A stretch of DNA of 64,000 nt from Candidatus Poribacteria bacterium (GTDB taxonomy: Bacteria; Poribacteria; WGA-4E; WGA-3G), in contig JAPPFM010000059.1 of assembly GCA_028821605.1 (NCBI GenBank), positions 372,001-436,000 on the forward strand, given 5' to 3'. The translations under genes and the position numbers were made by a program. Under the pieces are notes generated by a model. The model was not told where the DNA came from and made no database searches. It saw only the letters and a list, made by a program, of their open reading frames with translations. Below, piece after piece: positions 1-64,000 of this stretch; position 1 is the stretch's first letter, and every line of letters begins with the position of its first letter.

Positions 1-561
1 ACCGCTGACCTCGGTCCCAGCGGCATCCCGACCGACGAGTTTCGCCGGATACTCTTTGCTATTCGCTAAGATAACCTTAATTTCATCTGCACGTTCAATG
101 ACATGGTTATTCGTAAGAATGTAACCATCATCACTGACAATCACCCCGGAACCGAGACCTCTTAAAAAAGGCTCTGGATTTGGATTTAGATCGCGCGGCG
201 TACGCTCTCTAAAAAAACGTCTAAAAAGATCATCTCCGAAAAAACGCCTAAGCGTATCTTCGTCTTCGGGCGACATTTGTTCTCTTTGTGGTTCCTCGCG
301 CCTATTCTGTCTCATTTTCGTTGTAATTTGCACGACAGCAGGTCGCGTCTGTGCTACCAAATCAATAAACGCTTGATTGGCGCGTTCTAAGTGCAGAAAA
401 TCTTCCGATTTTTCAAATGTGTCGTTCGTTTGTCCAATTGCGGTTTGTAATGTGAACTCATCTGTCCCTCGGTCAATGACAAGTGCCGCCGCGACGATGA
501 GTGCCACTAACACCAAAAGCACTCTTACTGGAATTTGAAATTTGGTTCCAAGTCTGAACAT
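1..561 (-). CDS. HtrA/DegP-family serine protease, N-terminal part
   Basis: Partial gene running off the left edge; 187 codons are visible. The N-terminus has a hydrophobic segment (about residues 11-28) that acts as a signal anchor. A charged linker follows, then the trypsin-like fold entry with GSGVIVSDDGYILTNNHVI, in which the His of NNHVI is the catalytic-triad His. These envelope proteases degrade or refold misfolded periplasmic proteins. The ATG at 561 is preceded by a good GGAGG site. The Asp and Ser of the triad and any PDZ domains lie outside the window. A plausible promoter sits at 642-670. The family is clear; the subtype (DegP, DegS or DegQ) cannot be decided. Confidence 0.9.
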   Translation of the reverse strand, partial: MFRLGTKFQIPVRVLLVLVALIVAAALVIDRGTDEFTLQTAIGQTNDTFEKSEDFLHLERANQAFIDLVAQTRPAVVQITTKMRQNRREEPQREQMSPEDEDTLRRFFGDDLFRRFFRERTPRDLNPNPEPFLRGLGSGVIVSDDGYILTNNHVIERADEIKVILANSKEYPAKLVGRDAAGTEVSG

Positions 562-641
562 GATGTAAAACCTCCAATACAGTTCAGGGATGGTTCCGAT
601 CTCGGAGGCGGACCGAAACCACTTTTTTTAATTTTTTTGTA

Positions 642-670
642 TTTATATCCTAAAGACACACCTATTGGAA
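642..670 (-). promoter_or_regulatory. Putative sigma-70 promoter of the HtrA gene
   Basis: On the minus strand TTCCAA (665-670) and TATAAA (642-647) are separated by 17 bases. They lie about 80 bases upstream of the protease ATG. The -35 is a weak match, so this is only plausible. Confidence 0.4.
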
Positions 671-738
671 AATAAAGTTGCAAAAAAGTTCAAAAAAACG
701 GTGCATCTAAAAAATGCTGCGTGTCCGATGACCTTCTT

Positions 739-1089
739 TCACTCTTTACGCGAAATCCGATCCACATGTTCACGGACAATGTGCTCTGGACAGAGACGAA
801 TAAAAAGCCATGCCCCCGGCACAAGAATCACAAAAGCACCAACGATAAGATCGTCAATACGACCAAGGATGGGGAGAAAATCAAAATCGAGTGGATTCAG
901 CAAGTACGCAACAGCGAATATAACAGCTAATAATTCGGCAAGCACAAGAATCGCCTTCCGATAGACCGGAACGCGTTCATCAATAAACAGTCGCCACGCC
1001 AATCTGACGAAATTTGGAAGATGAAGAAGGAGGCGGAAAAATCGAAAGGATCCTCGACTTTTACCACCGAAGAAAAAAGAGTTAAACAT
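739..1089 (-). CDS. DUF1232 (YkvA-like) small membrane protein
   Basis: A 116-residue protein with the DUF1232 pattern. A short 'LFIDERVPVYRKAIL' segment is followed by a hydrophobic stretch ending in NPLDFDFLPILGRIDDLIV, the hallmark Pro-(I/L)-Asp plus LGxxDDL motif. A second hydrophobic helix follows (about residues 80-98). The family is widespread in bacterial membranes and its biochemical role is unknown. The gene lies upstream of, and on the same strand as, the HtrA-like gene, 177 bases away, so the two may be co-regulated. The start at 1089 is tentative because the upstream bases are A/T rich with only a weak ribosome site. Confidence 0.8.
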   Translation of the reverse strand: MFNSFFFGGKSRGSFRFFRLLLHLPNFVRLAWRLFIDERVPVYRKAILVLAELLAVIFAVAYLLNPLDFDFLPILGRIDDLIVGAFVILVPGAWLFIRLCPEHIVREHVDRISRKE

Positions 1090-1136
1090 ACCTTAAAGTT
1101 TACCAAACCCGTTTTTTATATGCAAATCAATTCTTC

Positions 1137-1226
1137 AGGACTTACGCAGCTTCTTCGCTGGCGAGGTTTGGAACCTCGCCAGCGGCGTGTAGGAACCGCT
1201 GTTGGTAAGAAAATTGCGTAAGTCCT
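1137..1226. repeat. 90-bp MITE-like element with terminal inverted repeats
   Basis: Perfect 12-bp terminal inverted repeats, AGGACTTACGCA (1137-1148) and TGCGTAAGTCCT (1215-1226), enclose a nested perfect 13-bp inverted repeat (1156-1168 with 1172-1184, 3-base loop). There is no coding capacity. The structure is that of a non-autonomous miniature inverted-repeat element. No transposase with matching ends is present in the window. Confidence 0.7.
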
Positions 1227-1734
1227 ATTCTTATACTAAGCTTTGAACAATTTTCGAGCGGGGCGGGAGACCTCGAAGAAACACCCCAGCAAAAACCCCC
1301 TACGAAAAACACAGAGGTGTAGGGGTTGGGAATGTAATACAAGGAATGGATTTAGTCTATTCCCAGACTAAATCCCCAATCCGCAGGAAAGCGTTTGTTT
1401 TTCTATGAGTGTCGTGAACGTGGGAAAATCATAAAAAAATAGACAGACCTTTGAAAACGCAACGACCATCGGACAAGAATTGTCCAAACTTTAGTATTCT
1501 TATAGTAAAATCCGAAAATATGTTTACATGCCGCGATAGGTCCCCACATTACACCCTTGTAGGGGCTGGGTTTCCCAGACCGTTCGGTCCTACCGCGTGT
1601 CCAAGTAATTACGGGATCTACTATAACACATTCTTATGGTTTGCTCAATATGACTTCATTTCTGGTTCGCAATCCATATTAACTTGAACCTTATGCTCTA
1701 TTTTGGTATACTATCCGCAAATAGTATATGGTAT
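1227..1734. other. Non-coding stretch with small palindromes
   Basis: About 500 bases without a convincing gene. It holds an 11-bp perfect inverted repeat (1348-1358 with 1365-1375, 6-base loop) just after a GTAGGGGTTGGG-like motif. A related GTAGGGGCTGGG motif with its own small palindrome lies near 1559-1600. A 7-bp inverted repeat, TATACTA with TAGTATA, is at 1707-1728. These look like REP-type intergenic repeats. An open 78-codon frame here is only translation of repeat DNA. Confidence 0.5.
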
Positions 1735-1975
1735 ATGCCAAACAGAAGGAGAGATTGTCAATAACCCCCCTAAAGGACGGGCTTGTGGAAGATGGTAGCC
1801 ACCCTATAACTTCTACGAGGGAAACTTATTGACTACAGTAATATATCACAGTATCTTGGTGTGGCAACCAGAATAATGTTTCGGATGCTCCCCAAGTCTG
1901 ATTCCTCTTAGATACTGTGATCTGGATGGGGCAATACAGACTCGAAAGAGGTTTACGTCATCTTCGTTCCAGTTG
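1735..1975 (+). ncRNA. Putative omega RNA (HEARO-like) of the IsrB-like protein
   Basis: The region upstream of the IscB-type ORF is rich in nested pairing. GTCAATAA (1757-1764) pairs with TTATTGAC (1826-1833). A perfect 12-bp stem joins ATCACAGTATCT (1845-1856) to AGATACTGTGAT (1910-1921), with a TGGT/ACCA hairpin inside (1857-1869). A CTC-GAAA-GAG tetraloop hairpin is at 1941-1950, and CTGGA (1922-1926) can pair with TCCAG (1970-1974). In IscB/IsrB systems the guide RNA scaffold is encoded directly upstream of the ORF, with the guide at its 5' end, so the guide would lie at or before about 1750. Structure seen by eye; function inferred from family knowledge. Confidence 0.65.
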
Positions 1976-2967
1976 TAGATAAGAATCAGCATCCTCTAAT
2001 GCCTACAAAACCCTCACGGGCAAGGCGTTGGATACAATCAGGTAAAGCGACACCGTTTTGGAAGAACGGCATTTTCTGCGTCCGTCTAAACGTTGTTCCA
2101 TCGGATACCGAGTTCCAAGAAGTTGTTGTCGGTGTGGACCCCGGTAGTAAAAAGGAAGGCTTTACCGTCAAATCACAAGCACACACTTATTTGAATGTGC
2201 AAGCCGATGCTCATGATGGTGTCGGTAAGAAAGTAAAGAAGCGTCGAGAGTTGCGTAGAGGTAGACGTTCACGAAAGGGGCCGAATCGCAAAAATCGCAC
2301 CAATAGACTTGCCAACAGAGAGCGTGTGCCTGCTGGCACTCGTGCAAGATGGGATTGGAAACTTCGTATCCTTGATTGGCTGTCGAAGTTGTATCCCTTC
2401 ACGCAGGTCTGCGTTGAGGATATTAAGGCTCGGACAAAGCAGTATCAGCAGCGGTGGAATCAGTCATTTAGCCCACTTGAAGTCGGTAAACGGTGGTTCT
2501 ATACCGAAATCCAAAAGCGATGGGAGTTACTAACTTTGCGAGGTTGGGAGACAAAAGAGATCAGAGACAATCTTGCTTTGAAAAAGTCGTCAAAGAAGTT
2601 AGTAGAAACCTTTGATGCCCATTGTGTGGATTCTTGGTGCTTGGCATATCATGCTGTTGGTGGCGATATCAGACCTGATAATACCGATATTTTTTGTATA
2701 TCGCCTATCCCGATACGCAGACGTGAACTTCACAGGCAAAATCCACAGAAAGGTGGGAAGCGTCCACGATATGGTGGGACTTTGTGTAATGGTATAGTGA
2801 AAAACACACTTGTTAAACATATCAAACACGGATTACTACGTGTTACTGGATATGATAGAAAAGGTGGCATCAACCTAAGTGAAATCAATAGTAGTAAGCG
2901 TATTGTTAGAGGTGCGAAACCCAATATGTTTCATATACGCAAACGACTTAACTTTCAATACGGATAG
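1960..2967 (+). CDS. IsrB-like RNA-guided RuvC nuclease (RRXRR family, no HNH)
   Basis: The first ATG is at 1999. In-frame codons upstream encode FVPVVDKNQHPL, which completes the PLMP motif typical of IscB/IsrB N-termini, so the protein probably begins at an ATC (1960) preceded by AAGAGG. Numbered from ATG 1999: PLMP/Arg-rich N-terminus (1-30), RuvC-I GVDPGSKKEG with Asp47, arginine-rich RRELRRGRRSRK bridge (82-93), RuvC-II VCVED with Glu140, RuvC-III FDAHCVD with His208 and Asp211, then a basic C-terminal domain. Only about 67 residues separate RuvC-II from RuvC-III and no CxxC/HNH is present, which is IsrB rather than IscB architecture. It is expected to act as an RNA-guided nickase. The only unusual feature is the start codon. 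Confidence 0.8.
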   Translation: MFVPVVDKNQHPLMPTKPSRARRWIQSGKATPFWKNGIFCVRLNVVPSDTEFQEVVVGVDPGSKKEGFTVKSQAHTYLNVQADAHDGVGKKVKKRRELRRGRRSRKGPNRKNRTNRLANRERVPAGTRARWDWKLRILDWLSKLYPFTQVCVEDIKARTKQYQQRWNQSFSPLEVGKRWFYTEIQKRWELLTLRGWETKEIRDNLALKKSSKKLVETFDAHCVDSWCLAYHAVGGDIRPDNTDIFCISPIPIRRRELHRQNPQKGGKRPRYGGTLCNGIVKNTLVKHIKHGLLRVTGYDRKGGINLSEINSSKRIVRGAKPNMFHIRKRLNFQYG

Positions 2968-2981
2968 GAGCGGACTTTCCA

Positions 2982-3001
2982 CTCCATGCTAAAGCATGGA
3001 G
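2982..3001 (+). repeat. Right-end subterminal hairpin of the IS element
   Basis: Perfect 8-bp stem with loop TAAA, 14 bases after the stop codon of the IsrB-like gene. It matches the single-strand hairpin recognised by Y1 transposases at the right end of IS200/IS605 elements. Confidence 0.6.
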
Positions 3002-3021
3002 CCCCCAGCCCGAAGATATAG

Positions 3022-3807
3022 ATGGCAACACAAAATGAACTGTCCGCGCAGCAAATTGCCGCGCAGCTTTATACCGTCAGGGAATTCACCAAAACCGAAA
3101 CCGACATCGCGGAGACGATGAAAAAAGTTCGGCAACTCGGATATGAGGCGGTGCAATGTTCAGCACTTGGTCCAATCGAACCCGCTGCTCTGAAAAACAT
3201 TGTTGATGGTGAAGGCATCAGTATCATCGCAACACATACGAGTTACGAGAGGATGCGCGATGAACCGCAATCCGTTATTGATGAACATCAACTCTGGGGA
3301 TGTAAGCACGCCGCAATCGGCGGACTGCCCGGTGAATACCGAACCGCTGAAGGGTACGCTAAATTCGCAAAAGAGGCATCCGAAGTCGCAGCGCGCCTTG
3401 CCGAAGGTGGGTTGACCTTCTCCTATCACAATCATAGTTTCGAGTTGGAACGCTTTAACGGGCGTACCGGATTAGAGATTCTGTATACCGAAAGCGATCC
3501 GAATTATTTTAAAAGTGAATTGGATACTTATTGGATCCAGCACGGTGGTGGCGACCCAGCCGCGTGGATTCGCGAGTTAAGGGGACGCGCTGACATCATC
3601 CATCTCAAGGATATGGCGATGCAAGGCTCTACACAACGCTTCGCGGAAATTGGTGAAGGCAATCTTAATTGGACAGCTATTCTGACCGCTTGCATTTACG
3701 CAGAGGTCGAGTGGTATATTATCGAACAAGATACCTGCTACGAACGTGACCCATTTGAAAGTTTAGATATCAGCCTCAGAAACCTGAAAGAGATGGGTTT
3801 TGCTTAG
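3022..3807 (+). CDS. Sugar phosphate isomerase/epimerase (xylose isomerase-like TIM barrel)
   Basis: A 261-residue AP-endonuclease-2/xylose-isomerase-type TIM barrel. The expected metal ligands are visible: Glu141 in YHNHSFE, Asp168 in ELDTYW, His194 in HLKDMAM, and Glu235 in IIEQD. The GEGNLNW motif is also typical. Such proteins isomerise or epimerise sugars or sugar derivatives and are common near oxidoreductases. Here the gene stands alone, so the substrate is unknown. Only about 10 bases separate the ATG from the mobile element upstream, and no strong ribosome site is visible. Its original promoter may have been displaced. Confidence 0.85.
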   Translation: MATQNELSAQQIAAQLYTVREFTKTETDIAETMKKVRQLGYEAVQCSALGPIEPAALKNIVDGEGISIIATHTSYERMRDEPQSVIDEHQLWGCKHAAIGGLPGEYRTAEGYAKFAKEASEVAARLAEGGLTFSYHNHSFELERFNGRTGLEILYTESDPNYFKSELDTYWIQHGGGDPAAWIRELRGRADIIHLKDMAMQGSTQRFAEIGEGNLNWTAILTACIYAEVEWYIIEQDTCYERDPFESLDISLRNLKEMGFA

Positions 3808-3830
3808 AGGTCTTATATTCATAGCAAACG

Positions 3831-3900
3831 GAGGCGAGTCTTCGTAGATGACCCATTCTGCGCGTACCTAAAGTGCCTGTGAGATACGAAGACCTCGCCT
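3831..3900. terminator. Long imperfect inverted repeat after the isomerase gene
   Basis: AGGCGAGTCTTCGTA (3832-3846) pairs with TACGAAGACCTCGCCT (3885-3900), with one unpaired base. It could act as a hairpin terminator, but no uridine tract follows, so it may equally be an intergenic repeat. Confidence 0.45.
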
Positions 3901-3957
3901 TATTTTTCACAGAAAATACCAGATCGGACAACCGCTTGAAATGGGATTTTTTTTTAT

Positions 3958-3987
3958 TTGACATCATATAGTGACTTGTGGTACAAT
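3958..3987 (+). promoter_or_regulatory. Sigma-70 promoter for tRNA-Pro and probably hom
   Basis: TTGACA (3958-3963) and TACAAT (3982-3987) with an 18-base spacer, about 21 bases upstream of the tRNA 5' end. This is a strong consensus promoter. Confidence 0.75.
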
Positions 3988-4008
3988 TAAAAAGATTAAT
4001 CTTGTTAA

Positions 4009-4082
4009 CGGGGCGTGGCGCAGCCCGGAAGCGCGCTTGAATGGGGTTCAAGAGGTCGCTGGTTCGAATCCAGTCGCCCCGA
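4009..4082 (+). tRNA. tRNA-Pro (GGG)
   Basis: Complete cloverleaf. The acceptor CGGGGCG/CGCCCCG has the C1-G72 pair typical of bacterial tRNA-Pro. The anticodon stem CTTGA/TCAAG has loop ATGGGGT, giving anticodon GGG. The T-arm contains GGTTCGAATCC. CCA is not encoded. Confidence 0.95.
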
Positions 4083-4100
4083 TCTCTGATACGCAATATT

Positions 4101-4127
4101 AGCTTGTAAGCGTTGCATGTACAAGCT
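4101..4127 (+). other. Hairpin between tRNA-Pro and hom
   Basis: AGCTTGTA (4101-4108) pairs with TACAAGCT (4120-4127). No U-tract follows. It may be a processing or pausing structure in a shared tRNA-hom transcript. Confidence 0.4.
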
Positions 4128-4164
4128 GCACGGTAGATAGTAAAGAAAGGAGGGAGTTGGAGTA

Positions 4165-5487
4165 GTGGATAAGTCGTGTATTAATGTTGGCATCTTAGGA
4201 TGGGGTACTGTCGGCACCGGCGTTTCCAAAATTCTGATAAATCAGAACGCCCTCATCGCCAAGAATAGTGGCACAGAATTATGCCTAAAAAAAATAGTAA
4301 AACGGACGCTGCCCGCAACACGCCAAGGCGTTGAGATCCCTATAGATTGTCTGACGACTGACCCCGCAGAAGTCGTTGACAATCCGGATATTGATATCGT
4401 TGTCGAACTTATCGGTGGTGTTACAGAGGCGCATTCCCTTATCAAACGTGCCCTCCAAAATGGCAAACATGTCGTCACAGCAAACAAAGCCCTCCTTGCT
4501 GAACACGGTGGTGAACTGTTCCAACTGGCTTCAGAACATCAAGTTAGCCTTAATTTTGAAGCAAGCACGGCAGGTGGCATCCCGATTATCAAAACACTTC
4601 AGGAGAGTTTCGCAGGCAACCAGATCCACTCCCTTTACGGCATTGTGAACGGCACGTGTAACTACATTTTGACGGAAATGCACGAGCGCGCTGTGGACTT
4701 TTCAGAAGTGCTCAAAGTCGCACAAGACATGGGATATGCCGAAGCCGATCCAACGCTTGACGTTGAAGGAATTGACGCTGCGCAGAAACTCATTCTTCTG
4801 ATTGCCCTTGCCTATCGGTGCAACATCTCGCTCCCACAATTCCATGTCGAAGGTATTAAAAACATTACCCAAAAAGAGATTCAATACGCCCGCGAACTCG
4901 GTTACGTCATCAAGCTGCTCGCCATTGCGAAGTTAAATGATGGGAATCGTGTGGAAGCACGCGTGCATCCGACACTCGTGCCGGAGCGGAGTTTGCTTGC
5001 GAACGTCGGCGGTGCATTCAATGCGGTTTGTGTCATTGGCGATGCAGTCGGTCCGACCCTCTTTTACGGACAGGGTGCCGGTGAGATGCCAACAGCGAGT
5101 GCTGTTGTCGCTGACATCATTGATGCCGCGAAATCTGTGCAACAAGGTGTGAGCACGCCGATTTCACGCGCATGGTTTGCCGGCTCACAGGCAGAGGTCG
5201 GGATATGTTCTATTGACGATATAGAGACACGCTACTACCTCCGTTTTGTTGTTGCTGACCGTCCTGGAGTTCTCGCGAAAATCGGTACTGTTCTGGGGAA
5301 TTGGCAGATTAGTATCGCTTCCGTCATTCAAAAAGATCCGCACGGCATGGATACAGTCTCACTTGTTATGTTGACACACAAGGCACGCGAAAAGAACATG
5401 AAAGCCGCGCTCGCTGAAATCTACACGCTTGAAGATGTAAAAGACGAAGCACAGCTCATCAGAATCGAAGAAGAAGTTGATTTCTAA
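4165..5487 (+). CDS. hom: Homoserine dehydrogenase
   Basis: A 440-residue NAD(P)-dependent enzyme converting aspartate semialdehyde to homoserine in threonine/methionine biosynthesis. An N-terminal Rossmann motif, GWGTVGTGV, is at residues 10-18. The NEASTAGG-like substrate region reads NFEASTAGGIPII. A catalytic Lys/Asp region, DVEGIDAAQK, follows. A C-terminal ACT domain (about 350-430, beginning YYLRFVVADRPGVLAKI) indicates allosteric control by threonine, as in other ACT-bearing homologues. The GTG start is preceded by a strong AAAGGAGGGAG site. The gene lies 82 bases after tRNA-Pro and probably shares its promoter. Confidence 0.95.
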   Translation: MDKSCINVGILGWGTVGTGVSKILINQNALIAKNSGTELCLKKIVKRTLPATRQGVEIPIDCLTTDPAEVVDNPDIDIVVELIGGVTEAHSLIKRALQNGKHVVTANKALLAEHGGELFQLASEHQVSLNFEASTAGGIPIIKTLQESFAGNQIHSLYGIVNGTCNYILTEMHERAVDFSEVLKVAQDMGYAEADPTLDVEGIDAAQKLILLIALAYRCNISLPQFHVEGIKNITQKEIQYARELGYVIKLLAIAKLNDGNRVEARVHPTLVPERSLLANVGGAFNAVCVIGDAVGPTLFYGQGAGEMPTASAVVADIIDAAKSVQQGVSTPISRAWFAGSQAEVGICSIDDIETRYYLRFVVADRPGVLAKIGTVLGNWQISIASVIQKDPHGMDTVSLVMLTHKAREKNMKAALAEIYTLEDVKDEAQLIRIEEEVDF

Positions 5488-5607
5488 GTTGTTCCGATAT
5501 TCATAATGTAGGGACGAGGAAGCTCACCTGTCCGACCTTGGCGTTCGACTGTCACGGCAGGGGAAACCTGAAGCCTGTCTCTAACAGATAGTTGAGGGAG
5601 ATTGAAT

Positions 5608-6153
5608 ATGAAGGAAGGCATAAGAAATACGTTAGTGTTCGATATGAAAGACTTTCGAGATGAGGACTTCAAGGAATACGAAACCGTTGTGCCGTCCGCA
5701 TCGCTTGATTTGACTTATGAAGAGACAGAATTTATCGATCCACTGTCATGTACAGCTACTCTTTTTCGCCAAGAGGACGACAATATTTATGTGACAGCCG
5801 ATATTACCACAACGCTTTTGGTAGAATGTCGACGCTGTATTAATCCTTTTGAGGTGGACCTAACGGCGACACTTGATCTGTTATTCTCCATTGGTAACGA
5901 ATCCTCGGAACAGGAGGAAGACGGGGAGCGATACTATGACGGAGAAACGTTAAATATTTCAGAAGATGTCCGGCAGGCACTTGTCCTTGAAATACCGGCA
6001 TGGCCCCTTTGTTCTGAAGCCTGTAAAGGTTTATGTCCTGAATGTGGCACCGAACTTAATACGGCGGAATGCTCTTGTGAGATAACGAATGAGACCCCGG
6101 TATCTGCCGCTAATCCATTTTCAGTCCTTTCAAAAATGTTGGATAACAGTTGA
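5608..6153 (+). CDS. YceD/DUF177 family protein
   Basis: About 181 residues. DUF177 proteins are linked to 23S rRNA accumulation and typically precede rpmF, as here. Two Cys pairs are visible: VECRRCINPFE near the middle and a C-terminal CSEACKGLCPECG motif that probably binds zinc. The ATG at 5608 is chosen because GAGGGAG lies 7 bases upstream; a TTG two codons earlier is too close to that site. This is the first gene of the yceD-rpmF-fab cluster, separated from hom by a 120-base repeat-like spacer. Confidence 0.88.
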   Translation: MKEGIRNTLVFDMKDFRDEDFKEYETVVPSASLDLTYEETEFIDPLSCTATLFRQEDDNIYVTADITTTLLVECRRCINPFEVDLTATLDLLFSIGNESSEQEEDGERYYDGETLNISEDVRQALVLEIPAWPLCSEACKGLCPECGTELNTAECSCEITNETPVSAANPFSVLSKMLDNS

Positions 6154-6228
6154 AACTGTAATAAATCTTTGAATTGTTAGGAGCAATTCCCGAATCACGA
6201 CCTTTAAATAAGACAAAGGAGATAATCC

Positions 6229-6414
6229 ATGGCACACCCAAAACGGAAAACGTCAAAAGCGAAAAAAAGATCGCGGCGGAGCCATCACGCGCTCTATGAT
6301 AAAGCCACAAGTGTCTGTTCATACTGTGGGGAGACGATTATTTCTCACCGAGTCTGTTCCGAATGTGGACATTATAATGGGCGACCCGTGCTGAAATCCG
6401 CGGACGAGGCATAA
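6229..6414 (+). CDS. rpmF: 50S ribosomal protein L32
   Basis: A 61-residue basic protein starting MAHPKRKTSKAKKRSRRSHH, the L32 signature. It carries two CxxC knuckles (CSYCG and CSECG) that bind zinc, the C+ form of L32. The usual yceD-rpmF order is kept. A good AAAGGAG ribosome site lies just upstream. Confidence 0.97.
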   Translation: MAHPKRKTSKAKKRSRRSHHALYDKATSVCSYCGETIISHRVCSECGHYNGRPVLKSADEA

Positions 6415-6534
6415 GTAAAGATCTCTTAGAAATCAGCGAACATAGATGTTTTACAGCAAGTTTCGGCTTGTCTATTTCAGTATAGGAAACCTGCAAGCGG
6501 TGCCCACAACACCAAAAATTTTAAGAGAGACATA

Positions 6535-7530
6535 ATGACGCAACTTCGACATGCAGCCATCACAGGAACAGGGTCTTATCTCCCTGAACGGGTTGTTAGC
6601 AACTTTGACCTCGAGAAAATGGTCGATACGACTGACGAATGGATTCAGCAACGAACAGGGATTGTCGAAAGGCGTATTGCTGAAGAGGATGTCGCTACAT
6701 CGGATCTCTGTATTCATGCCGCACGATGGGCTATTAAAAATGCACATATTGATCCGCTTGACATCGACATGATTCTCGTTGCGACGGTTACGCCCGACAC
6801 ATTTTTCCCCTCAACAGCGTGCTATGTCCAGAAAGGTATTGGGGCAAAGAACGCTTCGGCAATGGATATATCTGCCGCATGCGCAGGCTTCCTCTATGGA
6901 CTTGATTTAGCTGACGGAATGATTAAATCTGGACGATGTGACACCATTCTTGTTATCGGTGGTGAGATTTTCAACAACATCATTGACTGGAACGATAGAA
7001 GCACATGTGTCCTCTTTGGAGACGGTGCTGGCGCGGCTATTGTGCAAGCCACAGACGAACCCAAAGGTATCCTCGCATCCTATATTGGCTCTGACGGAGA
7101 TTACGCCGACATCGACCTTCTCGGTATCCCCGCAGGCGGTTCCAGAATGCCAGTCACCACGGAAGCGATTGATCAGAAGTTAGACAAGCTCCAGATGAAT
7201 GGACGAGAAGTCTTTAAATTAGGTGTCCGACTCATGCCAGAAGCCGCTCAACGCGTGCTTCGTGAGGCTGATGTCAGCGTAGAAGAGATCGATCTCTTAA
7301 TCCCCCATCAAGCGAATCTTCGCATCATTGAAGCAGTGGGCGATAGGCTCGGTGTGCCGCGTGAGAAGGTTTATATCAATGTTGACAAATACGGTAACAC
7401 CTCTGCAGCAACGATCATCATAGCGTTAGATGAAGCAATTCGCGAAGGTCGCGCAAAGCCGGGAGATCTTCTCCTATTTGTGACTTTTGGCGCAGGCTTG
7501 ACATGGGGAAGCACACTTCTAAGATTTTAA
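6535..7530 (+). CDS. fabH: 3-oxoacyl-ACP synthase III (KAS III)
   Basis: A 331-residue condensing enzyme that joins acetyl-CoA (or a branched acyl-CoA) with malonyl-ACP to start fatty-acid synthesis. The catalytic triad is Cys116 in SAACAGF, His258 in PHQANLR and Asn288 in YGNTSA. Length is normal. It is followed after 21 bases by fabD. The usual plsX between rpmF and fabH is absent; instead there is a 120-base non-coding spacer. Confidence 0.97.
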   Translation: MTQLRHAAITGTGSYLPERVVSNFDLEKMVDTTDEWIQQRTGIVERRIAEEDVATSDLCIHAARWAIKNAHIDPLDIDMILVATVTPDTFFPSTACYVQKGIGAKNASAMDISAACAGFLYGLDLADGMIKSGRCDTILVIGGEIFNNIIDWNDRSTCVLFGDGAGAAIVQATDEPKGILASYIGSDGDYADIDLLGIPAGGSRMPVTTEAIDQKLDKLQMNGREVFKLGVRLMPEAAQRVLREADVSVEEIDLLIPHQANLRIIEAVGDRLGVPREKVYINVDKYGNTSAATIIIALDEAIREGRAKPGDLLLFVTFGAGLTWGSTLLRF

Positions 7531-7551
7531 AACAGCGCACATCGGAAGAAA

Positions 7552-8511
7552 ATGACGGAACTGGCATTTATTTTTCCAGGACAGGGTTCACAGCAAGTAG
7601 GCATGGGGGCAGAGTTAGCGAAAACCTCTCCGATTGTCGAGGCTGTTTTTCAGGAAGCCGACACCTTTTGGTGTAATCTATCTAAGCAAGATGGACACAC
7701 CTTGAGTCAACTCTGTTTTGAGGGACCGGAAGAAACACTAAAGCAAACGGAAAATACACAACTTGCGATCTTAACCTGTAGTGTAGCTACATTGCGAGCC
7801 TTAAACGAACAGGGTGTTGTCCCCAATGTGGTTGCCGGACATAGTTTAGGTGAGTATTCCGCACTTGTGGCGGCAGGTGTGCTTGAGTTCTCAGATGCAT
7901 TGCGCTTGGTGCACGCACGTGCGAGTCTTATGGCGGAAGCAGGTGAAATGCAGCAAGGCACAATGGCTGCAATCCTCGGAATGGAAACGGAGCAATTGCA
8001 GCAGCTCTGTGATAGCACTGAAGGGACTGTGAACATTGCCAATTACAACTGCCCTGGGCAATTGGTAATCTCTGGAGAAGTCCCGGCAGTCAATCATGTC
8101 GTTGAACTCGCTAAAGCCGAAATTGGAGAGAGACGGTGTCGTCCCTTGCCAGTGAGTGGTGCGTTTCACTCGCCACTGATGGCACCTGCACAACAAAAGT
8201 TTCAATCTGTGCTTGACTCGGTGACATTGCATCCGCCACAAGTGAATATCGTGATGAATGTGACGGGCGAACTTGCAACAGACACAGACAATATTAAACA
8301 TCTCTTATTTCAACAGATAACACAACCCGTCCAGTGGGAAAAGACCCTGTATACTATTGAGGAAACCGGTATCACACATTTTGTAGAGGTAGGTCCCGGG
8401 AAGGTTCTATCTGGCTTGGTAAAACGAACACTTCCCGAAAGCAGCACCGTGAATGTTGAAGACGTTAAGACGCTGTCTCTCGTGACAGATGAATATGGAA
8501 ATGGTGGATAA
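7552..8511 (+). CDS. fabD: Malonyl-CoA:ACP transacylase
   Basis: A 319-residue enzyme transferring malonyl from CoA to ACP. The nucleophile motif GHSLGEYSAL carries Ser98, and the catalytic His206 is in GAFHSPLM. FPGQGSQ lies at the N-terminus (8-14). It sits in the fab operon five bases before fabG. Confidence 0.97.
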   Translation: MTELAFIFPGQGSQQVGMGAELAKTSPIVEAVFQEADTFWCNLSKQDGHTLSQLCFEGPEETLKQTENTQLAILTCSVATLRALNEQGVVPNVVAGHSLGEYSALVAAGVLEFSDALRLVHARASLMAEAGEMQQGTMAAILGMETEQLQQLCDSTEGTVNIANYNCPGQLVISGEVPAVNHVVELAKAEIGERRCRPLPVSGAFHSPLMAPAQQKFQSVLDSVTLHPPQVNIVMNVTGELATDTDNIKHLLFQQITQPVQWEKTLYTIEETGITHFVEVGPGKVLSGLVKRTLPESSTVNVEDVKTLSLVTDEYGNGG

Positions 8512-8516
8512 ACGTA

Positions 8517-9293
8517 ATGGATGTGGTAGTTGGGCGAAGTGCCTTTAGAGAAGACTTACTCAGCGGCAAAACGGCTATCGTTACAGGCGCGTCGCGAGGT
8601 ATCGGCGCGGCGATTGCACAGAGACTGTGTGAAGCCGGTGCGAACGTCGTTCTCTGCTCACGTTCTGCTGAGGCGGTCGCACAAATTGCTGAAACGCTGC
8701 AGGAGAAAGGCTACACCACACTCTCAATGGCTGCTGACATCTCCGAAAAGGCGGATGTTGAAGGACTGCTCGAAAAAACAATTGCACAGTTTTCACAAAT
8801 TGACATTCTCGTGAACAATGCGGGTATCACCCGCGATACACTGCTCATGCGGCTCAAAGATGAAGATTGGGATGCCGTATTACAGACGAATCTGACCGGC
8901 ACGATGTACTGTACGCGCGCAGTCCTTCGCCCCATGATACGCCAGAAAAGTGGGCGCATTATCAACATCTCGTCAGTTGTTGGATTGACGGGAAACGCAG
9001 GACAAGCGAATTATGCTGCGGCGAAAGCTGGTATTATCGGATTCACAAAGGCAACAGCGAAAGAAGTTGGTGCTCGCGGTATTACCGTAAACGCTATCGC
9101 CCCGGGTTTCATCACAACAGACATGACGGCACAAATCTCGGAAGATAATCAGAAACAACTGCTTGGACTAATCCCACTACGGGAGTTTGGACATCCAGAA
9201 GATGTAGCGGACGCTGCCTGTTTTTTGGCTTCAGATGCTGCACGCTATATCACCGGTCAAATACTTCAGGTCGACGGGGGCATGGTGATGTAA
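8517..9293 (+). CDS. fabG: 3-oxoacyl-ACP reductase
   Basis: A 258-residue short-chain dehydrogenase that reduces 3-oxoacyl-ACP with NADPH. The cofactor loop is TGASRGIG (23-30) and NNAG follows at about 100-103. The catalytic Ser153, Tyr166 and Lys170 lie in ISSVVG and YAAAK. An extra ~15-residue N-terminus (MDVVVGRSAFREDLL) precedes the usual start. No better-placed start codon is evident, so the extension may be real. The operon spacing to fabD is 5 bases. Confidence 0.95.
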   Translation: MDVVVGRSAFREDLLSGKTAIVTGASRGIGAAIAQRLCEAGANVVLCSRSAEAVAQIAETLQEKGYTTLSMAADISEKADVEGLLEKTIAQFSQIDILVNNAGITRDTLLMRLKDEDWDAVLQTNLTGTMYCTRAVLRPMIRQKSGRIINISSVVGLTGNAGQANYAAAKAGIIGFTKATAKEVGARGITVNAIAPGFITTDMTAQISEDNQKQLLGLIPLREFGHPEDVADAACFLASDAARYITGQILQVDGGMVM

Positions 9294-9312
9294 TTCAAAA
9301 TAGTAGTCGACT

Positions 9313-9405
9313 TTAATAGTTGTCAATGGTCAATTATCAGTTAAAGGGGACCCTACTTCAACAGATCCACCCCTTAACTGATAACCGATAACTGACAACC
9401 ATTTC
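9313..9405. repeat. Intergenic inverted repeat of 7-bp-unit family (fabG-acpP)
   Basis: The left arm, with AGTTGTC/AATTATC/AGTTAA-type heptamers, and the right arm, with TTAACTGATAACCGATAACT, face each other across about 35 bases. Together they can form a large cruciform. Same family as the repeats at 9664, 44846, 46157, 58690 and 60980. Confidence 0.65.
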
Positions 9406-9427
9406 ATAGGAGATAAGAGAAACGCTT

Positions 9428-9661
9428 ATGGCAACAAACCAAGAACGCCTTATCGAAATTATTGCGAAACAACTCGGTGTTGATGAAGATAACGTCACTC
9501 CAGATTCCTCTTTCATGGAAGACCTGGGGGCTGATTCGCTTGATACCGTTGAGTTAGTTATGGCACTTGAAGAGGAATTCGATATCGAAATCCCCGACAG
9601 CGATGCTGAAAAAATTCAGACTGTCCAAGATGCCTTGAGTTACCTGGACGAACATGTGTAG
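9428..9661 (+). CDS. acpP: Acyl carrier protein
   Basis: A 77-residue acidic protein. Ser37 in the [10 protein letters not shown] motif receives the 4'-phosphopantetheine that carries acyl chains. It lies between fabG and fabF as usual, but repeat elements fill the gaps on both sides. Confidence 0.97.
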
Positions 9662-9663
9662 AT

Positions 9664-9812
9664 TTTAGTTATCAGTTATCAGTTGTCAGTTACGAGTTGT
9701 CAGTTTTCAGTTAAGAGACTTTGACCTAACAATTCACCCTACCCTGGAATACTCCAAAGTGGGATAGATTGTTACAGAGAAACCTCTGACCGATGACTGA
9801 TAACTGATAACC
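9664..9812. repeat. Intergenic inverted repeat of 7-bp-unit family (acpP-fabF)
   Basis: The left arm has tandem AGTTATC, AGTTATC, AGTTGTC, AGTTTTC heptamers. The right arm ends CTGATAACTGATAACCC. The element fills the whole acpP-fabF gap. Confidence 0.65.
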
Positions 9813-9833
9813 CTTAAAAAAAGGATCGGTCTC

Positions 9834-11072
9834 GTGGAGCGTGTAGTTATTACAGGAATCGGTGTCGTCAATGCTATTGGCAACACGAAAGAAGAATATT
9901 GGGATGCGCTTGCCAGCGGTAAAAACGGAATCGGACCTTTAACCTATTTTGATGCCTCTGAGCATCGCACCCAAATCGCCGGAGAAGTAAAGGATTTTCA
10001 GGCGGAACAGTACATGGATCGCCGCGCCGCGTCCAGGCTGCCGCTGTTTATTCAGTACGCGCTTGCTGCTGCAATCATGGCACACGAGGATGCGGGTTTG
10101 GACCTTGATAAAGTTGATCCTTATCGTGCCGGTGTGCAAATCGGCTCTGGGATCGGAGGCATCGGTGTCCTTGAAGACAACGCAAAAATCCTTGCCGAAA
10201 AGGGTGCCAAACGCGTAAGTCCATTCCTTGTGCCATATATGATTATCAACATGGCAGCAGGACAGATATCAATCCACTTTAATCTCAAAGGTCCTAATGC
10301 TACATCTGTCACTGCATGTGCAAGTGCGAATCATTCCATGGGTGATTCGTTCCGTATGATTCAGCGCGGTGAAGCAGATATGATGTTTACTGGCGGTACG
10401 GAATCAGCGATTACCCCCTTAGCTTTTGCCGGATTCTGTTCGATGCGTGCCATGTCAGAGCGCAACGATGAACCTGAACGCGCCTCGCGGCCGTTTACGA
10501 AGGACAGGGACGGCTTTGTTATGGGGGATGGCGCAGGTGTCCTAATCCTTGAATCGCTATCGCATGCCCAAAAACGCGGTGCTTATATCTATGCGGAAAT
10601 CATCGGCTACGGAATGACCTCAGATGCCCACGATATGGTAAGCCCACCTGAAAATGGTGAAGGTGCAGCAAAAGCGATGGAATTCGCACTCCAAGATGCT
10701 GAATTATCATTAGATGCCGTCGATTATATCAATGCTCACGGCACTTCTACACCGATCGGCGATGTCGCTGAAACGAACGCCATCAAAACCCTCTTCGGCG
10801 AACAAGCGTACAAAATCCCCGTCAGTTCTACCAAATCAATGGTTGGGCATCTGCTCGGTGCTGCAGGTGCTGTGGAACTCATCGCCTGCTTGGGTGCAAT
10901 GGAGAAAGGTTTCCTTCCACCAACTATCAACTACGATATGCCGGACGAAGCCTGTGACCTGGACTACGTCCCAAATGAAAGCCGTGACGCGAACATTGAG
11001 GTTGCGCTCTCCAACGCCTTCGGTTTCGGTGGACACAACACCTCAATCGCCATTCGTAAATTCTCAGGTTAG
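9834..11072 (+). CDS. fabF: 3-oxoacyl-ACP synthase II (KAS II)
   Basis: A 412-residue elongating condensing enzyme. The catalytic residues are Cys162 in [10 protein letters not shown], His302 in [11 protein letters not shown] and His339 in [10 protein letters not shown]. The active-site context ACASANHS differs slightly from the common ACATG(T/N)HA, but the key residues are intact. The start is GTG with AAAGGA about 8 bases upstream. Confidence 0.96.
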
Positions 11073-11076
11073 AAAG

Positions 11077-11313
11077 ATGAGCCAAAGTGCAAAATACATC
11101 AAGATTGTCGAATGGTCAGATGAGGATGAATGTTTCATCGGATATTGTCCCGGAATTATCGGGCCGTGTTGCCATGGCGATAATGAAATAGAGGTTTACC
11201 AACACTTGTGCGAAATTGTTGACGAATTGTTGGCAGATGCACAGAGAGCAAATAAATCGCTTCCACATCCCACTATTGGTAGAAACCTTGAGGCATTTTT
11301 AACGAACACCTAA
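11077..11313 (+). CDS. HicB-like antitoxin domain protein (orphan)
   Basis: A 78-residue protein starting MSQSAKYIKIVEWSDEDECF. The beta-strand pattern with DEDECFIGYCPGI, followed by a helix (EVYQHLCEIVDELLADAQ), resembles the HicB/UPF0150 fold. No HicA-like toxin is adjacent, so it may be an orphan. The ATG lies 4 bases after the fabF stop, suggesting translational coupling. A longer open frame that extends back into fabF is a shadow. Confidence 0.65.
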   Translation: MSQSAKYIKIVEWSDEDECFIGYCPGIIGPCCHGDNEIEVYQHLCEIVDELLADAQRANKSLPHPTIGRNLEAFLTNT

Positions 11314-11340
11314 CAAATTTATGATCCGGCATAACGGAAT

Positions 11341-11868
11341 ATGCCTACGACTATGCACGTAGCCTACATCGGCTTCGGAAGCAACATCGGCGACCGACTG
11401 GCGCATATCCAGAACGCTATCCATGCTTTATCAAAAACGGAGGGAATCACCTTACAAAAGATTTCCTCCGTTTACAAAACAGCCCCCGTCGGTTATGAAG
11501 CGCAAGCAGAGTTCCTGAACGGTGTCGCTGCGATCCAAACCTCCCTTTCTCCCCTTTCCTTGCTACATACCCTAAAAAACATTGAGACCGCTATTGGTAG
11601 AAAACACCGTATCCGCTGGGGTCCGAGAGAAATCGACTTGGATATACTCATCTATGGAGATTTGTGTCTCCAGACTGAGAAACTTGTCATTCCGCACCCG
11701 GAGATGCATCTCCGCGGTTTCGTACTGGTCCCTTTAGCAGAGATCGCGCCAGATCTGGTGCATCCCGTCTTTGAGGTGTCTATCCAGACCCTTCTCAATC
11801 GCCTTGAAGATGATAAGTCCGTGTCTGAATCAGGATCCATAGACTTGTTTCAAACCTATTTCTTATAG
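11341..11868 (+). CDS. folK: 2-amino-4-hydroxy-6-hydroxymethyldihydropteridine pyrophosphokinase
   Basis: A 175-residue enzyme of folate synthesis that transfers pyrophosphate from ATP to hydroxymethyldihydropterin. Family motifs are GFGSNIGDR near residue 12, the [15 protein letters not shown] signature with the Mg-binding Asp pair, and [16 protein letters not shown]. The start may be at 11341 or four codons later. No folP or folB neighbour is seen here. Confidence 0.95.
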
Positions 11869-11894
11869 ACTTCCACACCACAATCTGATATAAT
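11866..11894 (+). promoter_or_regulatory. Promoter of the AAA-nuclease gene
   Basis: TAGACT (11866-11871) and TATAAT (11889-11894) with a 17-base spacer. They lie 30 bases before the ATG of the downstream gene. Confidence 0.55.
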
Positions 11895-11924
11895 TTCCAC
11901 AGCCACTTAAAGGAGAATAGAAAG

Positions 11925-13514
11925 ATGAGATGGTTTGAAACGCGCGGTCCTGTCTATGCTGAGGATAACTACGTCGTCGCACGCACAGATGAGCTTGCGG
12001 ATTTTATCAAACGAATAGAAAAAGGCAGATATATTGTTCTCTTTGCGCCGCGCCAGACAGGCAAGACCACATTCTTCCAAAATGCCCTCGACGCACTTGA
12101 AACCGAAGGCAGCACCTATTTCCCAATACAACTTAATTTTGAGGGGTACGTGGACAGCGATGCCGATGCTTTTTATAGGTCTCTCTGCAAAGAAATGTGT
12201 AAAGAAATTAAAAGTGTCTTCCAGAAGCGCAGGGAGAGTCCTTCTAATGCGCTCAATAGATTCTTGGCGAACGCGCAGATAACTGAACCTATTTCAATGC
12301 GGGAGTTTTTTGAAGATCTTGGAGGTCTGCTGGAAAACCAGCGGTTTGTCGTGATTATTGACGAGTTTGACAGCATTCCACGGGATGCTATTAGAGGGTT
12401 CCTGCATTCGCTGCGTCAAATTTACCTTTCTCGGAGGACTCGGTGTCCACACAGCATCGGCATTATTGGTGTCAAGAACATCACACAACTTAACTACGAT
12501 CGCTCCATCTCTCCCTTTAATATACAAGACGAGTTCAAATTGCCTAATTTCACAATTGGACAGGTACAAGAACTTTTTTCACAATATACCGACGAAGTCG
12601 GACAACCCTTCGCATCTGAAACCATTGAAGCTATCCACAAACAGACTGCCGGTCAGCCTGTACTGGTCAATCGTTTCGCGCAAATTCTTACCGAGGAATT
12701 AGACATCCCGAAAAGCGAACCGATTACGATGACACATTTTTCAGAAGCACATATCCAACTCCTTCGCGAAGGACACACGAATATTGATCACCTGATAACC
12801 AATATCCGTAGGGATCGCCGGTTTGAGGCACTCCTCATGAAAATCGCCTCTTATGATGAAGGCGTGGATTTCAACTTGGACAGTGACATTATCAATGAAC
12901 TTGCTACTTATGGTGTTATTGCTGAAGGTGCTGACGGTATGTGTGAAATTGTCAACCCGATTTACCAGTACCGTATTATTCGGGCGTTCAAACCGATAGT
13001 GAACGGACTCGAACAGGAATATTTACCGGAAGACAATCGCGAAGGGTTTCAAGCTTATCTCACACCGGATGGGCAGATTCAGATGACAGCACTCCTTGAT
13101 AACTTCCGTGACTTTATCGCGCGTGCAGGCTTCAAAATCTTACAAGTCCCGGATACACCGCAGGAATATGTCGGACAGCATCTGCTCTTTGCTTATCTTG
13201 AGCAGTTTGTCCAAAGTGTGGATGGGACTATGTATCTTGAGGTGCAAACAGGGCGTGGTAGAATGGATATCCTGATTCTCCACAAAAGCCGAAAATACAT
13301 CGTTGAAACAAAAATCTGGGGTGGAGATGGCCGTTATCAAGCAGGTAAAGCACAACTCGCAGCATACGTCGGATCAGAGGGTGCCGAAGAAGGATATTAC
13401 GTTGTGTTTGACCATCGCAGCACGCCGGAACCGCGCACAGAGACAGAAATACTGGACGGATTGACAATTCGGAGTTACGTGATCCCAGTGATGCAAGAAT
13501 GCCCCTCAGACTGA
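11925..13514 (+). CDS. AAA-like ATPase with C-terminal PD-(D/E)XK nuclease domain
   Basis: 529 residues. The N-terminal ATPase has Walker A APRQTGKT (41-48) and Walker B VVIIDEFD (142-149). The C-terminus has an intact nuclease-like core, with Asp448 in RGRMDILIL followed by Glu461-x-Lys463 in VETK. This matches the AAA-ATPase_like plus PDDEXK_9 combination common in Bacteroidetes and related phyla, whose biological role (defence or mobile-element maintenance) is unproven. It has its own promoter at 11866-11894 and an AAGGAG site. It converges with the minus-strand gene ending at 13657. Confidence 0.85.
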   Translation: MRWFETRGPVYAEDNYVVARTDELADFIKRIEKGRYIVLFAPRQTGKTTFFQNALDALETEGSTYFPIQLNFEGYVDSDADAFYRSLCKEMCKEIKSVFQKRRESPSNALNRFLANAQITEPISMREFFEDLGGLLENQRFVVIIDEFDSIPRDAIRGFLHSLRQIYLSRRTRCPHSIGIIGVKNITQLNYDRSISPFNIQDEFKLPNFTIGQVQELFSQYTDEVGQPFASETIEAIHKQTAGQPVLVNRFAQILTEELDIPKSEPITMTHFSEAHIQLLREGHTNIDHLITNIRRDRRFEALLMKIASYDEGVDFNLDSDIINELATYGVIAEGADGMCEIVNPIYQYRIIRAFKPIVNGLEQEYLPEDNREGFQAYLTPDGQIQMTALLDNFRDFIARAGFKILQVPDTPQEYVGQHLLFAYLEQFVQSVDGTMYLEVQTGRGRMDILILHKSRKYIVETKIWGGDGRYQAGKAQLAAYVGSEGAEEGYYVVFDHRSTPEPRTETEILDGLTIRSYVIPVMQECPSD

Positions 13515-13656
13515 TGCTCTATATTCTGTCTCTCAAGAAACCCTCCAAACCTTGGTACCTTGATGGACAACACAGCCGTACTTAGAGCGGCATCTTTAGA
13601 GATCAAGCTGCTCCATGGGACAGTCCCAGAGATTGAGAATATAAACGGGACAAGAC

Positions 13657-15141
13657 CTAAACTGTCTCTTCTAACAGATAAATCTTATCCATCACTGCTT
13701 CAAATTCTTCCACAGACGGGAGCGTAATCCTTGCTCGCTTCCGTAGGGCTGCTTTGAACAAATACTCAAACTCAATACGGACAAAATCGCGTTTGTGAGG
13801 TTGTTTGAACATCCAGCGCAGCCACTTCGCATCCACTGTCCCTACAACCCTCGCTATGATACGCTCAAATTCACCTTCTGTGAGAATATACTCGGAAGCA
13901 AGTCGTGCGAGTTCATTTCGTAGGGTTTTAATTAGGCGTTTCGAGTCGTCTGGGGCAATTTTATCGGCAAGAGATTTAGCAGCCACAGTGCCACCAATAC
14001 CAGCACCCAATGAACCCGCGACACCTCCTACAACTGCTCCCGTTGCTGTTCCAATGATAGGCACTGCACTTCCAAGTGCTGCTCCTGCCGCAGAGCCGCC
14101 TAACCAGCCAGCACTTCCTGCTGCGACACCAGCTGCGTTAACAGAGAGATTCTTTGTGAATTGCTTCCACGAGATTGAACGCTTGAAAGCCGCTCTATAG
14201 AAATCCGGGGAACTTATTACGACAGTCGCGATAGGTGCTGTCACTGCGTTAGTTTGAAGAAGTTTCGCTACGTGATTAACCGCAGCGGTACGAGAAACTG
14301 ATTTTCCCAATGAACCCACCGCAACTTGACGAATGAGAGTGTTACCCACAGAGGTTTGCGAAACAGCTTTTACGCTGTTCCTGATTGGCACAGCACCAAA
14401 TGATGCCGCTTGCGTCCGCAACACTTGTGCACTCACGATGCCTGTGACAAATGCCATGCCTCCACCTACAATTGCAGATTCAAGTGCTGTGAGTATTGCA
14501 TCCTCAACATTTTCGCCGTGCCAGCATCTCTGTGCAAACGTAACCGCGAACGAAATTGCAAACACAGACATAGAAGTTACGGATTGTGTCTTCGCGTCAA
14601 AGACCAGTGAATCAACATTCCCCGCGCAGGCGATATTTCGCGCCTGTTTGTAGGTTACCGATCCTTTCAGGACTATCTTCTCTGCCTCAGCAGGGTTACG
14701 GACTCTGGGAACCTTGCCTAACCTAATCCGATCCTGCATTAACTTCACGCACTCGGCATACTGATCCCTTGGCACTTCAAGGATTTGCCCATCATAGCGA
14801 AAACGTCCCGAAGAGGAACTGAATGCAGCGTCAATAGTTTTGGATGCGGAGGCATGATACTTCGATTGCACAAACGCGCCGTTGACGGCACGATCCGGAC
14901 CGTTTAGCGTATTTGAAATCCCGACGACCTCGGCTGTTTTGCCACTGAGTTTATCAGCGATATGATTGGCATCCTCTGCCGCAAACCCGTGCCCGTTTTC
15001 GGTGGGATACTTAAAGATTTGTGTATTCACTAAACCGTTCGCCACAAGAGCGGATAGGAGCAGGTCAGCCTTATTCTTAGGCAGCTCCGCCACAAAATCA
15101 TGTTCGTCATCAAATCGTTCAGTTTTGTCCGATCTTTTCAT
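13657..15141 (-). CDS. Unrecognised protein with putative nuclease-like N-terminus and glycine-zipper membrane segment
   Basis: About 494 residues. Numbering from a TTG two codons upstream: GHGFAAEDANHIADKLSGK (52-70), then DR and a VQSKYH strand (Asp85, Gln94-x-Lys96), reminiscent of D...QxK nuclease cores. A predicted helical middle follows, then a glycine-zipper hydrophobic region (about 345-390, repeated GxxxG/AGxxxG), often found in membrane-inserting segments. The C-terminal 100 residues are charged. I recall similar uncharacterised proteins in other bacteria but no known function. The gene is the last of three on this strand. The start is ATG 15141; the TTG at 15147 has better spacing to AAAAGGAG. 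Confidence 0.6.
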   Translation of the reverse strand: MKRSDKTERFDDEHDFVAELPKNKADLLLSALVANGLVNTQIFKYPTENGHGFAAEDANHIADKLSGKTAEVVGISNTLNGPDRAVNGAFVQSKYHASASKTIDAAFSSSSGRFRYDGQILEVPRDQYAECVKLMQDRIRLGKVPRVRNPAEAEKIVLKGSVTYKQARNIACAGNVDSLVFDAKTQSVTSMSVFAISFAVTFAQRCWHGENVEDAILTALESAIVGGGMAFVTGIVSAQVLRTQAASFGAVPIRNSVKAVSQTSVGNTLIRQVAVGSLGKSVSRTAAVNHVAKLLQTNAVTAPIATVVISSPDFYRAAFKRSISWKQFTKNLSVNAAGVAAGSAGWLGGSAAGAALGSAVPIIGTATGAVVGGVAGSLGAGIGGTVAAKSLADKIAPDDSKRLIKTLRNELARLASEYILTEGEFERIIARVVGTVDAKWLRWMFKQPHKRDFVRIEFEYLFKAALRKRARITLPSVEEFEAVMDKIYLLEETV

Positions 15142-15281
15142 TAGCAACCTACACTCCTTTTCTAAGTAGTTACAATAAGGCCCATCATCACCAGCATACC
15201 TATGGTTGGTAGGTTTCAGTTATACCCTTGTGACACAGGCACCGTCCAACTGTCAAAGTTGATTTATCCAACCTTACTTTT

Positions 15282-15674
15282 TCACTCTTCTGCTACAGCG
15301 AGTAGCTTGTTAGATCCGCCTTCAAACAGATAGCGTTTGCCATCCCAGAAACCGACAACATCCCCGCGTTCTTCAGCACCATCCGAATCAATTAACTGCC
15401 AGTTTTGCGGTATACTCGCGTAAGTATTCGTCATGTCATCAACCAAGAACAGAAAATCCATGTTATGTCCATTCTCTTTTGGGCTAAAGACAAGGAGTTC
15501 ACGAAGGATGTCATCACTCCCATTAACGCGAAAACGTGCTTTATCCCGAAGACACTCTACTTTCTGCATTGTTTGCACGTGCTGACTGGTTTTCGGATGG
15601 TGATATGACCAATGATATTCCCAATGTAACCGAAAAATCTGCACGAATTTCTGCCAAAATTGAAGAGTTTTCAT
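15282..15674 (-). CDS. Hypothetical protein, 130 residues
   Basis: Starts MKTLQFWQKF after an excellent AAGGAGAAGG ribosome site, so translation is likely. The N-terminal half is rich in His, Trp and Tyr. The C-terminal half looks like a small beta-rich domain (FSPKENGHNMDFLFLVDDM, then FWDGKRYLFEGG), resembling SUKH/SMI1-type or ligand-binding folds only vaguely. No family recognised. It sits between the two-TM protein and the glycine-zipper protein, and the three may form one transcription unit. Confidence 0.6.
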   Translation of the reverse strand: MKTLQFWQKFVQIFRLHWEYHWSYHHPKTSQHVQTMQKVECLRDKARFRVNGSDDILRELLVFSPKENGHNMDFLFLVDDMTNTYASIPQNWQLIDSDGAEERGDVVGFWDGKRYLFEGGSNKLLAVAEE

Positions 15675-15752
15675 AATCCTTCTCCTTCTGTTGACTCACC
15701 TTTTGATGAAATATATACGTCGGATGTCTGTCTGTGAAAACGACATTACTTC

Positions 15753-16058
15753 TTAAGCATGCCGTCTCCTTAGCCACCTCTGGATATCTAACCTGCCTTG
15801 CGAAAATCCCCAGATAATCGCTACACCTATTAACACCCAAGCACCATACCACCCGACAGGATACATAATGTCAAACACCGTATTTGCCAGACCGTCATAG
15901 CGGCCATCCATGTAGCGTTCAGCGAGTCGCCCTACTGTAATACGCCCCATAAAAGCCAGTCCGGCGATCCATAAGTAAGCAGCCACGATTCCCAGTAGGC
16001 CCCTCAGAAAAAAAGTCCCAAGCAACCGAAAACCGGTTTTGAATTTCTGCATGAACAT
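15753..16058 (-). CDS. Small two-helix membrane protein
   Basis: About 101 residues with two predicted transmembrane segments (roughly residues 13-35 and 65-85) and a basic C-terminus (RWLRRRHA). No family recognised. The ATG at 16058 follows GGAGG by the right distance; the GTG at 16067 is part of that ribosome site. First gene of the three-gene minus-strand group. Confidence 0.6.
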   Translation of the reverse strand: MFMQKFKTGFRLLGTFFLRGLLGIVAAYLWIAGLAFMGRITVGRLAERYMDGRYDGLANTVFDIMYPVGWYGAWVLIGVAIIWGFSQGRLDIQRWLRRRHA

Positions 16059-16181
16059 AGTTTCCACCTCCAGTGAAATCAGGTTGTTTATATAGAGTCC
16101 CGTAAGATTAAAAGGGATAGTAACAATTTTCGCATGCGGTCCAAACAGGCTTTAGCAGTATGGTTAGCGAACCTGAAAAAC

Positions 16182-16210
16182 TTGCAATCTTCTCCCAAAT
16201 ATAGTATAAT
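16182..16210 (+). promoter_or_regulatory. Promoter upstream of sucC
   Basis: TTGCAA (16182-16187) and TATAAT (16205-16210), spacer 17 bases, about 90 bases before the sucC ATG. Confidence 0.65.
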
Positions 16211-16299
16211 TCTTGATATATTAATTCAAGACCTACTGGCAAAATACATCAACTCTTACCAGTGCCAAAGGAGTCTTACCAAAGAATCATACAGAAAAT

Positions 16300-17484
16300 A
16301 TGAATATCCACGAATACCAAGCCAGACAAATCCTCGAATCCTACGGGGTTAATACGCTGCCCGGTAAGGTTGCTGAAACACCGGAGGAGGCGGAAGCCAT
16401 CGCGCGGGAACTCGATTGTGATAGATACGTTGTCAAGGCACAAATCCATGCGGGTGGACGCGGTAAAGGCGGCGGTATCAAAGTCGCAAACTCCACTGCA
16501 GAGGTCAAACAACACGCCGGAATTCTTCTCGGCATGCAGCTCGTGACACCACAGACCGGTCCCGAAGGGAAACAGGTCCGTAAAGTTCTTGTCGCCGAAG
16601 CCGTAAAAATAGAGAAAGAATACTACCTCGCTACATTGCTTGACCGCGAAACCTCACAGCTCACCTTAATCGGCAGCGAAGAGGGGGGAGTCAATATTGA
16701 GGAAGTCGCAGCGCAAACCCCGGAAAAAATCATTAGAGCACAAATTGATCCTGCTTTTGGTTTAACGGAATTTCAAGCGCGAGCGTTCGCATACAAACTG
16801 ATTGCCAACACAACCTATCGTCCAATTATTCCAAACGCCACAGCACTAATTTTATCGCTTTATGATGCATTCACTAACTGTGACTGTTCACTCGTAGAGA
16901 TTAATCCGTTGGCGATTGTAGCAAAAGATGACGAATTAGAAATCGTCGCACTCGATTCCAAGGTCAATCTTGACGACAACTCACTCTGGCGACATCCTGA
17001 CATTGCTGAGATGCGAGATCCCCACGAAGAAGACCCGAGTGAATTGGAAGCGAGCGAATCTGGTTTGAGTTACATCCGTCTTGATGGTGATATTGGGTGT
17101 ATGGTAAACGGTGCCGGATTAGCAATGGCAACGATGGATATTATCAAACAGAACGGTGGCGAACCAGCAAACTTTCTTGATGTCGGTGGCGGTGCCTCTG
17201 TAGAAGCAGTCGCGCATGCTTTCCGCCTTATTCTCGCAGACGAAAGTGTAAGGGCTGTTCTCGTTAACATCTTCGGTGGTATCATGAAATGTGATACAAT
17301 CGCGAACGGTATCGTTGCAGCGGCAAAACAGGTTGAACTCAACGTTCCACTTGTTGTTCGGTTAGAAGGGACAAACGTAGAACTCGGAAAACAAATTATT
17401 GCCGAATCGGACCTGAACGTTCAACAAGCAGAAGGACTCTCTGAAGCAGCACAACTCGCGGTAACCGCAGCGAACTCTGCATAA
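16300..17484 (+). CDS. sucC: Succinyl-CoA synthetase, beta subunit (ADP-forming)
   Basis: A 394-residue ATP-grasp protein (MNIHEYQARQIL, then KAQIHAGGRGKGGGIK). It forms the nucleotide-binding subunit of the TCA-cycle enzyme with SucD. The C-terminal CoA-ligase domain has NIFGGIMKCDTIA and LEGTNVELG. The ribosome site is weak. Its partner sucD is not adjacent; it lies 3.2 kb downstream after pgk and proS. Confidence 0.97.
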   Translation: MNIHEYQARQILESYGVNTLPGKVAETPEEAEAIARELDCDRYVVKAQIHAGGRGKGGGIKVANSTAEVKQHAGILLGMQLVTPQTGPEGKQVRKVLVAEAVKIEKEYYLATLLDRETSQLTLIGSEEGGVNIEEVAAQTPEKIIRAQIDPAFGLTEFQARAFAYKLIANTTYRPIIPNATALILSLYDAFTNCDCSLVEINPLAIVAKDDELEIVALDSKVNLDDNSLWRHPDIAEMRDPHEEDPSELEASESGLSYIRLDGDIGCMVNGAGLAMATMDIIKQNGGEPANFLDVGGGASVEAVAHAFRLILADESVRAVLVNIFGGIMKCDTIANGIVAAAKQVELNVPLVVRLEGTNVELGKQIIAESDLNVQQAEGLSEAAQLAVTAANSA

Positions 17485-17516
17485 AAATAACATAATTGGC
17501 AACCTAACCGTCCGAA

Positions 17517-17570
17517 TTGATAGGAAACCGGTTTTGGACAGGTAAAGAGGTTTCGGTTTCTGATTATCAA
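17517..17570. repeat. Inverted repeat / possible terminator after sucC
   Basis: TTGATA plus GGAAACCG (17517-17530) face CGGTTTC plus TATCAA (17554-17570), forming a discontinuous stem of about 13 pairs. No U-tract is present, so termination is uncertain. Confidence 0.45.
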
Positions 17571-17621
17571 TAGGCGATGTCAACGGTTTAGGTACTTGCG
17601 AGAACACCATCCGTTGTAGAC

Positions 17622-17657
17622 GATTACTGACAACTGTTAACTGATAACTGACAACTT
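17622..17657. repeat. Half repeat of 7-bp-unit family before pgk
   Basis: Right-arm heptamers only (ACTGACAACTGTTAACTGAT and ACTGACAACT), ending in TTCTAAAAAATATGG, where ATG is the pgk start. No Shine-Dalgarno sequence is present. Confidence 0.5.
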
Positions 17658-17666
17658 CTAAAAAAT

Positions 17667-18866
17667 ATGGAAAAACTTGAATTAAAGGACATAGACGTTA
17701 CCGGGAAACGCGTCTTCGTGCGGGTGGACTTCAACGTTCCAATGAAAGACGGGAAAATCACGGATGAAACCCGCATTACCGCCGCACTGCCGACACTTTT
17801 ATCACTCATCAACGCGGATGCCAAAATTATCTTGGTGACACATTTAGGAAGACCCGAAGCCGGTTCGGCAGCTGACCGAGAGACGCTCTCGACTGAACCA
17901 ATCGCCGTAGCTCTCAGTCGGAAACTCGGCACACGCGTCGCACACGTCAAGGATTGTATCGGCAAGTCAGTGCAAAATGCTGTGGAATCTTTGCGTAATG
18001 GGGAAGTGCTGCTCCTTGAGAACGTCCGCTTCTATGCCGAAGAAACCGAGAACGACGCGGCATTTGCCGAACAACTTGCCTCGCTCGCGGATGTCTATGT
18101 CAACGATGCATTTGGAACAGCACACCGGGCACATGCTTCGACTGAAGGGGTAACACACTATCTGAATCCATGTGTCGCTGGATTCTTGATGGCACGCGAA
18201 ATCTATTATCTCAGCACAAGCCTTGAAAACCCTAAGCGTCCGTACGTTGCTATTCTCGGCGGAGCGAAAATATCCGATAAAATTACACTGATTGAGAACC
18301 TCCTTGGAAAGGTCGATAAACTTCTCATTGGCGGCGGTATGGCATATACATTTCTGTCAACGATGGGGTTCAGTATCGGCAATTCACTTGTTGAAACCGA
18401 GAAACTTGACGTTGCAAAATCGTTGGTCGAAAGGGAGGACTTCTCGGACACTGTCTTACTACCCATAGATCACGTTGTGGGCAAAGCTTTTGATCCTGAA
18501 ACGACATCTAAGGTTGTAGACAAAGGATATATCCCCGATGATTGGCAAGGGTTAGACATCGGTCCCGAAACAGTAGCAGCGTTCGGTGAACAGATCGCAA
18601 CAGCAAAAACTGTGGTGTGGAACGGTCCCTTAGGTGTCTATGAATTCGAGAAGTTCGCGCAAGGTACGATTGCAGTGGCGAAACAGATTGCCGATTCGGA
18701 ATCAGTGAGCATTATCGGTGGTGGTGACTGCGTCGCGGCGATACAGCAAGCCGGTGTCGCCGATCGGATGACACATATCTCAACAGGAGGCGGTGCCTCT
18801 TTGGAATTTTTAGAGGGAAAACCGCTACCCGGTATCGTTACTTTAACGGATTCAGAGAGTGAGTGA
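17667..18866 (+). CDS. pgk: Phosphoglycerate kinase
   Basis: A 399-residue glycolytic enzyme. RVDFNVPMKDG is at the N-terminus, and NDAFGTAHRAHAS and GGAKISDKI follow. GGGDCVAA and STGGGASLEFLEG close the nucleotide site. The ATG directly follows a repeat element and an A-rich leader without a visible ribosome site. Confidence 0.97.
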   Translation: MEKLELKDIDVTGKRVFVRVDFNVPMKDGKITDETRITAALPTLLSLINADAKIILVTHLGRPEAGSAADRETLSTEPIAVALSRKLGTRVAHVKDCIGKSVQNAVESLRNGEVLLLENVRFYAEETENDAAFAEQLASLADVYVNDAFGTAHRAHASTEGVTHYLNPCVAGFLMAREIYYLSTSLENPKRPYVAILGGAKISDKITLIENLLGKVDKLLIGGGMAYTFLSTMGFSIGNSLVETEKLDVAKSLVEREDFSDTVLLPIDHVVGKAFDPETTSKVVDKGYIPDDWQGLDIGPETVAAFGEQIATAKTVVWNGPLGVYEFEKFAQGTIAVAKQIADSESVSIIGGGDCVAAIQQAGVADRMTHISTGGGASLEFLEGKPLPGIVTLTDSESE

Positions 18867-19030
18867 GTGTTCTAAAGTCAGTAACGTCCCTAAAGTTTAG
18901 GAAACCATTCATAATCCAAAGGCAGTTAGAATTAACCGAAAACCATTGCGAAACGAAATTATGCCTTAAATGGCATAATTTGTCTTTGCTTTACATTTGG
19001 AGCAATGCCCAGAGGCCCATAATTAAAAAA

Positions 19031-20467
19031 ATGTTTGATAAAATAGTTCCCCGTAGTGAAGACTACGCAAAATGGTATACACAGGTTATCCGTCAAGCAG
19101 AGATGGCAGATTACGCACCCGTGCGCGGCTGCATGGTCGTCCGTCCTTACGGTTATGCCTTGTGGGAGAATGTCAAGGAACAACTGGATATCCGTTTCAA
19201 GGAAACAGGACACCAAAATGCCGCATTTCCCCTCTTCATTCCAATGAGTTTCATTGAGAAGGAGGCGGAACACGTTGAAGGCTTCAAACACGAGTTCGCC
19301 ATTGTCACGCATGGCGGCGGAAAAAAGTTGGAAGAGCCACTCGTGGTACGTCCGACATCTGAAACCATCATCGGCTACATGTATAGTCAATGGATCCAGT
19401 CTTACCGCGATCTGCCTGTGCTTATCAATCAGTGGGCGAATGTTGTCCGATGGGAGTTACGTACCCGTCTTTTCTTAAGGACGATGGAATTCTTCTGGCA
19501 AGAGGGGCATACCGCACACGCTACACATGAAGAAGCGGAAGAAGAAACGCTCCGCATCCTCGATATCTACACCGATTTCGCTGTCAACGAAGCAGCGATA
19601 CCTGTTATCCCCGGTCGTAAGAGCGAAAGCGAAAAGTTTCCGGGGGCATTGACCTCCTACACCATTGAGGCAATGATGGGTGATAAACGTGCCCTTCAAG
19701 CAGGGACATCACACGACTTGGGGCAAAATTTCGCCAAAGCTTTCGATATTCAATACCTCGATGCGAACCAGAAACAGCAACACTGTTGGACAACCAGTTG
19801 GGGAGTAAGCACCCGAATGGTTGGAGCGATTATCATGGCACACGGGGACGACCAAGGGTTAGTTCTACCGCCGAGACTCGCGCCCACGCAACTCGTCATC
19901 GTCCCAATTGTTCCGAAAAACAGAGAGGATGATAAGCAAGCAGTCATGCAAACCGTTGACAACATCTGTGAATCCTTGGGTAGTGTCCGCTACCATGTTG
20001 ACGACAGACACGACTACTCACCTGGATGGCGATTCAACGAGTGGGAACTCAAAGGCGTGCCGCTGCGTATAGAAATAGGGCCACGGGACCTGGAGAAACA
20101 GCAAATTGTCCTCGCGCGACGCGATATACCGGGTAAGGAAGGAAAAACGTTCGTACCGATTGATAACGCCGCCGAGACAGTGAAGCAGATGCTCGACACT
20201 ATCCAAGCGGATATGCTCAAACGGGCGACGGACTTCCGAGATGCAAACACCTTTGAACCCGACACTTACGACGCATTCAAAGAAGTCATTGAAAATGGGT
20301 TCGCTCGCGCCCGGTGGTGCGGTGACGCAGCATGTGAGGATCAGGCCAGAGAGGAGACACAGGCAACTATTCGATGCCTCCCGATGGAACAACTCAGTGG
20401 AGATGGTGAATGTATCGTCTGCGGTAAACCCGCAGAAGACATTGCAGTCTTTGCTCGTGCATACTAA
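19031..20467 (+). CDS. proS: Prolyl-tRNA synthetase, eukaryote/archaeal type
   Basis: Charges tRNA-Pro with proline. About 478 residues from MFDKIVPRSEDYAKWYTQVI. Class II motif 2 reads RWELRTRLFLRTMEFFWQEGHTAH. Length and a C-terminal zinc-type domain (CGDAACEDQ...CIVCGKPA) place it in the short archaeal/eukaryote-like type, which lacks the bacterial YbaK-like insertion. The open frame extends 56 codons further back over the pgk stop, but that part is not ProRS-like, so ATG 19031 is preferred. It sits between sucC/pgk and sucD. Confidence 0.93.
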   Translation: MFDKIVPRSEDYAKWYTQVIRQAEMADYAPVRGCMVVRPYGYALWENVKEQLDIRFKETGHQNAAFPLFIPMSFIEKEAEHVEGFKHEFAIVTHGGGKKLEEPLVVRPTSETIIGYMYSQWIQSYRDLPVLINQWANVVRWELRTRLFLRTMEFFWQEGHTAHATHEEAEEETLRILDIYTDFAVNEAAIPVIPGRKSESEKFPGALTSYTIEAMMGDKRALQAGTSHDLGQNFAKAFDIQYLDANQKQQHCWTTSWGVSTRMVGAIIMAHGDDQGLVLPPRLAPTQLVIVPIVPKNREDDKQAVMQTVDNICESLGSVRYHVDDRHDYSPGWRFNEWELKGVPLRIEIGPRDLEKQQIVLARRDIPGKEGKTFVPIDNAAETVKQMLDTIQADMLKRATDFRDANTFEPDTYDAFKEVIENGFARARWCGDAACEDQAREETQATIRCLPMEQLSGDGECIVCGKPAEDIAVFARAY

Positions 20468-20484
20468 ATTGGTCATCAGTTATC

Positions 20485-20690
20485 AGGACGTAGGTTGGGT
20501 TGAGCGGTAAAGCTACAGGTACATTTTCGCTATACACAGCTTTCTGTTCTTCAATGAACCCTTCGGGGAGATAGGTGTAGCGAAACCCAACATCCCAAAC
20601 CGTGTCGGTGTCATAATGCGTTGGGTTTCACTCGGTTTACTGAAAACTATGAAAACTGATAACCGATAACTGAAAACCGACAACCATAAA
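20485..20690. repeat. Composite intergenic repeat between proS and sucD
   Basis: Contains GTAGGTTGGGTTGAGC, later GTAGCGAAACCCAAC and GCGTTGGGTTTCAC, a TTGGGTTT-type inverted repeat family. It is followed by right-arm heptamers (AACTGATAACCGATAACTG) ending ATAAAAAATATG at the sucD start. No gene is seen. Confidence 0.55.
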
Positions 20691-20694
20691 AAAT

Positions 20695-21600
20695 ATGAGC
20701 ATACTTGTTAACAAAAATACAAAAGTAATCGTTCAAGGCATCACAGGTCGCTCTGGACGTTTTCATACGGAGCAATGCGCGGCTTACGGCACCCAGATCG
20801 TTGCCGGTGCAGTCCCCGGCAGAGGCGGATCCGATGTAAACGGTATCCCCGTATATGACACTGTAGCAGATGGAGTTGCAGCGACGGGCGCAGATACATC
20901 GTTGATTTTCGTTCCTGCACGCTTCAATGCAGCCGATTCCGTGATGGAAGCCGCGGCGGCTGGTGTGCACCTTATCGTCTGTATATCCGAACATGTCCCT
21001 GTCCTTGATATGGTTAAGGCGAAAGCTTACTTGAAGACAGGAAATTTTGACAATCCGTTTATCATTCCGAACGGGCCTCCAAGGCTCATCGGTCCGAATT
21101 GTCCGGGTATCATTACACCCGGCGAATGCAAAATCGGTGTGATGCCTGAGTTTGCCTACACGCCGGGCAATGTTGGTATTGTGTCCCGAAGTGGAACGCT
21201 AACTTACGAAGCCGCTTACCAACTGAAACGACTCGGTATCGGACAGTCCACCTGTGTCGGCATCGGTGGTGACCCAGTCATCGGAACAAACTTCGTTGAT
21301 GTTCTGGAACTTTTTGAGGCGGACAACGACACGCACGCCGTCGTTTTAATCGGTGAGATCGGCGGAACGGCTGAGGAAACAGCAGCGCAGTTCGTGAAGG
21401 ACGAAATGACGAAACCTGTTGTCGGTTTTATTGCCGGACAGACCGCTCCACCGGGCAAGCGGATGGGACACGCTGGGGCAATCATCTCCGGTGGGCAAGG
21501 CACGGCTGCGGATAAAATTCAGGCACTCAAATCTGCCGGGATTACCGTGGCAGATAACCTCGCCACTATTGGAGAAACCGTAGCAGAGGTCTTGGCTTAA
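20695..21600 (+). CDS. sucD: Succinyl-CoA synthetase, alpha subunit
   Basis: A 301-residue protein. The CoA-binding N-terminus ([17 protein letters not shown]) is followed by the phospho-histidine site His259 in [13 protein letters not shown]. It partners SucC to convert succinyl-CoA to succinate with ATP formation. The ATG follows an A-rich leader with no visible ribosome site. panB follows after 19 bases. Confidence 0.97.
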
Positions 21601-21619
21601 GGCTGAGGCAAGGTAAAAA

Positions 21620-22450
21620 ATGAAGAAAGATATTACTTATCTTCACACCAAAAAACAGCAACAGCAACCGATCACTGTGCTAACTTGCTACGATTATCCG
21701 ACAGCTTGCTTGCAAGACGATGCAGGGCTCGACATCGTCTTTGTCGGGGATAGCGTCGGTACAAATATCCTCGGTTATAAAAACGAGACAGAGGTGACGA
21801 TGGCGGATATGCGTCATCATCTCAAAGCGGTGCGCCGTGGTGTGACAGATGCCTACCTCCTCGTTGATATGCCTTACGCTGCTGATCGCGATGTGAAGCA
21901 AGCCGTTGTCAATGCCCAGCACTTTCTATCCGATGGCGCGGACGGTGTTAAATTGGAAGGCGGTATAGAAAAGGTTCCGATTGTTACTGCACTTACCGAA
22001 CAGGATATAGAGGTTTGTGCGCACATCGGTCACAATCCGCAAATTCACGGCACCAAAGCGGCGACGCACGGAAAAACCTTTGCCAAAGCAAAACAACTCA
22101 TTGAAGCAGCAAAAGCACTCGCGGAGGCAGGTGCAAAACTCATCGTCCTTGAGAAAATCACCGAAGAGGTGAGCCAAATCATAACGGAGAGCGTTGATAT
22201 TCCCACCATCGGTATTGGTGCCGGTCGATATTGCGATGGACAGGTGCTCGTTATCAACGATGTTTTAGGGATGACTCCCCCCTTTAAACATGCCAAACGT
22301 TATCAGGATTACGACCATCTCACCTTTGAGGCAATATTCCAATATATAAATGAGGTAGAAAATGGGGATTTTCCAACAGATGATAATGCCTCACACATCC
22401 CACCTGATAAACTCGCGCGACTCCAGAAGTGGCTGCGATCAGAGCGTTAA
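21620..22450 (+). CDS. panB: 3-methyl-2-oxobutanoate hydroxymethyltransferase
   Basis: A 276-residue enzyme making ketopantoate for pantothenate/CoA synthesis. TCYDYPTA, FVGDSVGTNILGY and the Mg-binding VKLEGG motif are visible, as is IGIGAGRYCDGQVLV near the C-terminus. AAGG lies 8 bases upstream of the ATG. It is likely co-transcribed with sucD. It converges with the minus-strand PP-loop gene only 12 bases away. Confidence 0.95.
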   Translation: MKKDITYLHTKKQQQQPITVLTCYDYPTACLQDDAGLDIVFVGDSVGTNILGYKNETEVTMADMRHHLKAVRRGVTDAYLLVDMPYAADRDVKQAVVNAQHFLSDGADGVKLEGGIEKVPIVTALTEQDIEVCAHIGHNPQIHGTKAATHGKTFAKAKQLIEAAKALAEAGAKLIVLEKITEEVSQIITESVDIPTIGIGAGRYCDGQVLVINDVLGMTPPFKHAKRYQDYDHLTFEAIFQYINEVENGDFPTDDNASHIPPDKLARLQKWLRSER

Positions 22451-22462
22451 TCTGTTTTTGCT

Positions 22463-23125
22463 TCATTTTATGTCTTGGTAGGTAAGGTAACAATACTCAA
22501 CCGCCTCAATGACACGTGTCCCGTCCAACTGTACAGGCTCCTTGAAAAACGGCGCATCTAACACCCATGTGTGGTATTCGCCTTGCTCCCCGCACGCGTC
22601 AATCGGCAGCTGCTTTAGTTCTGAAATGAGTTCAGCATCTAAATATCTACCAGCAATAGTCGGTTGAAAGTGTTTTTTGTAAGCGAGGGAGCAGACGACC
22701 TTAAATTTGTCGGAGATAAGAGTATTCAATATCGCGTGCCGATCCAATTCCCATAACGGTTTATGGACCTCCACCAAACCTGCAGCGACTTCCTCTATCC
22801 AATTCGGCATCCCGTCCACCGTAGAAATATCTCCCGTAATTAGCACCTCAATCCCGCTATCTCTAAGCGTCTCGATCTGTTGCCGATAGCTCAATTTATA
22901 AGGCTCAGAAATCGGCATGAACACAATCGGAATTCCGATCTTTCGCGCCTGTATTTCCATGAGTTGTGTTGGATGCGCGTAGAATTGTCGATTATCCGCC
23001 GGAACGAAACAGACAAGTCTCCTTATATCGTAAAGATTTAAGGAGACTTGAAATGCGAGGGCAGAATCTTTTCCACCTGTCCACAGAACAGCTGCTTTCT
23101 TCATGGTATCGCCAAAATTACGCAT
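22463..23125 (-). CDS. Dph6/DUF71-family ATP pyrophosphatase (second copy)
   Basis: 220 residues with the PP-loop VLWTGGKDSALAF near the N-terminus and the DUF71 signatures ITGDIS, RYLDAELI and GEQGEYHTWVLDAPFF. Dph6 in eukaryotes amidates diphthine on EF-2. Bacteria lack diphthamide, so bacterial members probably ligate or amidate other substrates. It overlaps the upstream paralogue by 8 bases (ATGCGTAA) if it starts at 23125; a start at 23104 (MKKAAVLW) is also possible. Confidence 0.8.
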   Translation of the reverse strand: MRNFGDTMKKAAVLWTGGKDSALAFQVSLNLYDIRRLVCFVPADNRQFYAHPTQLMEIQARKIGIPIVFMPISEPYKLSYRQQIETLRDSGIEVLITGDISTVDGMPNWIEEVAAGLVEVHKPLWELDRHAILNTLISDKFKVVCSLAYKKHFQPTIAGRYLDAELISELKQLPIDACGEQGEYHTWVLDAPFFKEPVQLDGTRVIEAVEYCYLTYQDIK

Positions 23126-23885
23126 CCAGTGGCACTACATCCGCATAGACATAGGTCGGTGAGGTATTGCTGCTTGTGTGAATTTTGTCATCTTTATCCT
23201 TAGCAGAAACGATGTCTCTCTGAACGACTTCACCCGGTTTCGCAGCAACAGGTGAAGTAAACATCGGTCCATCAACGACGCACGTATGAAATTCCCCGTT
23301 TTCACCGAGCGGATCCACGCCATCCGGTAGGTCTGCAAGGAGTTCAGTATCAAACCATCGTCCTGCGAAGTCAGGGGGGACTTTGGTAGGATTGAGGGCA
23401 GTGATAATAGTCCGCATGCCAGAGGCAATCATCTTTTCGGCGAGCAGCGTTGTGTCCTCTCCCCATACCGGAAAAATCGGTGTAAAACCGGTCCCCTTGA
23501 GTTTATCTTCGCGGTACGCACGAATATCTTCCAAGAAGAGATCACCGAACGCGAAATGCGACGCACCCAAACCTTCAGGCAACACTTTTACCTCGGCGAG
23601 GAATTTTCGCATCGCTTCTTCGTAAATTGCGTTGGAACATGGATAGGGGATCGGTATCTCGTACAACGGCACGCCGAGTTTCTCCGCTTGCTGTTTCAGC
23701 ACCCACGCTGGTGTCGAGTGGATAGAAACGCGATCAAACGTTTTTGTGACAGTCGTAAAAATACCTCGTACATCGTAGCGGTCCGGTTGCTGACGCAGCG
23801 TATGAAGTGCCCACGCGGAATCTTTGCCCGAAGACCAAGACACCAAAACCGGTATGGGTGTTGCTTCATTCGTTTGTTTTGTCAT
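23118..23885 (-). CDS. Dph6/DUF71-family ATP pyrophosphatase (first copy)
   Basis: 255 residues with the PP-loop VLVSWSSGKDSAWAL and conserved FGDLFLEDIRAYRE, RWFDTELL and GENGEFHTCVVDGPMF. Same family as the following gene but clearly divergent, so not a recent duplication. The tandem arrangement with coupling suggests a two-subunit or two-step enzyme. The substrate is unknown. It lies just downstream of trpG. Confidence 0.82.
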   Translation of the reverse strand: MTKQTNEATPIPVLVSWSSGKDSAWALHTLRQQPDRYDVRGIFTTVTKTFDRVSIHSTPAWVLKQQAEKLGVPLYEIPIPYPCSNAIYEEAMRKFLAEVKVLPEGLGASHFAFGDLFLEDIRAYREDKLKGTGFTPIFPVWGEDTTLLAEKMIASGMRTIITALNPTKVPPDFAGRWFDTELLADLPDGVDPLGENGEFHTCVVDGPMFTSPVAAKPGEVVQRDIVSAKDKDDKIHTSSNTSPTYVYADVVPLDA

Positions 23886-23901
23886 CGTTAAACCTTTCTA
23901 T

Positions 23902-24465
23902 TTATAGTGCCAAAAAGTTTGCCAATAGACTCTTTCCAGCAGTCGTCAAAATTGATTCTGGATGGAACTGCACACCCCAAATAGGCAAACTCTTATGTCG
24001 AAGTCCCATGATTTCGTCCTGATCCGTCCAAGCGGTGATCTCAAGGCAATCCGGCAGTGTCTCTTTTTTGACGATAAGCGAATGGTAACGCGTCGCTTCA
24101 AACGGATTATCCAATCCCTCAAAAAGTTCAAGACCATTATGTGCTATCATTGAGGTTTTACCGTGCATCAACCGATCAGCCCTAACAACTTCACCACCGA
24201 ACACGTCTCCGATGCACTGATGTCCGAGACAAACGCCCAAAATCGGGACTTTTCCGGCGAAGTGTTGTATGGTATCGTTGGATATGCCTGCCTCTTTCGG
24301 TGTGCAAGGCCCGGGTGAAATGACAATCCGTTCCGGTGCCAGCGCGTCTAACGCCTCTAATCCAATCTTCCGACTCCGATGAACCTCCAGTTCAGCACCG
24401 AGTTCACCCAAATACTGCACCAAGTTATAGGTAAAGGAGTCGTAGTTATCAATCATTAAAACCAT
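23902..24465 (-). CDS. trpG: Anthranilate/aminodeoxychorismate synthase glutamine amidotransferase subunit
   Basis: A 187-residue class I glutamine amidotransferase. It has [18 protein letters not shown] at the N-terminus, nucleophile Cys in [10 protein letters not shown], and the His-Glu pair in VQFHPESI. It delivers ammonia to TrpE for anthranilate and may also serve PabB for folate. GGGGAGA lies 6 bases before the ATG. It is in the same strand group as trpE, with ridA between. Confidence 0.92.
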
Positions 24466-24504
24466 TTTTATCTCCCCGAGTTAACAGTTCCTTTTCTAAA
24501 GCGG

Positions 24505-24966
24505 TTAGTCTTCAATTTCGACAATCATTTCAATTATAACTGGAGTCCCAAGGGGTAGTTGTACCATGCCGACTGCGGAACGGGCATGTCTACCTTTATC
24601 GCCGAATACCTCGACGAAAAAATCGGAGGCACCGTTCACAACCGCAGACTGGTCGGTGAAGTCGGGTGCTGAATTGACGAATCCAACCACTTTGACGATA
24701 CGCTTGATTCGTTCAAGATCACCGAAGGCGTGTTTGAGGGTACTCAACAAGCAGATCGCTACCTGGCGCGCCGATGCGTAGCCATCTTCGATCGTCGCAT
24801 CTGTGCCGAGTTGACTTTTATGGACTTTACCTTCGCTTGGCACAAGACCATGCCCTGACGTAAATACAAGATTACCGGTCTGTACAGTCGTGACATAATT
24901 CGCGAGAGGACCCACTGGCTCCGGCAGCTCCACTCCTAATTCTTCAAGCCGTTGTTCTATTTTCAT
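24505..24966 (-). CDS. RidA/YjgF-family enamine deaminase
   Basis: 153 residues of the YjgF/YER057c/UK114 fold. GNLVFTSGHG near residue 35 and a C-terminal RSAVGMVQLPLGTPVIIEMI segment with the substrate-binding Arg are present. RidA hydrolyses reactive enamines such as 2-aminoacrylate released by PLP enzymes. AAGGAG precedes the ATG. It is placed between trpE and trpG, so it may protect the PLP-dependent tryptophan or amino-acid pathways; this link is inference. Confidence 0.9.
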   Translation of the reverse strand: MKIEQRLEELGVELPEPVGPLANYVTTVQTGNLVFTSGHGLVPSEGKVHKSQLGTDATIEDGYASARQVAICLLSTLKHAFGDLERIKRIVKVVGFVNSAPDFTDQSAVVNGASDFFVEVFGDKGRHARSAVGMVQLPLGTPVIIEMIVEIED

Positions 24967-25029
24967 CCGATTCTCCTTTCAGAAACTAATCGTCAAACAA
25001 CTTCAGATGTCCTCATCAAAGCGCCACAG

Positions 25030-25105
25030 TAATAGTTATCAGTTGTCAATTGCAAGTGATGCGTGGTTATGTAACGTCGATGTTAACTGAAAACCGCTAA
25101 CTGTT
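25030..25105. repeat. 7-bp-unit repeat element overlapping the trpE 3' end
   Basis: AGTTATCAGTTGTCAATTGC is followed 40 bases later by GTTAACTGAAAACCGCTAAC. The right arm runs into the last codons of trpE, so the repeat encodes the C-terminus of the protein (EEQLAVFS). Confidence 0.5.
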
Positions 25106-26591
25106 CCTCAGCCAATGCGATAGCACTGAGCATCGCTCGCGCTTTACTGACGGTTTCGTAATACTCAGTTTCAGGTACTGAATCTGCGACAATACCACCA
25201 CCTGCTTGCACATAAGCCGTGCCATCTTTGATAACCGCGGTTCGGATCGTAATCGCTGTGTCTGAACTGCCAGAGAAACTGAAATAACCGACAGCCCCGC
25301 CGTACGTGCCGCGCCGTGTAGATTCAAGTTCGTCGATAATTTCCATTGCCCGTACCTTCGGCGCACCGGAGAGTGTGCCAGCGGGAAGGCATGACCGGAG
25401 GACATCAAAAGCCGTAAAATTCTCGCGCAACTGTCCAATAACATGCGAAACGATATGCATCACATGTGAGAAACGTTCAACTATCATAAGCTCAGTGACT
25501 TCAACAGTGCGATATTCACAGACCCGACCAAGGTCGTTCCGTCCTAAATCCACAAGCATAACGTGCTCCGCGCGTTCCTTTGGATCGGCAAGGAGTATCC
25601 GTTCCAACTCTTTGTCTTCTTCTGGCGTTGTGCCACGCGGGCGTGTGCCTGCAATTGGAACGGTTTGGACAAGCCCATCTTCCACTCTTACCATCATTTC
25701 CGGTGATGCCCCCACAATATCAAAATCATCAAACTTCAGATAATACATGTACGGCGATGGATTGATCACTCGCAACGCCCGATACACATCAAATGAATCT
25801 ACAGATACTGGACAACTGAACCGCTGCGAAAGTACGACCTGGATAATGTCGCCTGCGGCTATGTATTCCTTAGCATGTCTGACCGCGGCTTCGTAATCGG
25901 ATTTCGTGAGATTCGATTGGGGATCGGATATGATTTTATCATACCGCTCCTGATGTTCACCACTATCCGTGCGTAAATGCATTTCGGAAGCAGCTGCGAG
26001 CTTCTCGACTAATGCCTCAATTTTCGCAAGCGCATCCGCATAAGCCCCATCCACATCTCCATCAATATGCGCGTTCGCCACGACCTTGATCTGATGGTTC
26101 ACATGATCAAATATCAAAATCGTTTCAGCAATCATGAAAAAGCAATCCGGAAGCTGCAGTTCATCTTCGGTACTATCTGGCAATTCCTCCACGAAGCGCA
26201 CCATGTCATAACTCATATAACCCACCGCGCCACCGTGGAATTTCGGTAACTCAGCATTGTCAATAGGGCGGTAATCCTGCATCAATTCCTCAAGCGCACG
26301 CAACGGATCCTCATATTTCTGAACTACCGTTTCGCCTTTTTCCAAATACTCAATGGTAACTTGATGCCCTTTACTATGGAAAAGCACGGAAGGTTGACTT
26401 CCCAAGAAAGAGTAGCGTGCAACGTTTTCACCACCTTCCACACTCTCCAACAAGAACGCATAATTGTCTGGCATCAATTTATAGAACGCAGATACCGGTG
26501 TCTCCATATCCGCCAAAATCGAGCGGTATACCGGTATTGTGTTTCCTGATTTCGCTGCCTCGCGAAAATCTTCCAACGTCGGATAATACAT
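25083..26591 (-). CDS. trpE: Anthranilate synthase component I
   Basis: About 502 residues. It converts chorismate plus ammonia (from TrpG) to anthranilate. The N-terminal LLES feedback element reads FLLESVEGG. Chorismate-binding motifs include IAGTRPRGTTPEEDKELE, DLGRNDLGRVC and TLSGAPKVRAMEII. ATG 26591 is chosen because AAAAAGGAG lies 7 bases upstream; the open frame goes 19 codons further. It is probably the second gene of an operon starting at hisI. Confidence 0.95.
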   Translation of the reverse strand: MYYPTLEDFREAAKSGNTIPVYRSILADMETPVSAFYKLMPDNYAFLLESVEGGENVARYSFLGSQPSVLFHSKGHQVTIEYLEKGETVVQKYEDPLRALEELMQDYRPIDNAELPKFHGGAVGYMSYDMVRFVEELPDSTEDELQLPDCFFMIAETILIFDHVNHQIKVVANAHIDGDVDGAYADALAKIEALVEKLAAASEMHLRTDSGEHQERYDKIISDPQSNLTKSDYEAAVRHAKEYIAAGDIIQVVLSQRFSCPVSVDSFDVYRALRVINPSPYMYYLKFDDFDIVGASPEMMVRVEDGLVQTVPIAGTRPRGTTPEEDKELERILLADPKERAEHVMLVDLGRNDLGRVCEYRTVEVTELMIVERFSHVMHIVSHVIGQLRENFTAFDVLRSCLPAGTLSGAPKVRAMEIIDELESTRRGTYGGAVGYFSFSGSSDTAITIRTAVIKDGTAYVQAGGGIVADSVPETEYYETVSKARAMLSAIALAEEQLAVFS

Positions 26592-26731
26592 CAGTAACTC
26601 CTTTTTCAAACCTTTAGCATCAAAGTGCTCAACTTTATAGGACTGCATACAGCAGCACTATTTTTTATTTTTACAAAACCAAGCGGTTTTCGAGAGGATG
26701 CCAAGGTCCGAAAACTGAGAAATATCAAAGA

Positions 26732-27112
26732 CTAATAGACGGCATCTGCCTCGAAAACCTTTTCACCTACAACACGCGTTGACTCTCCGTCGGGGGAGAC
26801 TTCCCGAAAGAAGCAGGAGCGATAGCCGGCATGACACGCTGCTACCTTCTGCTCAACCTTTATCAGCAGGGCATCGCCGTCGCAATCGACAGCAACAGAT
26901 TCAACTGTCTGTGTATGCCCCGAAGTCTCCCCCTTGATCCACAACTTTTGGCGGGAACGGCTCCAGAAGCAGACCCGCCCCGTAGTCAATGTCTCTTTTA
27001 TCGCTTCCGCGTTCATATAACCGACCATCAGGATTTCGTTATTGGTGCGATCCTGAATAACTGCGGCGACCAAGCCATCGCGGTCATATTTGAGTTCCGA
27101 CAAAATTTTCAT
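26732..27112 (-). CDS. hisI: Phosphoribosyl-AMP cyclohydrolase
   Basis: About 126 residues. It opens the adenine ring in the third step of histidine synthesis. Signature regions are MVGYMNAEA, VCFWSRSRQKLWIKGETSGH, and VDCDGDALL for Mg binding, then CHAGYRSCFFR with the zinc Cys/His ligands. The hisE domain is not fused. Start ATG 27112 is supported by AGAGGAGAAT upstream. It stands apart from other his genes and leads a trpE-ridA-trpG group, behind an attenuator-like leader. Confidence 0.93.
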   Translation of the reverse strand: MKILSELKYDRDGLVAAVIQDRTNNEILMVGYMNAEAIKETLTTGRVCFWSRSRQKLWIKGETSGHTQTVESVAVDCDGDALLIKVEQKVAACHAGYRSCFFREVSPDGESTRVVGEKVFEADAVY

Positions 27113-27128
27113 CTGGATTCTCCTCTTT

Positions 27129-27170
27129 AAAACAAAAAACCTTATGCCGCTCGGATTCGTGTGCATAAGG
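27129..27170 (-). terminator. Intrinsic terminator / attenuator before hisI
   Basis: On the minus strand CCTTATGC (27163-27170) and GCATAAGG (27140-27147) form an 8-bp stem with a 15-base loop. It is followed at once by TTTTTTGTTTT, giving a classical Rho-independent terminator. It lies 17 bases upstream of the hisI ATG and 50 bases after the leader-peptide stop, exactly where an attenuator is expected. Confidence 0.8.
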
Positions 27171-27220
27171 CTTCAACTGGACTTAGAAATGAAAAAGACG
27201 ATTTTCAATATGTATTTCAG

Positions 27221-27322
27221 CTATCCATTTAGGCGCACACTCCCCCGCAAGCAATTGGACCCCCACCAATGCCAATGGTTAGACATGCTATGCAGATTGG
27301 AGTGTGAACGTAAAAAGGTCAT
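27221..27322 (-). CDS. Putative His/Trp leader peptide (attenuation)
   Basis: A 33-codon ORF, MTFLRSHSNLHSMSN followed by HWHWWG, in the leader between the promoter (27388-27416) and the terminator (27129-27170). Three Trp and four His codons occur, five of these seven in an uninterrupted run (CAT TGG CAT TGG TGG). The surrounding bases can form competing short stems: CCAAT (27296-27300) with ATTGG, or ATTGG with CCAAT further down. A short GAGAG lies just before the ATG. Ribosome stalling on His or Trp codons would control transcription into hisI-trpE. The sequence is direct observation; the mechanism is inference. Confidence 0.7.
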   Translation of the reverse strand: MTFLRSHSNLHSMSNHWHWWGSNCLRGSVRLNG

Positions 27323-27387
27323 TTCTCTCGCTTTTCAACAACGGTTGATAACTGCCAAATTTTTGGATTCATCCACGCCTAATATTA

Positions 27388-27416
27388 ATAATACCATATT
27401 TACTTTGCATTGTCAA
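27388..27416 (-). promoter_or_regulatory. Promoter of the hisI-trp operon leader
   Basis: Minus-strand TTGACA (27411-27416) and TATTAT (27388-27393), spacer 17. Transcription would start near 27380, giving a leader of about 270 nt. Confidence 0.75.
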
Positions 27417-27504
27417 GTTTTTAACTAAGGGTGTATAAAAATTCAAAAACTTCGTTCGCGCATAAGCAAAACGCTATAAAACAAAATTATCTGGCACAAG
27501 TCGT

Positions 27505-27720
27505 TTATCTACTTCTCCATTCCCAACCTGCTTGTCGGTAAATGCTTCGTAATGTCCCTATCGGGATATTGTCCTTTGTGCGTGAAGGTCGAGGAACAAC
27601 GACCCGTTTTCCTGTATCTGAATGTTTATAGTGATAATGACTGCCGCGCGCATGAGAAAATTCAAAACCGTCCTGCCGGAGCCTTTTATCGACCTGAAGA
27701 AAAGTCAGAACGAACGCCAA
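27505..27720 (-). CDS. hicA: HicA-family mRNA interferase toxin
   Basis: 71 residues. The double-stranded-RNA-binding-like HicA fold is seen: RLRQDGFEFSHARGSHYHY with the catalytic His in GSHYHY, VVVPRPS, then IPIGTLRSIYRQAGW. HicA cleaves mRNA and is neutralised by HicB, encoded 51 bases upstream. The start is TTG 27720 after AGAGGAATTGA; the N-terminus (MAFVLTFLQ) is atypical, so the true start may differ. Confidence 0.82.
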   Translation of the reverse strand: MAFVLTFLQVDKRLRQDGFEFSHARGSHYHYKHSDTGKRVVVPRPSRTKDNIPIGTLRSIYRQAGWEWRSR

Positions 27721-27771
27721 ATCAATTCCTCTTCTCTACGAAGCAGCCTTCAAAAATATTTGATTTTCCAC

Positions 27772-28089
27772 TCACAGCGTAGAGACCTTAGACAAGCTGA
27801 CTACCTTCTTAGGAGTCACTTCACGAACTAATGCTCCCAGATCAATTGATACGGTTTTCCATAGCCCACCAGCATAATCAGGGTTGTTTGTATGAAATGT
27901 AATATCCTTAGGATTAGGAATTGGTTCGCTATCAAGTAACAAACCTTCAAGGTAACACTCAACCGCTTCCGCAGCTTGCATCAAGGCCTCCTCAATAGTA
28001 TTTCCGGCACTGAAACACCCAGGCAAATCGGGAACAGTAACCCCGTAACAACTCTCCGGATCTTTGTGGATAACAATAGGATAGCGCAT
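27772..28089 (-). CDS. hicB: HicB-family antitoxin
   Basis: 105 residues with the HicB pattern: CYGVTVPDLPGCFSAGNTIEEALMQAAEAVECYLEGLL. It precedes hicA, the less common antitoxin-first order. AGAGGTG lies upstream of the ATG. The C-terminal part has no obvious long DNA-binding domain. The promoter is at 28302-28330. Confidence 0.88.
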   Translation of the reverse strand: MRYPIVIHKDPESCYGVTVPDLPGCFSAGNTIEEALMQAAEAVECYLEGLLLDSEPIPNPKDITFHTNNPDYAGGLWKTVSIDLGALVREVTPKKVVSLSKVSTL

Positions 28090-28301
28090 AAAACACCTCT
28101 TATTCTCATAAATTTGCCTACAAGCCGCTGTTGTAATCCTGATAATCCGTCAATCACAGTTCAAACATTTCACACCCAACAGGACCGCACTCAATTGTTA
28201 ATCTTTCCACAAATTGTGTGACAAACACTATGTGGTTTCTGAAACATACACGCGATGCATTTCGGACGATTTTATTTATGAAGTTAATATTATTATTATT
28301 A

Positions 28302-28330
28302 ATGATACTGTATCCAATTTGCGTTGTCAA
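28302..28330 (-). promoter_or_regulatory. Promoter of hicBA
   Basis: Minus-strand TTGACA (28325-28330) and TATCAT (28302-28307), spacer 17. The 200-nt leader to hicB shows no convincing ORF or hairpin. The -35 flank TTGACAACGCAAA is nearly the same as that of the hisI promoter. Confidence 0.7.
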
Positions 28331-28366
28331 ATTTTTGTTAATATTTTCCGGACGCTTGAGAAAAAT

Positions 28367-28395
28367 TTGTCAAAAATATCGTAATATGATATAAT
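28367..28395 (+). promoter_or_regulatory. Promoter of the cobalamin riboswitch transcript
   Basis: TTGTCA (28367-28372) and TATAAT (28390-28395), spacer 17. Transcription would begin about 20 nt before the aptamer. Confidence 0.75.
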
Positions 28396-28420
28396 ATATG
28401 CATTACAATCAAATAAACGA

Positions 28421-28590
28421 ACGATTCAGGTGCCGGAGAGAACCGGAGAATAGGGAAGTGCGGTGAGAATCCGCCACGGCCCCGCCACTGTGAACGATCA
28501 CAAATATCCACTGAAAAAACCACTGTCAATTTAGTGATGGGAAGGTTCAGCGGACGCAAGATCGGAAGTCAGGAGACCTGCCTGGATCGT
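28421..28590 (+). ncRNA. Cobalamin (B12) riboswitch aptamer
   Basis: Conserved blocks in order: GGTGCCGGAGAG, GAATAGGGAAGTGCGGTGAG, CGGCCCCGCCACTGTGA (B12 box GCCACTGT at 28484-28491), and GGAAGTCAGGAGACCTGCC. P1 closes between ACGAT (28421) and ATCGT (28586-28590). Adenosyl- or methylcobalamin binding normally turns off downstream uptake or B12-independent genes. Confidence 0.95.
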
Positions 28591-28723
28591 GTTTCACGCA
28601 TCTGCTTTCGCGGGAAAGCGGTGGAACAGAGCACAGTATCCTGTCAGATCAGAAATATAAATACCGATATATGGTATGGAATTCTTTTACACAGGATATG
28701 CCTTATACAGAGTGTCGCTTCCT

Positions 28724-28760
28724 CCCCTGTCTTTCCGATGAAAGTAGGGGTTTCTTGTTT
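28724..28760 (+). terminator. Riboswitch-associated intrinsic terminator
   Basis: CCCCT-GT-CTTTC (28724-28735) pairs with GAAAG-T-AGGGG (28740-28750) across a CGAT loop. TTTCTTGTTT follows. It lies between the B12 aptamer and the ribosome site GGAGG of the next gene, so it can be the expression platform. Confidence 0.75.
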
Positions 28761-28776
28761 CATTACGGAGGTTTTA

Positions 28777-30102
28777 ATGAACAAAGTTTTTTTGTTTCGG
28801 CGGCACTTCTCGTGCTATTCGTTCTTACTTATAGGCATACTCCTTTTCGCACTCACCATCGGTCCAGCTTTCGGACAAACAGAGGTTCAGGACATCGCGG
28901 TTGTCATAAATGCCCTGACGCATCCCGATTTGGGCATCACCGCTTCACTTTCACTCATCGATTTAATGCAACCGAATGAGCGTCGAGCTGTTGACAACGA
29001 GATACTCCATTTCAGCACCGATCCACTTAATCGAAGCCGAGCCGTTGGTCTTTCCATTCGCGGGCACCTCGCTTATATCTCCACTTTTAATTTACCCATT
29101 ACGGGTGCTGCAAGTTCCGGTGATAGCATCTTTATTGTCAATTTGGAAGATCGAGAGATTGTTGGCGAAATTCCAATTCAAGCCGGCGCAACCCCCCAGC
29201 AGGTTACTGTTATCGGTGAGAACAAGATGTACGTTACCTGTGCCGCGGCGCACGAGGTCCATGTCATAGACATCGATAATCGCAATGTGACGAAGGTCCT
29301 CACGGGTTCCTTCAACAAACCGACGGGCATCACGCTTCTCAACGGCAAAGCCTACGTCACGAACCCCGCGTGGGAGTGGGATCCGGTTGCACAGAAAACC
29401 ACCTATTACGACAGCAGTGTCACAGTGATTGATACGGAAACAGACATCATCCTGAAGTCAATTCCAGTGCCGACGAACGCAAGCGGAATCCTCACCGATG
29501 GTGAATCCACTATTATTGTCAAAACAACGGGAAATTACAATGACATCTTGGGGCATCTCGTTCTGATTGACGCGAATACCGATGAAGTTGTGGAAACGGT
29601 TAAACTCAAACTGACACCCGGTTCCTTCGCGCTCAATTCGGAAAAACAGTTGTTTATCCAAGGGAGTTGGCAAAACCCAGGACTGCTCATCTATGATATT
29701 GCTGCACGAGACTGGATCCGCGACAAAGATGACACGCTTACCAATTTCAGTAACGATGCAGACGCACCTATCAGCGGTGGCCTGACTTTTGCACCGGATG
29801 GAAATCTCTACATCACCCAACCCGACTGGTCAGGTAGTGGACAGGATTTTGTTCGCGTCATGGATGTAGCAGATGCGTCTCTCCTACAAACCTATCACGT
29901 TGGACCCGGCGGCTCTATTTTGGGGTTCGCAAGGATTGTCCCACGACGCTCAGACATCAACAACGATGGGTTTGTCAACATGAAAGATATGATAATCGCA
30001 GGTCGTTTTATCGGGGACGAGGGTGCCGGAATACTTGCGGATGTCAATGGAGACGAAGTTGTTAATATCCTTGATCTGGTGCTGATAGGTCAAGGGCTGT
30101 AA
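28777..30102 (+). CDS. Secreted YncE-like beta-propeller with C-terminal dockerin repeat
   Basis: About 441 residues from ATG 28777, which follows GGAGG. An N-terminal signal peptide (FLLIGILLFALTIGPAFG, cleaved near AFGQ) is followed by several propeller blades of the YncE/surface-layer type (FIVNLEDREIVGEIPI, VHVIDIDNRNVTKVL, VTVIDTETDIILKSI). The last 50 residues hold two Ca-binding dockerin I loops (DINNDGFVNMKDM and DVNGDEVVNILDL). It is the first gene under the B12 riboswitch. Bacteroides BtuG, a surface beta-propeller, binds cobalamin, so a B12-capture role is a reasonable hypothesis. No homology search was possible. Confidence 0.8.
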   Translation: MNKVFLFRRHFSCYSFLLIGILLFALTIGPAFGQTEVQDIAVVINALTHPDLGITASLSLIDLMQPNERRAVDNEILHFSTDPLNRSRAVGLSIRGHLAYISTFNLPITGAASSGDSIFIVNLEDREIVGEIPIQAGATPQQVTVIGENKMYVTCAAAHEVHVIDIDNRNVTKVLTGSFNKPTGITLLNGKAYVTNPAWEWDPVAQKTTYYDSSVTVIDTETDIILKSIPVPTNASGILTDGESTIIVKTTGNYNDILGHLVLIDANTDEVVETVKLKLTPGSFALNSEKQLFIQGSWQNPGLLIYDIAARDWIRDKDDTLTNFSNDADAPISGGLTFAPDGNLYITQPDWSGSGQDFVRVMDVADASLLQTYHVGPGGSILGFARIVPRRSDINNDGFVNMKDMIIAGRFIGDEGAGILADVNGDEVVNILDLVLIGQGL

Positions 30103-30128
30103 CTTAGCATTCACAGACGAGGTTTCCA

Positions 30129-32165
30129 ATGGTCATCGGTCGCCGGTTATCGGTTATCGGAAGGATGGTCATCAGCAATCAGCAATCAGCAATCAGCGGA
30201 CACGCTGAAGGTTTCCGACGGCTGACCGCTGACGGCTATAAAATAGAAAAGGTCTTATGCGGCTTGCCACTGCTCATTTTTCTTCTCAGTTGCGCCTCAA
30301 CTCCTAAAGAAGAACCGCTCTCATGGAAGGTAACGTTCTTTTCGTTAGGGGCAAAGGTGCAATTTGGTGCAGCGGCACAGGTTCGGCGGCTAAATGCTTT
30401 TAATTCAGATGGTGTAGTGGTTGCACAACTTAGCTTCCCGGTATCACCTCGTCAGACGGAATCCCTCTATTTTGAATGGCAGGCAGGGGAAACCTATAAA
30501 TTTGAAGCGACCTTGTCTACAGGGGACATCAGCGTTCAAACGATAACTGCCCCGCGGACATACACACAAGGCAATTTAGAGATTGCCATCCCCTACGGTG
30601 CTGCGACGCAGCCGGCTTTGGGAGATACACTGGAAAACGATCAGAAGGCACTCGTTCTAAGCGGAAGCGAGATGACAGCCACGGTTCTTGTTACAAACGG
30701 GAACACGCCAACAACCTTTGAACTGGAACTTTGTTTGCCATCAACGCTAACCGTCGTTCGCTTACCAGCAGGTTGGAAAAGTGAAACAATTGACACCTTA
30801 ACCTGCCTCTCCACTACCGACGGATTTCGCATCGCATCGGAGGTGTGGTACCGAGAATTAGTTTTGAGAACCTCCGAGACAAATCGTTCGGATAGGCAAG
30901 AGATTTCGGGGACTGTCCATTTCACAACTGACGCAGGACAAACATGGAAACAGCAAGCAACGGTGCAGCTGCGAATCGCAACCGTTTCAGAAATTGCTGA
31001 AAACCTCTCAATAGAATCTATTGATATGCCGACAGATGCGACAGGCACAGTGGATCGGAAGCAGCGAAAAGATACTGTCTACTACCCACGTCCACTGTTC
31101 AGTTGGCTCCGAACGTCGCAAACCAATGCCTTTGAGCCGACAACCTATCAGACAGTCCGACTCCGCAACCAAGGCGAAGAAACAATTCATGTAGTCGTGT
31201 CATCAACCAATATAGATACGAAAAGTGGTGAAGTTATTCCATTTCTCGCGCCCCCAAAAACCGCGAACGGAGGCACAAATCGGAGTGTAGCGTTTGCAAG
31301 CTTGCTGGGTGACACGGTTACAGAGATTCCGTTGCCCATATATTTTCATCCGGTGTATTTACGACAGGGAAACCAGCCAGAACAGGCGATTCCCGGGGAA
31401 TATGTGCGCGACATCGCAGTGAAGATCTGGGGAAGCGACGCGACAATTCTTCGTGAACAACGTTCACTGCATCTAATCGTTCCAAATCAACAAGCACTGC
31501 TCGTCAGTCTATTGGCGATCATCAGTAGTAGCATCGGTTTCGCCCTTGTCCTACGGCTTCATAAACAAATTTTCGCGGGTTTCACAACAAAACAGCTGAT
31601 CGTAATTGCGCTGTTCAGCACGACAGTTTTTGTAGCAGTGATGGTTCCGTCAACGCTGTTTCTCAACTTAATCCGTGCTGTTCTGGGTCCACTCTCAGTA
31701 CTTCTAACCGGTTTAATCAACGAAACGCTCTACTACGCTTTGCTAACGGCACTGCTTATTTATATCAGCGGAGATCCAGAAAGGGCAGAGGTTACAAATC
31801 GGAAACTCGTTAAAGGCAGCGGTGTGATCTTACTTGTCTCTGCAGTGCGTTTACTTCTCGGTGGTGTAACGTTTGGGCTTTTTACACCAATGGCGATCGT
31901 CTACACCGGCACAAGCGTTCTCCTATTGGAAACAGGATTTCTGTGCGTGCGAAGACGCAGTCTGCTGGTATGGGCAGTCGTCTTAGGCGTTTGCGACGCG
32001 CTTTCCGTCTATGTCGATTTTCAACTCTCTATACTGTTCTATCGACTTTTTTATGCCGATTGGTATATCATTCTCCGAATCTTAATAGAAGGGTTCGTCT
32101 ATACGTTTATCGGTGTGCTTCTCGGTGGACGGTTAGGTAGAGGCTTATGGCGCGTGGCGGACTAA
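30129..32165 (+). CDS. Lipoprotein-like protein with C-terminal multi-pass membrane domain (possible ECF S component)
   Basis: 678 residues. A possible lipobox (LLIFLLSC, Cys55) precedes a beta-rich extracytoplasmic region (about 60-450). A transmembrane helix lies at 457-475, followed by about six more helices (490-670). The helix pattern, with short loops and LIVIALFSTTVFVAVMVP then LLGGVTFGLFTP, recalls substrate-binding S components of ECF transporters. That is a visual resemblance, not proof. It sits 26 bases after the riboswitch-controlled propeller gene. The first 40 codons are translated from repeat DNA (ATCAGCAATCAGC), so the true start is uncertain. Confidence 0.6.
   Translation: MVIGRRLSVIGRMVISNQQSAISGHAEGFRRLTADGYKIEKVLCGLPLLIFLLSCASTPKEEPLSWKVTFFSLGAKVQFGAAAQVRRLNAFNSDGVVVAQLSFPVSPRQTESLYFEWQAGETYKFEATLSTGDISVQTITAPRTYTQGNLEIAIPYGAATQPALGDTLENDQKALVLSGSEMTATVLVTNGNTPTTFELELCLPSTLTVVRLPAGWKSETIDTLTCLSTTDGFRIASEVWYRELVLRTSETNRSDRQEISGTVHFTTDAGQTWKQQATVQLRIATVSEIAENLSIESIDMPTDATGTVDRKQRKDTVYYPRPLFSWLRTSQTNAFEPTTYQTVRLRNQGEETIHVVVSSTNIDTKSGEVIPFLAPPKTANGGTNRSVAFASLLGDTVTEIPLPIYFHPVYLRQGNQPEQAIPGEYVRDIAVKIWGSDATILREQRSLHLIVPNQQALLVSLLAIISSSIGFALVLRLHKQIFAGFTTKQLIVIALFSTTVFVAVMVPSTLFLNLIRAVLGPLSVLLTGLINETLYYALLTALLIYISGDPERAEVTNRKLVKGSGVILLVSAVRLLLGGVTFGLFTPMAIVYTGTSVLLLETGFLCVRRRSLLVWAVVLGVCDALSVYVDFQLSILFYRLFYADWYIILRILIEGFVYTFIGVLLGGRLGRGLWRVAD
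30135..30240. repeat. Repeat DNA at the 5' end of the membrane gene
   Basis: CGGTTATCGGTTATCGG and a tandem ATCAGCA (30168-30198), then GACGGCTGACCGCTGACGGC. A member of, or a relative of, the heptamer repeat family, here apparently inside or just before the coding frame. Confidence 0.5.
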
Positions 32166-32245
32166 GCCATCGGATTTGTGAAATACAGTAATTCGCGATT
32201 CAGACAACGTGGAAAACTACAATGCAAACATAAGGAAACACAACA

Positions 32246-33943
32246 ATGAAACGAATTCAATTATTTTTGACGCTATTCTGCCTGTTCATCGTCTTACCTA
32301 TCGGTATTGCGACGGCTGACATAAACGTTACTTGGGTCAGAACAGGGGCAGTACTTGAAACCGAAGGTAAACAGAATGTTGATCTCAAAATCAACGTCAC
32401 AACCATATTGAACGACACAACACAGGCATTAGCAGAAACACCAACTGTCCAACAATTTGATGCCAACCGAGTTCTTCTTCAATTCGCATGGCAACCGAAC
32501 CAAAGTTATCAGTTTCGCTTAAATGACAGTGTAACAACAGTAACTTCGCCGTTGAAGCCAGAACCTTATCTCATCCGTACTGTCGAATTAGACGGCCTCT
32601 TATCGCTGATGGAAAACCTTCGTCAACCTGCGAAACCGACTGCACTTGCCTTAGGAGATGGCAGTAGACCTAATACAGAGAAGTTAGCAATCGCGACAGA
32701 TAGCGGACATCTCGCGGTTTTGCAACCCCTCACGGGTGAGACGCTTTGGAAAACCCGTATTTCGGAAGGTTATGTGAGACGGATGGCATTCAGTGCCGAT
32801 AACGCACGACTCTATATTGGCGAACAAGCAGCAGATGGGTTTATCTACTGCTACGACTTAACAACCGACAAATCAACGCTCCGCTGGAAATACCGTACCG
32901 CCGATGACATCGAAACCTCCACGCCAAGCAATCCTGATAGCGTCTACGCATGGGTGAGCTACCCCGGCCCAGCGTGCATGCGAACGTTAACTAACGGAGA
33001 CCTTTTGGTAGCCAGCGTACACGCTTGGACAGAGAATGATACACCACTTAAGAAGTCCCAACTCTATCGATTTGACGGTGAAACGGGAGAAGTCACTTGG
33101 AAATGGCCCCGCGAACGCGCTGGAGCAAAGGTGATACGCTGGTTCGACGTAAGTGCCGATAGCAAAACACTCGCCCTCGTAATGGATAGCGGGCATAACT
33201 TACAAGGCAACGCCGCGAATGAAAGCGGCAACGGAAAACTCACTGTCCTCAATGCAGAGGATGGAACGGAAAAATGGCACGTGGATATTGAACCGCTGCG
33301 CGAGTATTTCGCGCAGGTCACGTTTTGGAGAGGTGTCAGTCTATCCCCCGATGGCAAATTCATCAACGTCACAACTGATGACGGTCGCGCCTTCATTTTC
33401 GATGTAAACAAATCGGAACCGATATGGCAGGAAAATTTGGCAACACCACTGGAGGTAAGCGGCATCCCTATTGTGGCAACTTCCGGCACGATTGCCGCGA
33501 CGGATGCAGCAGCACTCTTTGTTACTGGAGATACCTACATCCCCTATCATCTCCGAAAAGGCGCGCAAAAACCTTCGGCGGGACATCCCAACGGGATGAC
33601 GTTGTTTGCCTATTCGTGGAACGGTGAGAAAAATTGGCAGTGGAAACTTGAGAATATGCCGCAAGGTTTACGTATTGATGCGATGGACCGTTATGCCGTA
33701 TTGTCTGTTTCCAAGCGGACACAGGATCCGAATGAGAGTCTCCACGGCGTGTCGGTATTCGATCTGAAAGCGGAGGGCAGCGGTTTAGCGAAATACCTAT
33801 ATACCTACCGCACAGAAGGACAACTCCCGTACGATACACTCGCAATCAGCGCGCATGGCACCTTAATCGCCATCGTTGAAGTGTCAATAGCGATGCCAGA
33901 TGAAACCATCCAGGGTAAGAATCGAGTACATATCCTGCACTAA
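32246..33943 (+). CDS. Secreted PQQ/WD40-like beta-propeller protein
   Basis: 565 residues with a signal peptide (LFLTLFCLFIVLPIGIATA). A ~100-residue N-terminal domain is followed by propeller blades of the PQQ type: LAVLQPLTGETLWKTRIS, YRFDGETGEVTWKWPRE, LTVLNAEDGTEKWHVDIE, AFIFDVNKSEPIWQENL. No dehydrogenase active site is evident, so a binding or scaffold role is likely. It follows the membrane gene by 80 bases and may end the riboswitch-controlled operon. A second propeller in this operon strengthens the idea of a surface ligand-capture complex. Confidence 0.75.
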   Translation: MKRIQLFLTLFCLFIVLPIGIATADINVTWVRTGAVLETEGKQNVDLKINVTTILNDTTQALAETPTVQQFDANRVLLQFAWQPNQSYQFRLNDSVTTVTSPLKPEPYLIRTVELDGLLSLMENLRQPAKPTALALGDGSRPNTEKLAIATDSGHLAVLQPLTGETLWKTRISEGYVRRMAFSADNARLYIGEQAADGFIYCYDLTTDKSTLRWKYRTADDIETSTPSNPDSVYAWVSYPGPACMRTLTNGDLLVASVHAWTENDTPLKKSQLYRFDGETGEVTWKWPRERAGAKVIRWFDVSADSKTLALVMDSGHNLQGNAANESGNGKLTVLNAEDGTEKWHVDIEPLREYFAQVTFWRGVSLSPDGKFINVTTDDGRAFIFDVNKSEPIWQENLATPLEVSGIPIVATSGTIAATDAAALFVTGDTYIPYHLRKGAQKPSAGHPNGMTLFAYSWNGEKNWQWKLENMPQGLRIDAMDRYAVLSVSKRTQDPNESLHGVSVFDLKAEGSGLAKYLYTYRTEGQLPYDTLAISAHGTLIAIVEVSIAMPDETIQGKNRVHILH

Positions 33944-33998
33944 TCTTTAACTCAAGTTGCTATTTAGAAGATTTTAGGTATGCAGAAGGATTTTGTAG

Positions 33999-34017
33999 CG
34001 CAAACTTTTAGTTTGCG
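33999..34017. terminator. Hairpin after the propeller operon
   Basis: CGCAAACT-TTT-AGTTTGCG, a perfect 8-bp stem. It is part of a longer repeat-like stretch (33988-34085) beginning TTTTGTAGCGCAAAC and ending ATGCTACAAAG. Confidence 0.5.
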
Positions 34018-34135
34018 TCCTTGCACGCGCAATCTAACAGATTTGCGGCGTACTCACCCAGATGCGACGGGCATCATGCTACAAAGATGGTAATCTGCGT
34101 TACTATAAATGCCTCAAGAAACTTTCACAATACCT

Positions 34136-34164
34136 TGACAAATCCAAATTCTCTCGGTATACTC
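34136..34164 (+). promoter_or_regulatory. Promoter of the AlbA_2 gene
   Basis: TTGACA (34136-34141) and TATACT (34159-34164), spacer 17, about 37 bases before the start codon. Confidence 0.75.
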
Positions 34165-34200
34165 ATTATGAAAACTTTCCCAAATTAGGTGGGAACCCCG

Positions 34201-35406
34201 ATGTCAAATTTTACAGATGAAGAACTACTACAAATCATCGAAACTGGAGAATCTGATGCTGTTGAATTTAAGGAGTCTTTGTCCGGCAGTGCCCCAGACA
34301 GAATTAGAGAGGCGATCTGTGCCTTTGCCAATGACCTGCCAGACCATAGGAAACAAGGGCTCGTCCTTATAGGTGTGGAAGACAACACAACCATCGGAAC
34401 CACCCCAATTACGGATGAATTGTTGCGCCGGTTAGCGGATATGAAAACCGACGGGAATATCGTGCCTCCACCATCGCTGACAGTGGAAAGACGGGAACTT
34501 CAAGGCAAGGAAGTTGCGGTCATCACAGTGCAACCCTCTAATTCACCGCCAGTTCGATGCAGAGGGGCAATCCATATCCGAATCGGACCACGTCGAGGCA
34601 TTGCAACAGCACAAGATGAACGAATACTTAATGAAAAGCGAAAATATGGTGATCGTCCGTTCGATCTATACCCAATTCCCATAACAGATATTTCAGACCT
34701 TAACCTTGCTCTGTTTAGTTATGAATACCTACCGAAAGCGTTTTCTGCAGAGATATTGGCTGCCAATGAACGAAGTCTGAATGAACAACTTGCAGCCACA
34801 AAAATGATTACCGCTGCGGATGACCCAACAGCAACTGTACTCGGGATCCTCACGATTGGAAAGATACCGCAAGACTTTCTACCCGGTGCTTATGTGCAAT
34901 TCCTTAGAATTGATGGGAATGAACTCGCGGATGATATTATTGACAATCTGCAAGTGCAAGGGGCAATTTCCGACCAAATTCGCCGCTTAGACGATAAACT
35001 GATAGCACATAACCGCATCGCAGTTGATATTACGTCCGGTCCTATTGAAAAGCGAACCGCACTTTATCCCATAGAAGCAGTGCAACAGATTACCCGAAAC
35101 GCAATCATGCACAGGACTTACGAAGGGACGAATGCACCAGTGCATGTATATTGGTATAACGACCGGATCGAAATTGTAAGTCCCGGTGGTGTATTCGGTG
35201 CAATAACGGCTGAAAACTTTGGGAAACCCGGGTTTATTGACTATCGGAATCCCAATCTCGCGGAAGCGATGAGGACTTTTGGATTTGTTCAACGTTTCGG
35301 CGTAGGCATACAGATAGCCAGAAGATTATTGGCAGAAGCGGAGCATCCAGTGCCGAGGTTTGAAATTGATAGCACCCATGCCTCGGCGACAATATACGCT
35401 CGCTAG
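34201..35406 (+). CDS. AlbA_2 (Schlafen-like) DNA-binding / HATPase regulator
   Basis: About 401 residues. The N-terminal AlbA_2 domain has the E-x-K signature (SDAVEFKESL), with GLVLIGVEDN and the arginine-rich IRIGPRRGIATAQDERIL. The C-terminal half carries a GHKL-type ATPase-like region (NAIMHRTYEGTNAPVHVYWYNDRIEIVSPGGV, then RFGVGIQIARRLL). Such proteins are annotated as transcriptional regulators or RecG-like and are also frequent in defence islands. AGGTGGG lies 7 bases before ATG 34201, and the gene has its own consensus promoter. Confidence 0.85.
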   Translation: MSNFTDEELLQIIETGESDAVEFKESLSGSAPDRIREAICAFANDLPDHRKQGLVLIGVEDNTTIGTTPITDELLRRLADMKTDGNIVPPPSLTVERRELQGKEVAVITVQPSNSPPVRCRGAIHIRIGPRRGIATAQDERILNEKRKYGDRPFDLYPIPITDISDLNLALFSYEYLPKAFSAEILAANERSLNEQLAATKMITAADDPTATVLGILTIGKIPQDFLPGAYVQFLRIDGNELADDIIDNLQVQGAISDQIRRLDDKLIAHNRIAVDITSGPIEKRTALYPIEAVQQITRNAIMHRTYEGTNAPVHVYWYNDRIEIVSPGGVFGAITAENFGKPGFIDYRNPNLAEAMRTFGFVQRFGVGIQIARRLLAEAEHPVPRFEIDSTHASATIYAR

Positions 35407-35445
35407 TCCATTGTGCCATGAAAACTCGCTGATATCAAAACTTAA

Positions 35446-35471
35446 GGGGAACAACAACCTTGTTGTTCCCC
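35446..35471. terminator. Bidirectional hairpin between convergent genes
   Basis: GGGGAACAACA (35446-35456) and TGTTGTTCCCC (35461-35471) form a perfect 11-bp stem with loop ACCT. It is placed between the convergent AlbA_2 gene and the 65-residue gene. Confidence 0.65.
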
Positions 35472-35517
35472 CAATTGCAACTCTAAAGCAGACACAAAAG
35501 TGCCAAGGACAGTGACT

Positions 35518-35715
35518 TTACTTCGCGACTGCATTTTGAGCAACCGCATTTTGGGTCGCTACAATCACACCCTGCAATGCCTGAAAATAACTCATCTCAG
35601 CCATTTTAATTGCGTGCGTATCCCCATTTTCGCGGGCACGTCTGAGTGCTTCCCAACTCAATGCCAGCATCTGGTTTGTTCTCTCTAAAATTCGCCAATC
35701 CGTGTTTGAAATCAT
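35518..35715 (-). CDS. Small hypothetical helical protein
   Basis: 65 residues, predicted helical (NTDWRILERTNQMLALSWEALRRAREN), ending in a short repeat (QNAVAQNAVAK). No family recognised. It lies 18 bases downstream of the ribbon-helix-helix gene on the same strand, so it is probably co-transcribed and may be its partner. Confidence 0.5.
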   Translation of the reverse strand: MISNTDWRILERTNQMLALSWEALRRARENGDTHAIKMAEMSYFQALQGVIVATQNAVAQNAVAK

Positions 35716-35733
35716 GGTATCCCCCGAAATCTG

Positions 35734-35973
35734 TTACGCTATCGGCGGCTTATTGTTCCGCTCAAACAGCGCGTTCAACGCCTCACTCAACAGACCTTGA
35801 ATACTCGTATCTTTCTCAAGTGCGAGCATTTTCAACTGTCGATGCACATCCTTGTCAAAATGTCCGGAAATCATCTTTTTTCCCTGACGGGACGGCGGCA
35901 CCGTCGGAGTCGGTTTAGGTGTTGTTCCAACGGTAACTTCACCCTCACCTGACAAAATTGCTACTGTTTTCAT
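35734..35973 (-). CDS. Ribbon-helix-helix protein (ParB/antitoxin-like)
   Basis: About 79 residues from ATG 35973, which follows GGAGG. A basic, proline-rich linker (TPKPTPTVPPSRQGKKM) precedes the RHH motif: strand ISGHFD, helix KDVHRQLKMLALEKD, helix TSIQGLLSEALNALFERN. This matches the antitoxin-like RHH family seen near partition and TA loci. Four 8-bp operator-like repeats lie immediately upstream (35991-36022), suggesting autoregulation. The alternative ATG at 36018 lies inside that array and is unlikely. Confidence 0.78.
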   Translation of the reverse strand: MKTVAILSGEGEVTVGTTPKPTPTVPPSRQGKKMISGHFDKDVHRQLKMLALEKDTSIQGLLSEALNALFERNNKPPIA

Positions 35974-35990
35974 ATAATGTATGCCTCCAC

Positions 35991-36022
35991 ACATGTGCAC
36001 ATGCAAACATGTATACATGTAT
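35991..36022. promoter_or_regulatory. Four tandem 8-bp operator repeats
   Basis: ACATGTGC, ACATGCAA, ACATGTAT, ACATGTAT start at 35991, 35999, 36007 and 36015, an exact 8-bp period with core ACATGY. Tandem 8-bp boxes are the known binding mode of RHH repressors such as MetJ. The array sits 17 bases upstream of the RHH gene's ATG. Confidence 0.7.
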
Positions 36023-36274
36023 GGAAATATATTACGTTAGTTCTACAAATCGGTTTCAGGTGAATGAAAATTTAATTTTCCGGATTCGTTGCCAAAGGCA
36101 AAGTCGGCAGTGCGATAGAATTTTCGGAGGGACCCGCGCTGATAAAAGATACGAGGGGTCAGAGTGAGTTCTATATTATGTGTCAACGGAATATCGTACT
36201 CCACAATGGTACCGCCTTCCTTCCCTCTCAACAACGAGTAGCAGAACATCAGTAATCCTGCACATTATCTTCTT

Positions 36275-37693
36275 TCACGAAGAACGTAAAATGTCTTGAA
36301 TTTTACGCTCCTTTTTTTCTGATACTTGATATGGGGCATAGACTTGAACGATTTCTAAAGGAGAGGCACCATCATAGTACCTCGCGAGAAACAGTTCACC
36401 CGCGTATTCACCCAGTGCCTCTAATCTATCTTGTTTCTTGTTATTTTCGTCAAAAATCATAACTGCTTCCGAACTCTGAGTTTTGGATTGGCTGTCATAA
36501 TTCAAATTCCGAACCGCGGGTTTATTTACAATAATATAATCAGCATCGGCGTTGGGACCTATGCACTCGGCAATCTTTTTCTCACATCGGCGTTTTCGAT
36601 CCGAATCCGCTACCATTTCCTGCAGGCAGTCACGGATTGCCATATCTTCATATTTGAACCTAAGTCCAGTAATTGTATTGAAGAGCTCACGATTGTAAAG
36701 TCGATTGAAAATTTTATTTGCTTTCCGTTGTTTGCAATTTCTTAAAAGGTCAATTACCTTTTCGTCATGATAATTGAGATAGTTTTGAACGAAATCTTTA
36801 CGCTTTTTCTCATAGTCTTGATCGGTATCCTTTTTGTTTCTTCTGGGGTATTTATAAAGTTTGGCGATTTGCTTATTACCCTCTTCAATTGCAAGGGTAA
36901 TCCCACGAATAATCATCTCATCGGAAATGAGACTGACTTCGTGCGAATACACTTGCTGTTTCATATGATACCGCGCGAGCATGAATTGCTCGAGAGCATA
37001 AAGCCCTTCGCTATTAAGGGCAAGTTGTGTTTCTGGACGAGCAAGCTGTGTTTTTGGTCGGTCAACAACCAAGCAGGATTCAATTAGTTTCTCCAGATCG
37101 TACTCTCCATATTTGACACCGGCGAAATAGGAATCACGCAGAAGGTAGTCCATCTTGTCGGCGTCCAACTCACTCGAAATGACATCATGTCTCCAGTCCC
37201 GCGTCGGTTTCCCCTGGATCATATCAATCAAGAACTTACGCTCTTTATCGTCCAGAATGTCTTTGATTTGCGAATCGTTACGAATAATATCTATAGTTAT
37301 TTTCTCATGAACCCTTCCGCGGGCTATCCCCATGTTAGTTTGAGCAGGTGAAAACTTTTCCAAAAGATTCTCAGAAAGATGACTAAACGGACCGTGTCCA
37401 ATATCATGAAGCAACGCTGCGAAACGAACATTAGCAATATCCTCATCGCTAATTCTATCGGGGATCAACTCTTGGAGGCTGGTACAAATTCGACCAGCGA
37501 TGTGCATCACACCAATCGAATGGTCAAAGCGCGTATGTAGAGCACTCGGATAAACCAAAAACACCATTGCCAATTGCCGAATCCGACGAAGCCGCTGAAA
37601 AACTTGAGTGTCAATCAACTGCTGTTCTCTTTCTGAAAAATCAATAAGTCCATGGATTGGGTCTCGTATTCTTCTATAAGTTTGCTTTTCCAT
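36275..37693 (-). CDS. HD-domain phosphohydrolase (dNTPase/SAMHD1-like)
   Basis: 472 residues. RRIRDPIHGLIDFSE at the N-terminus and LRRIRQL lead into the HD motif: His58 in RFDHSIGVMH and His96-Asp97 in LLHDIGHGPFSH. This is the metal site of dNTP triphosphohydrolase-like enzymes. A C-terminal ~150-residue region is variable. Members hydrolyse dNTPs or related nucleotides and some act in phage defence; the substrate here is unknown. The ATG follows the -10 element by only 6 bases, so the mRNA is probably leaderless. Confidence 0.85.
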   Translation of the reverse strand: MEKQTYRRIRDPIHGLIDFSEREQQLIDTQVFQRLRRIRQLAMVFLVYPSALHTRFDHSIGVMHIAGRICTSLQELIPDRISDEDIANVRFAALLHDIGHGPFSHLSENLLEKFSPAQTNMGIARGRVHEKITIDIIRNDSQIKDILDDKERKFLIDMIQGKPTRDWRHDVISSELDADKMDYLLRDSYFAGVKYGEYDLEKLIESCLVVDRPKTQLARPETQLALNSEGLYALEQFMLARYHMKQQVYSHEVSLISDEMIIRGITLAIEEGNKQIAKLYKYPRRNKKDTDQDYEKKRKDFVQNYLNYHDEKVIDLLRNCKQRKANKIFNRLYNRELFNTITGLRFKYEDMAIRDCLQEMVADSDRKRRCEKKIAECIGPNADADYIIVNKPAVRNLNYDSQSKTQSSEAVMIFDENNKKQDRLEALGEYAGELFLARYYDGASPLEIVQVYAPYQVSEKKERKIQDILRSS

Positions 37694-37699
37694 ATTAAA

Positions 37700-37728
37700 A
37701 TTATACCGTTTTATGTTAAGTAATTCAA
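37700..37728 (-). promoter_or_regulatory. Promoter giving a leaderless HD-gene mRNA
   Basis: Minus-strand TTGAAT (37723-37728) and TATAAT (37700-37705), spacer 17. The expected transcription start coincides with the ATG at 37693. Confidence 0.7.
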
Positions 37729-37777
37729 GTTAGTTTTCGCTATTTTTCGATTTCCTCGACTTTCTTCATTTGAGACG

Positions 37778-37833
37778 GATTCACAAAATCCATTCAAGAA
37801 TGAAGAGGTTTACCAAAGAGGATTTTGTGAATC
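37778..37833. repeat. 14-bp inverted repeat at the end of the PLD fragment
   Basis: GATTCACAAAATCC (37778-37791) and GGATTTTGTGAATC (37820-37833) are perfect complements with a 28-base loop. The right arm reaches into the stop codon of the truncated gene. Confidence 0.65.
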
Positions 37834-38347
37834 ATTCGGAGAAAATATCCTTGTGCAGATCTTCATAGACTTTCATACCAGGTTGAATGCGTGGACCGAG
37901 TACATCTATCATGAAGCTTTCTTTGGTATTTCTCAAGTTAGCTGATTTTAAAATTTTTTGGGCAGCACCATGGATAGGTTGAACGATAGATTTCAGGTTA
38001 GCAGATGATTTTAATTTATCAGCACATGTCTTGGCAATCTCACTTTGGGAAAGTTCATTACGTAGTCCTAAACCTTCCTCAGTAAGACGAAACGCTTTGC
38101 TCTCTGTTTTTGAGGGATCCATTCCGCCAACAACATCCGGTTCACCGAAGAGAAAACGGAGGTTATCAATGCCAGTCAGTGAATCCCTAAGTGCGTTAAA
38201 GGCATTAATTGTAAAATAGGCGGAAACAAAGGAAAGGGAGGCACCGTCTTGGATTTTATCCTTCAGAAAATTGGCGACGGTGCCGTACAGATTGTTGTCT
38301 CGGATGCGGGAGGTTTTGACATTGTGTTTTCTGTTGTAAATGAACAC
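37832..38347 (-). pseudogene. N-terminal fragment of a PLD-domain helicase-like protein
   Basis: 171 residues. NVKTSRIRDNNLYGTVANFL, then LSFVSAYFTINAFNALRD and LRFLFGEP, match the phospholipase-D-like N-terminus of large SNF2-type helicase proteins. Those proteins usually run to about 1000 residues. The frame stops at an inverted repeat and no helicase domain follows, so this is probably a decayed remnant. Whether the short product is made is unknown. The upstream 67-residue gene is on the same strand. Confidence 0.65.
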
Positions 38348-38395
38348 TGCCCGCCTATATCAAAAGAAGTTGCTGTGCAGTGTTCAACGCGATAC

Positions 38396-38599
38396 CTACT
38401 TGTCCATATCGTCAGTTTCGGGGTAACCTAAATTTAACTTCTGTTTGTCGTTAAGGCGCAAAAACTTTACACCTTGCTTCTTGAGTTCTTCTTGTCTACG
38501 CATTACATCAACACAGTACTTATGAATGCCATGACTGAAGCGAGCATTAACTTGTCGCTTTGCTTCTCGGACTTCTTCAAGAATCTCGTTCATGTTCAA
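38396..38599 (-). CDS. Small conserved protein, antitoxin-like
   Basis: 67 residues, NEILEEVREAKRQVNARFSHGIHKYCVDVMRRQEELKKQG. This resembles a family of short helical proteins (IVEEVRxxREE...H) that often neighbour small toxins. No toxin gene is seen next to it, only the truncated PLD fragment. Function unknown. Confidence 0.55.
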   Translation of the reverse strand: MNMNEILEEVREAKRQVNARFSHGIHKYCVDVMRRQEELKKQGVKFLRLNDKQKLNLGYPETDDMDK

Positions 38600-38825
38600 T
38601 TTCCAATATTTGTTTCGGAGTTAGGATCCTGACTGAAAAATAACCTGCTGTCTTACAAACCCAGTCAAGCTGAATTAACTGATTGGGGTTAGCAAGATGT
38701 CTAAGATTCCATGTAGCATTGAATTTCAATAATACCAAACATGTTCAAAATTCGCAAGCATAAAAACCCAAAATCTGTTATACTAATTGCATTACAAACT
38801 GGAATCTAAATAATAGGAGAAGAAA

Positions 38826-41060
38826 ATGACAAAATGGATGCTATGTATAGCAACATTCCTCTGTTTGGGGATAGCCGCCCATAATACCAACGCAAAAGAA
38901 CTCACATTAGACAATATTTTCCCAACCGACCGGGTGATAGACGTGCAGATCACGGTCTCGCAGCGGGATTGGGACACAATTCGGTATCAATCACGGGATT
39001 TTGTGAGCGCACTGAACGAGAAACGGCAGTTTGGTCCGCTGGATCATCCGTATACTTATGTCGAGGCAAGCGTCAGCATTGATGGCGTGGTTTTCCCAAA
39101 GGTAGGACTTCGTAAAAAAGGATTCATCGGTTCGCAAAGCCATACCCGTCCCTCCCTCAAAATTAGATTAAATCACATTGACAAAGAGGGTGGAATTGAA
39201 GGACTGACAAACCTGACACTGAATAACAACAAACAGGATACAAGCCAAGTGAGTCAATTTATGGGGTATGCGTTGTTTAACGCGACCGGTTCTCCTGCGC
39301 CGCGGTGCGCCTACGCGCAGGTAACGGTCAACGGCAAAAGTTTGGGGATATATTCCCATGTGGAAACTATGCGCAAACCATTTTTGAAACGTGCCTTCGG
39401 AAATGACAACGGTCCCCACTATGAAGGTACTGTTGTCGATTTTAACGAGGAGTGGGAAAACAGTTTTGAACACAAACGCGGCGACGATGCACTCGGCAGA
39501 GAAAAGATCATCGCTTTAATCAATGTTCTTGCAGATGACAAGGTAACAGAAGAAGCCATTGGTGAATTGGTCGATTTAGAAAGTTTCTATCCGTTTTGGG
39601 CAACAGAAAGCCTGCTCGGTTTCTGGGATGGTTATTCTGGAAACAATAACAACTACTTCATTTATCTGAATCCGGAAACCGACAAGTTCCAATTTTCACC
39701 GTGGGGAGCGGATTCACTATTTACAAATTTCAGTATGGACTTTCGGAGAAATGCACGCGCACCGACTTCGGTCAAAACACAAGGCTTGATTGCATATAGG
39801 CTTTATCAACTTGAGACAGGGCGCGAACGGTATGCAAAAACGATGAAGAAACTCCTTGAAATCCACTGGAATGAGGAAGAACTACTTGCTGAACTGGACA
39901 GGGTCGCTGCAATGATTCAGCCTTATCTGCTACCGGAACAACGCGAATTCCAAGAAGAAGAATGGGGAGGGAGAGGCGAAAAAAAGACCTTTGAGAACCA
40001 ACTCGCGGACGTTCGTGATTTCATCCGTACCCGTAAAAACGACATCCTGCAGGAAATTGGCGATGGGATGCCTGTCTGGCGTAGAAAACCGCGTCCGCCG
40101 TTCGTTATGGGACCGGACGGGTTTGACATGGAAAAATTCATTCAATTGCCCGAAGAAGGTTTGTGGCATGCCGCGCGCACCGGTGATCTTCCAGCGATGA
40201 AACGCTACATCGTAGAAGGTGCCGATGTCAACGCACCAGATGAGAATTTGAACATATCCCCCTTGGCATGGAGCGCGTCTCATGGACAAACCGAAGCGAC
40301 TCGCCTCCTTATTGAAAATGGTGCTGATGTTAATCTAAAAGACGATAACGGCAGCACACCCTTGCACGGTGCCGTAGTTTTCGGTAGAGCAGGTGTCGCG
40401 AAACTTCTTGTTGAGAACGGTGCAAATCTGCAGGTCCGCAATAACGATGGCGGGACACCAGCGGATGCTTTGCATCTTGATTGGAGAACTACTACTTTTA
40501 TTGGCGGTTTGATGGGTGTAGAAGTAGAGGAAAATATCGCTGTCATGCAAAGCGGTAGGAACGAAATTGCGAAACTCTTTGGAGTCAAAGAATTTGACAG
40601 CAAAGACATACCCTCCGCGCAGGATCTATCGGGAGCAGTATTTATTGGAGATCTCGCAGCGGTTAAACACGCCCTAACAGAGGGTGCAAACGCTAATGCG
40701 CAGGACCCACAATCCGGAAGCACAATGCTGTCTATGGCTGCACTGATGGGGCATACAGAAGTTGTAGCACTGCTCCTTGAACACGGCGCGGATGTCAATG
40801 CGAAAAGCCGGGACGGTGGCACGGCACTGCATACAGCGGCTTTCCTCGGACGTGTTGAAACAGTGAAACTTCTCCTTGAGAAAGGTGCAGATACGACACT
40901 TCGAAATAATATGGGTGGCATAGCGATAGATGGCGCAAAGTTGGACTGGGCATTTGCCAAAGGCATAATCGCTATGCTGCAACTTGAAGTAGACGAGGCA
41001 GAGGTGAAAGCCGGTAGAGCTGAAGTTATAAAACTGCTCTCTCGCCACGGTAACAAATAG
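38826..41060 (+). CDS. CotH-kinase protein with C-terminal ankyrin repeats
   Basis: 744 residues. A signal peptide (MLCIATFLCLGIAAHNTNA) is followed by a CotH-type domain (about 30-410): DRVIDVQITVSQRDWDTI, LRKKGFIGSQSH, YAQVTVNGKSLGIYSHVE, FSPWGADSLF. CotH proteins are atypical secreted protein kinases. The C-terminal 300 residues hold two blocks of ankyrin repeats (DVNAPDENLNISPLAWSASHGQ, split by a spacer; then AQDPQSGSTMLSMAALMGH). AGGAGA precedes the ATG. The fusion suggests secreted protein-protein interaction, possibly at a host or cell surface. Confidence 0.88.
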   Translation: MTKWMLCIATFLCLGIAAHNTNAKELTLDNIFPTDRVIDVQITVSQRDWDTIRYQSRDFVSALNEKRQFGPLDHPYTYVEASVSIDGVVFPKVGLRKKGFIGSQSHTRPSLKIRLNHIDKEGGIEGLTNLTLNNNKQDTSQVSQFMGYALFNATGSPAPRCAYAQVTVNGKSLGIYSHVETMRKPFLKRAFGNDNGPHYEGTVVDFNEEWENSFEHKRGDDALGREKIIALINVLADDKVTEEAIGELVDLESFYPFWATESLLGFWDGYSGNNNNYFIYLNPETDKFQFSPWGADSLFTNFSMDFRRNARAPTSVKTQGLIAYRLYQLETGRERYAKTMKKLLEIHWNEEELLAELDRVAAMIQPYLLPEQREFQEEEWGGRGEKKTFENQLADVRDFIRTRKNDILQEIGDGMPVWRRKPRPPFVMGPDGFDMEKFIQLPEEGLWHAARTGDLPAMKRYIVEGADVNAPDENLNISPLAWSASHGQTEATRLLIENGADVNLKDDNGSTPLHGAVVFGRAGVAKLLVENGANLQVRNNDGGTPADALHLDWRTTTFIGGLMGVEVEENIAVMQSGRNEIAKLFGVKEFDSKDIPSAQDLSGAVFIGDLAAVKHALTEGANANAQDPQSGSTMLSMAALMGHTEVVALLLEHGADVNAKSRDGGTALHTAAFLGRVETVKLLLEKGADTTLRNNMGGIAIDGAKLDWAFAKGIIAMLQLEVDEAEVKAGRAEVIKLLSRHGNK

Positions 41061-41082
41061 ACACGACACGGAGGTGGAACGG

Positions 41083-41649
41083 ATGCATAATTCGCAGACC
41101 AACCCTGAATCCACTCAAGAGATAGCAGCACCCTCTACGATGACATTGGAGGAATTCCTTGAAAACGACTTTGAGGGTTATGAGTATATAAAAGGAGAAT
41201 TAGTGCCGATGGCAGCTGCTGCAATTGTACATGGTGAAATAGGATCTAACATCCATTTTCTTTTAGCATCATACGTTCGTAAAAATAAATTAGGGCGTTT
41301 ATATATTGCAGAAACGACATTTCAATTAAGTGATCGGGTAGTAAAACCTGATATTGCGTTTGTCTCGACAGAGCGGTTGTCAGATGATAAATTAAAAGGA
41401 TTCTCCGTAGCTCCTGATCTCGCTATTGAGATAGTCTCCCCGACAGATAAGCACTATGATGTCACCGAAAAGGCGTTAGCCTATCTGAAATCTGGAACAC
41501 GCCTCGTCTGGGTTATCGAACCGGTTGCGAAGACAGTAATGGTCTATCGCTCTGAAACAGATTTCGCGCTGCTGACTTATGAAGACACACTGACAGGTGA
41601 AGATGTAGTCGAAGGATTTACGTGTCCGGTCGCGCAATTGTTTGAATAA
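41083..41649 (+). CDS. Uma2-family PD-(D/E)XK nuclease-like protein
   Basis: About 188 residues. The DUF820/Uma2 fold is recognised by KPDIAFVS (Asp90), DLAIEIVSP (Glu116) and the YDVTEKALAYLKSGTRLVWVIEP segment. The active-site Asp and Glu are present. These proteins are abundant in cyanobacteria and environmental bacteria, with no established role. ATG 41083 is 6 bases after GGAGGTGG; the GTG at 41074 lies within that site. Confidence 0.88.
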   Translation: MHNSQTNPESTQEIAAPSTMTLEEFLENDFEGYEYIKGELVPMAAAAIVHGEIGSNIHFLLASYVRKNKLGRLYIAETTFQLSDRVVKPDIAFVSTERLSDDKLKGFSVAPDLAIEIVSPTDKHYDVTEKALAYLKSGTRLVWVIEPVAKTVMVYRSETDFALLTYEDTLTGEDVVEGFTCPVAQLFE

Positions 41650-41717
41650 ATTTCTGGATTAACACAAGAAAACTGATGATATCCATACCCTTTGCACTTG
41701 GTCACAACCAAAAAAAT

Positions 41718-41746
41718 TTGATTCTTTTTCTGCTATGTGCTAAAAT
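41718..41746 (+). promoter_or_regulatory. Promoter of the three-ORF set
   Basis: TTGATT (41718-41723) and TAAAAT (41741-41746), spacer 17. It lies 30 bases before the small membrane ORF. Confidence 0.6.
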
Positions 41747-41776
41747 ATTCGTCACTTCAGTTTACGAGAGGTCTCG

Positions 41777-41878
41777 GTGTCCACATTTTTATTACTTTTC
41801 TCGGCGATCCTATTCTTCTTAAGTTTACGTGAGATTTATGGACAAGCGGGCGAGTTTGGTCCGGCAACATTTGATTAA
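41777..41878 (+). CDS. Small hydrophobic peptide ORF (33 residues)
   Basis: GTG start after GAGAGGT. The product begins MSTFLLLFSAILFFLSLREI and ends YGQAGEFGPATFD: one N-terminal transmembrane or signal-like helix plus a short hydrophilic tail. It is preceded by a near-consensus promoter and followed after 16 bases by the 137-residue gene. It could be a small membrane toxin or leader, or the stub of a truncated secreted protein. Confidence 0.4.
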   Translation: MSTFLLLFSAILFFLSLREIYGQAGEFGPATFD

Positions 41879-41894
41879 CTGGGGCCCTTAACGC

Positions 41895-42308
41895 ATGCGC
41901 TTAAAAAAATTCAAAACAGAACTAAAAGATTTCCCTCAATACTTGCAGAAACAGGAAATTTTAGATCGATTTACTGTCCTAACGCAACGCGAAGACAACT
42001 GGGATGGGTACGACTCAAAAAAGCCAACGCAGTCAACCTTAGATCATGCCATGGACATTATGGAAGAATTTTTCGATTCTATTACTTCTAAAGGATATTT
42101 ATGGCTTAGACCGTTCATTTCCAGTGATGAGGATGGTAACGTAACTGTAGAATGGTCTGAAGAAAAACGCAGATTACATATTCAAATTGGGGAAAATGAA
42201 GCCGAGTATATCCAAGTCTGGGGAATAAATATTGATACGGAGATGCACGTAGATTTTCTAAGCCGTGACGATTATCTAACGCTTTGGGAATGGTTACTTG
42301 ATGAATAA
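41895..42308 (+). CDS. Unrecognised acidic protein, 137 residues
   Basis: Starts MRLKKFKTELKDF and contains a conserved-looking NWDGYDSKKP motif, WLRPFISSDEDGNVTVEW and RLHIQIGE, suggesting a small alpha-beta domain. I recall similar ORFs as the first member of two-gene pairs in cyanobacteria and other environmental bacteria, but no function. It overlaps the next gene by 8 bases (ATGAATAA), so the pair is translationally coupled, as in toxin-antitoxin modules. Confidence 0.6.
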   Translation: MRLKKFKTELKDFPQYLQKQEILDRFTVLTQREDNWDGYDSKKPTQSTLDHAMDIMEEFFDSITSKGYLWLRPFISSDEDGNVTVEWSEEKRRLHIQIGENEAEYIQVWGINIDTEMHVDFLSRDDYLTLWEWLLDE

Positions 42309-42765
42309 AAATGACTTTATACGGGACGATGAGGTACTCTATCGAAGTGTCCGAGGAAAATATGGGGAGGAGTATTCTTACGATAATATAGGAAAACTCA
42401 AAATTAGTAGTGAAGCCTTTCGCGATAGAGAAAGAAAACCATCCGTAGATAGAGCGGAGTTAAAAGAATCTAATCCCTCTTTGTCTAAACGAAATGACAC
42501 AGATGGCATCATTAGCCTTATTACTGCTGATGTCCGCGCAATAGGAACAGTCAAGACAAAAATCCAGAATACAGATACTACTGTTCACGCCGTAGATGTT
42601 ATCTATGATCCTATCCCTGAAAATCCTGCCCATTCACAAATTATTGTAAATCCTGAGTTCTTTGGTTCAAAGAGTAAGCAGAGAAATGTATTCAAATTAC
42701 TGCAGCTTGCCCTTGCTGAACTTGCCGAAAAAAACGGATGGACTTTGGAACCAAGTGTACAGTAG
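42301..42765 (+). CDS. Unrecognised protein, 154 residues, coupled to the preceding gene
   Basis: MNKNDFIRDDEVLYRSVRG, then FRDRERKPSVDRAEL, and a C-terminal ADVRAIGTVK...VIYDPIPENPAHSQIIVNPEFF. It has the look of a small enzyme or toxin with conserved Arg/Asp-rich motifs (RDRERKPSVDRA), but no catalytic family is identified. ATG 42301 overlaps the stop of the 137-residue gene. Together with the small hydrophobic ORF it forms a compact three-gene unit. Confidence 0.6.
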   Translation: MNKNDFIRDDEVLYRSVRGKYGEEYSYDNIGKLKISSEAFRDRERKPSVDRAELKESNPSLSKRNDTDGIISLITADVRAIGTVKTKIQNTDTTVHAVDVIYDPIPENPAHSQIIVNPEFFGSKSKQRNVFKLLQLALAELAEKNGWTLEPSVQ

Positions 42766-42880
42766 ATTCATACTTGCAAATATAAAAATTATATCTACTA
42801 AGACCTGCCTGAGGTGATAATCACATACCTGTTATAGCACAAACTTGGATCTTGTTATACTGTAGAAAATGGAGTACTAA

Positions 42881-44845
42881 ATGGCAAAACAGATTAACTA
42901 CGCTGATATCTTAGAAACCGGCGATAACGGCATCTATGATATCCAAACACACGCTGCTGGTCCCGAGGGCAGTTTGCCGCTTACAGCAGAAATGCTCCTC
43001 ACTCGACCAAGCGGAGATGTATTTGGCTTGACCCACAACGCTGCCATGGGTTGGGCACCGACGGAGCTGCGACGCGAAGAATTTCTGATCCTCAGCACAC
43101 AAGGCGGAATCCGCGCCCCCGATGGGAGTCCGATCGCACTTGGGTATCATACTGGGCATTGGGAAGTTGGACTCCTGATGCAGGCAGTCGCGCATGAACT
43201 GAAAGAACTCGCCGCGATTCCCTTCGCAGGCTACTGTTCTGACCCGTGTGACGGACGCACCCAAGGCACCGTTGGCATGATGGACAGTCTCGCCTATCGC
43301 AACGATGCGGCACAGGTTTTCCGCCGACTCATCCGTTCCCTACCGACGCGGAAGGGTGTCGTCGGTGTTGCCACCTGTGATAAAGGCTTGCCCGCAATGA
43401 TGATGGCACTCGCCTCAATGAGGGAATTACCGGCTGTGCTTGTTCCGGGTGGTGTGACGTTGCCACCTACGACAGGTGAAGACGCTGGCAAAATCCAGAC
43501 GATCGGCGCACGTTTCGCACACGGTGAGATTAGCCTGCAAGATGCAGCGGATATGGGATGCCGTGCCTGTGCAACCCCCGGGGGTGGTTGTCAATTCTTG
43601 GGCACCGCAGCGACTTCACAGGTCGTTGGTGAAGCATTGGGAATGAGCCTAACACATACTGCATTAGCACCGTCTGGACAGAATATCTGGTCGGATATGG
43701 GATTGCGTTCGGCACGCGCCGTTGTGAATCTGGCTGCAAAAGGGTTGACGATGAACGATATTGTCACGCCAGAGGCGATTCGGAACGCTATGGTCGTACA
43801 CGCAGCATTTGGCGGTTCGACGAATCTCTTATTGCACATTCCCGCGATTGCCCATGCTGCTGGACTCGACCGTCCGACAATAGACGACTGGACGGAAGTC
43901 AATCAGAACGTCCCGCGTCTCGTCGATGTCCTACCGAATGGTCCGGTTGGTCATCCGACTGTGAGAGTCTTCCTTGCGGGTGGTGTGCCTGAAGTGATGC
44001 TCCATCTACGCGAACTGGGATGTCTCAATGAAAACGTGCTAACAGCAACAGGCGAAACCCTCGGTAGCAACCTTGATTGGTGGGCAACTTCTGAACGACG
44101 CGCACGCGTTCGCCAAACATTGCAGGATAAAGATAACATTGCCCCTGATGAAGTGATTCTGAGTCCGAATGCTGCGAAGGAAGCAGGATTGACAAGCACA
44201 GTAACATTCCCACGCGGCAGCCTTGCCCCCGAAGGATCTGTCATTAAAAGTACTGCTATTGATCCGAGTGTCGTTGACGCTGATGGTGTGTATCGGATGA
44301 CGGGACCCGCACGGGTCTTTGTTCGGGAATCTGAAGCGATACAGACACTTAAAGGTCAGGGTGAACGGGACATCCAACCCGGTGACATCATCGTGCTGTG
44401 TTGCCGAGGACCGCAAGGCACAGGCATGGAGGAAGTCTACCAGTTAACTGCAGCACTCAAACACCTCTCGTTTGGTAAAAATATCGCCCTGATTACCGAT
44501 GCACGGTTCTCCGGCGTATCAACGGGAGCCTGTATTGGACACGTCGGACCGGAAGCACTTGCCAACGGTCCCATCGGGAAGGTGCTGGATGGCGATATAA
44601 TTCAGATCGAGATTGATACCCGACGACTGGAAGGGAGTATCGACCTTGTCGGACACGGCAGTGAGCACTTCAGTGCTGAAGAAGGTGAACGCGTGTTAGC
44701 AGAACGACAACCGCGTCCAGATCTCTCACCGGACGAGGCTTTGCCAGATGATACACGGCTTTGGGCAGCGTTGCAATCTGTCGGCGGCGGCACATGGGGT
44801 GGCTGTGTCTACGATGTAGACGCGATCATCAATGCCCTGAAATAG
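42881..44845 (+). CDS. YjhG/YagF-type sugar-acid dehydratase (IlvD/Edd family)
   Basis: 654 residues, matching the ~655-residue YjhG/YagF subfamily, which dehydrates D-xylonate and related aldonic acids, rather than IlvD. Fe-S Cys residues are in [30 protein letters not shown] and [14 protein letters not shown]. The C-terminal barrel has [26 protein letters not shown] site precedes the ATG. No adjacent sugar-acid dehydrogenase or transporter is seen, so the pathway context is absent here. Confidence 0.9.
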
Positions 44846-44988
44846 TTTTCAGTTATCGGTTATCAGTTTTCAGTGAAGAGGCACCTTGTGGCAGTCCCGT
44901 TTGCTGTATCCGCCACAGAAACCCTCTTTAACTGACGACTGACGACTGAAAACTGATAACCATTCTTACTGACAACTGATAACTACTA
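44846..44988. repeat. Intergenic inverted repeat of 7-bp-unit family (yjhG-vanZ)
   Basis: The left arm, AGTTTTCAGTTATCGGTTAT and more AGTTTTC, begins at the yjhG stop. The right arm has ACTGACGACTGACGACTGAA and AACTGATAACC. It ends with a second short ACTGACAACTGATAACTAC just before the vanZ-like ATG. Confidence 0.65.
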
Positions 44989-45360
44989 ATGAAATATTGG
45001 GCCCCGCCTCTCCTATACATGGCACTCATCTTTGGCATTTCGTCCTTGGAACAGCCGCCGCTTCCGATGCCGGAATTCGAGTGGCTGACGATTGACAAAC
45101 TCTACCATTTTATCGAATACGCCATACTCGGCGGATTGCTAACACGAGCGTTTGTGAAGGCAAGCCCTTCAATAATATCATCACGGTTCACATGGCACGC
45201 GGCGGTAGTGCTCTCAATCCTCTACGGTGCAAGCGATGAATGGCATCAGACCTTCGTCCCCGGTAGATTTGCTACTCTTGCGGACTGGGTGGCAGATGTG
45301 TTGGGATCAATTGCAGGAGTGCTGGTGGTCTATCTCTATTATAAAAAGAAGGAAAGTTAA
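44989..45360 (+). CDS. VanZ-like family membrane protein
   Basis: 123 residues with four predicted membrane segments. The VanZ motif is present: DKLYHFIEYAILGGL, then GASDEWHQTFVPGRFATLADWVADVLG. VanZ gives low-level teicoplanin resistance in enterococci; homologues are widespread with unknown roles. The ATG directly follows a repeat, with no Shine-Dalgarno. The MBL gene starts 6 bases after its stop. Confidence 0.88.
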   Translation: MKYWAPPLLYMALIFGISSLEQPPLPMPEFEWLTIDKLYHFIEYAILGGLLTRAFVKASPSIISSRFTWHAAVVLSILYGASDEWHQTFVPGRFATLADWVADVLGSIAGVLVVYLYYKKKES

Positions 45361-45365
45361 AAAAT

Positions 45366-46157
45366 ATGCACCCACTTGTTGACTTGAAAGTGCCAGATGG
45401 ATCTGTTGCTGTTCATTGGTTTGAACAGAGCAGCTTTGCCTTGAAAGATCCGGCTGGTACGATTGTCCAAATCGACCCCTATTTTCCGCGTGAACGTCCC
45501 GCGGACCGTTTTATTCATACCGAACCACCGCTTGATGAATCGGCACTTCCAACCGATTTCGTTCTCTTAACACACGCACACGGCGATCACACCTGTCCAG
45601 AGTCCATACGCCGCATTTGGGAGACTTCCACAGCGACGCGGTTTGTTGGACCCGAAGAAAGCACCCGCCAAATCTCGTCAGAGACGGATGTCGCGGCAGA
45701 GAACACCTTAGAAATTCGTGCTGGAGAATCAGCCACACTCAACGGTCTTACTGTGCATGCAGTCTATGCGAAACCCCCTGAGGGCGATGCCGCTGCTGAC
45801 ATAGCACCACCCGATGTAACGCACTTGGGATACGTCATCGTCAGCAACGGTGTAACCCTCTATTTCAGCGGTGATCCGATTAACAACTTCGCTGAGCATG
45901 ACGAACTAATTTCAGCCGTCGCAGCACATAAACCGGATATCGGTTTTCTGACAAATCATCCCACCGAAGGTGAGTTTCCGTTCTACGATGGCTGCGTGAA
46001 AATGGCAACGCGGATTGGACTACAGCACGCCGTGCCAGTGCACCGCGCCTGTTTCGTCACCCGCGATTACGATCCAAATGAGTGGGCAGACCAGTTTCCA
46101 GCAGGCGGTCCCGAACCGCTTATCATTGAAAGAAATTCGCATATTATTTATCAATAG
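45366..46157 (+). CDS. MBL-fold metal-dependent hydrolase (UlaG-like)
   Basis: 263 residues with the metallo-beta-lactamase signature LLTHAHGDH (His70-x-His72-x-Asp74-His75). A later Asp in LYFSGDPI (about residue 165) and a His near the C-terminus complete the metal site. The overall pattern resembles UlaG-type lactonases. The substrate is unknown. It is likely co-transcribed with the VanZ-like gene. Confidence 0.85.
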   Translation: MHPLVDLKVPDGSVAVHWFEQSSFALKDPAGTIVQIDPYFPRERPADRFIHTEPPLDESALPTDFVLLTHAHGDHTCPESIRRIWETSTATRFVGPEESTRQISSETDVAAENTLEIRAGESATLNGLTVHAVYAKPPEGDAAADIAPPDVTHLGYVIVSNGVTLYFSGDPINNFAEHDELISAVAAHKPDIGFLTNHPTEGEFPFYDGCVKMATRIGLQHAVPVHRACFVTRDYDPNEWADQFPAGGPEPLIIERNSHIIYQ

Positions 46158-46245
46158 TTATCAGTCGTCAGTCTTATGAGTTGTCAGTTACAAGAGCCCT
46201 CTTAACTAAAAACTGATAACCATTCCTCCGAAAACTGACGACTCT
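46157..46245. repeat. Intergenic inverted repeat of 7-bp-unit family (MBL-purE)
   Basis: TAGTTATCAGTCGTCAGTCT on the left; TTAACTAAAAACTGATAACC and AAAACTGACGACTC on the right. It occupies the gap before purE. Confidence 0.6.
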
Positions 46246-46266
46246 AAAAGAGGTACAGATACATAT

Positions 46267-46794
46267 ATGTCTCTCCAAGAACCAAAAACTCCGCTTGTCG
46301 GTATTGTCATGGGAAGTGACTCCGACTTGGAGAAAATGGCGGAAGCCGCAAAAGTTTTAGAAGAATTCGAGGTTCCATTCGAGATAACGATCTCCTCCGC
46401 GCACCGCTCGCCGGAACGAACAATGGCGTGGACGGAAAAGATTAAAGCAGAAGGTGGAAAGGTTATCATTGCCGGTGCCGGACGCGCAGCACATCTCGCC
46501 GGTGTCATCGCGGCACATACAACGCTGCCGGTCATCGGTGTGCCGATCGACGGCGGACCGCTCAACGGCGTGGACGCGCTCTATGCGACAGTCCAAATGC
46601 CTCCGGGTATTCCCGTCGGAACAATGGCAATTGGTTCGGGCGGTGCAAGGAACGCAGGACTATTCGCTGTCCAAATCTTAGCACTCCAATTCCCAGAACT
46701 GGAGGCGAAACTATTAGCATATAAAACGAAGTTAAGTGATGGCGTTGCGGAGAAAGCGGAGCGGCTCCAAGAAGTGGGCTACGAGAATTATTGA
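46267..46794 (+). CDS. purE: N5-carboxyaminoimidazole ribonucleotide mutase
   Basis: 175 residues, class I PurE. GIVMGSDSDLEKM, ISSAHRSPERT with the catalytic His, GAGRAAHLAGVIAAHT, and LNGVDALYATVQMPPGIPVGTMAIG are all typical. It rearranges N5-CAIR to CAIR in purine synthesis. purK is not adjacent. Confidence 0.96.
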   Translation: MSLQEPKTPLVGIVMGSDSDLEKMAEAAKVLEEFEVPFEITISSAHRSPERTMAWTEKIKAEGGKVIIAGAGRAAHLAGVIAAHTTLPVIGVPIDGGPLNGVDALYATVQMPPGIPVGTMAIGSGGARNAGLFAVQILALQFPELEAKLLAYKTKLSDGVAEKAERLQEVGYENY

Positions 46795-46904
46795 GGACTG
46801 GAAGAATGGAAGAGTGGGTACCCATCCTTCCAACCTTCCAATCCCTTATCTTCCATCCTTCCACGCATAAATGATAGACATTATACCGAAAAGGAGACTT
46901 ACAC

Positions 46905-47585
46905 ATGTCCGACGGGCAGAATCAATGGGATAACGACACAGAACTGTTTGATATGATGGAAGAGCAGTTATACGCCGCTGTGATTTCGGATGCCCTTGAT
47001 GCAGCCGGGTACCGCGAACAGGCACTACCACATACTATCCGTCCTCTTCACCCAGAGACAGTTGTCGTAGGTCGCGCGATGCCGGTGCAGTGTGTGGATG
47101 TCTACGAGATTCCAGACGAACCGTATCAGCAGGAAATCGCAGCGGTGGATAGCCTCAAAGAGAACGATGTGTTCGTCTGCTCTACAAACCAGAGTACCCG
47201 TAACTGTATTTGGGGAGAACTCCTCTCAACGGCTGCGCGTGCGCGTGGCGCGCGTGGTGCTATCGTTGATGGGTTTATCCGAGATGCCCGCCAAATCTTA
47301 GCGATGGGGTTTCCTGTGTTCACAACTGGGTTGTCGCCTGTGGATTCCAGTGGACGCGGTGATGTGATTGCCTATAACGTTCCGATTGAATGTGGTGGTG
47401 TCACGGTTAATCCTGGCGACATCGTGTTCGGCGATGCAGACGGTATCGTTGTCATCCCACAAGCGGTGGAAACAGAGGTGATTGCAGCTGCTGTGGAAAA
47501 GGTCAGCGGTGAAAACCGAACTCGCGATGCACTCCGCGCTGGAGCAACACTCCGAGAAGTCTACGACAAATATGGAATATTGTGA
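46905..47585 (+). CDS. RraA-like / HMG-CHA aldolase family protein
   Basis: 226 residues. The RraA fold is recognised by SDALDAAGY near residue 27, LLSTAARARGARGAIVDGFIRD and the metal-binding DADGIVVIP. Members either inhibit RNase E (RraA) or cleave 4-hydroxy-4-methyl-2-oxoglutarate. The IVDGFIRDARQI context and environmental neighbours favour the aldolase side. AAAAGGAG precedes the ATG. Confidence 0.87.
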   Translation: MSDGQNQWDNDTELFDMMEEQLYAAVISDALDAAGYREQALPHTIRPLHPETVVVGRAMPVQCVDVYEIPDEPYQQEIAAVDSLKENDVFVCSTNQSTRNCIWGELLSTAARARGARGAIVDGFIRDARQILAMGFPVFTTGLSPVDSSGRGDVIAYNVPIECGGVTVNPGDIVFGDADGIVVIPQAVETEVIAAAVEKVSGENRTRDALRAGATLREVYDKYGIL

Positions 47586-47615
47586 GGAATAGTCGTTGGC
47601 GAAACCTTTGCCAAC

Positions 47616-47705
47616 GCGCGTAAGCCCAACTATCGGGCAAGGTTGGATATACGGAAAGGGACATCCTTCGTAAAACCCGCCTAAACGAACCGCAAGGAAA
47701 ATTAA
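47616..47705 (+). repeat. Direct repeat copy 1 (AAGCCCAAC family)
   Basis: About 90 bases beginning GCGCGTAAGCCCAAC and ending CCGCAAGGAAAATTAA, with GGATATACGG inside. Copies 2 and 3 lie at 47732 and 48183. Confidence 0.7.
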
Positions 47706-47731
47706 GAAAGGGTTTGAATTCTTTAGGAAAA

Positions 47732-47821
47732 GCGCGCAAGCCCAACCAACGGGCCGGGCTGGATATACGGAGAGGAACGTTCTTCGTAAAACCCGTCTGA
47801 ACGAACCGCAAGGAAAATTAA
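47732..47821 (+). repeat. Direct repeat copy 2 (AAGCCCAAC family)
   Basis: Same unit as copy 1. AGCCC and GGGCT can close a small hairpin over AACCAACGGGCC. The end, AAGGAAAATTAAAA, also serves as ribosome site for the NIPSNAP gene. Confidence 0.7.
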
Positions 47822-47825
47822 AAAT

Positions 47826-48155
47826 ATGATTTATGAATTACGAACGTATCAGGTTGTACCGGGGAAAATGAAAAACTTGAACGACCGATTCGCCAATATC
47901 ACCGTTCCGCTGTTTGAAAAGCACGGTATGAAAGTTATCGGGTTTTGGGAAACCGCTATCGGCGAGGCAACGACAACAGAACTGATCTATATGCTCGCGT
48001 TTGAAGATCTGGGGCACTATCAGCGTGCCTGGGATGCGTTCATAGCCGATCCGGCATGGCAAGAGGCGAAACGCCTGACGGAAGTCGGCGGTCCACTGGT
48101 GAACGTGGCGAGTTCAAAGATTATTGAGCCAACCGATTATTCACCATTGCAATAG
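47826..48155 (+). CDS. NIPSNAP family protein
   Basis: A 109-residue dimeric alpha-beta barrel protein: MIYELRTYQVVPGKMKNL, then HGMKVIGFWETAIGEATTTELIYMLAFEDL and the tryptophan-rich end of the fold. It is common in Poribacteria-like genomes; the biochemical role is unknown. The ribosome site lies in the upstream repeat copy, so the repeat may have become part of its expression signal. Confidence 0.88.
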   Translation: MIYELRTYQVVPGKMKNLNDRFANITVPLFEKHGMKVIGFWETAIGEATTTELIYMLAFEDLGHYQRAWDAFIADPAWQEAKRLTEVGGPLVNVASSKIIEPTDYSPLQ

Positions 48156-48182
48156 ATCAAGTTCCGATGAAATTGGCAAGAG

Positions 48183-48269
48183 TGTGTAAGCCCAACCAAC
48201 GGGCCGGGCTGGATATACGGAGCGGATATTTCACACACAACCTCCTAAACCAACCGCAAGGAATAATAA
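48183..48269 (+). repeat. Direct repeat copy 3 (AAGCCCAAC family)
   Basis: Shares AAGCCCAACCAACGGGCCGG and the following GGATATACGGAG with copy 2, and ends CCGCAAGGAATAATAA. It lies between the NIPSNAP stop and the stop of the C25 gene. Confidence 0.7.
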
Positions 48270-48273
48270 AAAA

Positions 48274-51200
48274 CTATCTCAAAATGGCAAGTTTCCCGAT
48301 CTGTTCAATCCGGCTTCCATCCGCTATGTGAGCAATGACACGATACAGATACACACCATTGGCACACTTCACCCCTATTTCATCTCTCCCATCCCAATAA
48401 GTTTCGTTGCCACCTCGGTTTGCACTGGCATCGTCAAGCGTACGGAGGAGCCTACCGTTGACACTGTAAATTTTGATTGTGACGGTATCTGGTGCTTGTG
48501 CGAGATGATAGGTGAAAAAGGTCTTTCCATCGTATGTCGGATTTGGGACGTTGAAAACCTCGCTGAGTGTGATCTCCTCATTTAAGATGAAAGTAGTAAC
48601 AAGTTCCGCCGCATTTTCGCTGGTATCCGCAGCGGTGATATGGAGTTGATACTCTCCATTCGGAAGATCTGGGGCATAAGTGATAGCGGCGTTTGCGGGG
48701 GCAGCTGGATCAAAGGTTTCGGCATAATCGCTTGCGTCCAGAGGTTCAAGCGTTTCATACACACTTCCGAAATTGAAACGAAAAGCAGTTTCATCAAGTG
48801 CACTATCGTCAGCAAGGGTAATCTTGAAGCGGGGCTGCTCTGTAAGTTCCATTCCATCTATCAGGGGTTCATCAAGCGGTTCTCGTGTCAAACCTGTACC
48901 GAGAGCAGTGATCCGAATGTCAATAGTAGGCGGTGTGAGATCAGGGGCTTCAGTGACAAAAAACCTATAGGTAACGATCTTTTCGTCACCACCAATGGCG
49001 TTGCCATTGAAATCCTGAGCCGTAATGTTGAAGGTATACTCACCGGGAAAAAGAACCGGTTGGTAATCAATTGGCACAGTTTGAATGCCACCCTGTGTGC
49101 GGAGTTCGTAGTCCGTGAGCAGCTCAAAAGGACCGCCATCCTTTCGTCTGGCGATTGTGAGGAAGTCTGTATCAATACCGTTTGTATCTTGTAGCACAAT
49201 AGAGATCTTCGGACGCGGTGGAATCACACTGCCGGTCTGCGGTTCGAGACCATCCACCCATATACTGAACGTAGGCGGTTCAGTATCGGTACTCCGCATC
49301 AAAGCAAACCATGTGAGTTCACTAACGTCCGCTGTAATAGTTCCGACTTGTGCACTACTAAATTTCACCTTATCGCCAAACTCAAAGCTTTCAGAACTTC
49401 CGGTGACAAGAATATCCAATCCCAAATGATTCACGAAAAGCCTCTCATTTACCTTGCCTCTGATTTTGACACCGTTAGGGTAATGGACCGGTTCGCTGGA
49501 AGCATCGCGGATTTCATAGCGTTCGACCCCAGTAAAAAAGATAAACCAATCACCCACCTCAAATTCTCCTGCGGGTCCAGGGCGAACGTTCACCGTGGCA
49601 TTACCATTGCCACGATTCGCATTCCTTGTATCCGTGAGGACGACATCGCCTTCCCTGTTATAGTCGGTTTCAAAAACGAGAATATCGGCGAATTCAAAGG
49701 TGTAATTGACACCCAGAGGTGTGCTCTCTTGCCTCGGAATCCGTAACTCCAAACCAAACCCTTCTTCCCTAAATGGGTTGTCCAGTTGCCCAGATTTATC
49801 AAGCTTTTGGAAGAACGCTTCGCCTTTGCGCTTGAGAAACACCTCGTACTCAGAAGCATCTAAAAACTGGAGTGCCCAAGTACCAGCAGGCGTAAGATTT
49901 GGGTTGACGCTAATAGCGGAAGCCTCCAATTTCTGCTCGCTTGCATTCTCCATCTGTGTTGGGGTGACGTAGTTCTCAAGCAGAAAATCGCCTTCAGGAG
50001 TGTAGCTAATCTGTGATGTCAAACGCCGCCACGCTGAGAAATCTGCTTGCCATGCATAGATTGCCAACTGATCTGCGAGTTCCGCCAGTGCAGTCTTAAA
50101 TGCAGGATTATCATCCTGAAGTAAGGTCTCTTCGCGCACGGTGTCCTCCAAAGCACTCACATCAAAGCGAAGTTTGACTTCGGCGGGTTTTTTAAGTTCT
50201 GTTTCCCCCGTGCGAAAGGCGGGTTCGTAATACTGAGCGACCTCAGTTCCCTGACGAATGAGTCCACGGCGAAGCGCAGCGACGCGCGGAATAGGTGCGA
50301 ATTGGAGATCCGGTTGAGACGGATCGGTAGGTGCCTGTGAAGAAACAGAGAGTGGAATACCTGTCTTACTCTGCGGTTCAGCGTCAAGCACGCCTGCAGG
50401 GAAATCGATGTCAAACACCCTATCCAAACTAAACGCTGTCAATTCTTCCTGTGGTTTATAGTTAAACTCATTAACAATAAAGGAGACGTGTTGCTTGTTA
50501 TCAAACTGACGCGCTTCTTGAACGTTTCCACGGATTTCATCGTCAATCTCAGGATCATCTGGGTCCGCGAGGACGTAAATCTTGTGGACACCTGTTGTGA
50601 GAGGTTTGTCGAGATCAAGAATTGCAGTTGTGCGCTGCAACACGTGCGTGCCGTCTCTCCAATCCGTGGGTTTGACGGTTACGCGTCCTATGATGTCAGC
50701 ACCTTCATCAATTACGCCATCTCCCTCTGCATCGAGATTTCCTTCAGCAAAAACCACCTCAATATCTGCCAGAACGGGGCGACCACCGGTGTTGATAATT
50801 TCCGCGACAAGTTGATAGCCATTTTTTTCCTTATCAAACGTATATTGGATGGGTGCTCTGTCCGCCTCATCCGTGCCGATCGCGATGTTAGGACCCTCCG
50901 GCACCCTGACGATGTTGCGATCCGTTTTTGATGGAATAAAGATTTGATGCCCCCCGCTATCAGTAATGCGGAGCCGATAGCGCACCTGTCGTCCACCATG
51001 TGGAAGTGGAATAAGTCTTTCAAGCTCATACCATTGCCCACCTAACGGCACATCACCAAGAGGTTCGCGTGCAGGGACCATCTGTATTACATCGTCTTCA
51101 AAGTTAGCGGTGTCATCCCACAAGATACTTATGCTCCGTATGCCTCCCGGTCCTCTATCATCAACAACGAGCACACTGATATTGAGCGTATCCGTGACTT

Positions 51201-54200
51201 TAACATCAAGCGTTTCTCGGATGTCGTGCACGACGGGTGTATCGACCCAAAATCGGGCACCTCCGACAGCGGCGCGGGTATCGTCATAAGCGAAGATTCG
51301 CGCGATACCACCACCGGGCCGGGCACTGTTTGGAACATCAATACGAATAGTGCCATATTCTCCCTGCCAGACCCTACCCCGTGTGCGCGATGTCAGGTCA
51401 TTGTTAAGATCGTCGTCAAAATTATTTGCGAAGACCGCAAAAGCAGAAAGTGATTCCGTACTAAAATCGGACACTCGTGTGAAGGTTCCCGTACCACTGA
51501 TCCCTGAACCTTCAATCGTCCCGACCTCATTCGCCTTGATGACAATTTCATGTCCATCATTGAGGGCGATGCGCTCCAATTCGACCTTTATATCAAGTTC
51601 AGGACGCGCAAGGCGAGACGCTGGATCACCGAAGAGCGTATATTGCTCGGTGCCGGGGATCCACAGTTGATTCCGAATGCGCGTCATAAAACTAATTTTC
51701 GCATCGGCAACGATATGTCCCACCGTTGGTGGAAGCTCACCGCCACCCTCAATAACAAGTTTTGGTTCACGACCAACCCCAAAAAAGGATTCAAACAGAT
51801 CTTTGTCAAACTCGGCATTTGCTGTCCCATAAGTTAGCCGTGTCGCCGAGAGTGTTGCAATCGCACCGTATTTTCCCAACAGAAATTGCTCACTGAGGCA
51901 GAAGTTTCCAACCTCTTGAGGTTTATCAAATTGTCCATTAAGACAGGTCGTGGTAATAACAAATGGAAGGTATCGGTTCCGTAAAGTAATGACATCTTCA
52001 CTCCGAAAAATAGACTCATCCGCCCACGTTTGTATCCCGCCGTGTCCAGTATACTCAATAGCAAGCGCACCCCTACTAAGAGCCGAACGAATTAAGGCAC
52101 GGGTGCGTTCCGGACTTTTAAGCCTTCGGAGATAGATTTGGCGGGTATCATATCCGACCGGTATAATATCTCGTATTAATTCATCGCGTGATGCTTCAAA
52201 GACCCCATCGCCTGGGTTATCTGTGTTATCATCTGCGACTTGGATCAAGGTGCCTTGCCAAACCCCCGTTCTAAGGTTCTTCTCATAGCCAATGATCTTT
52301 TCAACCATCGTTACCAAGGCTTCTGGTGTTTGAACAGAGAGTCTCCCAATGAGCATATCAGGGAGTGGGTCCTCACCACTAACGTTGACGAACCGGTGGT
52401 CCATAGCAGTTTCACCACATTGGGGTGCCCATCCGTGGTACGTCGGCACGAAGATCGGATAAAGGTTATAGGTCTTCCTATCTTCTCGGTAGAGTTTGAC
52501 GATGGCATTCTTGTAATCGTAGTGCGCATCTCCGACGAGCAGAACATAAGTCGGGGCAGGCTGTTGCCAACTGGTATAGGCATATCGGAGAAATTTCTGG
52601 ATCGCAAGGGGGTTAAAGACCCCATCGCTGAATTCATCATAGATATCGTCAACATCAACGACCATGGTTGTCAAACCTTGTGAACGCCGAAATTCAACGA
52701 GTGGTTGGATACCGTCAGCAAAGGTTGGGTGCGTTATGACAACATAGTCGGCTTGGTTAGATGGGTTACGCAACGGCGTTGGCGGCGTTGGAACAAGCGC
52801 ATTGATGCTCCGATAAGCCGAACGACTAATGACGAAATAACGTGTATGCCGCCCGACTGTATCCTCAAAAAGAATGTTATGACTCGCACCGACACGGGAA
52901 ACCTCACCACCAGTGAGTTTACTCGCAATTCCGTTTTCATTAAGTTGATATACGTCAATTGTATCATTATAAATGTTTTGGACGCGGTATTGGACTTTGC
53001 CCCGTTTGCGAGGTTCGGTATTGGTATTGAATTCAAGACGATTGCCATCCGCTCGAAAGTTTCGCCAATAATCAAACTCATACCAATCAAGATAAAAGTC
53101 GTAGGACCCTGCATCGGTGCGGTTGGCATCCAATGCCTCAATACGTATAAGGTTCACTGGATCATTATGGATACGCGCCTGTGGAATACCGCGGACTGCA
53201 GTCGGTGAACCTTGACGCTTCCATTCTTCAATCCTGCCGAGTCGGCTGTTGTTGAAACTGATACGCGCCCTATGAAGTGCGGTTCCTCTGCGGGAAGCCC
53301 CTTGGAACTTGATACGCAAGGTAGCGGTCAAGGCGGCGTTAGGGTCAATTTGAAGTCGCGGTAATGCCTCAGGCAGTTCTATGTTGTTGAATTCCTTAGT
53401 GTCTCCACCGCGGAAGGCAGTCCAGAAATAGTGGTCGGCAAGCTCGGACTTAACATCGTTGCCAGCTAAGACATCATGATGTCTATTCTCTTCAAATCGA
53501 ATGCGTGTTAAAAAGGCACTTGGTGTTACTAAATTTGGGGTCCGCGGTGTTGCATCCCGTTCGTCAACACGAGATGTTTCAAGGTTTCCAGGACTTGGCT
53601 CTCCTCGCAAAGCGAAACGGAGCCAATAAACGTTTGTGTCGGTAAATTTGTTGTCAGACAACGCACGTCCGTAAAAAACGATCTGCTCGCCCCTGTCAAA
53701 TATATCGTTTCCGTTCTCATCAAAAACATAGATACCCTGTTTTTGTCCGCCGCTTTCCAATCGAAGTGTATCAAGATTGATGTCCTCCGGTTCAACACCA
53801 GCAAAAGCCTTGATGTTATTATAATTAATGCGATAGAGATCCGTTCTGGTGACCGGAATCTTGAAACGATATGTGTTCGTTGTCAATGTAGGTGCTTTAG
53901 GAGCACCCCCTCCACGGGGACTACCATAGGGTGCCAACCGCTGGCTGCGCCAAGGTTTTGCTTGTTCGTAGTTTCGCAACGCTCCCCGAAACATTCTCTC
54001 AAAGGCAGGAGAGGTTCTTGGAAAAGTGGAAGGTGCAGCAGAAACGGTTCCACCAACGGAATTCCTCACACTGGAATCCCCGCCCATTCCTGAGAACGGA
54101 GGGAAATCGATACGGAACGTCACAGATGCGTAGATTCTCAACTGCTTTGTTACTGGATTGTATTGAACCGGATTGATTTGTAGACTCGCGATACGCTGTT

Positions 54201-54669
54201 CGCGCACCAAACCAGCAGGAATAACCTCTACAAGTTGTTTCGGATAAAATCCTTGCGAAGTCCGAGGGTTCATCGTTAGAGTAGGGTAAATCGGATCGTC
54301 GGACGTGACACGGATATCCTCAACGTTTCTTATCTCCGGACGCGCCTGAATAACGGTAACAACGGGTGTTCCAGCAATAGGGATTCCGATGCGTTGTGCA
54401 TAGATAGGGAGACGCGGTTTGCCTACGTCAAGTGTCCAATCTGCACCCGCAAAATGAATTTCAGTCACCAGATCCGAAGTTCCCTCTTCAGTAGCGTTGG
54501 GATGTGTCGTCACCTGAAATTCGGGAAGTGTAAAGCGTGCCGTAAGCGTGTCGGTTGTGGTGGCAAGAATCTGAAGCGGTGAACCGGAATATGTTTGTGC
54601 TATGGAGACCGATGTTGAGGCTGTATAGGATATGAGAAATATAAATAAAAAAGTTTGAATCTTTTTCAT
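48274..54669 (-). CDS. Giant gingipain-like C25 peptidase with FlgD/T9SS-like C-terminus (PorU-like)
   Basis: 2131 residues. A signal peptide (FLFIFLISYTASTSVSIA) and a C25 propeptide-like region (30-630) precede the caspase-like C25 domain (about 641-1020). The catalytic His876 is in YTGHGGIQTW and Cys909 in TTTCLNGQF. Then come Ig-like and CARDB-like domains, acidic EGDGVIDEGAD-type loops, and at the end a FlgD/T9SS type-A-like sorting domain (NVPNPTYDGKTFFTYHLA, then GVYLYRV). In Bacteroidetes, PorU of this fold removes C-terminal signals on type IX substrates. It is either such a sortase or a secreted protease. It is twice the length of usual PorU. Confidence 0.88.
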   Translation of the reverse strand: MKKIQTFLFIFLISYTASTSVSIAQTYSGSPLQILATTTDTLTARFTLPEFQVTTHPNATEEGTSDLVTEIHFAGADWTLDVGKPRLPIYAQRIGIPIAGTPVVTVIQARPEIRNVEDIRVTSDDPIYPTLTMNPRTSQGFYPKQLVEVIPAGLVREQRIASLQINPVQYNPVTKQLRIYASVTFRIDFPPFSGMGGDSSVRNSVGGTVSAAPSTFPRTSPAFERMFRGALRNYEQAKPWRSQRLAPYGSPRGGGAPKAPTLTTNTYRFKIPVTRTDLYRINYNNIKAFAGVEPEDINLDTLRLESGGQKQGIYVFDENGNDIFDRGEQIVFYGRALSDNKFTDTNVYWLRFALRGEPSPGNLETSRVDERDATPRTPNLVTPSAFLTRIRFEENRHHDVLAGNDVKSELADHYFWTAFRGGDTKEFNNIELPEALPRLQIDPNAALTATLRIKFQGASRRGTALHRARISFNNSRLGRIEEWKRQGSPTAVRGIPQARIHNDPVNLIRIEALDANRTDAGSYDFYLDWYEFDYWRNFRADGNRLEFNTNTEPRKRGKVQYRVQNIYNDTIDVYQLNENGIASKLTGGEVSRVGASHNILFEDTVGRHTRYFVISRSAYRSINALVPTPPTPLRNPSNQADYVVITHPTFADGIQPLVEFRRSQGLTTMVVDVDDIYDEFSDGVFNPLAIQKFLRYAYTSWQQPAPTYVLLVGDAHYDYKNAIVKLYREDRKTYNLYPIFVPTYHGWAPQCGETAMDHRFVNVSGEDPLPDMLIGRLSVQTPEALVTMVEKIIGYEKNLRTGVWQGTLIQVADDNTDNPGDGVFEASRDELIRDIIPVGYDTRQIYLRRLKSPERTRALIRSALSRGALAIEYTGHGGIQTWADESIFRSEDVITLRNRYLPFVITTTCLNGQFDKPQEVGNFCLSEQFLLGKYGAIATLSATRLTYGTANAEFDKDLFESFFGVGREPKLVIEGGGELPPTVGHIVADAKISFMTRIRNQLWIPGTEQYTLFGDPASRLARPELDIKVELERIALNDGHEIVIKANEVGTIEGSGISGTGTFTRVSDFSTESLSAFAVFANNFDDDLNNDLTSRTRGRVWQGEYGTIRIDVPNSARPGGGIARIFAYDDTRAAVGGARFWVDTPVVHDIRETLDVKVTDTLNISVLVVDDRGPGGIRSISILWDDTANFEDDVIQMVPAREPLGDVPLGGQWYELERLIPLPHGGRQVRYRLRITDSGGHQIFIPSKTDRNIVRVPEGPNIAIGTDEADRAPIQYTFDKEKNGYQLVAEIINTGGRPVLADIEVVFAEGNLDAEGDGVIDEGADIIGRVTVKPTDWRDGTHVLQRTTAILDLDKPLTTGVHKIYVLADPDDPEIDDEIRGNVQEARQFDNKQHVSFIVNEFNYKPQEELTAFSLDRVFDIDFPAGVLDAEPQSKTGIPLSVSSQAPTDPSQPDLQFAPIPRVAALRRGLIRQGTEVAQYYEPAFRTGETELKKPAEVKLRFDVSALEDTVREETLLQDDNPAFKTALAELADQLAIYAWQADFSAWRRLTSQISYTPEGDFLLENYVTPTQMENASEQKLEASAISVNPNLTPAGTWALQFLDASEYEVFLKRKGEAFFQKLDKSGQLDNPFREEGFGLELRIPRQESTPLGVNYTFEFADILVFETDYNREGDVVLTDTRNANRGNGNATVNVRPGPAGEFEVGDWFIFFTGVERYEIRDASSEPVHYPNGVKIRGKVNERLFVNHLGLDILVTGSSESFEFGDKVKFSSAQVGTITADVSELTWFALMRSTDTEPPTFSIWVDGLEPQTGSVIPPRPKISIVLQDTNGIDTDFLTIARRKDGGPFELLTDYELRTQGGIQTVPIDYQPVLFPGEYTFNITAQDFNGNAIGGDEKIVTYRFFVTEAPDLTPPTIDIRITALGTGLTREPLDEPLIDGMELTEQPRFKITLADDSALDETAFRFNFGSVYETLEPLDASDYAETFDPAAPANAAITYAPDLPNGEYQLHITAADTSENAAELVTTFILNEEITLSEVFNVPNPTYDGKTFFTYHLAQAPDTVTIKIYSVNGRLLRTLDDASANRGGNETYWDGRDEIGVKCANGVYLYRVIAHIADGSRIEQIGKLAILR

Positions 54670-54741
54670 GGTGTTATAGTTTAATTTTCAAGGCAAATGT
54701 TCTATAGTGTTCTATTAAGTGTATCTACAGAGGATTTTAAT

Positions 54742-55863
54742 TTATAATTTTACGAGTTGTGAAGCGCAGTTGAGTGCAGCCACCAAACTATTTTCACTCG
54801 CGACACCTTTGCCAGCTATGTCAAACGCAGTACCGTGATCCACACTCGTCCGAATTATCGGCAAACCCAAGGTAACATTTACAAGTTCACCAAATCCGAG
54901 AAGTTTTATCGGGATATTGCCTTGGTCATGGTACATAGCGATGACGGCATCCCATTCACCTTGGCTCGCTTTTACGAAAAGTGCGTCAGCCGGGAGCGGT
55001 CCATCTATCCTGCCGGGAGGCGCGTGTGCCTGTACCTGTTTGATAGCTGGACAGATAAAATGCCTCTCCTCTGTCCCGAACATCCCTTCTTCACCTGCGT
55101 GTGGGTTCAGCCCAGCAACGACAAGTCGTGGTTCGGAGATACCGCAGCGGACCAGCACTTCCTGAGTGACACGAATAACATCCACAATTCTTTGAATAGA
55201 CAGGTATTTCGGCACGTCAGTCAATGCAATGTGGCTTGTCACGAAAGAGACTGCAAAAGCAACCTTATTGTTGGCATCGTTAGTCCGTTGGGACATCAAT
55301 GCCTCAGGTGTGCAGAGCATCATCACCTCGTGTGGTGTTTTAGTGAAGGCAGCAAGCATTTCTGTGTGTCCCGGATAGGGTATGCCTGCGCGGTGTATAG
55401 CGGCTTTGCATATTGGGGCGGTTGTGATCGCGTCGATCTCGCTTTGCATCGCAAGGTGTGTCCCGGTTTCAATCGCTTCGACAGCAGCGGCACCCGCGCG
55501 GGCATCTATAGTACCGACGGAGATATCCTGAGGTGTTATTGACGAGACATCAAGCACATCAATTGTACCGTACTTTGCGCTCGCTTGGAGCGGTGTTTCT
55601 ATGATATTAAGTTTTAACTGTGGAGTCCGGAAGGGTGTTGTGAAGCGCGAGCAGGCATCCTGAAGAATAGCAGAGCTGCCGATGACAATTGGTTGACACA
55701 GTGAATAGACACTTTTGTGTGCAAGTGCCTTGACGATGATTTCGGGACCAATGCCAGCTGCGTCACCCATCGTTATCCCAATCTTCGGTCTACTTGCGGT
55801 GCGCTGCGCGCTCGTTCGGTGCACAATGGCTTCGGATTGGATTTGGACCTCTGTGCGAATCAT
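54742..55863 (-). CDS. pdxA: 4-hydroxythreonine-4-phosphate dehydrogenase
   Basis: About 373 residues. It oxidises 4-phosphohydroxy-L-threonine in pyridoxal phosphate synthesis. Motifs: GITMGDAAGIGPEI at the start, PGHTEMLA, GLNPHAGEEGMFG with metal His, and YHDQGNIPIKLLGF. ATG 55863 is chosen (AGGAGA upstream); a TTG eight codons earlier overlaps that site. It is the last housekeeping gene of the lon-S4-pdxA group. Confidence 0.95.
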   Translation of the reverse strand: MIRTEVQIQSEAIVHRTSAQRTASRPKIGITMGDAAGIGPEIIVKALAHKSVYSLCQPIVIGSSAILQDACSRFTTPFRTPQLKLNIIETPLQASAKYGTIDVLDVSSITPQDISVGTIDARAGAAAVEAIETGTHLAMQSEIDAITTAPICKAAIHRAGIPYPGHTEMLAAFTKTPHEVMMLCTPEALMSQRTNDANNKVAFAVSFVTSHIALTDVPKYLSIQRIVDVIRVTQEVLVRCGISEPRLVVAGLNPHAGEEGMFGTEERHFICPAIKQVQAHAPPGRIDGPLPADALFVKASQGEWDAVIAMYHDQGNIPIKLLGFGELVNVTLGLPIIRTSVDHGTAFDIAGKGVASENSLVAALNCASQLVKL

Positions 55864-55918
55864 TGCAGTTTTTTCTCTCCTAATCAAGGCTCGTGGTGCC
55901 TCGATCAGGAGATGGAGG

Positions 55919-56209
55919 CTACGGATTTAATTGACGATAAAGTGTTGAGGCACGGGCGCGCGAGACATTTCCAGAGGGTAGTTCAAGAACCTCATATTCA
56001 GATTCAGAAGTCTCCCCAATATCCGCCGGATGCGTCTCCTCAGTAGCGGGCGGGAACCCCGGCATGCGGATAATATCTCCAACGACGAGCATCTTTCCAG
56101 CTTTCGCGACGTGCCCATTGACGCTGACTGCACCTTTGCTACAGAGCGTATTCGCTATTGTCCGCCGTTTTACAAGGCGGCTAATCTGCAGGAATTTGTC
56201 TAACCGCAT
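55919..56209 (-). CDS. S4-domain RNA-binding protein (HslR/RqcP-like)
   Basis: 96 residues. The S4 motif covers the first 60: MRLDKFLQISRLVKRRTIAN, then GAVSVNGHVAKAGKMLVVGD. A Thr/Glu-rich tail follows. Small S4 proteins of this kind recycle stalled 50S subunits (RqcP/HslR). It starts 9 bases after the lon stop and is clearly in its operon. Confidence 0.88.
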   Translation of the reverse strand: MRLDKFLQISRLVKRRTIANTLCSKGAVSVNGHVAKAGKMLVVGDIIRMPGFPPATEETHPADIGETSESEYEVLELPSGNVSRARASTLYRQLNP

Positions 56210-56218
56210 TTTTTAGAC

Positions 56219-58660
56219 TTACACTGATGGCTGGGTGGCGGCTGGTACTTCCACCGGAGCTTCGGCTTCCACGATGGGATCTGTCAGTGCTTGTTCCAGT
56301 ACTTGTGTCATATCGTTGACTTTGTGGAAACGTATGGCTTCCCGAATCTCGGTCGGTATGTCAGCCTCATCCTTCTCATTGTCCTCAGGGATAATGATGT
56401 CGAAAATGCCATTCCGGTAAGCAGCAAGTGCCTTCTCCTTCAAACCACCGATCGGTAGCACCCTACCACGGAGCGTAATCTCTCCCGTCATAGCAACATC
56501 TTTGCGGACAGACGTTCCAGTTAGTGCAGAGAGAATCGCCGTCGCGACGGTAATTCCAGCAGAGGGACCATCTTTCGGCACAGCACCTTCCGGAATATGG
56601 ATATGGATATCCTGCTGTTCAAACCAATTGTCGGAGAGTCCGAAGGACTCAGCGCGGGAGCGGATATAGGCAACAGCGGTTTGGACAGACTCACGCATCA
56701 CTTCTTGAAGTTGTCCTGTCATATTGAGTTTGCCCTCTCCGTGCATCATCGTCGCTTCAACCGAAACAATATCACCACCAATTTGGGTCCATACCATACC
56801 TGTAGAAACACCGATTTCATCGCGTTCTTCGGCTTTGGTACGCGTCCACTTAGCAGGTCCAAGATAGTCACTTAAGTTCTCCAGCGTTACTTCAATATTC
56901 AGATCCGGTGTCTCGTCAGTAACGATTTGTCTGGCAACCTTTCGCATGACAGTGGTGATCGTGCGTTCAAGATTCCGCACGCCAGCCTCACGCGTGTACT
57001 TATGAATCATCTCAAAGATGGCTTCGTCTGTGAAGGTGATATTATCACCTGAAAGCCCATGGCGTTCAAGTTGTTTCGGGATGAGTCCATTCGGCGTAAA
57101 CGTAGCGATGTTATGCTTCTCAAAATCGGTATAACCCGGCAATTCAATAATTTCCATCCGGTCTTGAAGCGCAGGCGGAATCGTGATACGCGTATTAGCC
57201 GTTGTGATGAACATAACATCCGAAAGGTCAAATGCGATATCCATGTAATGATCCCGGAAAGTGGAGTTCTGCTCCGGATCAAGCACTTCAAGGAGTGCAG
57301 ACGCAGGGTCGCCTCGGAAATCTGAACTGAGTTTATCAATCTCATCAAGCAGGAATAACGGGTTTTTCGACTTGACATCGCGAAGCCCTTGAATGATACG
57401 TCCAGGGATTGCCCCAATATAAGTACGCCTGTGCCCACGAATTTCCGCTTCATCTCGGACACCACCGAGTGACATTCTAACGAACTTCCTACCCGTCGCG
57501 CGGGCAATCGACTTACCGAGCGAGGTTTTTCCAACCCCTGGCGGACCAACAAGGCAGATAATAGGTCCCTTAAGGTGCTTGACGAGTTGTAGAACAGCCA
57601 AGTACTCCAATACGTTTTCTTTCGGTTTCTCTAATCCGTAGTGGTCCTCGTCAAGTATCCGTTGCGCTTCGGGAAGTTGAAGTTGATGTTCGGTGCTCTC
57701 TTTCCACGGCAGCGCGAGTATCCAATCCACATAAGTACGGATAACACCGGATTCAGCGGACTGCGGTGGTATCTGTGCGAGCCGGTCGAGTTCCTTAAGT
57801 GCTTTTTCCTCGGCTTCCTCGGACATGCCAGCGTTTTTCACCTGTTCTCGGAGTTCATCGACCTCGGCAATATCATCTCTGCCAAGTTCCTTCTGGATAA
57901 CCTTCATCTGCTCCTGAAGGTAGAACTCTCGATGCGTCTTCTGAACAGATTCGCGTACCTGATTGTGAATGTCATCGCGGAGCTCATTCCGCTCCAACGC
58001 CTCATTCAAAAACTGAATGACGAGTTGTAACCGCTTAATCGGGTTAAGTTCTTCAACAACAGATTGGCGTTCCGGTGGGGTGAGATTGAGAAGTCCTGCG
58101 ATGGTATCCGCAAGATGACCAGGCTCTTCCTGTTCCTTAACAGCGCGCTTGACCTCTTCTGAAGTCAAAACATGAGATTGCGAACCTCGCGCCTGTTCCT
58201 GCTGTCGCGTTTTCGCGTAATTATTGAAAAGTTTCCGAGCATCCTTCATAAGGGACTCAGCAGCATCTGCCAAACCTATCTCCTCATGGACGACTTGGAC
58301 ATCTGCTTTCAAAAGTTCATCCGTCTCTGTATAACGGAGAACAATTGCGCGATGCTCTGCAGCAACAGCAATGCGGATCGTGCCGTCACCGGGTTCATAA
58401 GATTCAATGATATTTACGACAGCACCAATGGAGTAGAGATCCTCGGGAGTTGCTTCCTCTGATTCTTCCAACTCCACTTTTTGGCGGAGGAGGAGCACCC
58501 GCCTATTTGAGCGGAGCGCGACATGGGTCGCTTGGACTCCCATTTTGCGAGCAACAATTAAAAGAGATTTCGTCCTCGGAAAAATCGCATCGAAATCTGG
58601 AGGCAAACAGATAACCGGCAAACTTACTGTTTCGTATTCTTGCGTTGCTGTCGGATTCAT
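56219..58660 (-). CDS. lon: ATP-dependent protease Lon
   Basis: 813 residues. An N-terminal LAN substrate domain (LPVICLPPDFDAIFPR, to about 205) and coiled coil are followed by an AAA+ module with Walker A GPPGVGKTS and Walker B LFLLDEIDK. The C-terminal protease domain has the Ser700-Lys741 dyad in PKDGPSAGIT and GGLKEKAL. It degrades misfolded and regulatory proteins. The C-terminal tail (EAEAPVEVPAATQPSV) is an extra of about 20 residues. Confidence 0.97.
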   Translation of the reverse strand: MNPTATQEYETVSLPVICLPPDFDAIFPRTKSLLIVARKMGVQATHVALRSNRRVLLLRQKVELEESEEATPEDLYSIGAVVNIIESYEPGDGTIRIAVAAEHRAIVLRYTETDELLKADVQVVHEEIGLADAAESLMKDARKLFNNYAKTRQQEQARGSQSHVLTSEEVKRAVKEQEEPGHLADTIAGLLNLTPPERQSVVEELNPIKRLQLVIQFLNEALERNELRDDIHNQVRESVQKTHREFYLQEQMKVIQKELGRDDIAEVDELREQVKNAGMSEEAEEKALKELDRLAQIPPQSAESGVIRTYVDWILALPWKESTEHQLQLPEAQRILDEDHYGLEKPKENVLEYLAVLQLVKHLKGPIICLVGPPGVGKTSLGKSIARATGRKFVRMSLGGVRDEAEIRGHRRTYIGAIPGRIIQGLRDVKSKNPLFLLDEIDKLSSDFRGDPASALLEVLDPEQNSTFRDHYMDIAFDLSDVMFITTANTRITIPPALQDRMEIIELPGYTDFEKHNIATFTPNGLIPKQLERHGLSGDNITFTDEAIFEMIHKYTREAGVRNLERTITTVMRKVARQIVTDETPDLNIEVTLENLSDYLGPAKWTRTKAEERDEIGVSTGMVWTQIGGDIVSVEATMMHGEGKLNMTGQLQEVMRESVQTAVAYIRSRAESFGLSDNWFEQQDIHIHIPEGAVPKDGPSAGITVATAILSALTGTSVRKDVAMTGEITLRGRVLPIGGLKEKALAAYRNGIFDIIIPEDNEKDEADIPTEIREAIRFHKVNDMTQVLEQALTDPIVEAEAPVEVPAATQPSV

Positions 58661-58689
58661 AATTCCTATCCTTTATGGTTGTCAGAAGA

Positions 58690-58822
58690 ATAGTTGTTAG
58701 TTTTCAGTTTTCAGTTTTCAGTTTTTAGTTTGCCTCGCAGTAGAGTTAAACGCCTGTGTCGGTTACTTTTATTGTTACTGCCACAAGACACCTCTTAACT
58801 GATAACTGGTAACTGATAACCA
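58690..58822. repeat. Intergenic inverted repeat of 7-bp-unit family (clpX-lon)
   Basis: Left arm TTGTTAGTTTTCAGTTTTCA continuing in AGTTTTC heptamers; right arm TTAACTGATAACTGGTAACT then GATAACCATT, directly before the clpX stop. Confidence 0.65.
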
Positions 58823-60355
58823 TTACGCAGTTTTAAGTGCTTCGGATTTCCTGTAAGTGAGTTGCGGTGGTTCACTCTTCCGCACGGAGTCTTCAGTAAC
58901 ATGGCACGCTTCAACATCATCAAGCGAAGGGAGGCGATAGAGCGTATCAAGCATAATCTTTTCAAAAACCGCCCTCAACCCGCGCGCGCCGGTTTCGCGT
59001 TTAATCACCTCATCTGCGATAGCCGTTAATGCTTCGTCGGTTGCGTGGAATTGCACACCTTCATAAGCCAAAAGATGCTGATATTGTTTCACCAGAGCGT
59101 TCTTCGGTTCCGTGAGGATCCGAACGAGTGCCTGCGCATCCAACTCATGAAGTGTCGTGACAACTGGAAGGCGCCCAATCAACTCCGGTATAAAACCGTA
59201 TTTAATGAGATCCTTTGGTGTTACCTGTGCAAGGATTTCATGAATCTTTGTTTTACTCTTGGGTTGGATAGGCGAACCAAAACCAATACTCTGTTTTCCA
59301 AGCCTGTCCTTAATCGCATTGTCTATCCCAATAAACGTCCCGCCACAGATGAATAACACCCTCTTGGTATTTACCTCAATCATCTCTTGGTGTGGGTGCT
59401 TCCTTCCACCTCGCGGTGGAACATTCGCAGTTGTTCCCTCAAGGATTTTAAGCAGTGCTTGTTGAACACCCTCACCCGAAACATCACGCGTAATTGACGG
59501 ATTTTCAGATTTTCGTGTAATCTTATCAATTTCATCAATATAGATGATGCCCATTTCAGCACGTGCAATATCACCATCCGCAGCTTGGACGAGTTTCAAG
59601 ATGATATTTTCCACATCCTCACCGACGTATCCAGCTTCAGTCAACGTTGTTGCATCGGTGATAGCGAATGGCACATCCAAAACTTTGGCGAGGGTTTGCG
59701 CGAGGAGTGTTTTTCCAGTACCCGTTGGACCGATAAGTAAAATATTGCTCTTGTCCAATTCAACCTCATTAGTTGTACTGCTATGGTGTAATCGCTTGTA
59801 GTGTGTGTAAACGGCAACTGCTAACGTCTTCTTGGCATCTTCTTGACCTATGACGTATTCATCAAGTTTCGCTTTAATTTCTTCAGGTGCAGGGGGTTCT
59901 CCAAGCGTGCCTTGTTCATTTTTTGTTTGCGACTGTGCCGTGCCAGCATCATTTTTCGTTGGCTCACGGGTGCCGCCTCCGCGGGTTTGTGAAGGTTGCC
60001 CTTGGGAACCACCAGATTCGCTCTGTTCACGTGTCCCTCCGCTTTCAAAGGGCTCCATGGCAAAACCGAGGCTGCCATCCGGTCGCCGAACGAGAACATC
60101 GTTACAAGCATCAATACACTTGGCGAGACACCCCTCACAGATATTCGCCTCAAGTCCATTAAAGAGTTTTTCGACGTGCGTATTATCGCGCCTACAAAAT
60201 GCACATGAAGCATTATCCGCTGTAGATGCTGATAGACGGACAATACATTCAACACAAATATTTGCTTCTCTACCTTGGAGAAGTCGTAGGCGGATCTGTG
60301 TACTGTCTTGTAGACAAAAAGAACAGGACACTTCACGATGGGCGGATTGTGACAT
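58823..60355 (-). CDS. clpX: ClpX ATPase with two N-terminal zinc-binding domains
   Basis: 510 residues, about 85 longer than typical ClpX. Two consecutive C4 zinc-binding domains are present: Cys11, 14, 34, 37 and Cys51, 54, 73, 76, both ending (E)ANIC-x-x-C. A Gly/Ser/Thr-rich linker (about 105-150) leads to the AAA+ core with Walker A GPTGTGKT, Walker [10 protein letters not shown] and the RKHPHQEMI region. It unfolds substrates for ClpP, encoded 15 bases upstream. AAGGAAA precedes the ATG. The duplicated zinc domain is unusual. Confidence 0.96.
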
Positions 60356-60370
60356 AGAGATTTTCCTTTT

Positions 60371-60976
60371 TTAGTGGCTATCATCTGTGGCACGTTGCGA
60401 GACAACATGGTCAACGATACCGTATTCAAGTGCCTGCTCGGCAGTCATGTAAAAATCGCGGTCAGCATCAGCAGCAATTTTCTCAACGTCTTGGTTGGTA
60501 TGCTCGGCTAAAATAGCATAAAGCCGATCGCGCTCTTGTAAGATTTCTTGCGCATGAATGCTAATATCCGAGGCTTGACCACCGATACCACTCGCCATTG
60601 GCTGGTGAATCAGTGCTTTTGCATGCGGTAACGCGTAACGTTTGCCGGGTGCACCCGCAGCGAGCAAGATAGCTCCCATACTATACGCTCTACCTAAACA
60701 CCACGTCTGCACATCTGCCTTGATATATCGCATTGTATCGTAAATCGCCAAACCTGCGGAGACGGAGCCGCCCGGTGTGTTAATATAAAGCACAATATCT
60801 GCATCAGGGTCCTTCCCCTCAAGAAAAAGCATTTGTGCTGTTACGATGTTTGCAATAATGTCATCATCAATCGGCGTGCCGATCATGATAATTCGATCTT
60901 CAAGCAGGCGAGAATAGATATCGTACGACCGTTCGCCACGGCTGGTTTGTTCAACGACGATAGGTACAAGATTCAT
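60371..60976 (-). CDS. clpP: ATP-dependent Clp protease proteolytic subunit
   Basis: A 201-residue serine peptidase that forms the ClpXP chamber. The triad is Ser99 (GRAYSMGA), His124 ([10 protein letters not shown]) and Asp175 (DRDFYMT). The start, [21 protein letters not shown], is canonical. The ATG follows a repeat and CTAAAAAAT, without a Shine-Dalgarno site. Order tig-clpP-clpX-lon is the conserved protein-quality cluster. Confidence 0.97.
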
Positions 60977-60979
60977 ATT

Positions 60980-61140
60980 TTTTAGTAGTTTTCAGTTACC
61001 GGTTGTCAGTTTTCAGTTACTTTGTGATTCACCTGCTACCTCTTTTAATTTACGACCTCAATGGGCTTTCGCATAAGAAAAAATGTAAGCAGATCAAAAC
61101 TCCAAAACTGATAACTGATAACTGATGACTGACAACTATT
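60980..61140. repeat. Intergenic inverted repeat of 7-bp-unit family (tig-clpP)
   Basis: AGTTTTCAGTTACCGGTTGT and more on one side; AACTGATAACTGATAACTGA then CTGACAACTATTA on the other, reaching the tig stop. Confidence 0.65.
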
Positions 61141-61141
61141 A

Positions 61142-62446
61142 TCAGGCAATTATGAGTGACTGTTTAGCAGATGCCCGGTGAATAAGGAACTGATAAATTT
61201 TTTCGTGTTGCAGCTGCCCGCGGAAATCCTCCAATCGGTTACTTGATTTCAGCAGTGTGGCGTATTTTTGAGCGTCGCGGTTCTGTTGCTCGGCAGCACG
61301 TCGAATTTCATACTCCAATTCATCATCGGACACGAAAATTCCTTCCTGTTCGGCAATCGTCTCGAAAATCCACGACTGTTTTGTTTGTTGAATGACATCT
61401 CGGCGTAAATCACCAGGTAGCGTATCCATGTCAATTCCAGCTTCTTCAGGACTTCTACGCTCGTTCGCGAGTTGCTGTTGAACGTTCTGAAGTGTCTGCT
61501 GGACATATTGATCAACTAACGGTTCTGGAATTGTAATCTCAATTTTTTCAATGAGTTGCTCCAACAATTCCGCCTTCTGTTTATCAACTTTTACACTTGT
61601 CTCCTCTTCAACCAGATTGTTCCATATCATTCCATAAAGTTGAGAATAATTTTCGTAGCCGAGGTCCTTCGCGAACTCGTCATCCAAGGGGGGAAGATGC
61701 TTTTCCGTGATAGCGTGTAGTGTTATTTTATATTCGGCAGACTTACCTGCGAACTCTTTAACACTGTGTTCTTGGGGGAACGCAATGTCTACAGTTTTTG
61801 TGTCCCCAATTTGCATTCCAAGCAACGCCCGTTCAAGTTCCTCGTGTAAAACGCCAACGCCGAGTTCTACATCAACATCTTGCCGCGACTCAGGGTCGAT
61901 GTGCTTACCATCAAGTGTGCATTCCCAGTCTATACGTACACAGTCTTTTTCCTGAACCGGACGTTCAACCTCAAGCGGTTCATAAGTCGCAGATTGTGCC
62001 TGCAATCGTGTAATATAGACATCAACATCTTCACGCGGCACATCAACAGGATTTTTATCGGTTTCGAGTTCTTCATAACGCGGGAGGTCGATATTGGGTC
62101 GAATGTCTACGGTGGCTGAGAATGTGAGAGATTCGTTTTCCTTGACTTGCAATTCGTCAAGCGACGGTGTGAAGGTGGGCTGTGATAGAGGGTTTAATTT
62201 TTCGGTATGAATTGCGTCTTCGTAAGCAGGGATAACGAGATACCGGATGGCTTCGCTGCCGACATACTCAGGAAATCTCGATTTGAGAATTGTTATAGGC
62301 ACGCGCCCTTTCCGAAAACCCGGGATGGAGACTTGGGTACGCAACGACTCATAAGTTTCTTCTAATGCTGCATTAACCTCTTCAACAGGAACCTCTATGT
62401 CCAGACGGACTCGCGTGGTGTCTATCCTCTCAATTTGAACTCTCAA
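61142..62446 (-). CDS. tig: Trigger factor
   Basis: A 434-residue ribosome-associated chaperone and peptidyl-prolyl isomerase. The ribosome-binding loop GFRKGRVP is at about residue 43. The FKBP-like domain (about 160-245) and helical C-terminus (LLEQLIEKIEITIPEPLVDQ) follow. The start is TTG (62444-62446) after GAGGA at a 7-base spacing. It heads the tig-clpP-clpX-lon group, downstream of the tRNA cluster. Confidence 0.96.
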   Translation of the reverse strand: MRVQIERIDTTRVRLDIEVPVEEVNAALEETYESLRTQVSIPGFRKGRVPITILKSRFPEYVGSEAIRYLVIPAYEDAIHTEKLNPLSQPTFTPSLDELQVKENESLTFSATVDIRPNIDLPRYEELETDKNPVDVPREDVDVYITRLQAQSATYEPLEVERPVQEKDCVRIDWECTLDGKHIDPESRQDVDVELGVGVLHEELERALLGMQIGDTKTVDIAFPQEHSVKEFAGKSAEYKITLHAITEKHLPPLDDEFAKDLGYENYSQLYGMIWNNLVEEETSVKVDKQKAELLEQLIEKIEITIPEPLVDQYVQQTLQNVQQQLANERRSPEEAGIDMDTLPGDLRRDVIQQTKQSWIFETIAEQEGIFVSDDELEYEIRRAAEQQNRDAQKYATLLKSSNRLEDFRGQLQHEKIYQFLIHRASAKQSLIIA

Positions 62447-62758
62447 GTTTTTGTCCTCACGCTAAGCATTCAAAGCCCGAATACTTTACAAAATTAGAAT
62501 TAACTTTATATGCGCCGTTCTTCCAGAACGCTAAAGTAAAGCACTTTAGAAATCCGCCCCATGCCCCCCGGTCCGGTAGGGTTTTTGCTTGGAGTCTTTG
62601 CTTGGGTGTTTCTGCGGATTTCTGCGGATTTCTTCACGGTTTGTAACCACACCGGGACTGAAAAGGGTGTACCAGATTCTTATGTTATTGGAACTGCCCC
62701 CCTAATAATTTACTGAAGGGACAAAAGCCCGCCACCCTTACATCTTCCAGTACGACGA
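62447..62758. other. Non-coding spacer between tRNA-Leu and tig
   Basis: About 310 bases with a tandem TCTGCGGATT duplication (62611-62630) and TTGCTTGG repeats nearby. There is no gene and no clear terminator, so tig may be read from the tRNA promoter, or a promoter may be hidden here. Confidence 0.4.
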
Positions 62759-62844
62759 TGGGCGAGGAGGGACTTGAACCCTCACGAGGCGTAACCCCAA
62801 TAGATCCTAAGTCTATCCTGTCTACCAAATTCCAGCACCCGCCC
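62759..62844 (-). tRNA. tRNA-Leu (TAG)
   Basis: An 86-nt class II tRNA with a long variable arm. The acceptor GGGCGGG pairs with CTCGCCC. The anticodon loop CTTAGGA gives TAG. CCA is not encoded. Confidence 0.93.
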
Positions 62845-62883
62845 GCCCGCATTATCTAAAAAAGCACTCTATGACACGAAAGA

Positions 62884-62956
62884 TGCGCCGTGAAGGAATC
62901 GAACCTTCAACCGCCTGATTAAGAGTCAGATGCTCTGCCAATTGAGCTAACGGCGC
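62884..62956 (-). tRNA. tRNA-Lys (CTT)
   Basis: 73 nt. Acceptor GCGCCGT/ACGGCGC, anticodon loop CTCTTAA giving CTT, T-arm GGTTCGATTCC. Confidence 0.94.
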
Positions 62957-63078
62957 GCCTGTTAATTCCCGCTATTATCGTAGACACCCCATTATTATTC
63001 AGAAGTATGCCCGTTATTATTCAGAAGCACCCACTCGCTAATGCGCTTTCAAAGCATACCCAGCATCCAAAAAATATC

Positions 63079-63152
63079 CGCGTCCGGAGGGACTCGAACC
63101 CCCAACTTATAGTTCCGAAGACTATTGCTCTATCCAATTGAACTACGGACGC
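63079..63152 (-). tRNA. tRNA-Arg (TCG)
   Basis: 74 nt. Acceptor GCGTCCG/CGGACGC, stem ATAGT/ACTAT, loop CTTCGGA giving TCG. Confidence 0.93.
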
Positions 63153-63159
63153 TTATGAA

Positions 63160-63232
63160 GGTGGATGATGGGATTTGAACCCACGCCCACTTGATCCACA
63201 GTCAAGTGCTCTACCCCTGAGCTACATCCACC
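63160..63232 (-). tRNA. tRNA-His (GTG)
   Basis: Acceptor GTGGATG/CATCCAC plus the extra G-1:C73 pair diagnostic of tRNA-His. Loop CTGTGGA gives anticodon GTG. Confidence 0.95.
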
Positions 63233-63265
63233 ACATTTCGATTCTTCACCGATCGGTCTGAAAAG

Positions 63266-63339
<74 letters not shown>

Positions 63340-63361
63340 TTGTGTCATCAGTCCGTTTTAA

Positions 63362-63437
<76 letters not shown>

Positions 63438-63551
63438 AAATGCTTCTAATATTGCAGACCTACCAACGACAGATGAACGCTTAACAACTGCGTCTACAAG
63501 TATAATGTACGCTTGCCAATTGCCCTTATATTTGCCGTTAGAATTGTTTAA

Positions 63552-63580
63552 ATTATACACCATCTTTTCGCGTTTGTCAA
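63552..63580 (-). promoter_or_regulatory. Consensus promoter of the tRNA cluster
   Basis: Minus-strand TTGACA (63575-63580) and TATAAT (63552-63557), spacer 17, a perfect sigma-70 match. It reads toward the six tRNAs and the tig group. The remaining 260 bases up to the permease gene show nothing else coding. Confidence 0.85.
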
Positions 63581-63840
63581 ATTAAATGTAAAAATTCTTG
63601 TCCCCATTTGGACATCGCGCGTTGCGATAAGCAGCGAAGATTTATACCCAACTTCAATACAAAATTAGCGCAATTTTCCAATACAAACCGGATCACCATA
63701 TCGCTTGAAAATGAGTGTTTAGGATTCCGAATTTTGAAACTTGTATAAACCTATTTACGATAATTATGTCAAACAATCGGAATAAACGCTTTAATTGACA
63801 ATAAACACACAAAAAAGTTTAGGAAAATTCAGGAGGAAAC

Positions 63841-64000
63841 ATGCGTTTAATTGAAGGGCTATCTATTGGAATCTCCGCGATTCGCGCAAATAAGATGCGC
63901 TCTTTACTAACAATGCTGGGTATTATCATCGGTATCGCATCCGTTCTGGCAATGATCGCTATCGGTGATGGTGCCAAAGAAATTGTGATACAAGATGCAC
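63841..64000 (+). CDS. MacB-like ABC transporter permease, N-terminal part
   Basis: The first 53 codons only; the gene runs off the right edge. MRLIEGLSIGISAIRANKMRS is followed by LLTMLGIIIGIASVLAMIAIGDGAKE, the first transmembrane helix and MacB_PCD start of FtsX/MacB-type permeases used for export of macrolides, lipoproteins or peptides. CAGGAGGA lies just before the ATG. Confidence 0.9.
   Translation, partial: MRLIEGLSIGISAIRANKMRSLLTMLGIIIGIASVLAMIAIGDGAKEIVIQDA

Follow-up and report, generated by a model that had tools for sequence, protein, structure and literature searches.

In the hisL leader of E. coli and Salmonella, the His codons of a leader peptide stand before a histidine gene, with a terminator just upstream of that gene, and the run consists of seven His and no Trp. 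Tryptophan leaders, such as trpL of E. coli and those of Corynebacterium and Streptomyces, combine a short ORF carrying double or triple Trp codons with mutually exclusive antiterminator and terminator helices, and they stand before trp genes; in Actinobacteria the complementary antiterminator/terminator triples are conserved (PMC1262725). According to Lynn et al. 1987, as cited in PMC7041290, the thr attenuator reads both Thr and Ile codons, and both set its specificity. The leaders of ilvGMEDA and ilvBN are likewise rich in branched-chain residues (PMC6123439).

Here we describe a leader in front of the genes hisI, trpE, ridA and trpG, found in a window of 64,000 nucleotides (the whole stretch of DNA that was analysed) from Candidatus Poribacteria (contig JAPPFM010000059.1, assembly GCA_028821605.1). 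This leader resembles the tryptophan leaders in its short Trp-codon ORF, its exclusive helices and its position before trp genes, and complementary triples like those of Actinobacteria are seen here too; it differs from them in that His codons are interleaved with the Trp codons and the first gene is hisI. The comparison of its helix sequences with those of trp leaders was made by Rfam scan alone, and the scan, which covered all 4227 covariance models, gave no relevant match up to E = 10. With hisL the leader shares the His codons before a histidine gene and the terminator just upstream; unlike hisL, it would control only hisI among the his genes, with hisG and hisD lying elsewhere and carrying no such leader. 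As in thrABC and ilvGMEDA/ilvBN, one leader peptide would read more than one amino acid; in those systems, however, the residues share a pathway or a branch point, whereas the pathways of His and Trp are separate, each residue matching a different gene of the operon. The proposed mechanism is one already known from the trp, his, thr and ilv attenuators, and it is the pairing of two unrelated pathways that is unusual. A first-pass annotation of this DNA had called a two-amino-acid leader unusual on the ground that attenuators normally read one, a statement that the thr, ilvGMEDA and ilvBN leaders make too strong. In the open-access literature we found no description of a His/Trp leader or of attenuators in Poribacteria.

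Layout of the locus and spread of the leader

All features lie on the minus strand (Table 1), in the order promoter, 33-codon leader ORF, intrinsic terminator, Shine-Dalgarno sequence of hisI and hisI-trpE-ridA-trpG; every coordinate of this layout in the first-pass annotation was confirmed. The four genes are presumably co-transcribed. Their promoter matches the consensus at 11 of 12 positions, and promoter-like sites (score of at least 10/12) occur upstream of 65% of leaders, compared with 7% of shuffles. The nearest annotated relatives of the genome are Candidatus Poribacteria MAGs, whose trpE is 89% and 81% identical.

Table 1. Features of the hisI-trpE leader and operon, in order of transcription (positions in the window).
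Feature	Position	Strand	Remarks
-35 box, TTGACA	27411..27416	-	
-10 box, TATTAT, TG-extended	27388..27393	-	17-nt spacer to -35 box
Leader peptide ORF, 33 codons, MTFLRSHSNLHSMSNHWHWWGSNCLRGSVRLNG	27221..27322	-	ATG 27322, TAG to 27221; orthologous leader ORFs
Region 1, CACACTCC	27299..27306	-	predicted protector (1:2), pairing with region 2 when no ribosome is present
Regulatory run CAT TGG CAT TGG TGG (His-Trp-His-Trp-Trp)	27263..27277	-	conserved as codons
Region 2, TTGCGGGGGAGTGTGCG	27234..27250	-	antiterminator 5' strand; core GTGTGC 27240-27235
Region 3, CCTTATGCACACGAATCCG	27152..27170	-	core GCACAC 27164-27159; can pair either with region 2 or, through CCTTATGC, with region 4
Region 4, GCATAAGG	27140..27147	-	terminator 3' strand
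T-tract, TTTTTTGTTTT	27129..27139	-	T6-G-T4
Shine-Dalgarno of hisI, AGAGGAG	27120..27126	-	
hisI start, ATG	27112	-	
hisI, phosphoribosyl-AMP cyclohydrolase	26732..27112	-	sole copy found in own genome
trpE, anthranilate synthase component I	25083..26648	-	
ridA-like (YjgF/Rid family) gene	24505..24966	-	
trpG, anthranilate synthase component II	23902..24465	-	

Just upstream of the promoter, on the same strand, lie genes for a HicA-like toxin and a HicB-like antitoxin, both recognised by Pfam (27505-27720 and 27772-28089). After trpG there follow two adjoining, overlapping Dph6-like genes (diphthamide synthase / ATP pyrophosphatase family; 22463-23125 and 23118-23885, minus strand), a pair that is odd for bacteria. 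In this genome, his and trp genes appear to be scattered: trpC, hisG and hisD are found on three separate contigs (C17, C30 and C40), without His or Trp leaders.

We sought hisI and trpE in 85 Poribacteria genomes and compared the regions upstream of them. In nearly all of these genomes hisI stands directly before trpE, and in families outside f1 the two genes are adjacent or overlapping. A leader ORF followed by a downstream stem was found at 74 loci of the phylum; no recognisable leader precedes hisI-trpE in four genomes (G042, G051, G062 and G063). In G062 and G063 the operon follows the apparent end of another gene, suggesting a rearrangement. No second Trp leader was found between hisI and trpE, and no similar leader precedes hisG, hisD or trpC in 19 genomes. 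In some genomes of the genus (loci L005, L007, L009 and L023) an extra stretch of about 200 nt lies between the terminator and hisI.

The pattern CAYTGGCAYTGGTGG occurs once in the genome of the window; 53 of the 85 Poribacteria genomes contain it, in almost every case at the leader. Its presence there is more than chance, since the reversed control pattern gives only 4 matches in all 85 genomes together. Off-target matches in G020, G024, G029, G035 and G042 were rejected, as they stand in other surroundings and lack the attenuator layout.

The gene hisI is also found next to trpE in Omnitrophota, Elusimicrobia, Verrucomicrobia and Acidobacteria, and no leader precedes hisI-trpE at the seven loci examined in these phyla. 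The linkage of the two genes thus looks wider than the switch. At four loci in Omnitrophota, Verrucomicrobia, Elusimicrobia and Acidobacteria (L040, L076, L081 and L095) the sequence in front of hisI resembles the tail of a hisF-type gene, a hint of an older his-trp supraoperon.

Terminator and antiterminator helices

The terminator stem is formed by CCTTATGC (27170-27163) and GCATAAGG (27147-27140), and thus, as in the attenuator class, an intrinsic terminator stands between the leader ORF and the first structural gene. A simple terminator scan did not pick it up, because its 15-nt loop exceeds the 8-nt loop limit of that scan. Across the phylum, 97% of the 74 leaders have, at most 150 nt from their stop codon, a stem of 8 or more pairs together with a T-tract, compared with 3% of block-shuffled control sequences.

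The antiterminator, in turn, is formed by GUGUGC at the end of the leader ORF and GCACAC on the 5' side of the terminator. The core of region 3 varies with lineage: it is GCACAC here, GGCAUAC in family f4, UGGACACA in G061 and CGGGCAUGCUCC in G055. On average, regions 2 and 3 nevertheless remain matched within a lineage. That is, among 19 representatives the complementarity of own 2:3 pairs exceeds that of swapped pairs (20.9 versus 17.2), a result reached in 0 of 10000 permutations. Pairs were counted in an alignment of 56 sequences, whose blocks were cut and registered manually, by pattern, and whose 3' arm was placed by best fit, a procedure that favours the 3:4 count. Pairing reaches 98.9% in the terminator helix, where 6 of the 8 pairs show double changes, and 90% in the antiterminator, where 5 of 8 do; all such covariation counts are of sequences and not of independent events. 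Column 23 of region 3 covaries with region 2 (column 13) and region 4 (column 33) together: its change from U to G is accompanied by G to C in region 2 and A to C in region 4. Such a joint change with both partners is what one expects of a strand that has two of them.

The first-pass annotation had called for alternative folds to be modelled, and models of 20 representatives yield two exclusive states: with a stalled ribosome and region 4 still to be transcribed the fold is mostly 2:3, and with a ribosome placed at the stop codon it is 3:4. One genome, G050, has poor 2:3 pairing, and its model did not yield that helix. Two leaders (L017 and L115, from G022 and G011) carry GCCCCC rather than GCACAC as region 3, in the terminator loop; there the GGGGG that precedes GUGUGC could take part in a shifted pairing that replaces the usual antiterminator. 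An additional hairpin, in which region 1 would protect region 2, is predicted by folding: its stem, CACACUCC/GGAGUGUG, is clear in the genus of the window, and stems of different sequence are predicted in several other genera. The fold of the whole leader as a single sequence, at z = -1.0 only, is not evidence by itself.

The first-pass annotation had also pointed to short CCAAT and ATTGG segments near the codon run. These segments are present but are not kept across families as a switch; the conserved pairing is that of GUGUGC with GCACAC.

The antiterminator thus excludes the terminator, as in known attenuators. Because both helices carry compensatory changes, the element before hisI-trpE is very likely a classical ribosome-mediated transcription attenuator. 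In terms of sequence comparison, its elements, the two mutually exclusive helices and the conserved His and Trp codons are shown. This bears out the first-pass annotation, which had proposed a ribosome-mediated attenuator before hisI-trpE-ridA-trpG and had named as its check an alignment across relatives: in that alignment the codon run is conserved, and so is the terminator, with compensatory changes.

The amino acids probably read by the leader

The peptide flanking the run diverges between families, while the run itself is kept, and Trp is present in all 74 runs. We counted changes by parsimony on a tree built from TrpE/HisI/TrpG proteins, using 59 order-level leaders and excluding two (G024 and G035) with an insertion in the run. 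The five codons of the run changed 9 (first His), 2 (Trp), 1 (middle His), 0 (Trp) and 2 (Trp) times, and each codon around the run changed 7-22 times. At the middle His codon the bases changed 0, 1 and 3 times at codon positions 1, 2 and 3, respectively, and the three third-base changes are synonymous, between CAT and CAC. Judged by these substitutions, the middle His is as constrained as the Trps of the run.

It is important to weigh the possibility that only Trp is read, by the same ribosome-mediated mechanism, and that the His codons are carried along by descent or act as spacers. The constancy of Trp would suit such a leader, as would the first His, which drifts to Asp, Tyr and others, and the leaders with Trp alone that occur in the outgroup. 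The constraint on the middle His, which changed once, like the Trps, and whose third-base changes are only synonymous, argues against it. So do the variants HHWHWWW, HHHWCWWH and HRHW, whose extra His codons recur in diverged families with hisI in the operon, and the run of G050, which has two His and only one Trp. Further runs with His (HRWHWW, HNWHWW, HWHWGW, RHWHWR and WWWHW), like those just named, are found in families whose surrounding peptides differ strongly. Outside the phylum, moreover, six ORFs with a Trp run stand upstream of trpE, and none of these runs contains His.

The occurrence of His can also be compared with the gene content of the operon. His is found in the run of 69 of 70 leaders before hisI-trpE, as against 1 of 4 before trpE without hisI (G060, FWRWWW; G061, NWCWWW; G040, RWWYTSW; G037, RWRH). 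This association has a Fisher p of 0.0002 when counted by species and uncorrected for kinship; at the genus level it is weak, with p = 0.006 or 0.06 depending on how genus g3 is counted. The lineages that lack hisI are the outgroup and, separately, genus g3, which is nested inside the hisI-linked clade (support 0.99), so that the association amounts to two independent contrasts on the tree. There is an exception on each side: G055 has no His in its run (CWWPWW) despite hisI in the operon, which speaks for Trp alone, and G037 keeps one His without hisI. Taken together, we regard a leader that reads Trp only as unlikely, and conclude that the leader probably reads both His and Trp. The dual sensing proposed in the first-pass annotation is to this extent favoured by the comparative evidence, which supports His besides Trp, although it does not amount to proof.

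Another possibility is that HWHWW acts as an arrest peptide, the nascent chain stalling the ribosome, with free Trp or free His as a possible effector. In TnaC it is the nascent chain itself that stalls the ribosome, and control of this type raises expression when the amino acid is in excess. The persistence of one short motif throughout an order, in a peptide that otherwise changes, could be read in this way. However, the run tolerates many rearrangements in the class (HRHW, WWWHW, CWWPWW, WRWWW), which are easier to reconcile with the counting of codons than with a defined arrest sequence, the combination of antiterminator and terminator is typical of attenuators, and a rise with excess amino acid is the wrong response for a biosynthetic operon. 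We consider an arrest peptide very improbable. Equally improbable is an untranslated ORF, with helices serving a riboswitch or an RNA-binding protein, or with a terminator belonging only to an upstream gene: the leader's own Shine-Dalgarno sequence is indeed weak, but the run is constrained at the level of codons, a 39-nt insertion (13 codons) in G024 and G035 keeps the frame, a promoter-like site lies just upstream of the leader, and the Rfam scan gave no family match. In the two leaders with this insertion (L020 and L030), the run is split into HW ... WW within the peptide HWQCEAKTNS...GRIWWH.

A proposed two-input switch

For a leader that reads both amino acids, the arrangement suggests the following mechanism. 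When tRNA-His and tRNA-Trp are both charged, the ribosome would pass HWHWW, reach the stop codon and cover the GUGUGC of region 2; region 3 would then pair with region 4, and transcription would end before hisI. If charged tRNA-His or charged tRNA-Trp ran short, the ribosome would stall inside the 15-nt run and leave region 2 free, so that the 2:3 antiterminator would form and RNA polymerase would read into hisI-trpE-ridA-trpG. Between the last Trp codon and the GUGUGC core lie 22 nt, and from the end of the core it is 14 nt to the last base of the leader stop codon. Since the His and Trp codons all lie within 15 nt, a stall at any of them should leave nearly the same footprint. The stalling of the ribosome, and the response to His and Trp themselves, are what we infer from this arrangement. 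The switch would thus act as an OR gate, responding to a shortage of His or of Trp, and would suit an operon whose genes supply part of each pathway.

It seems fairly likely that this two-input attenuator, joining two unrelated pathways, is phylum-wide, its leader codons being gained and lost with the gene content of the operon. If so, an attenuator in the uncultured phylum Poribacteria would compute the OR of two unrelated amino acids, and lineages that have hisI in the operon could be set against those that lack it, as a natural experiment on whether regulatory codons track operon content.
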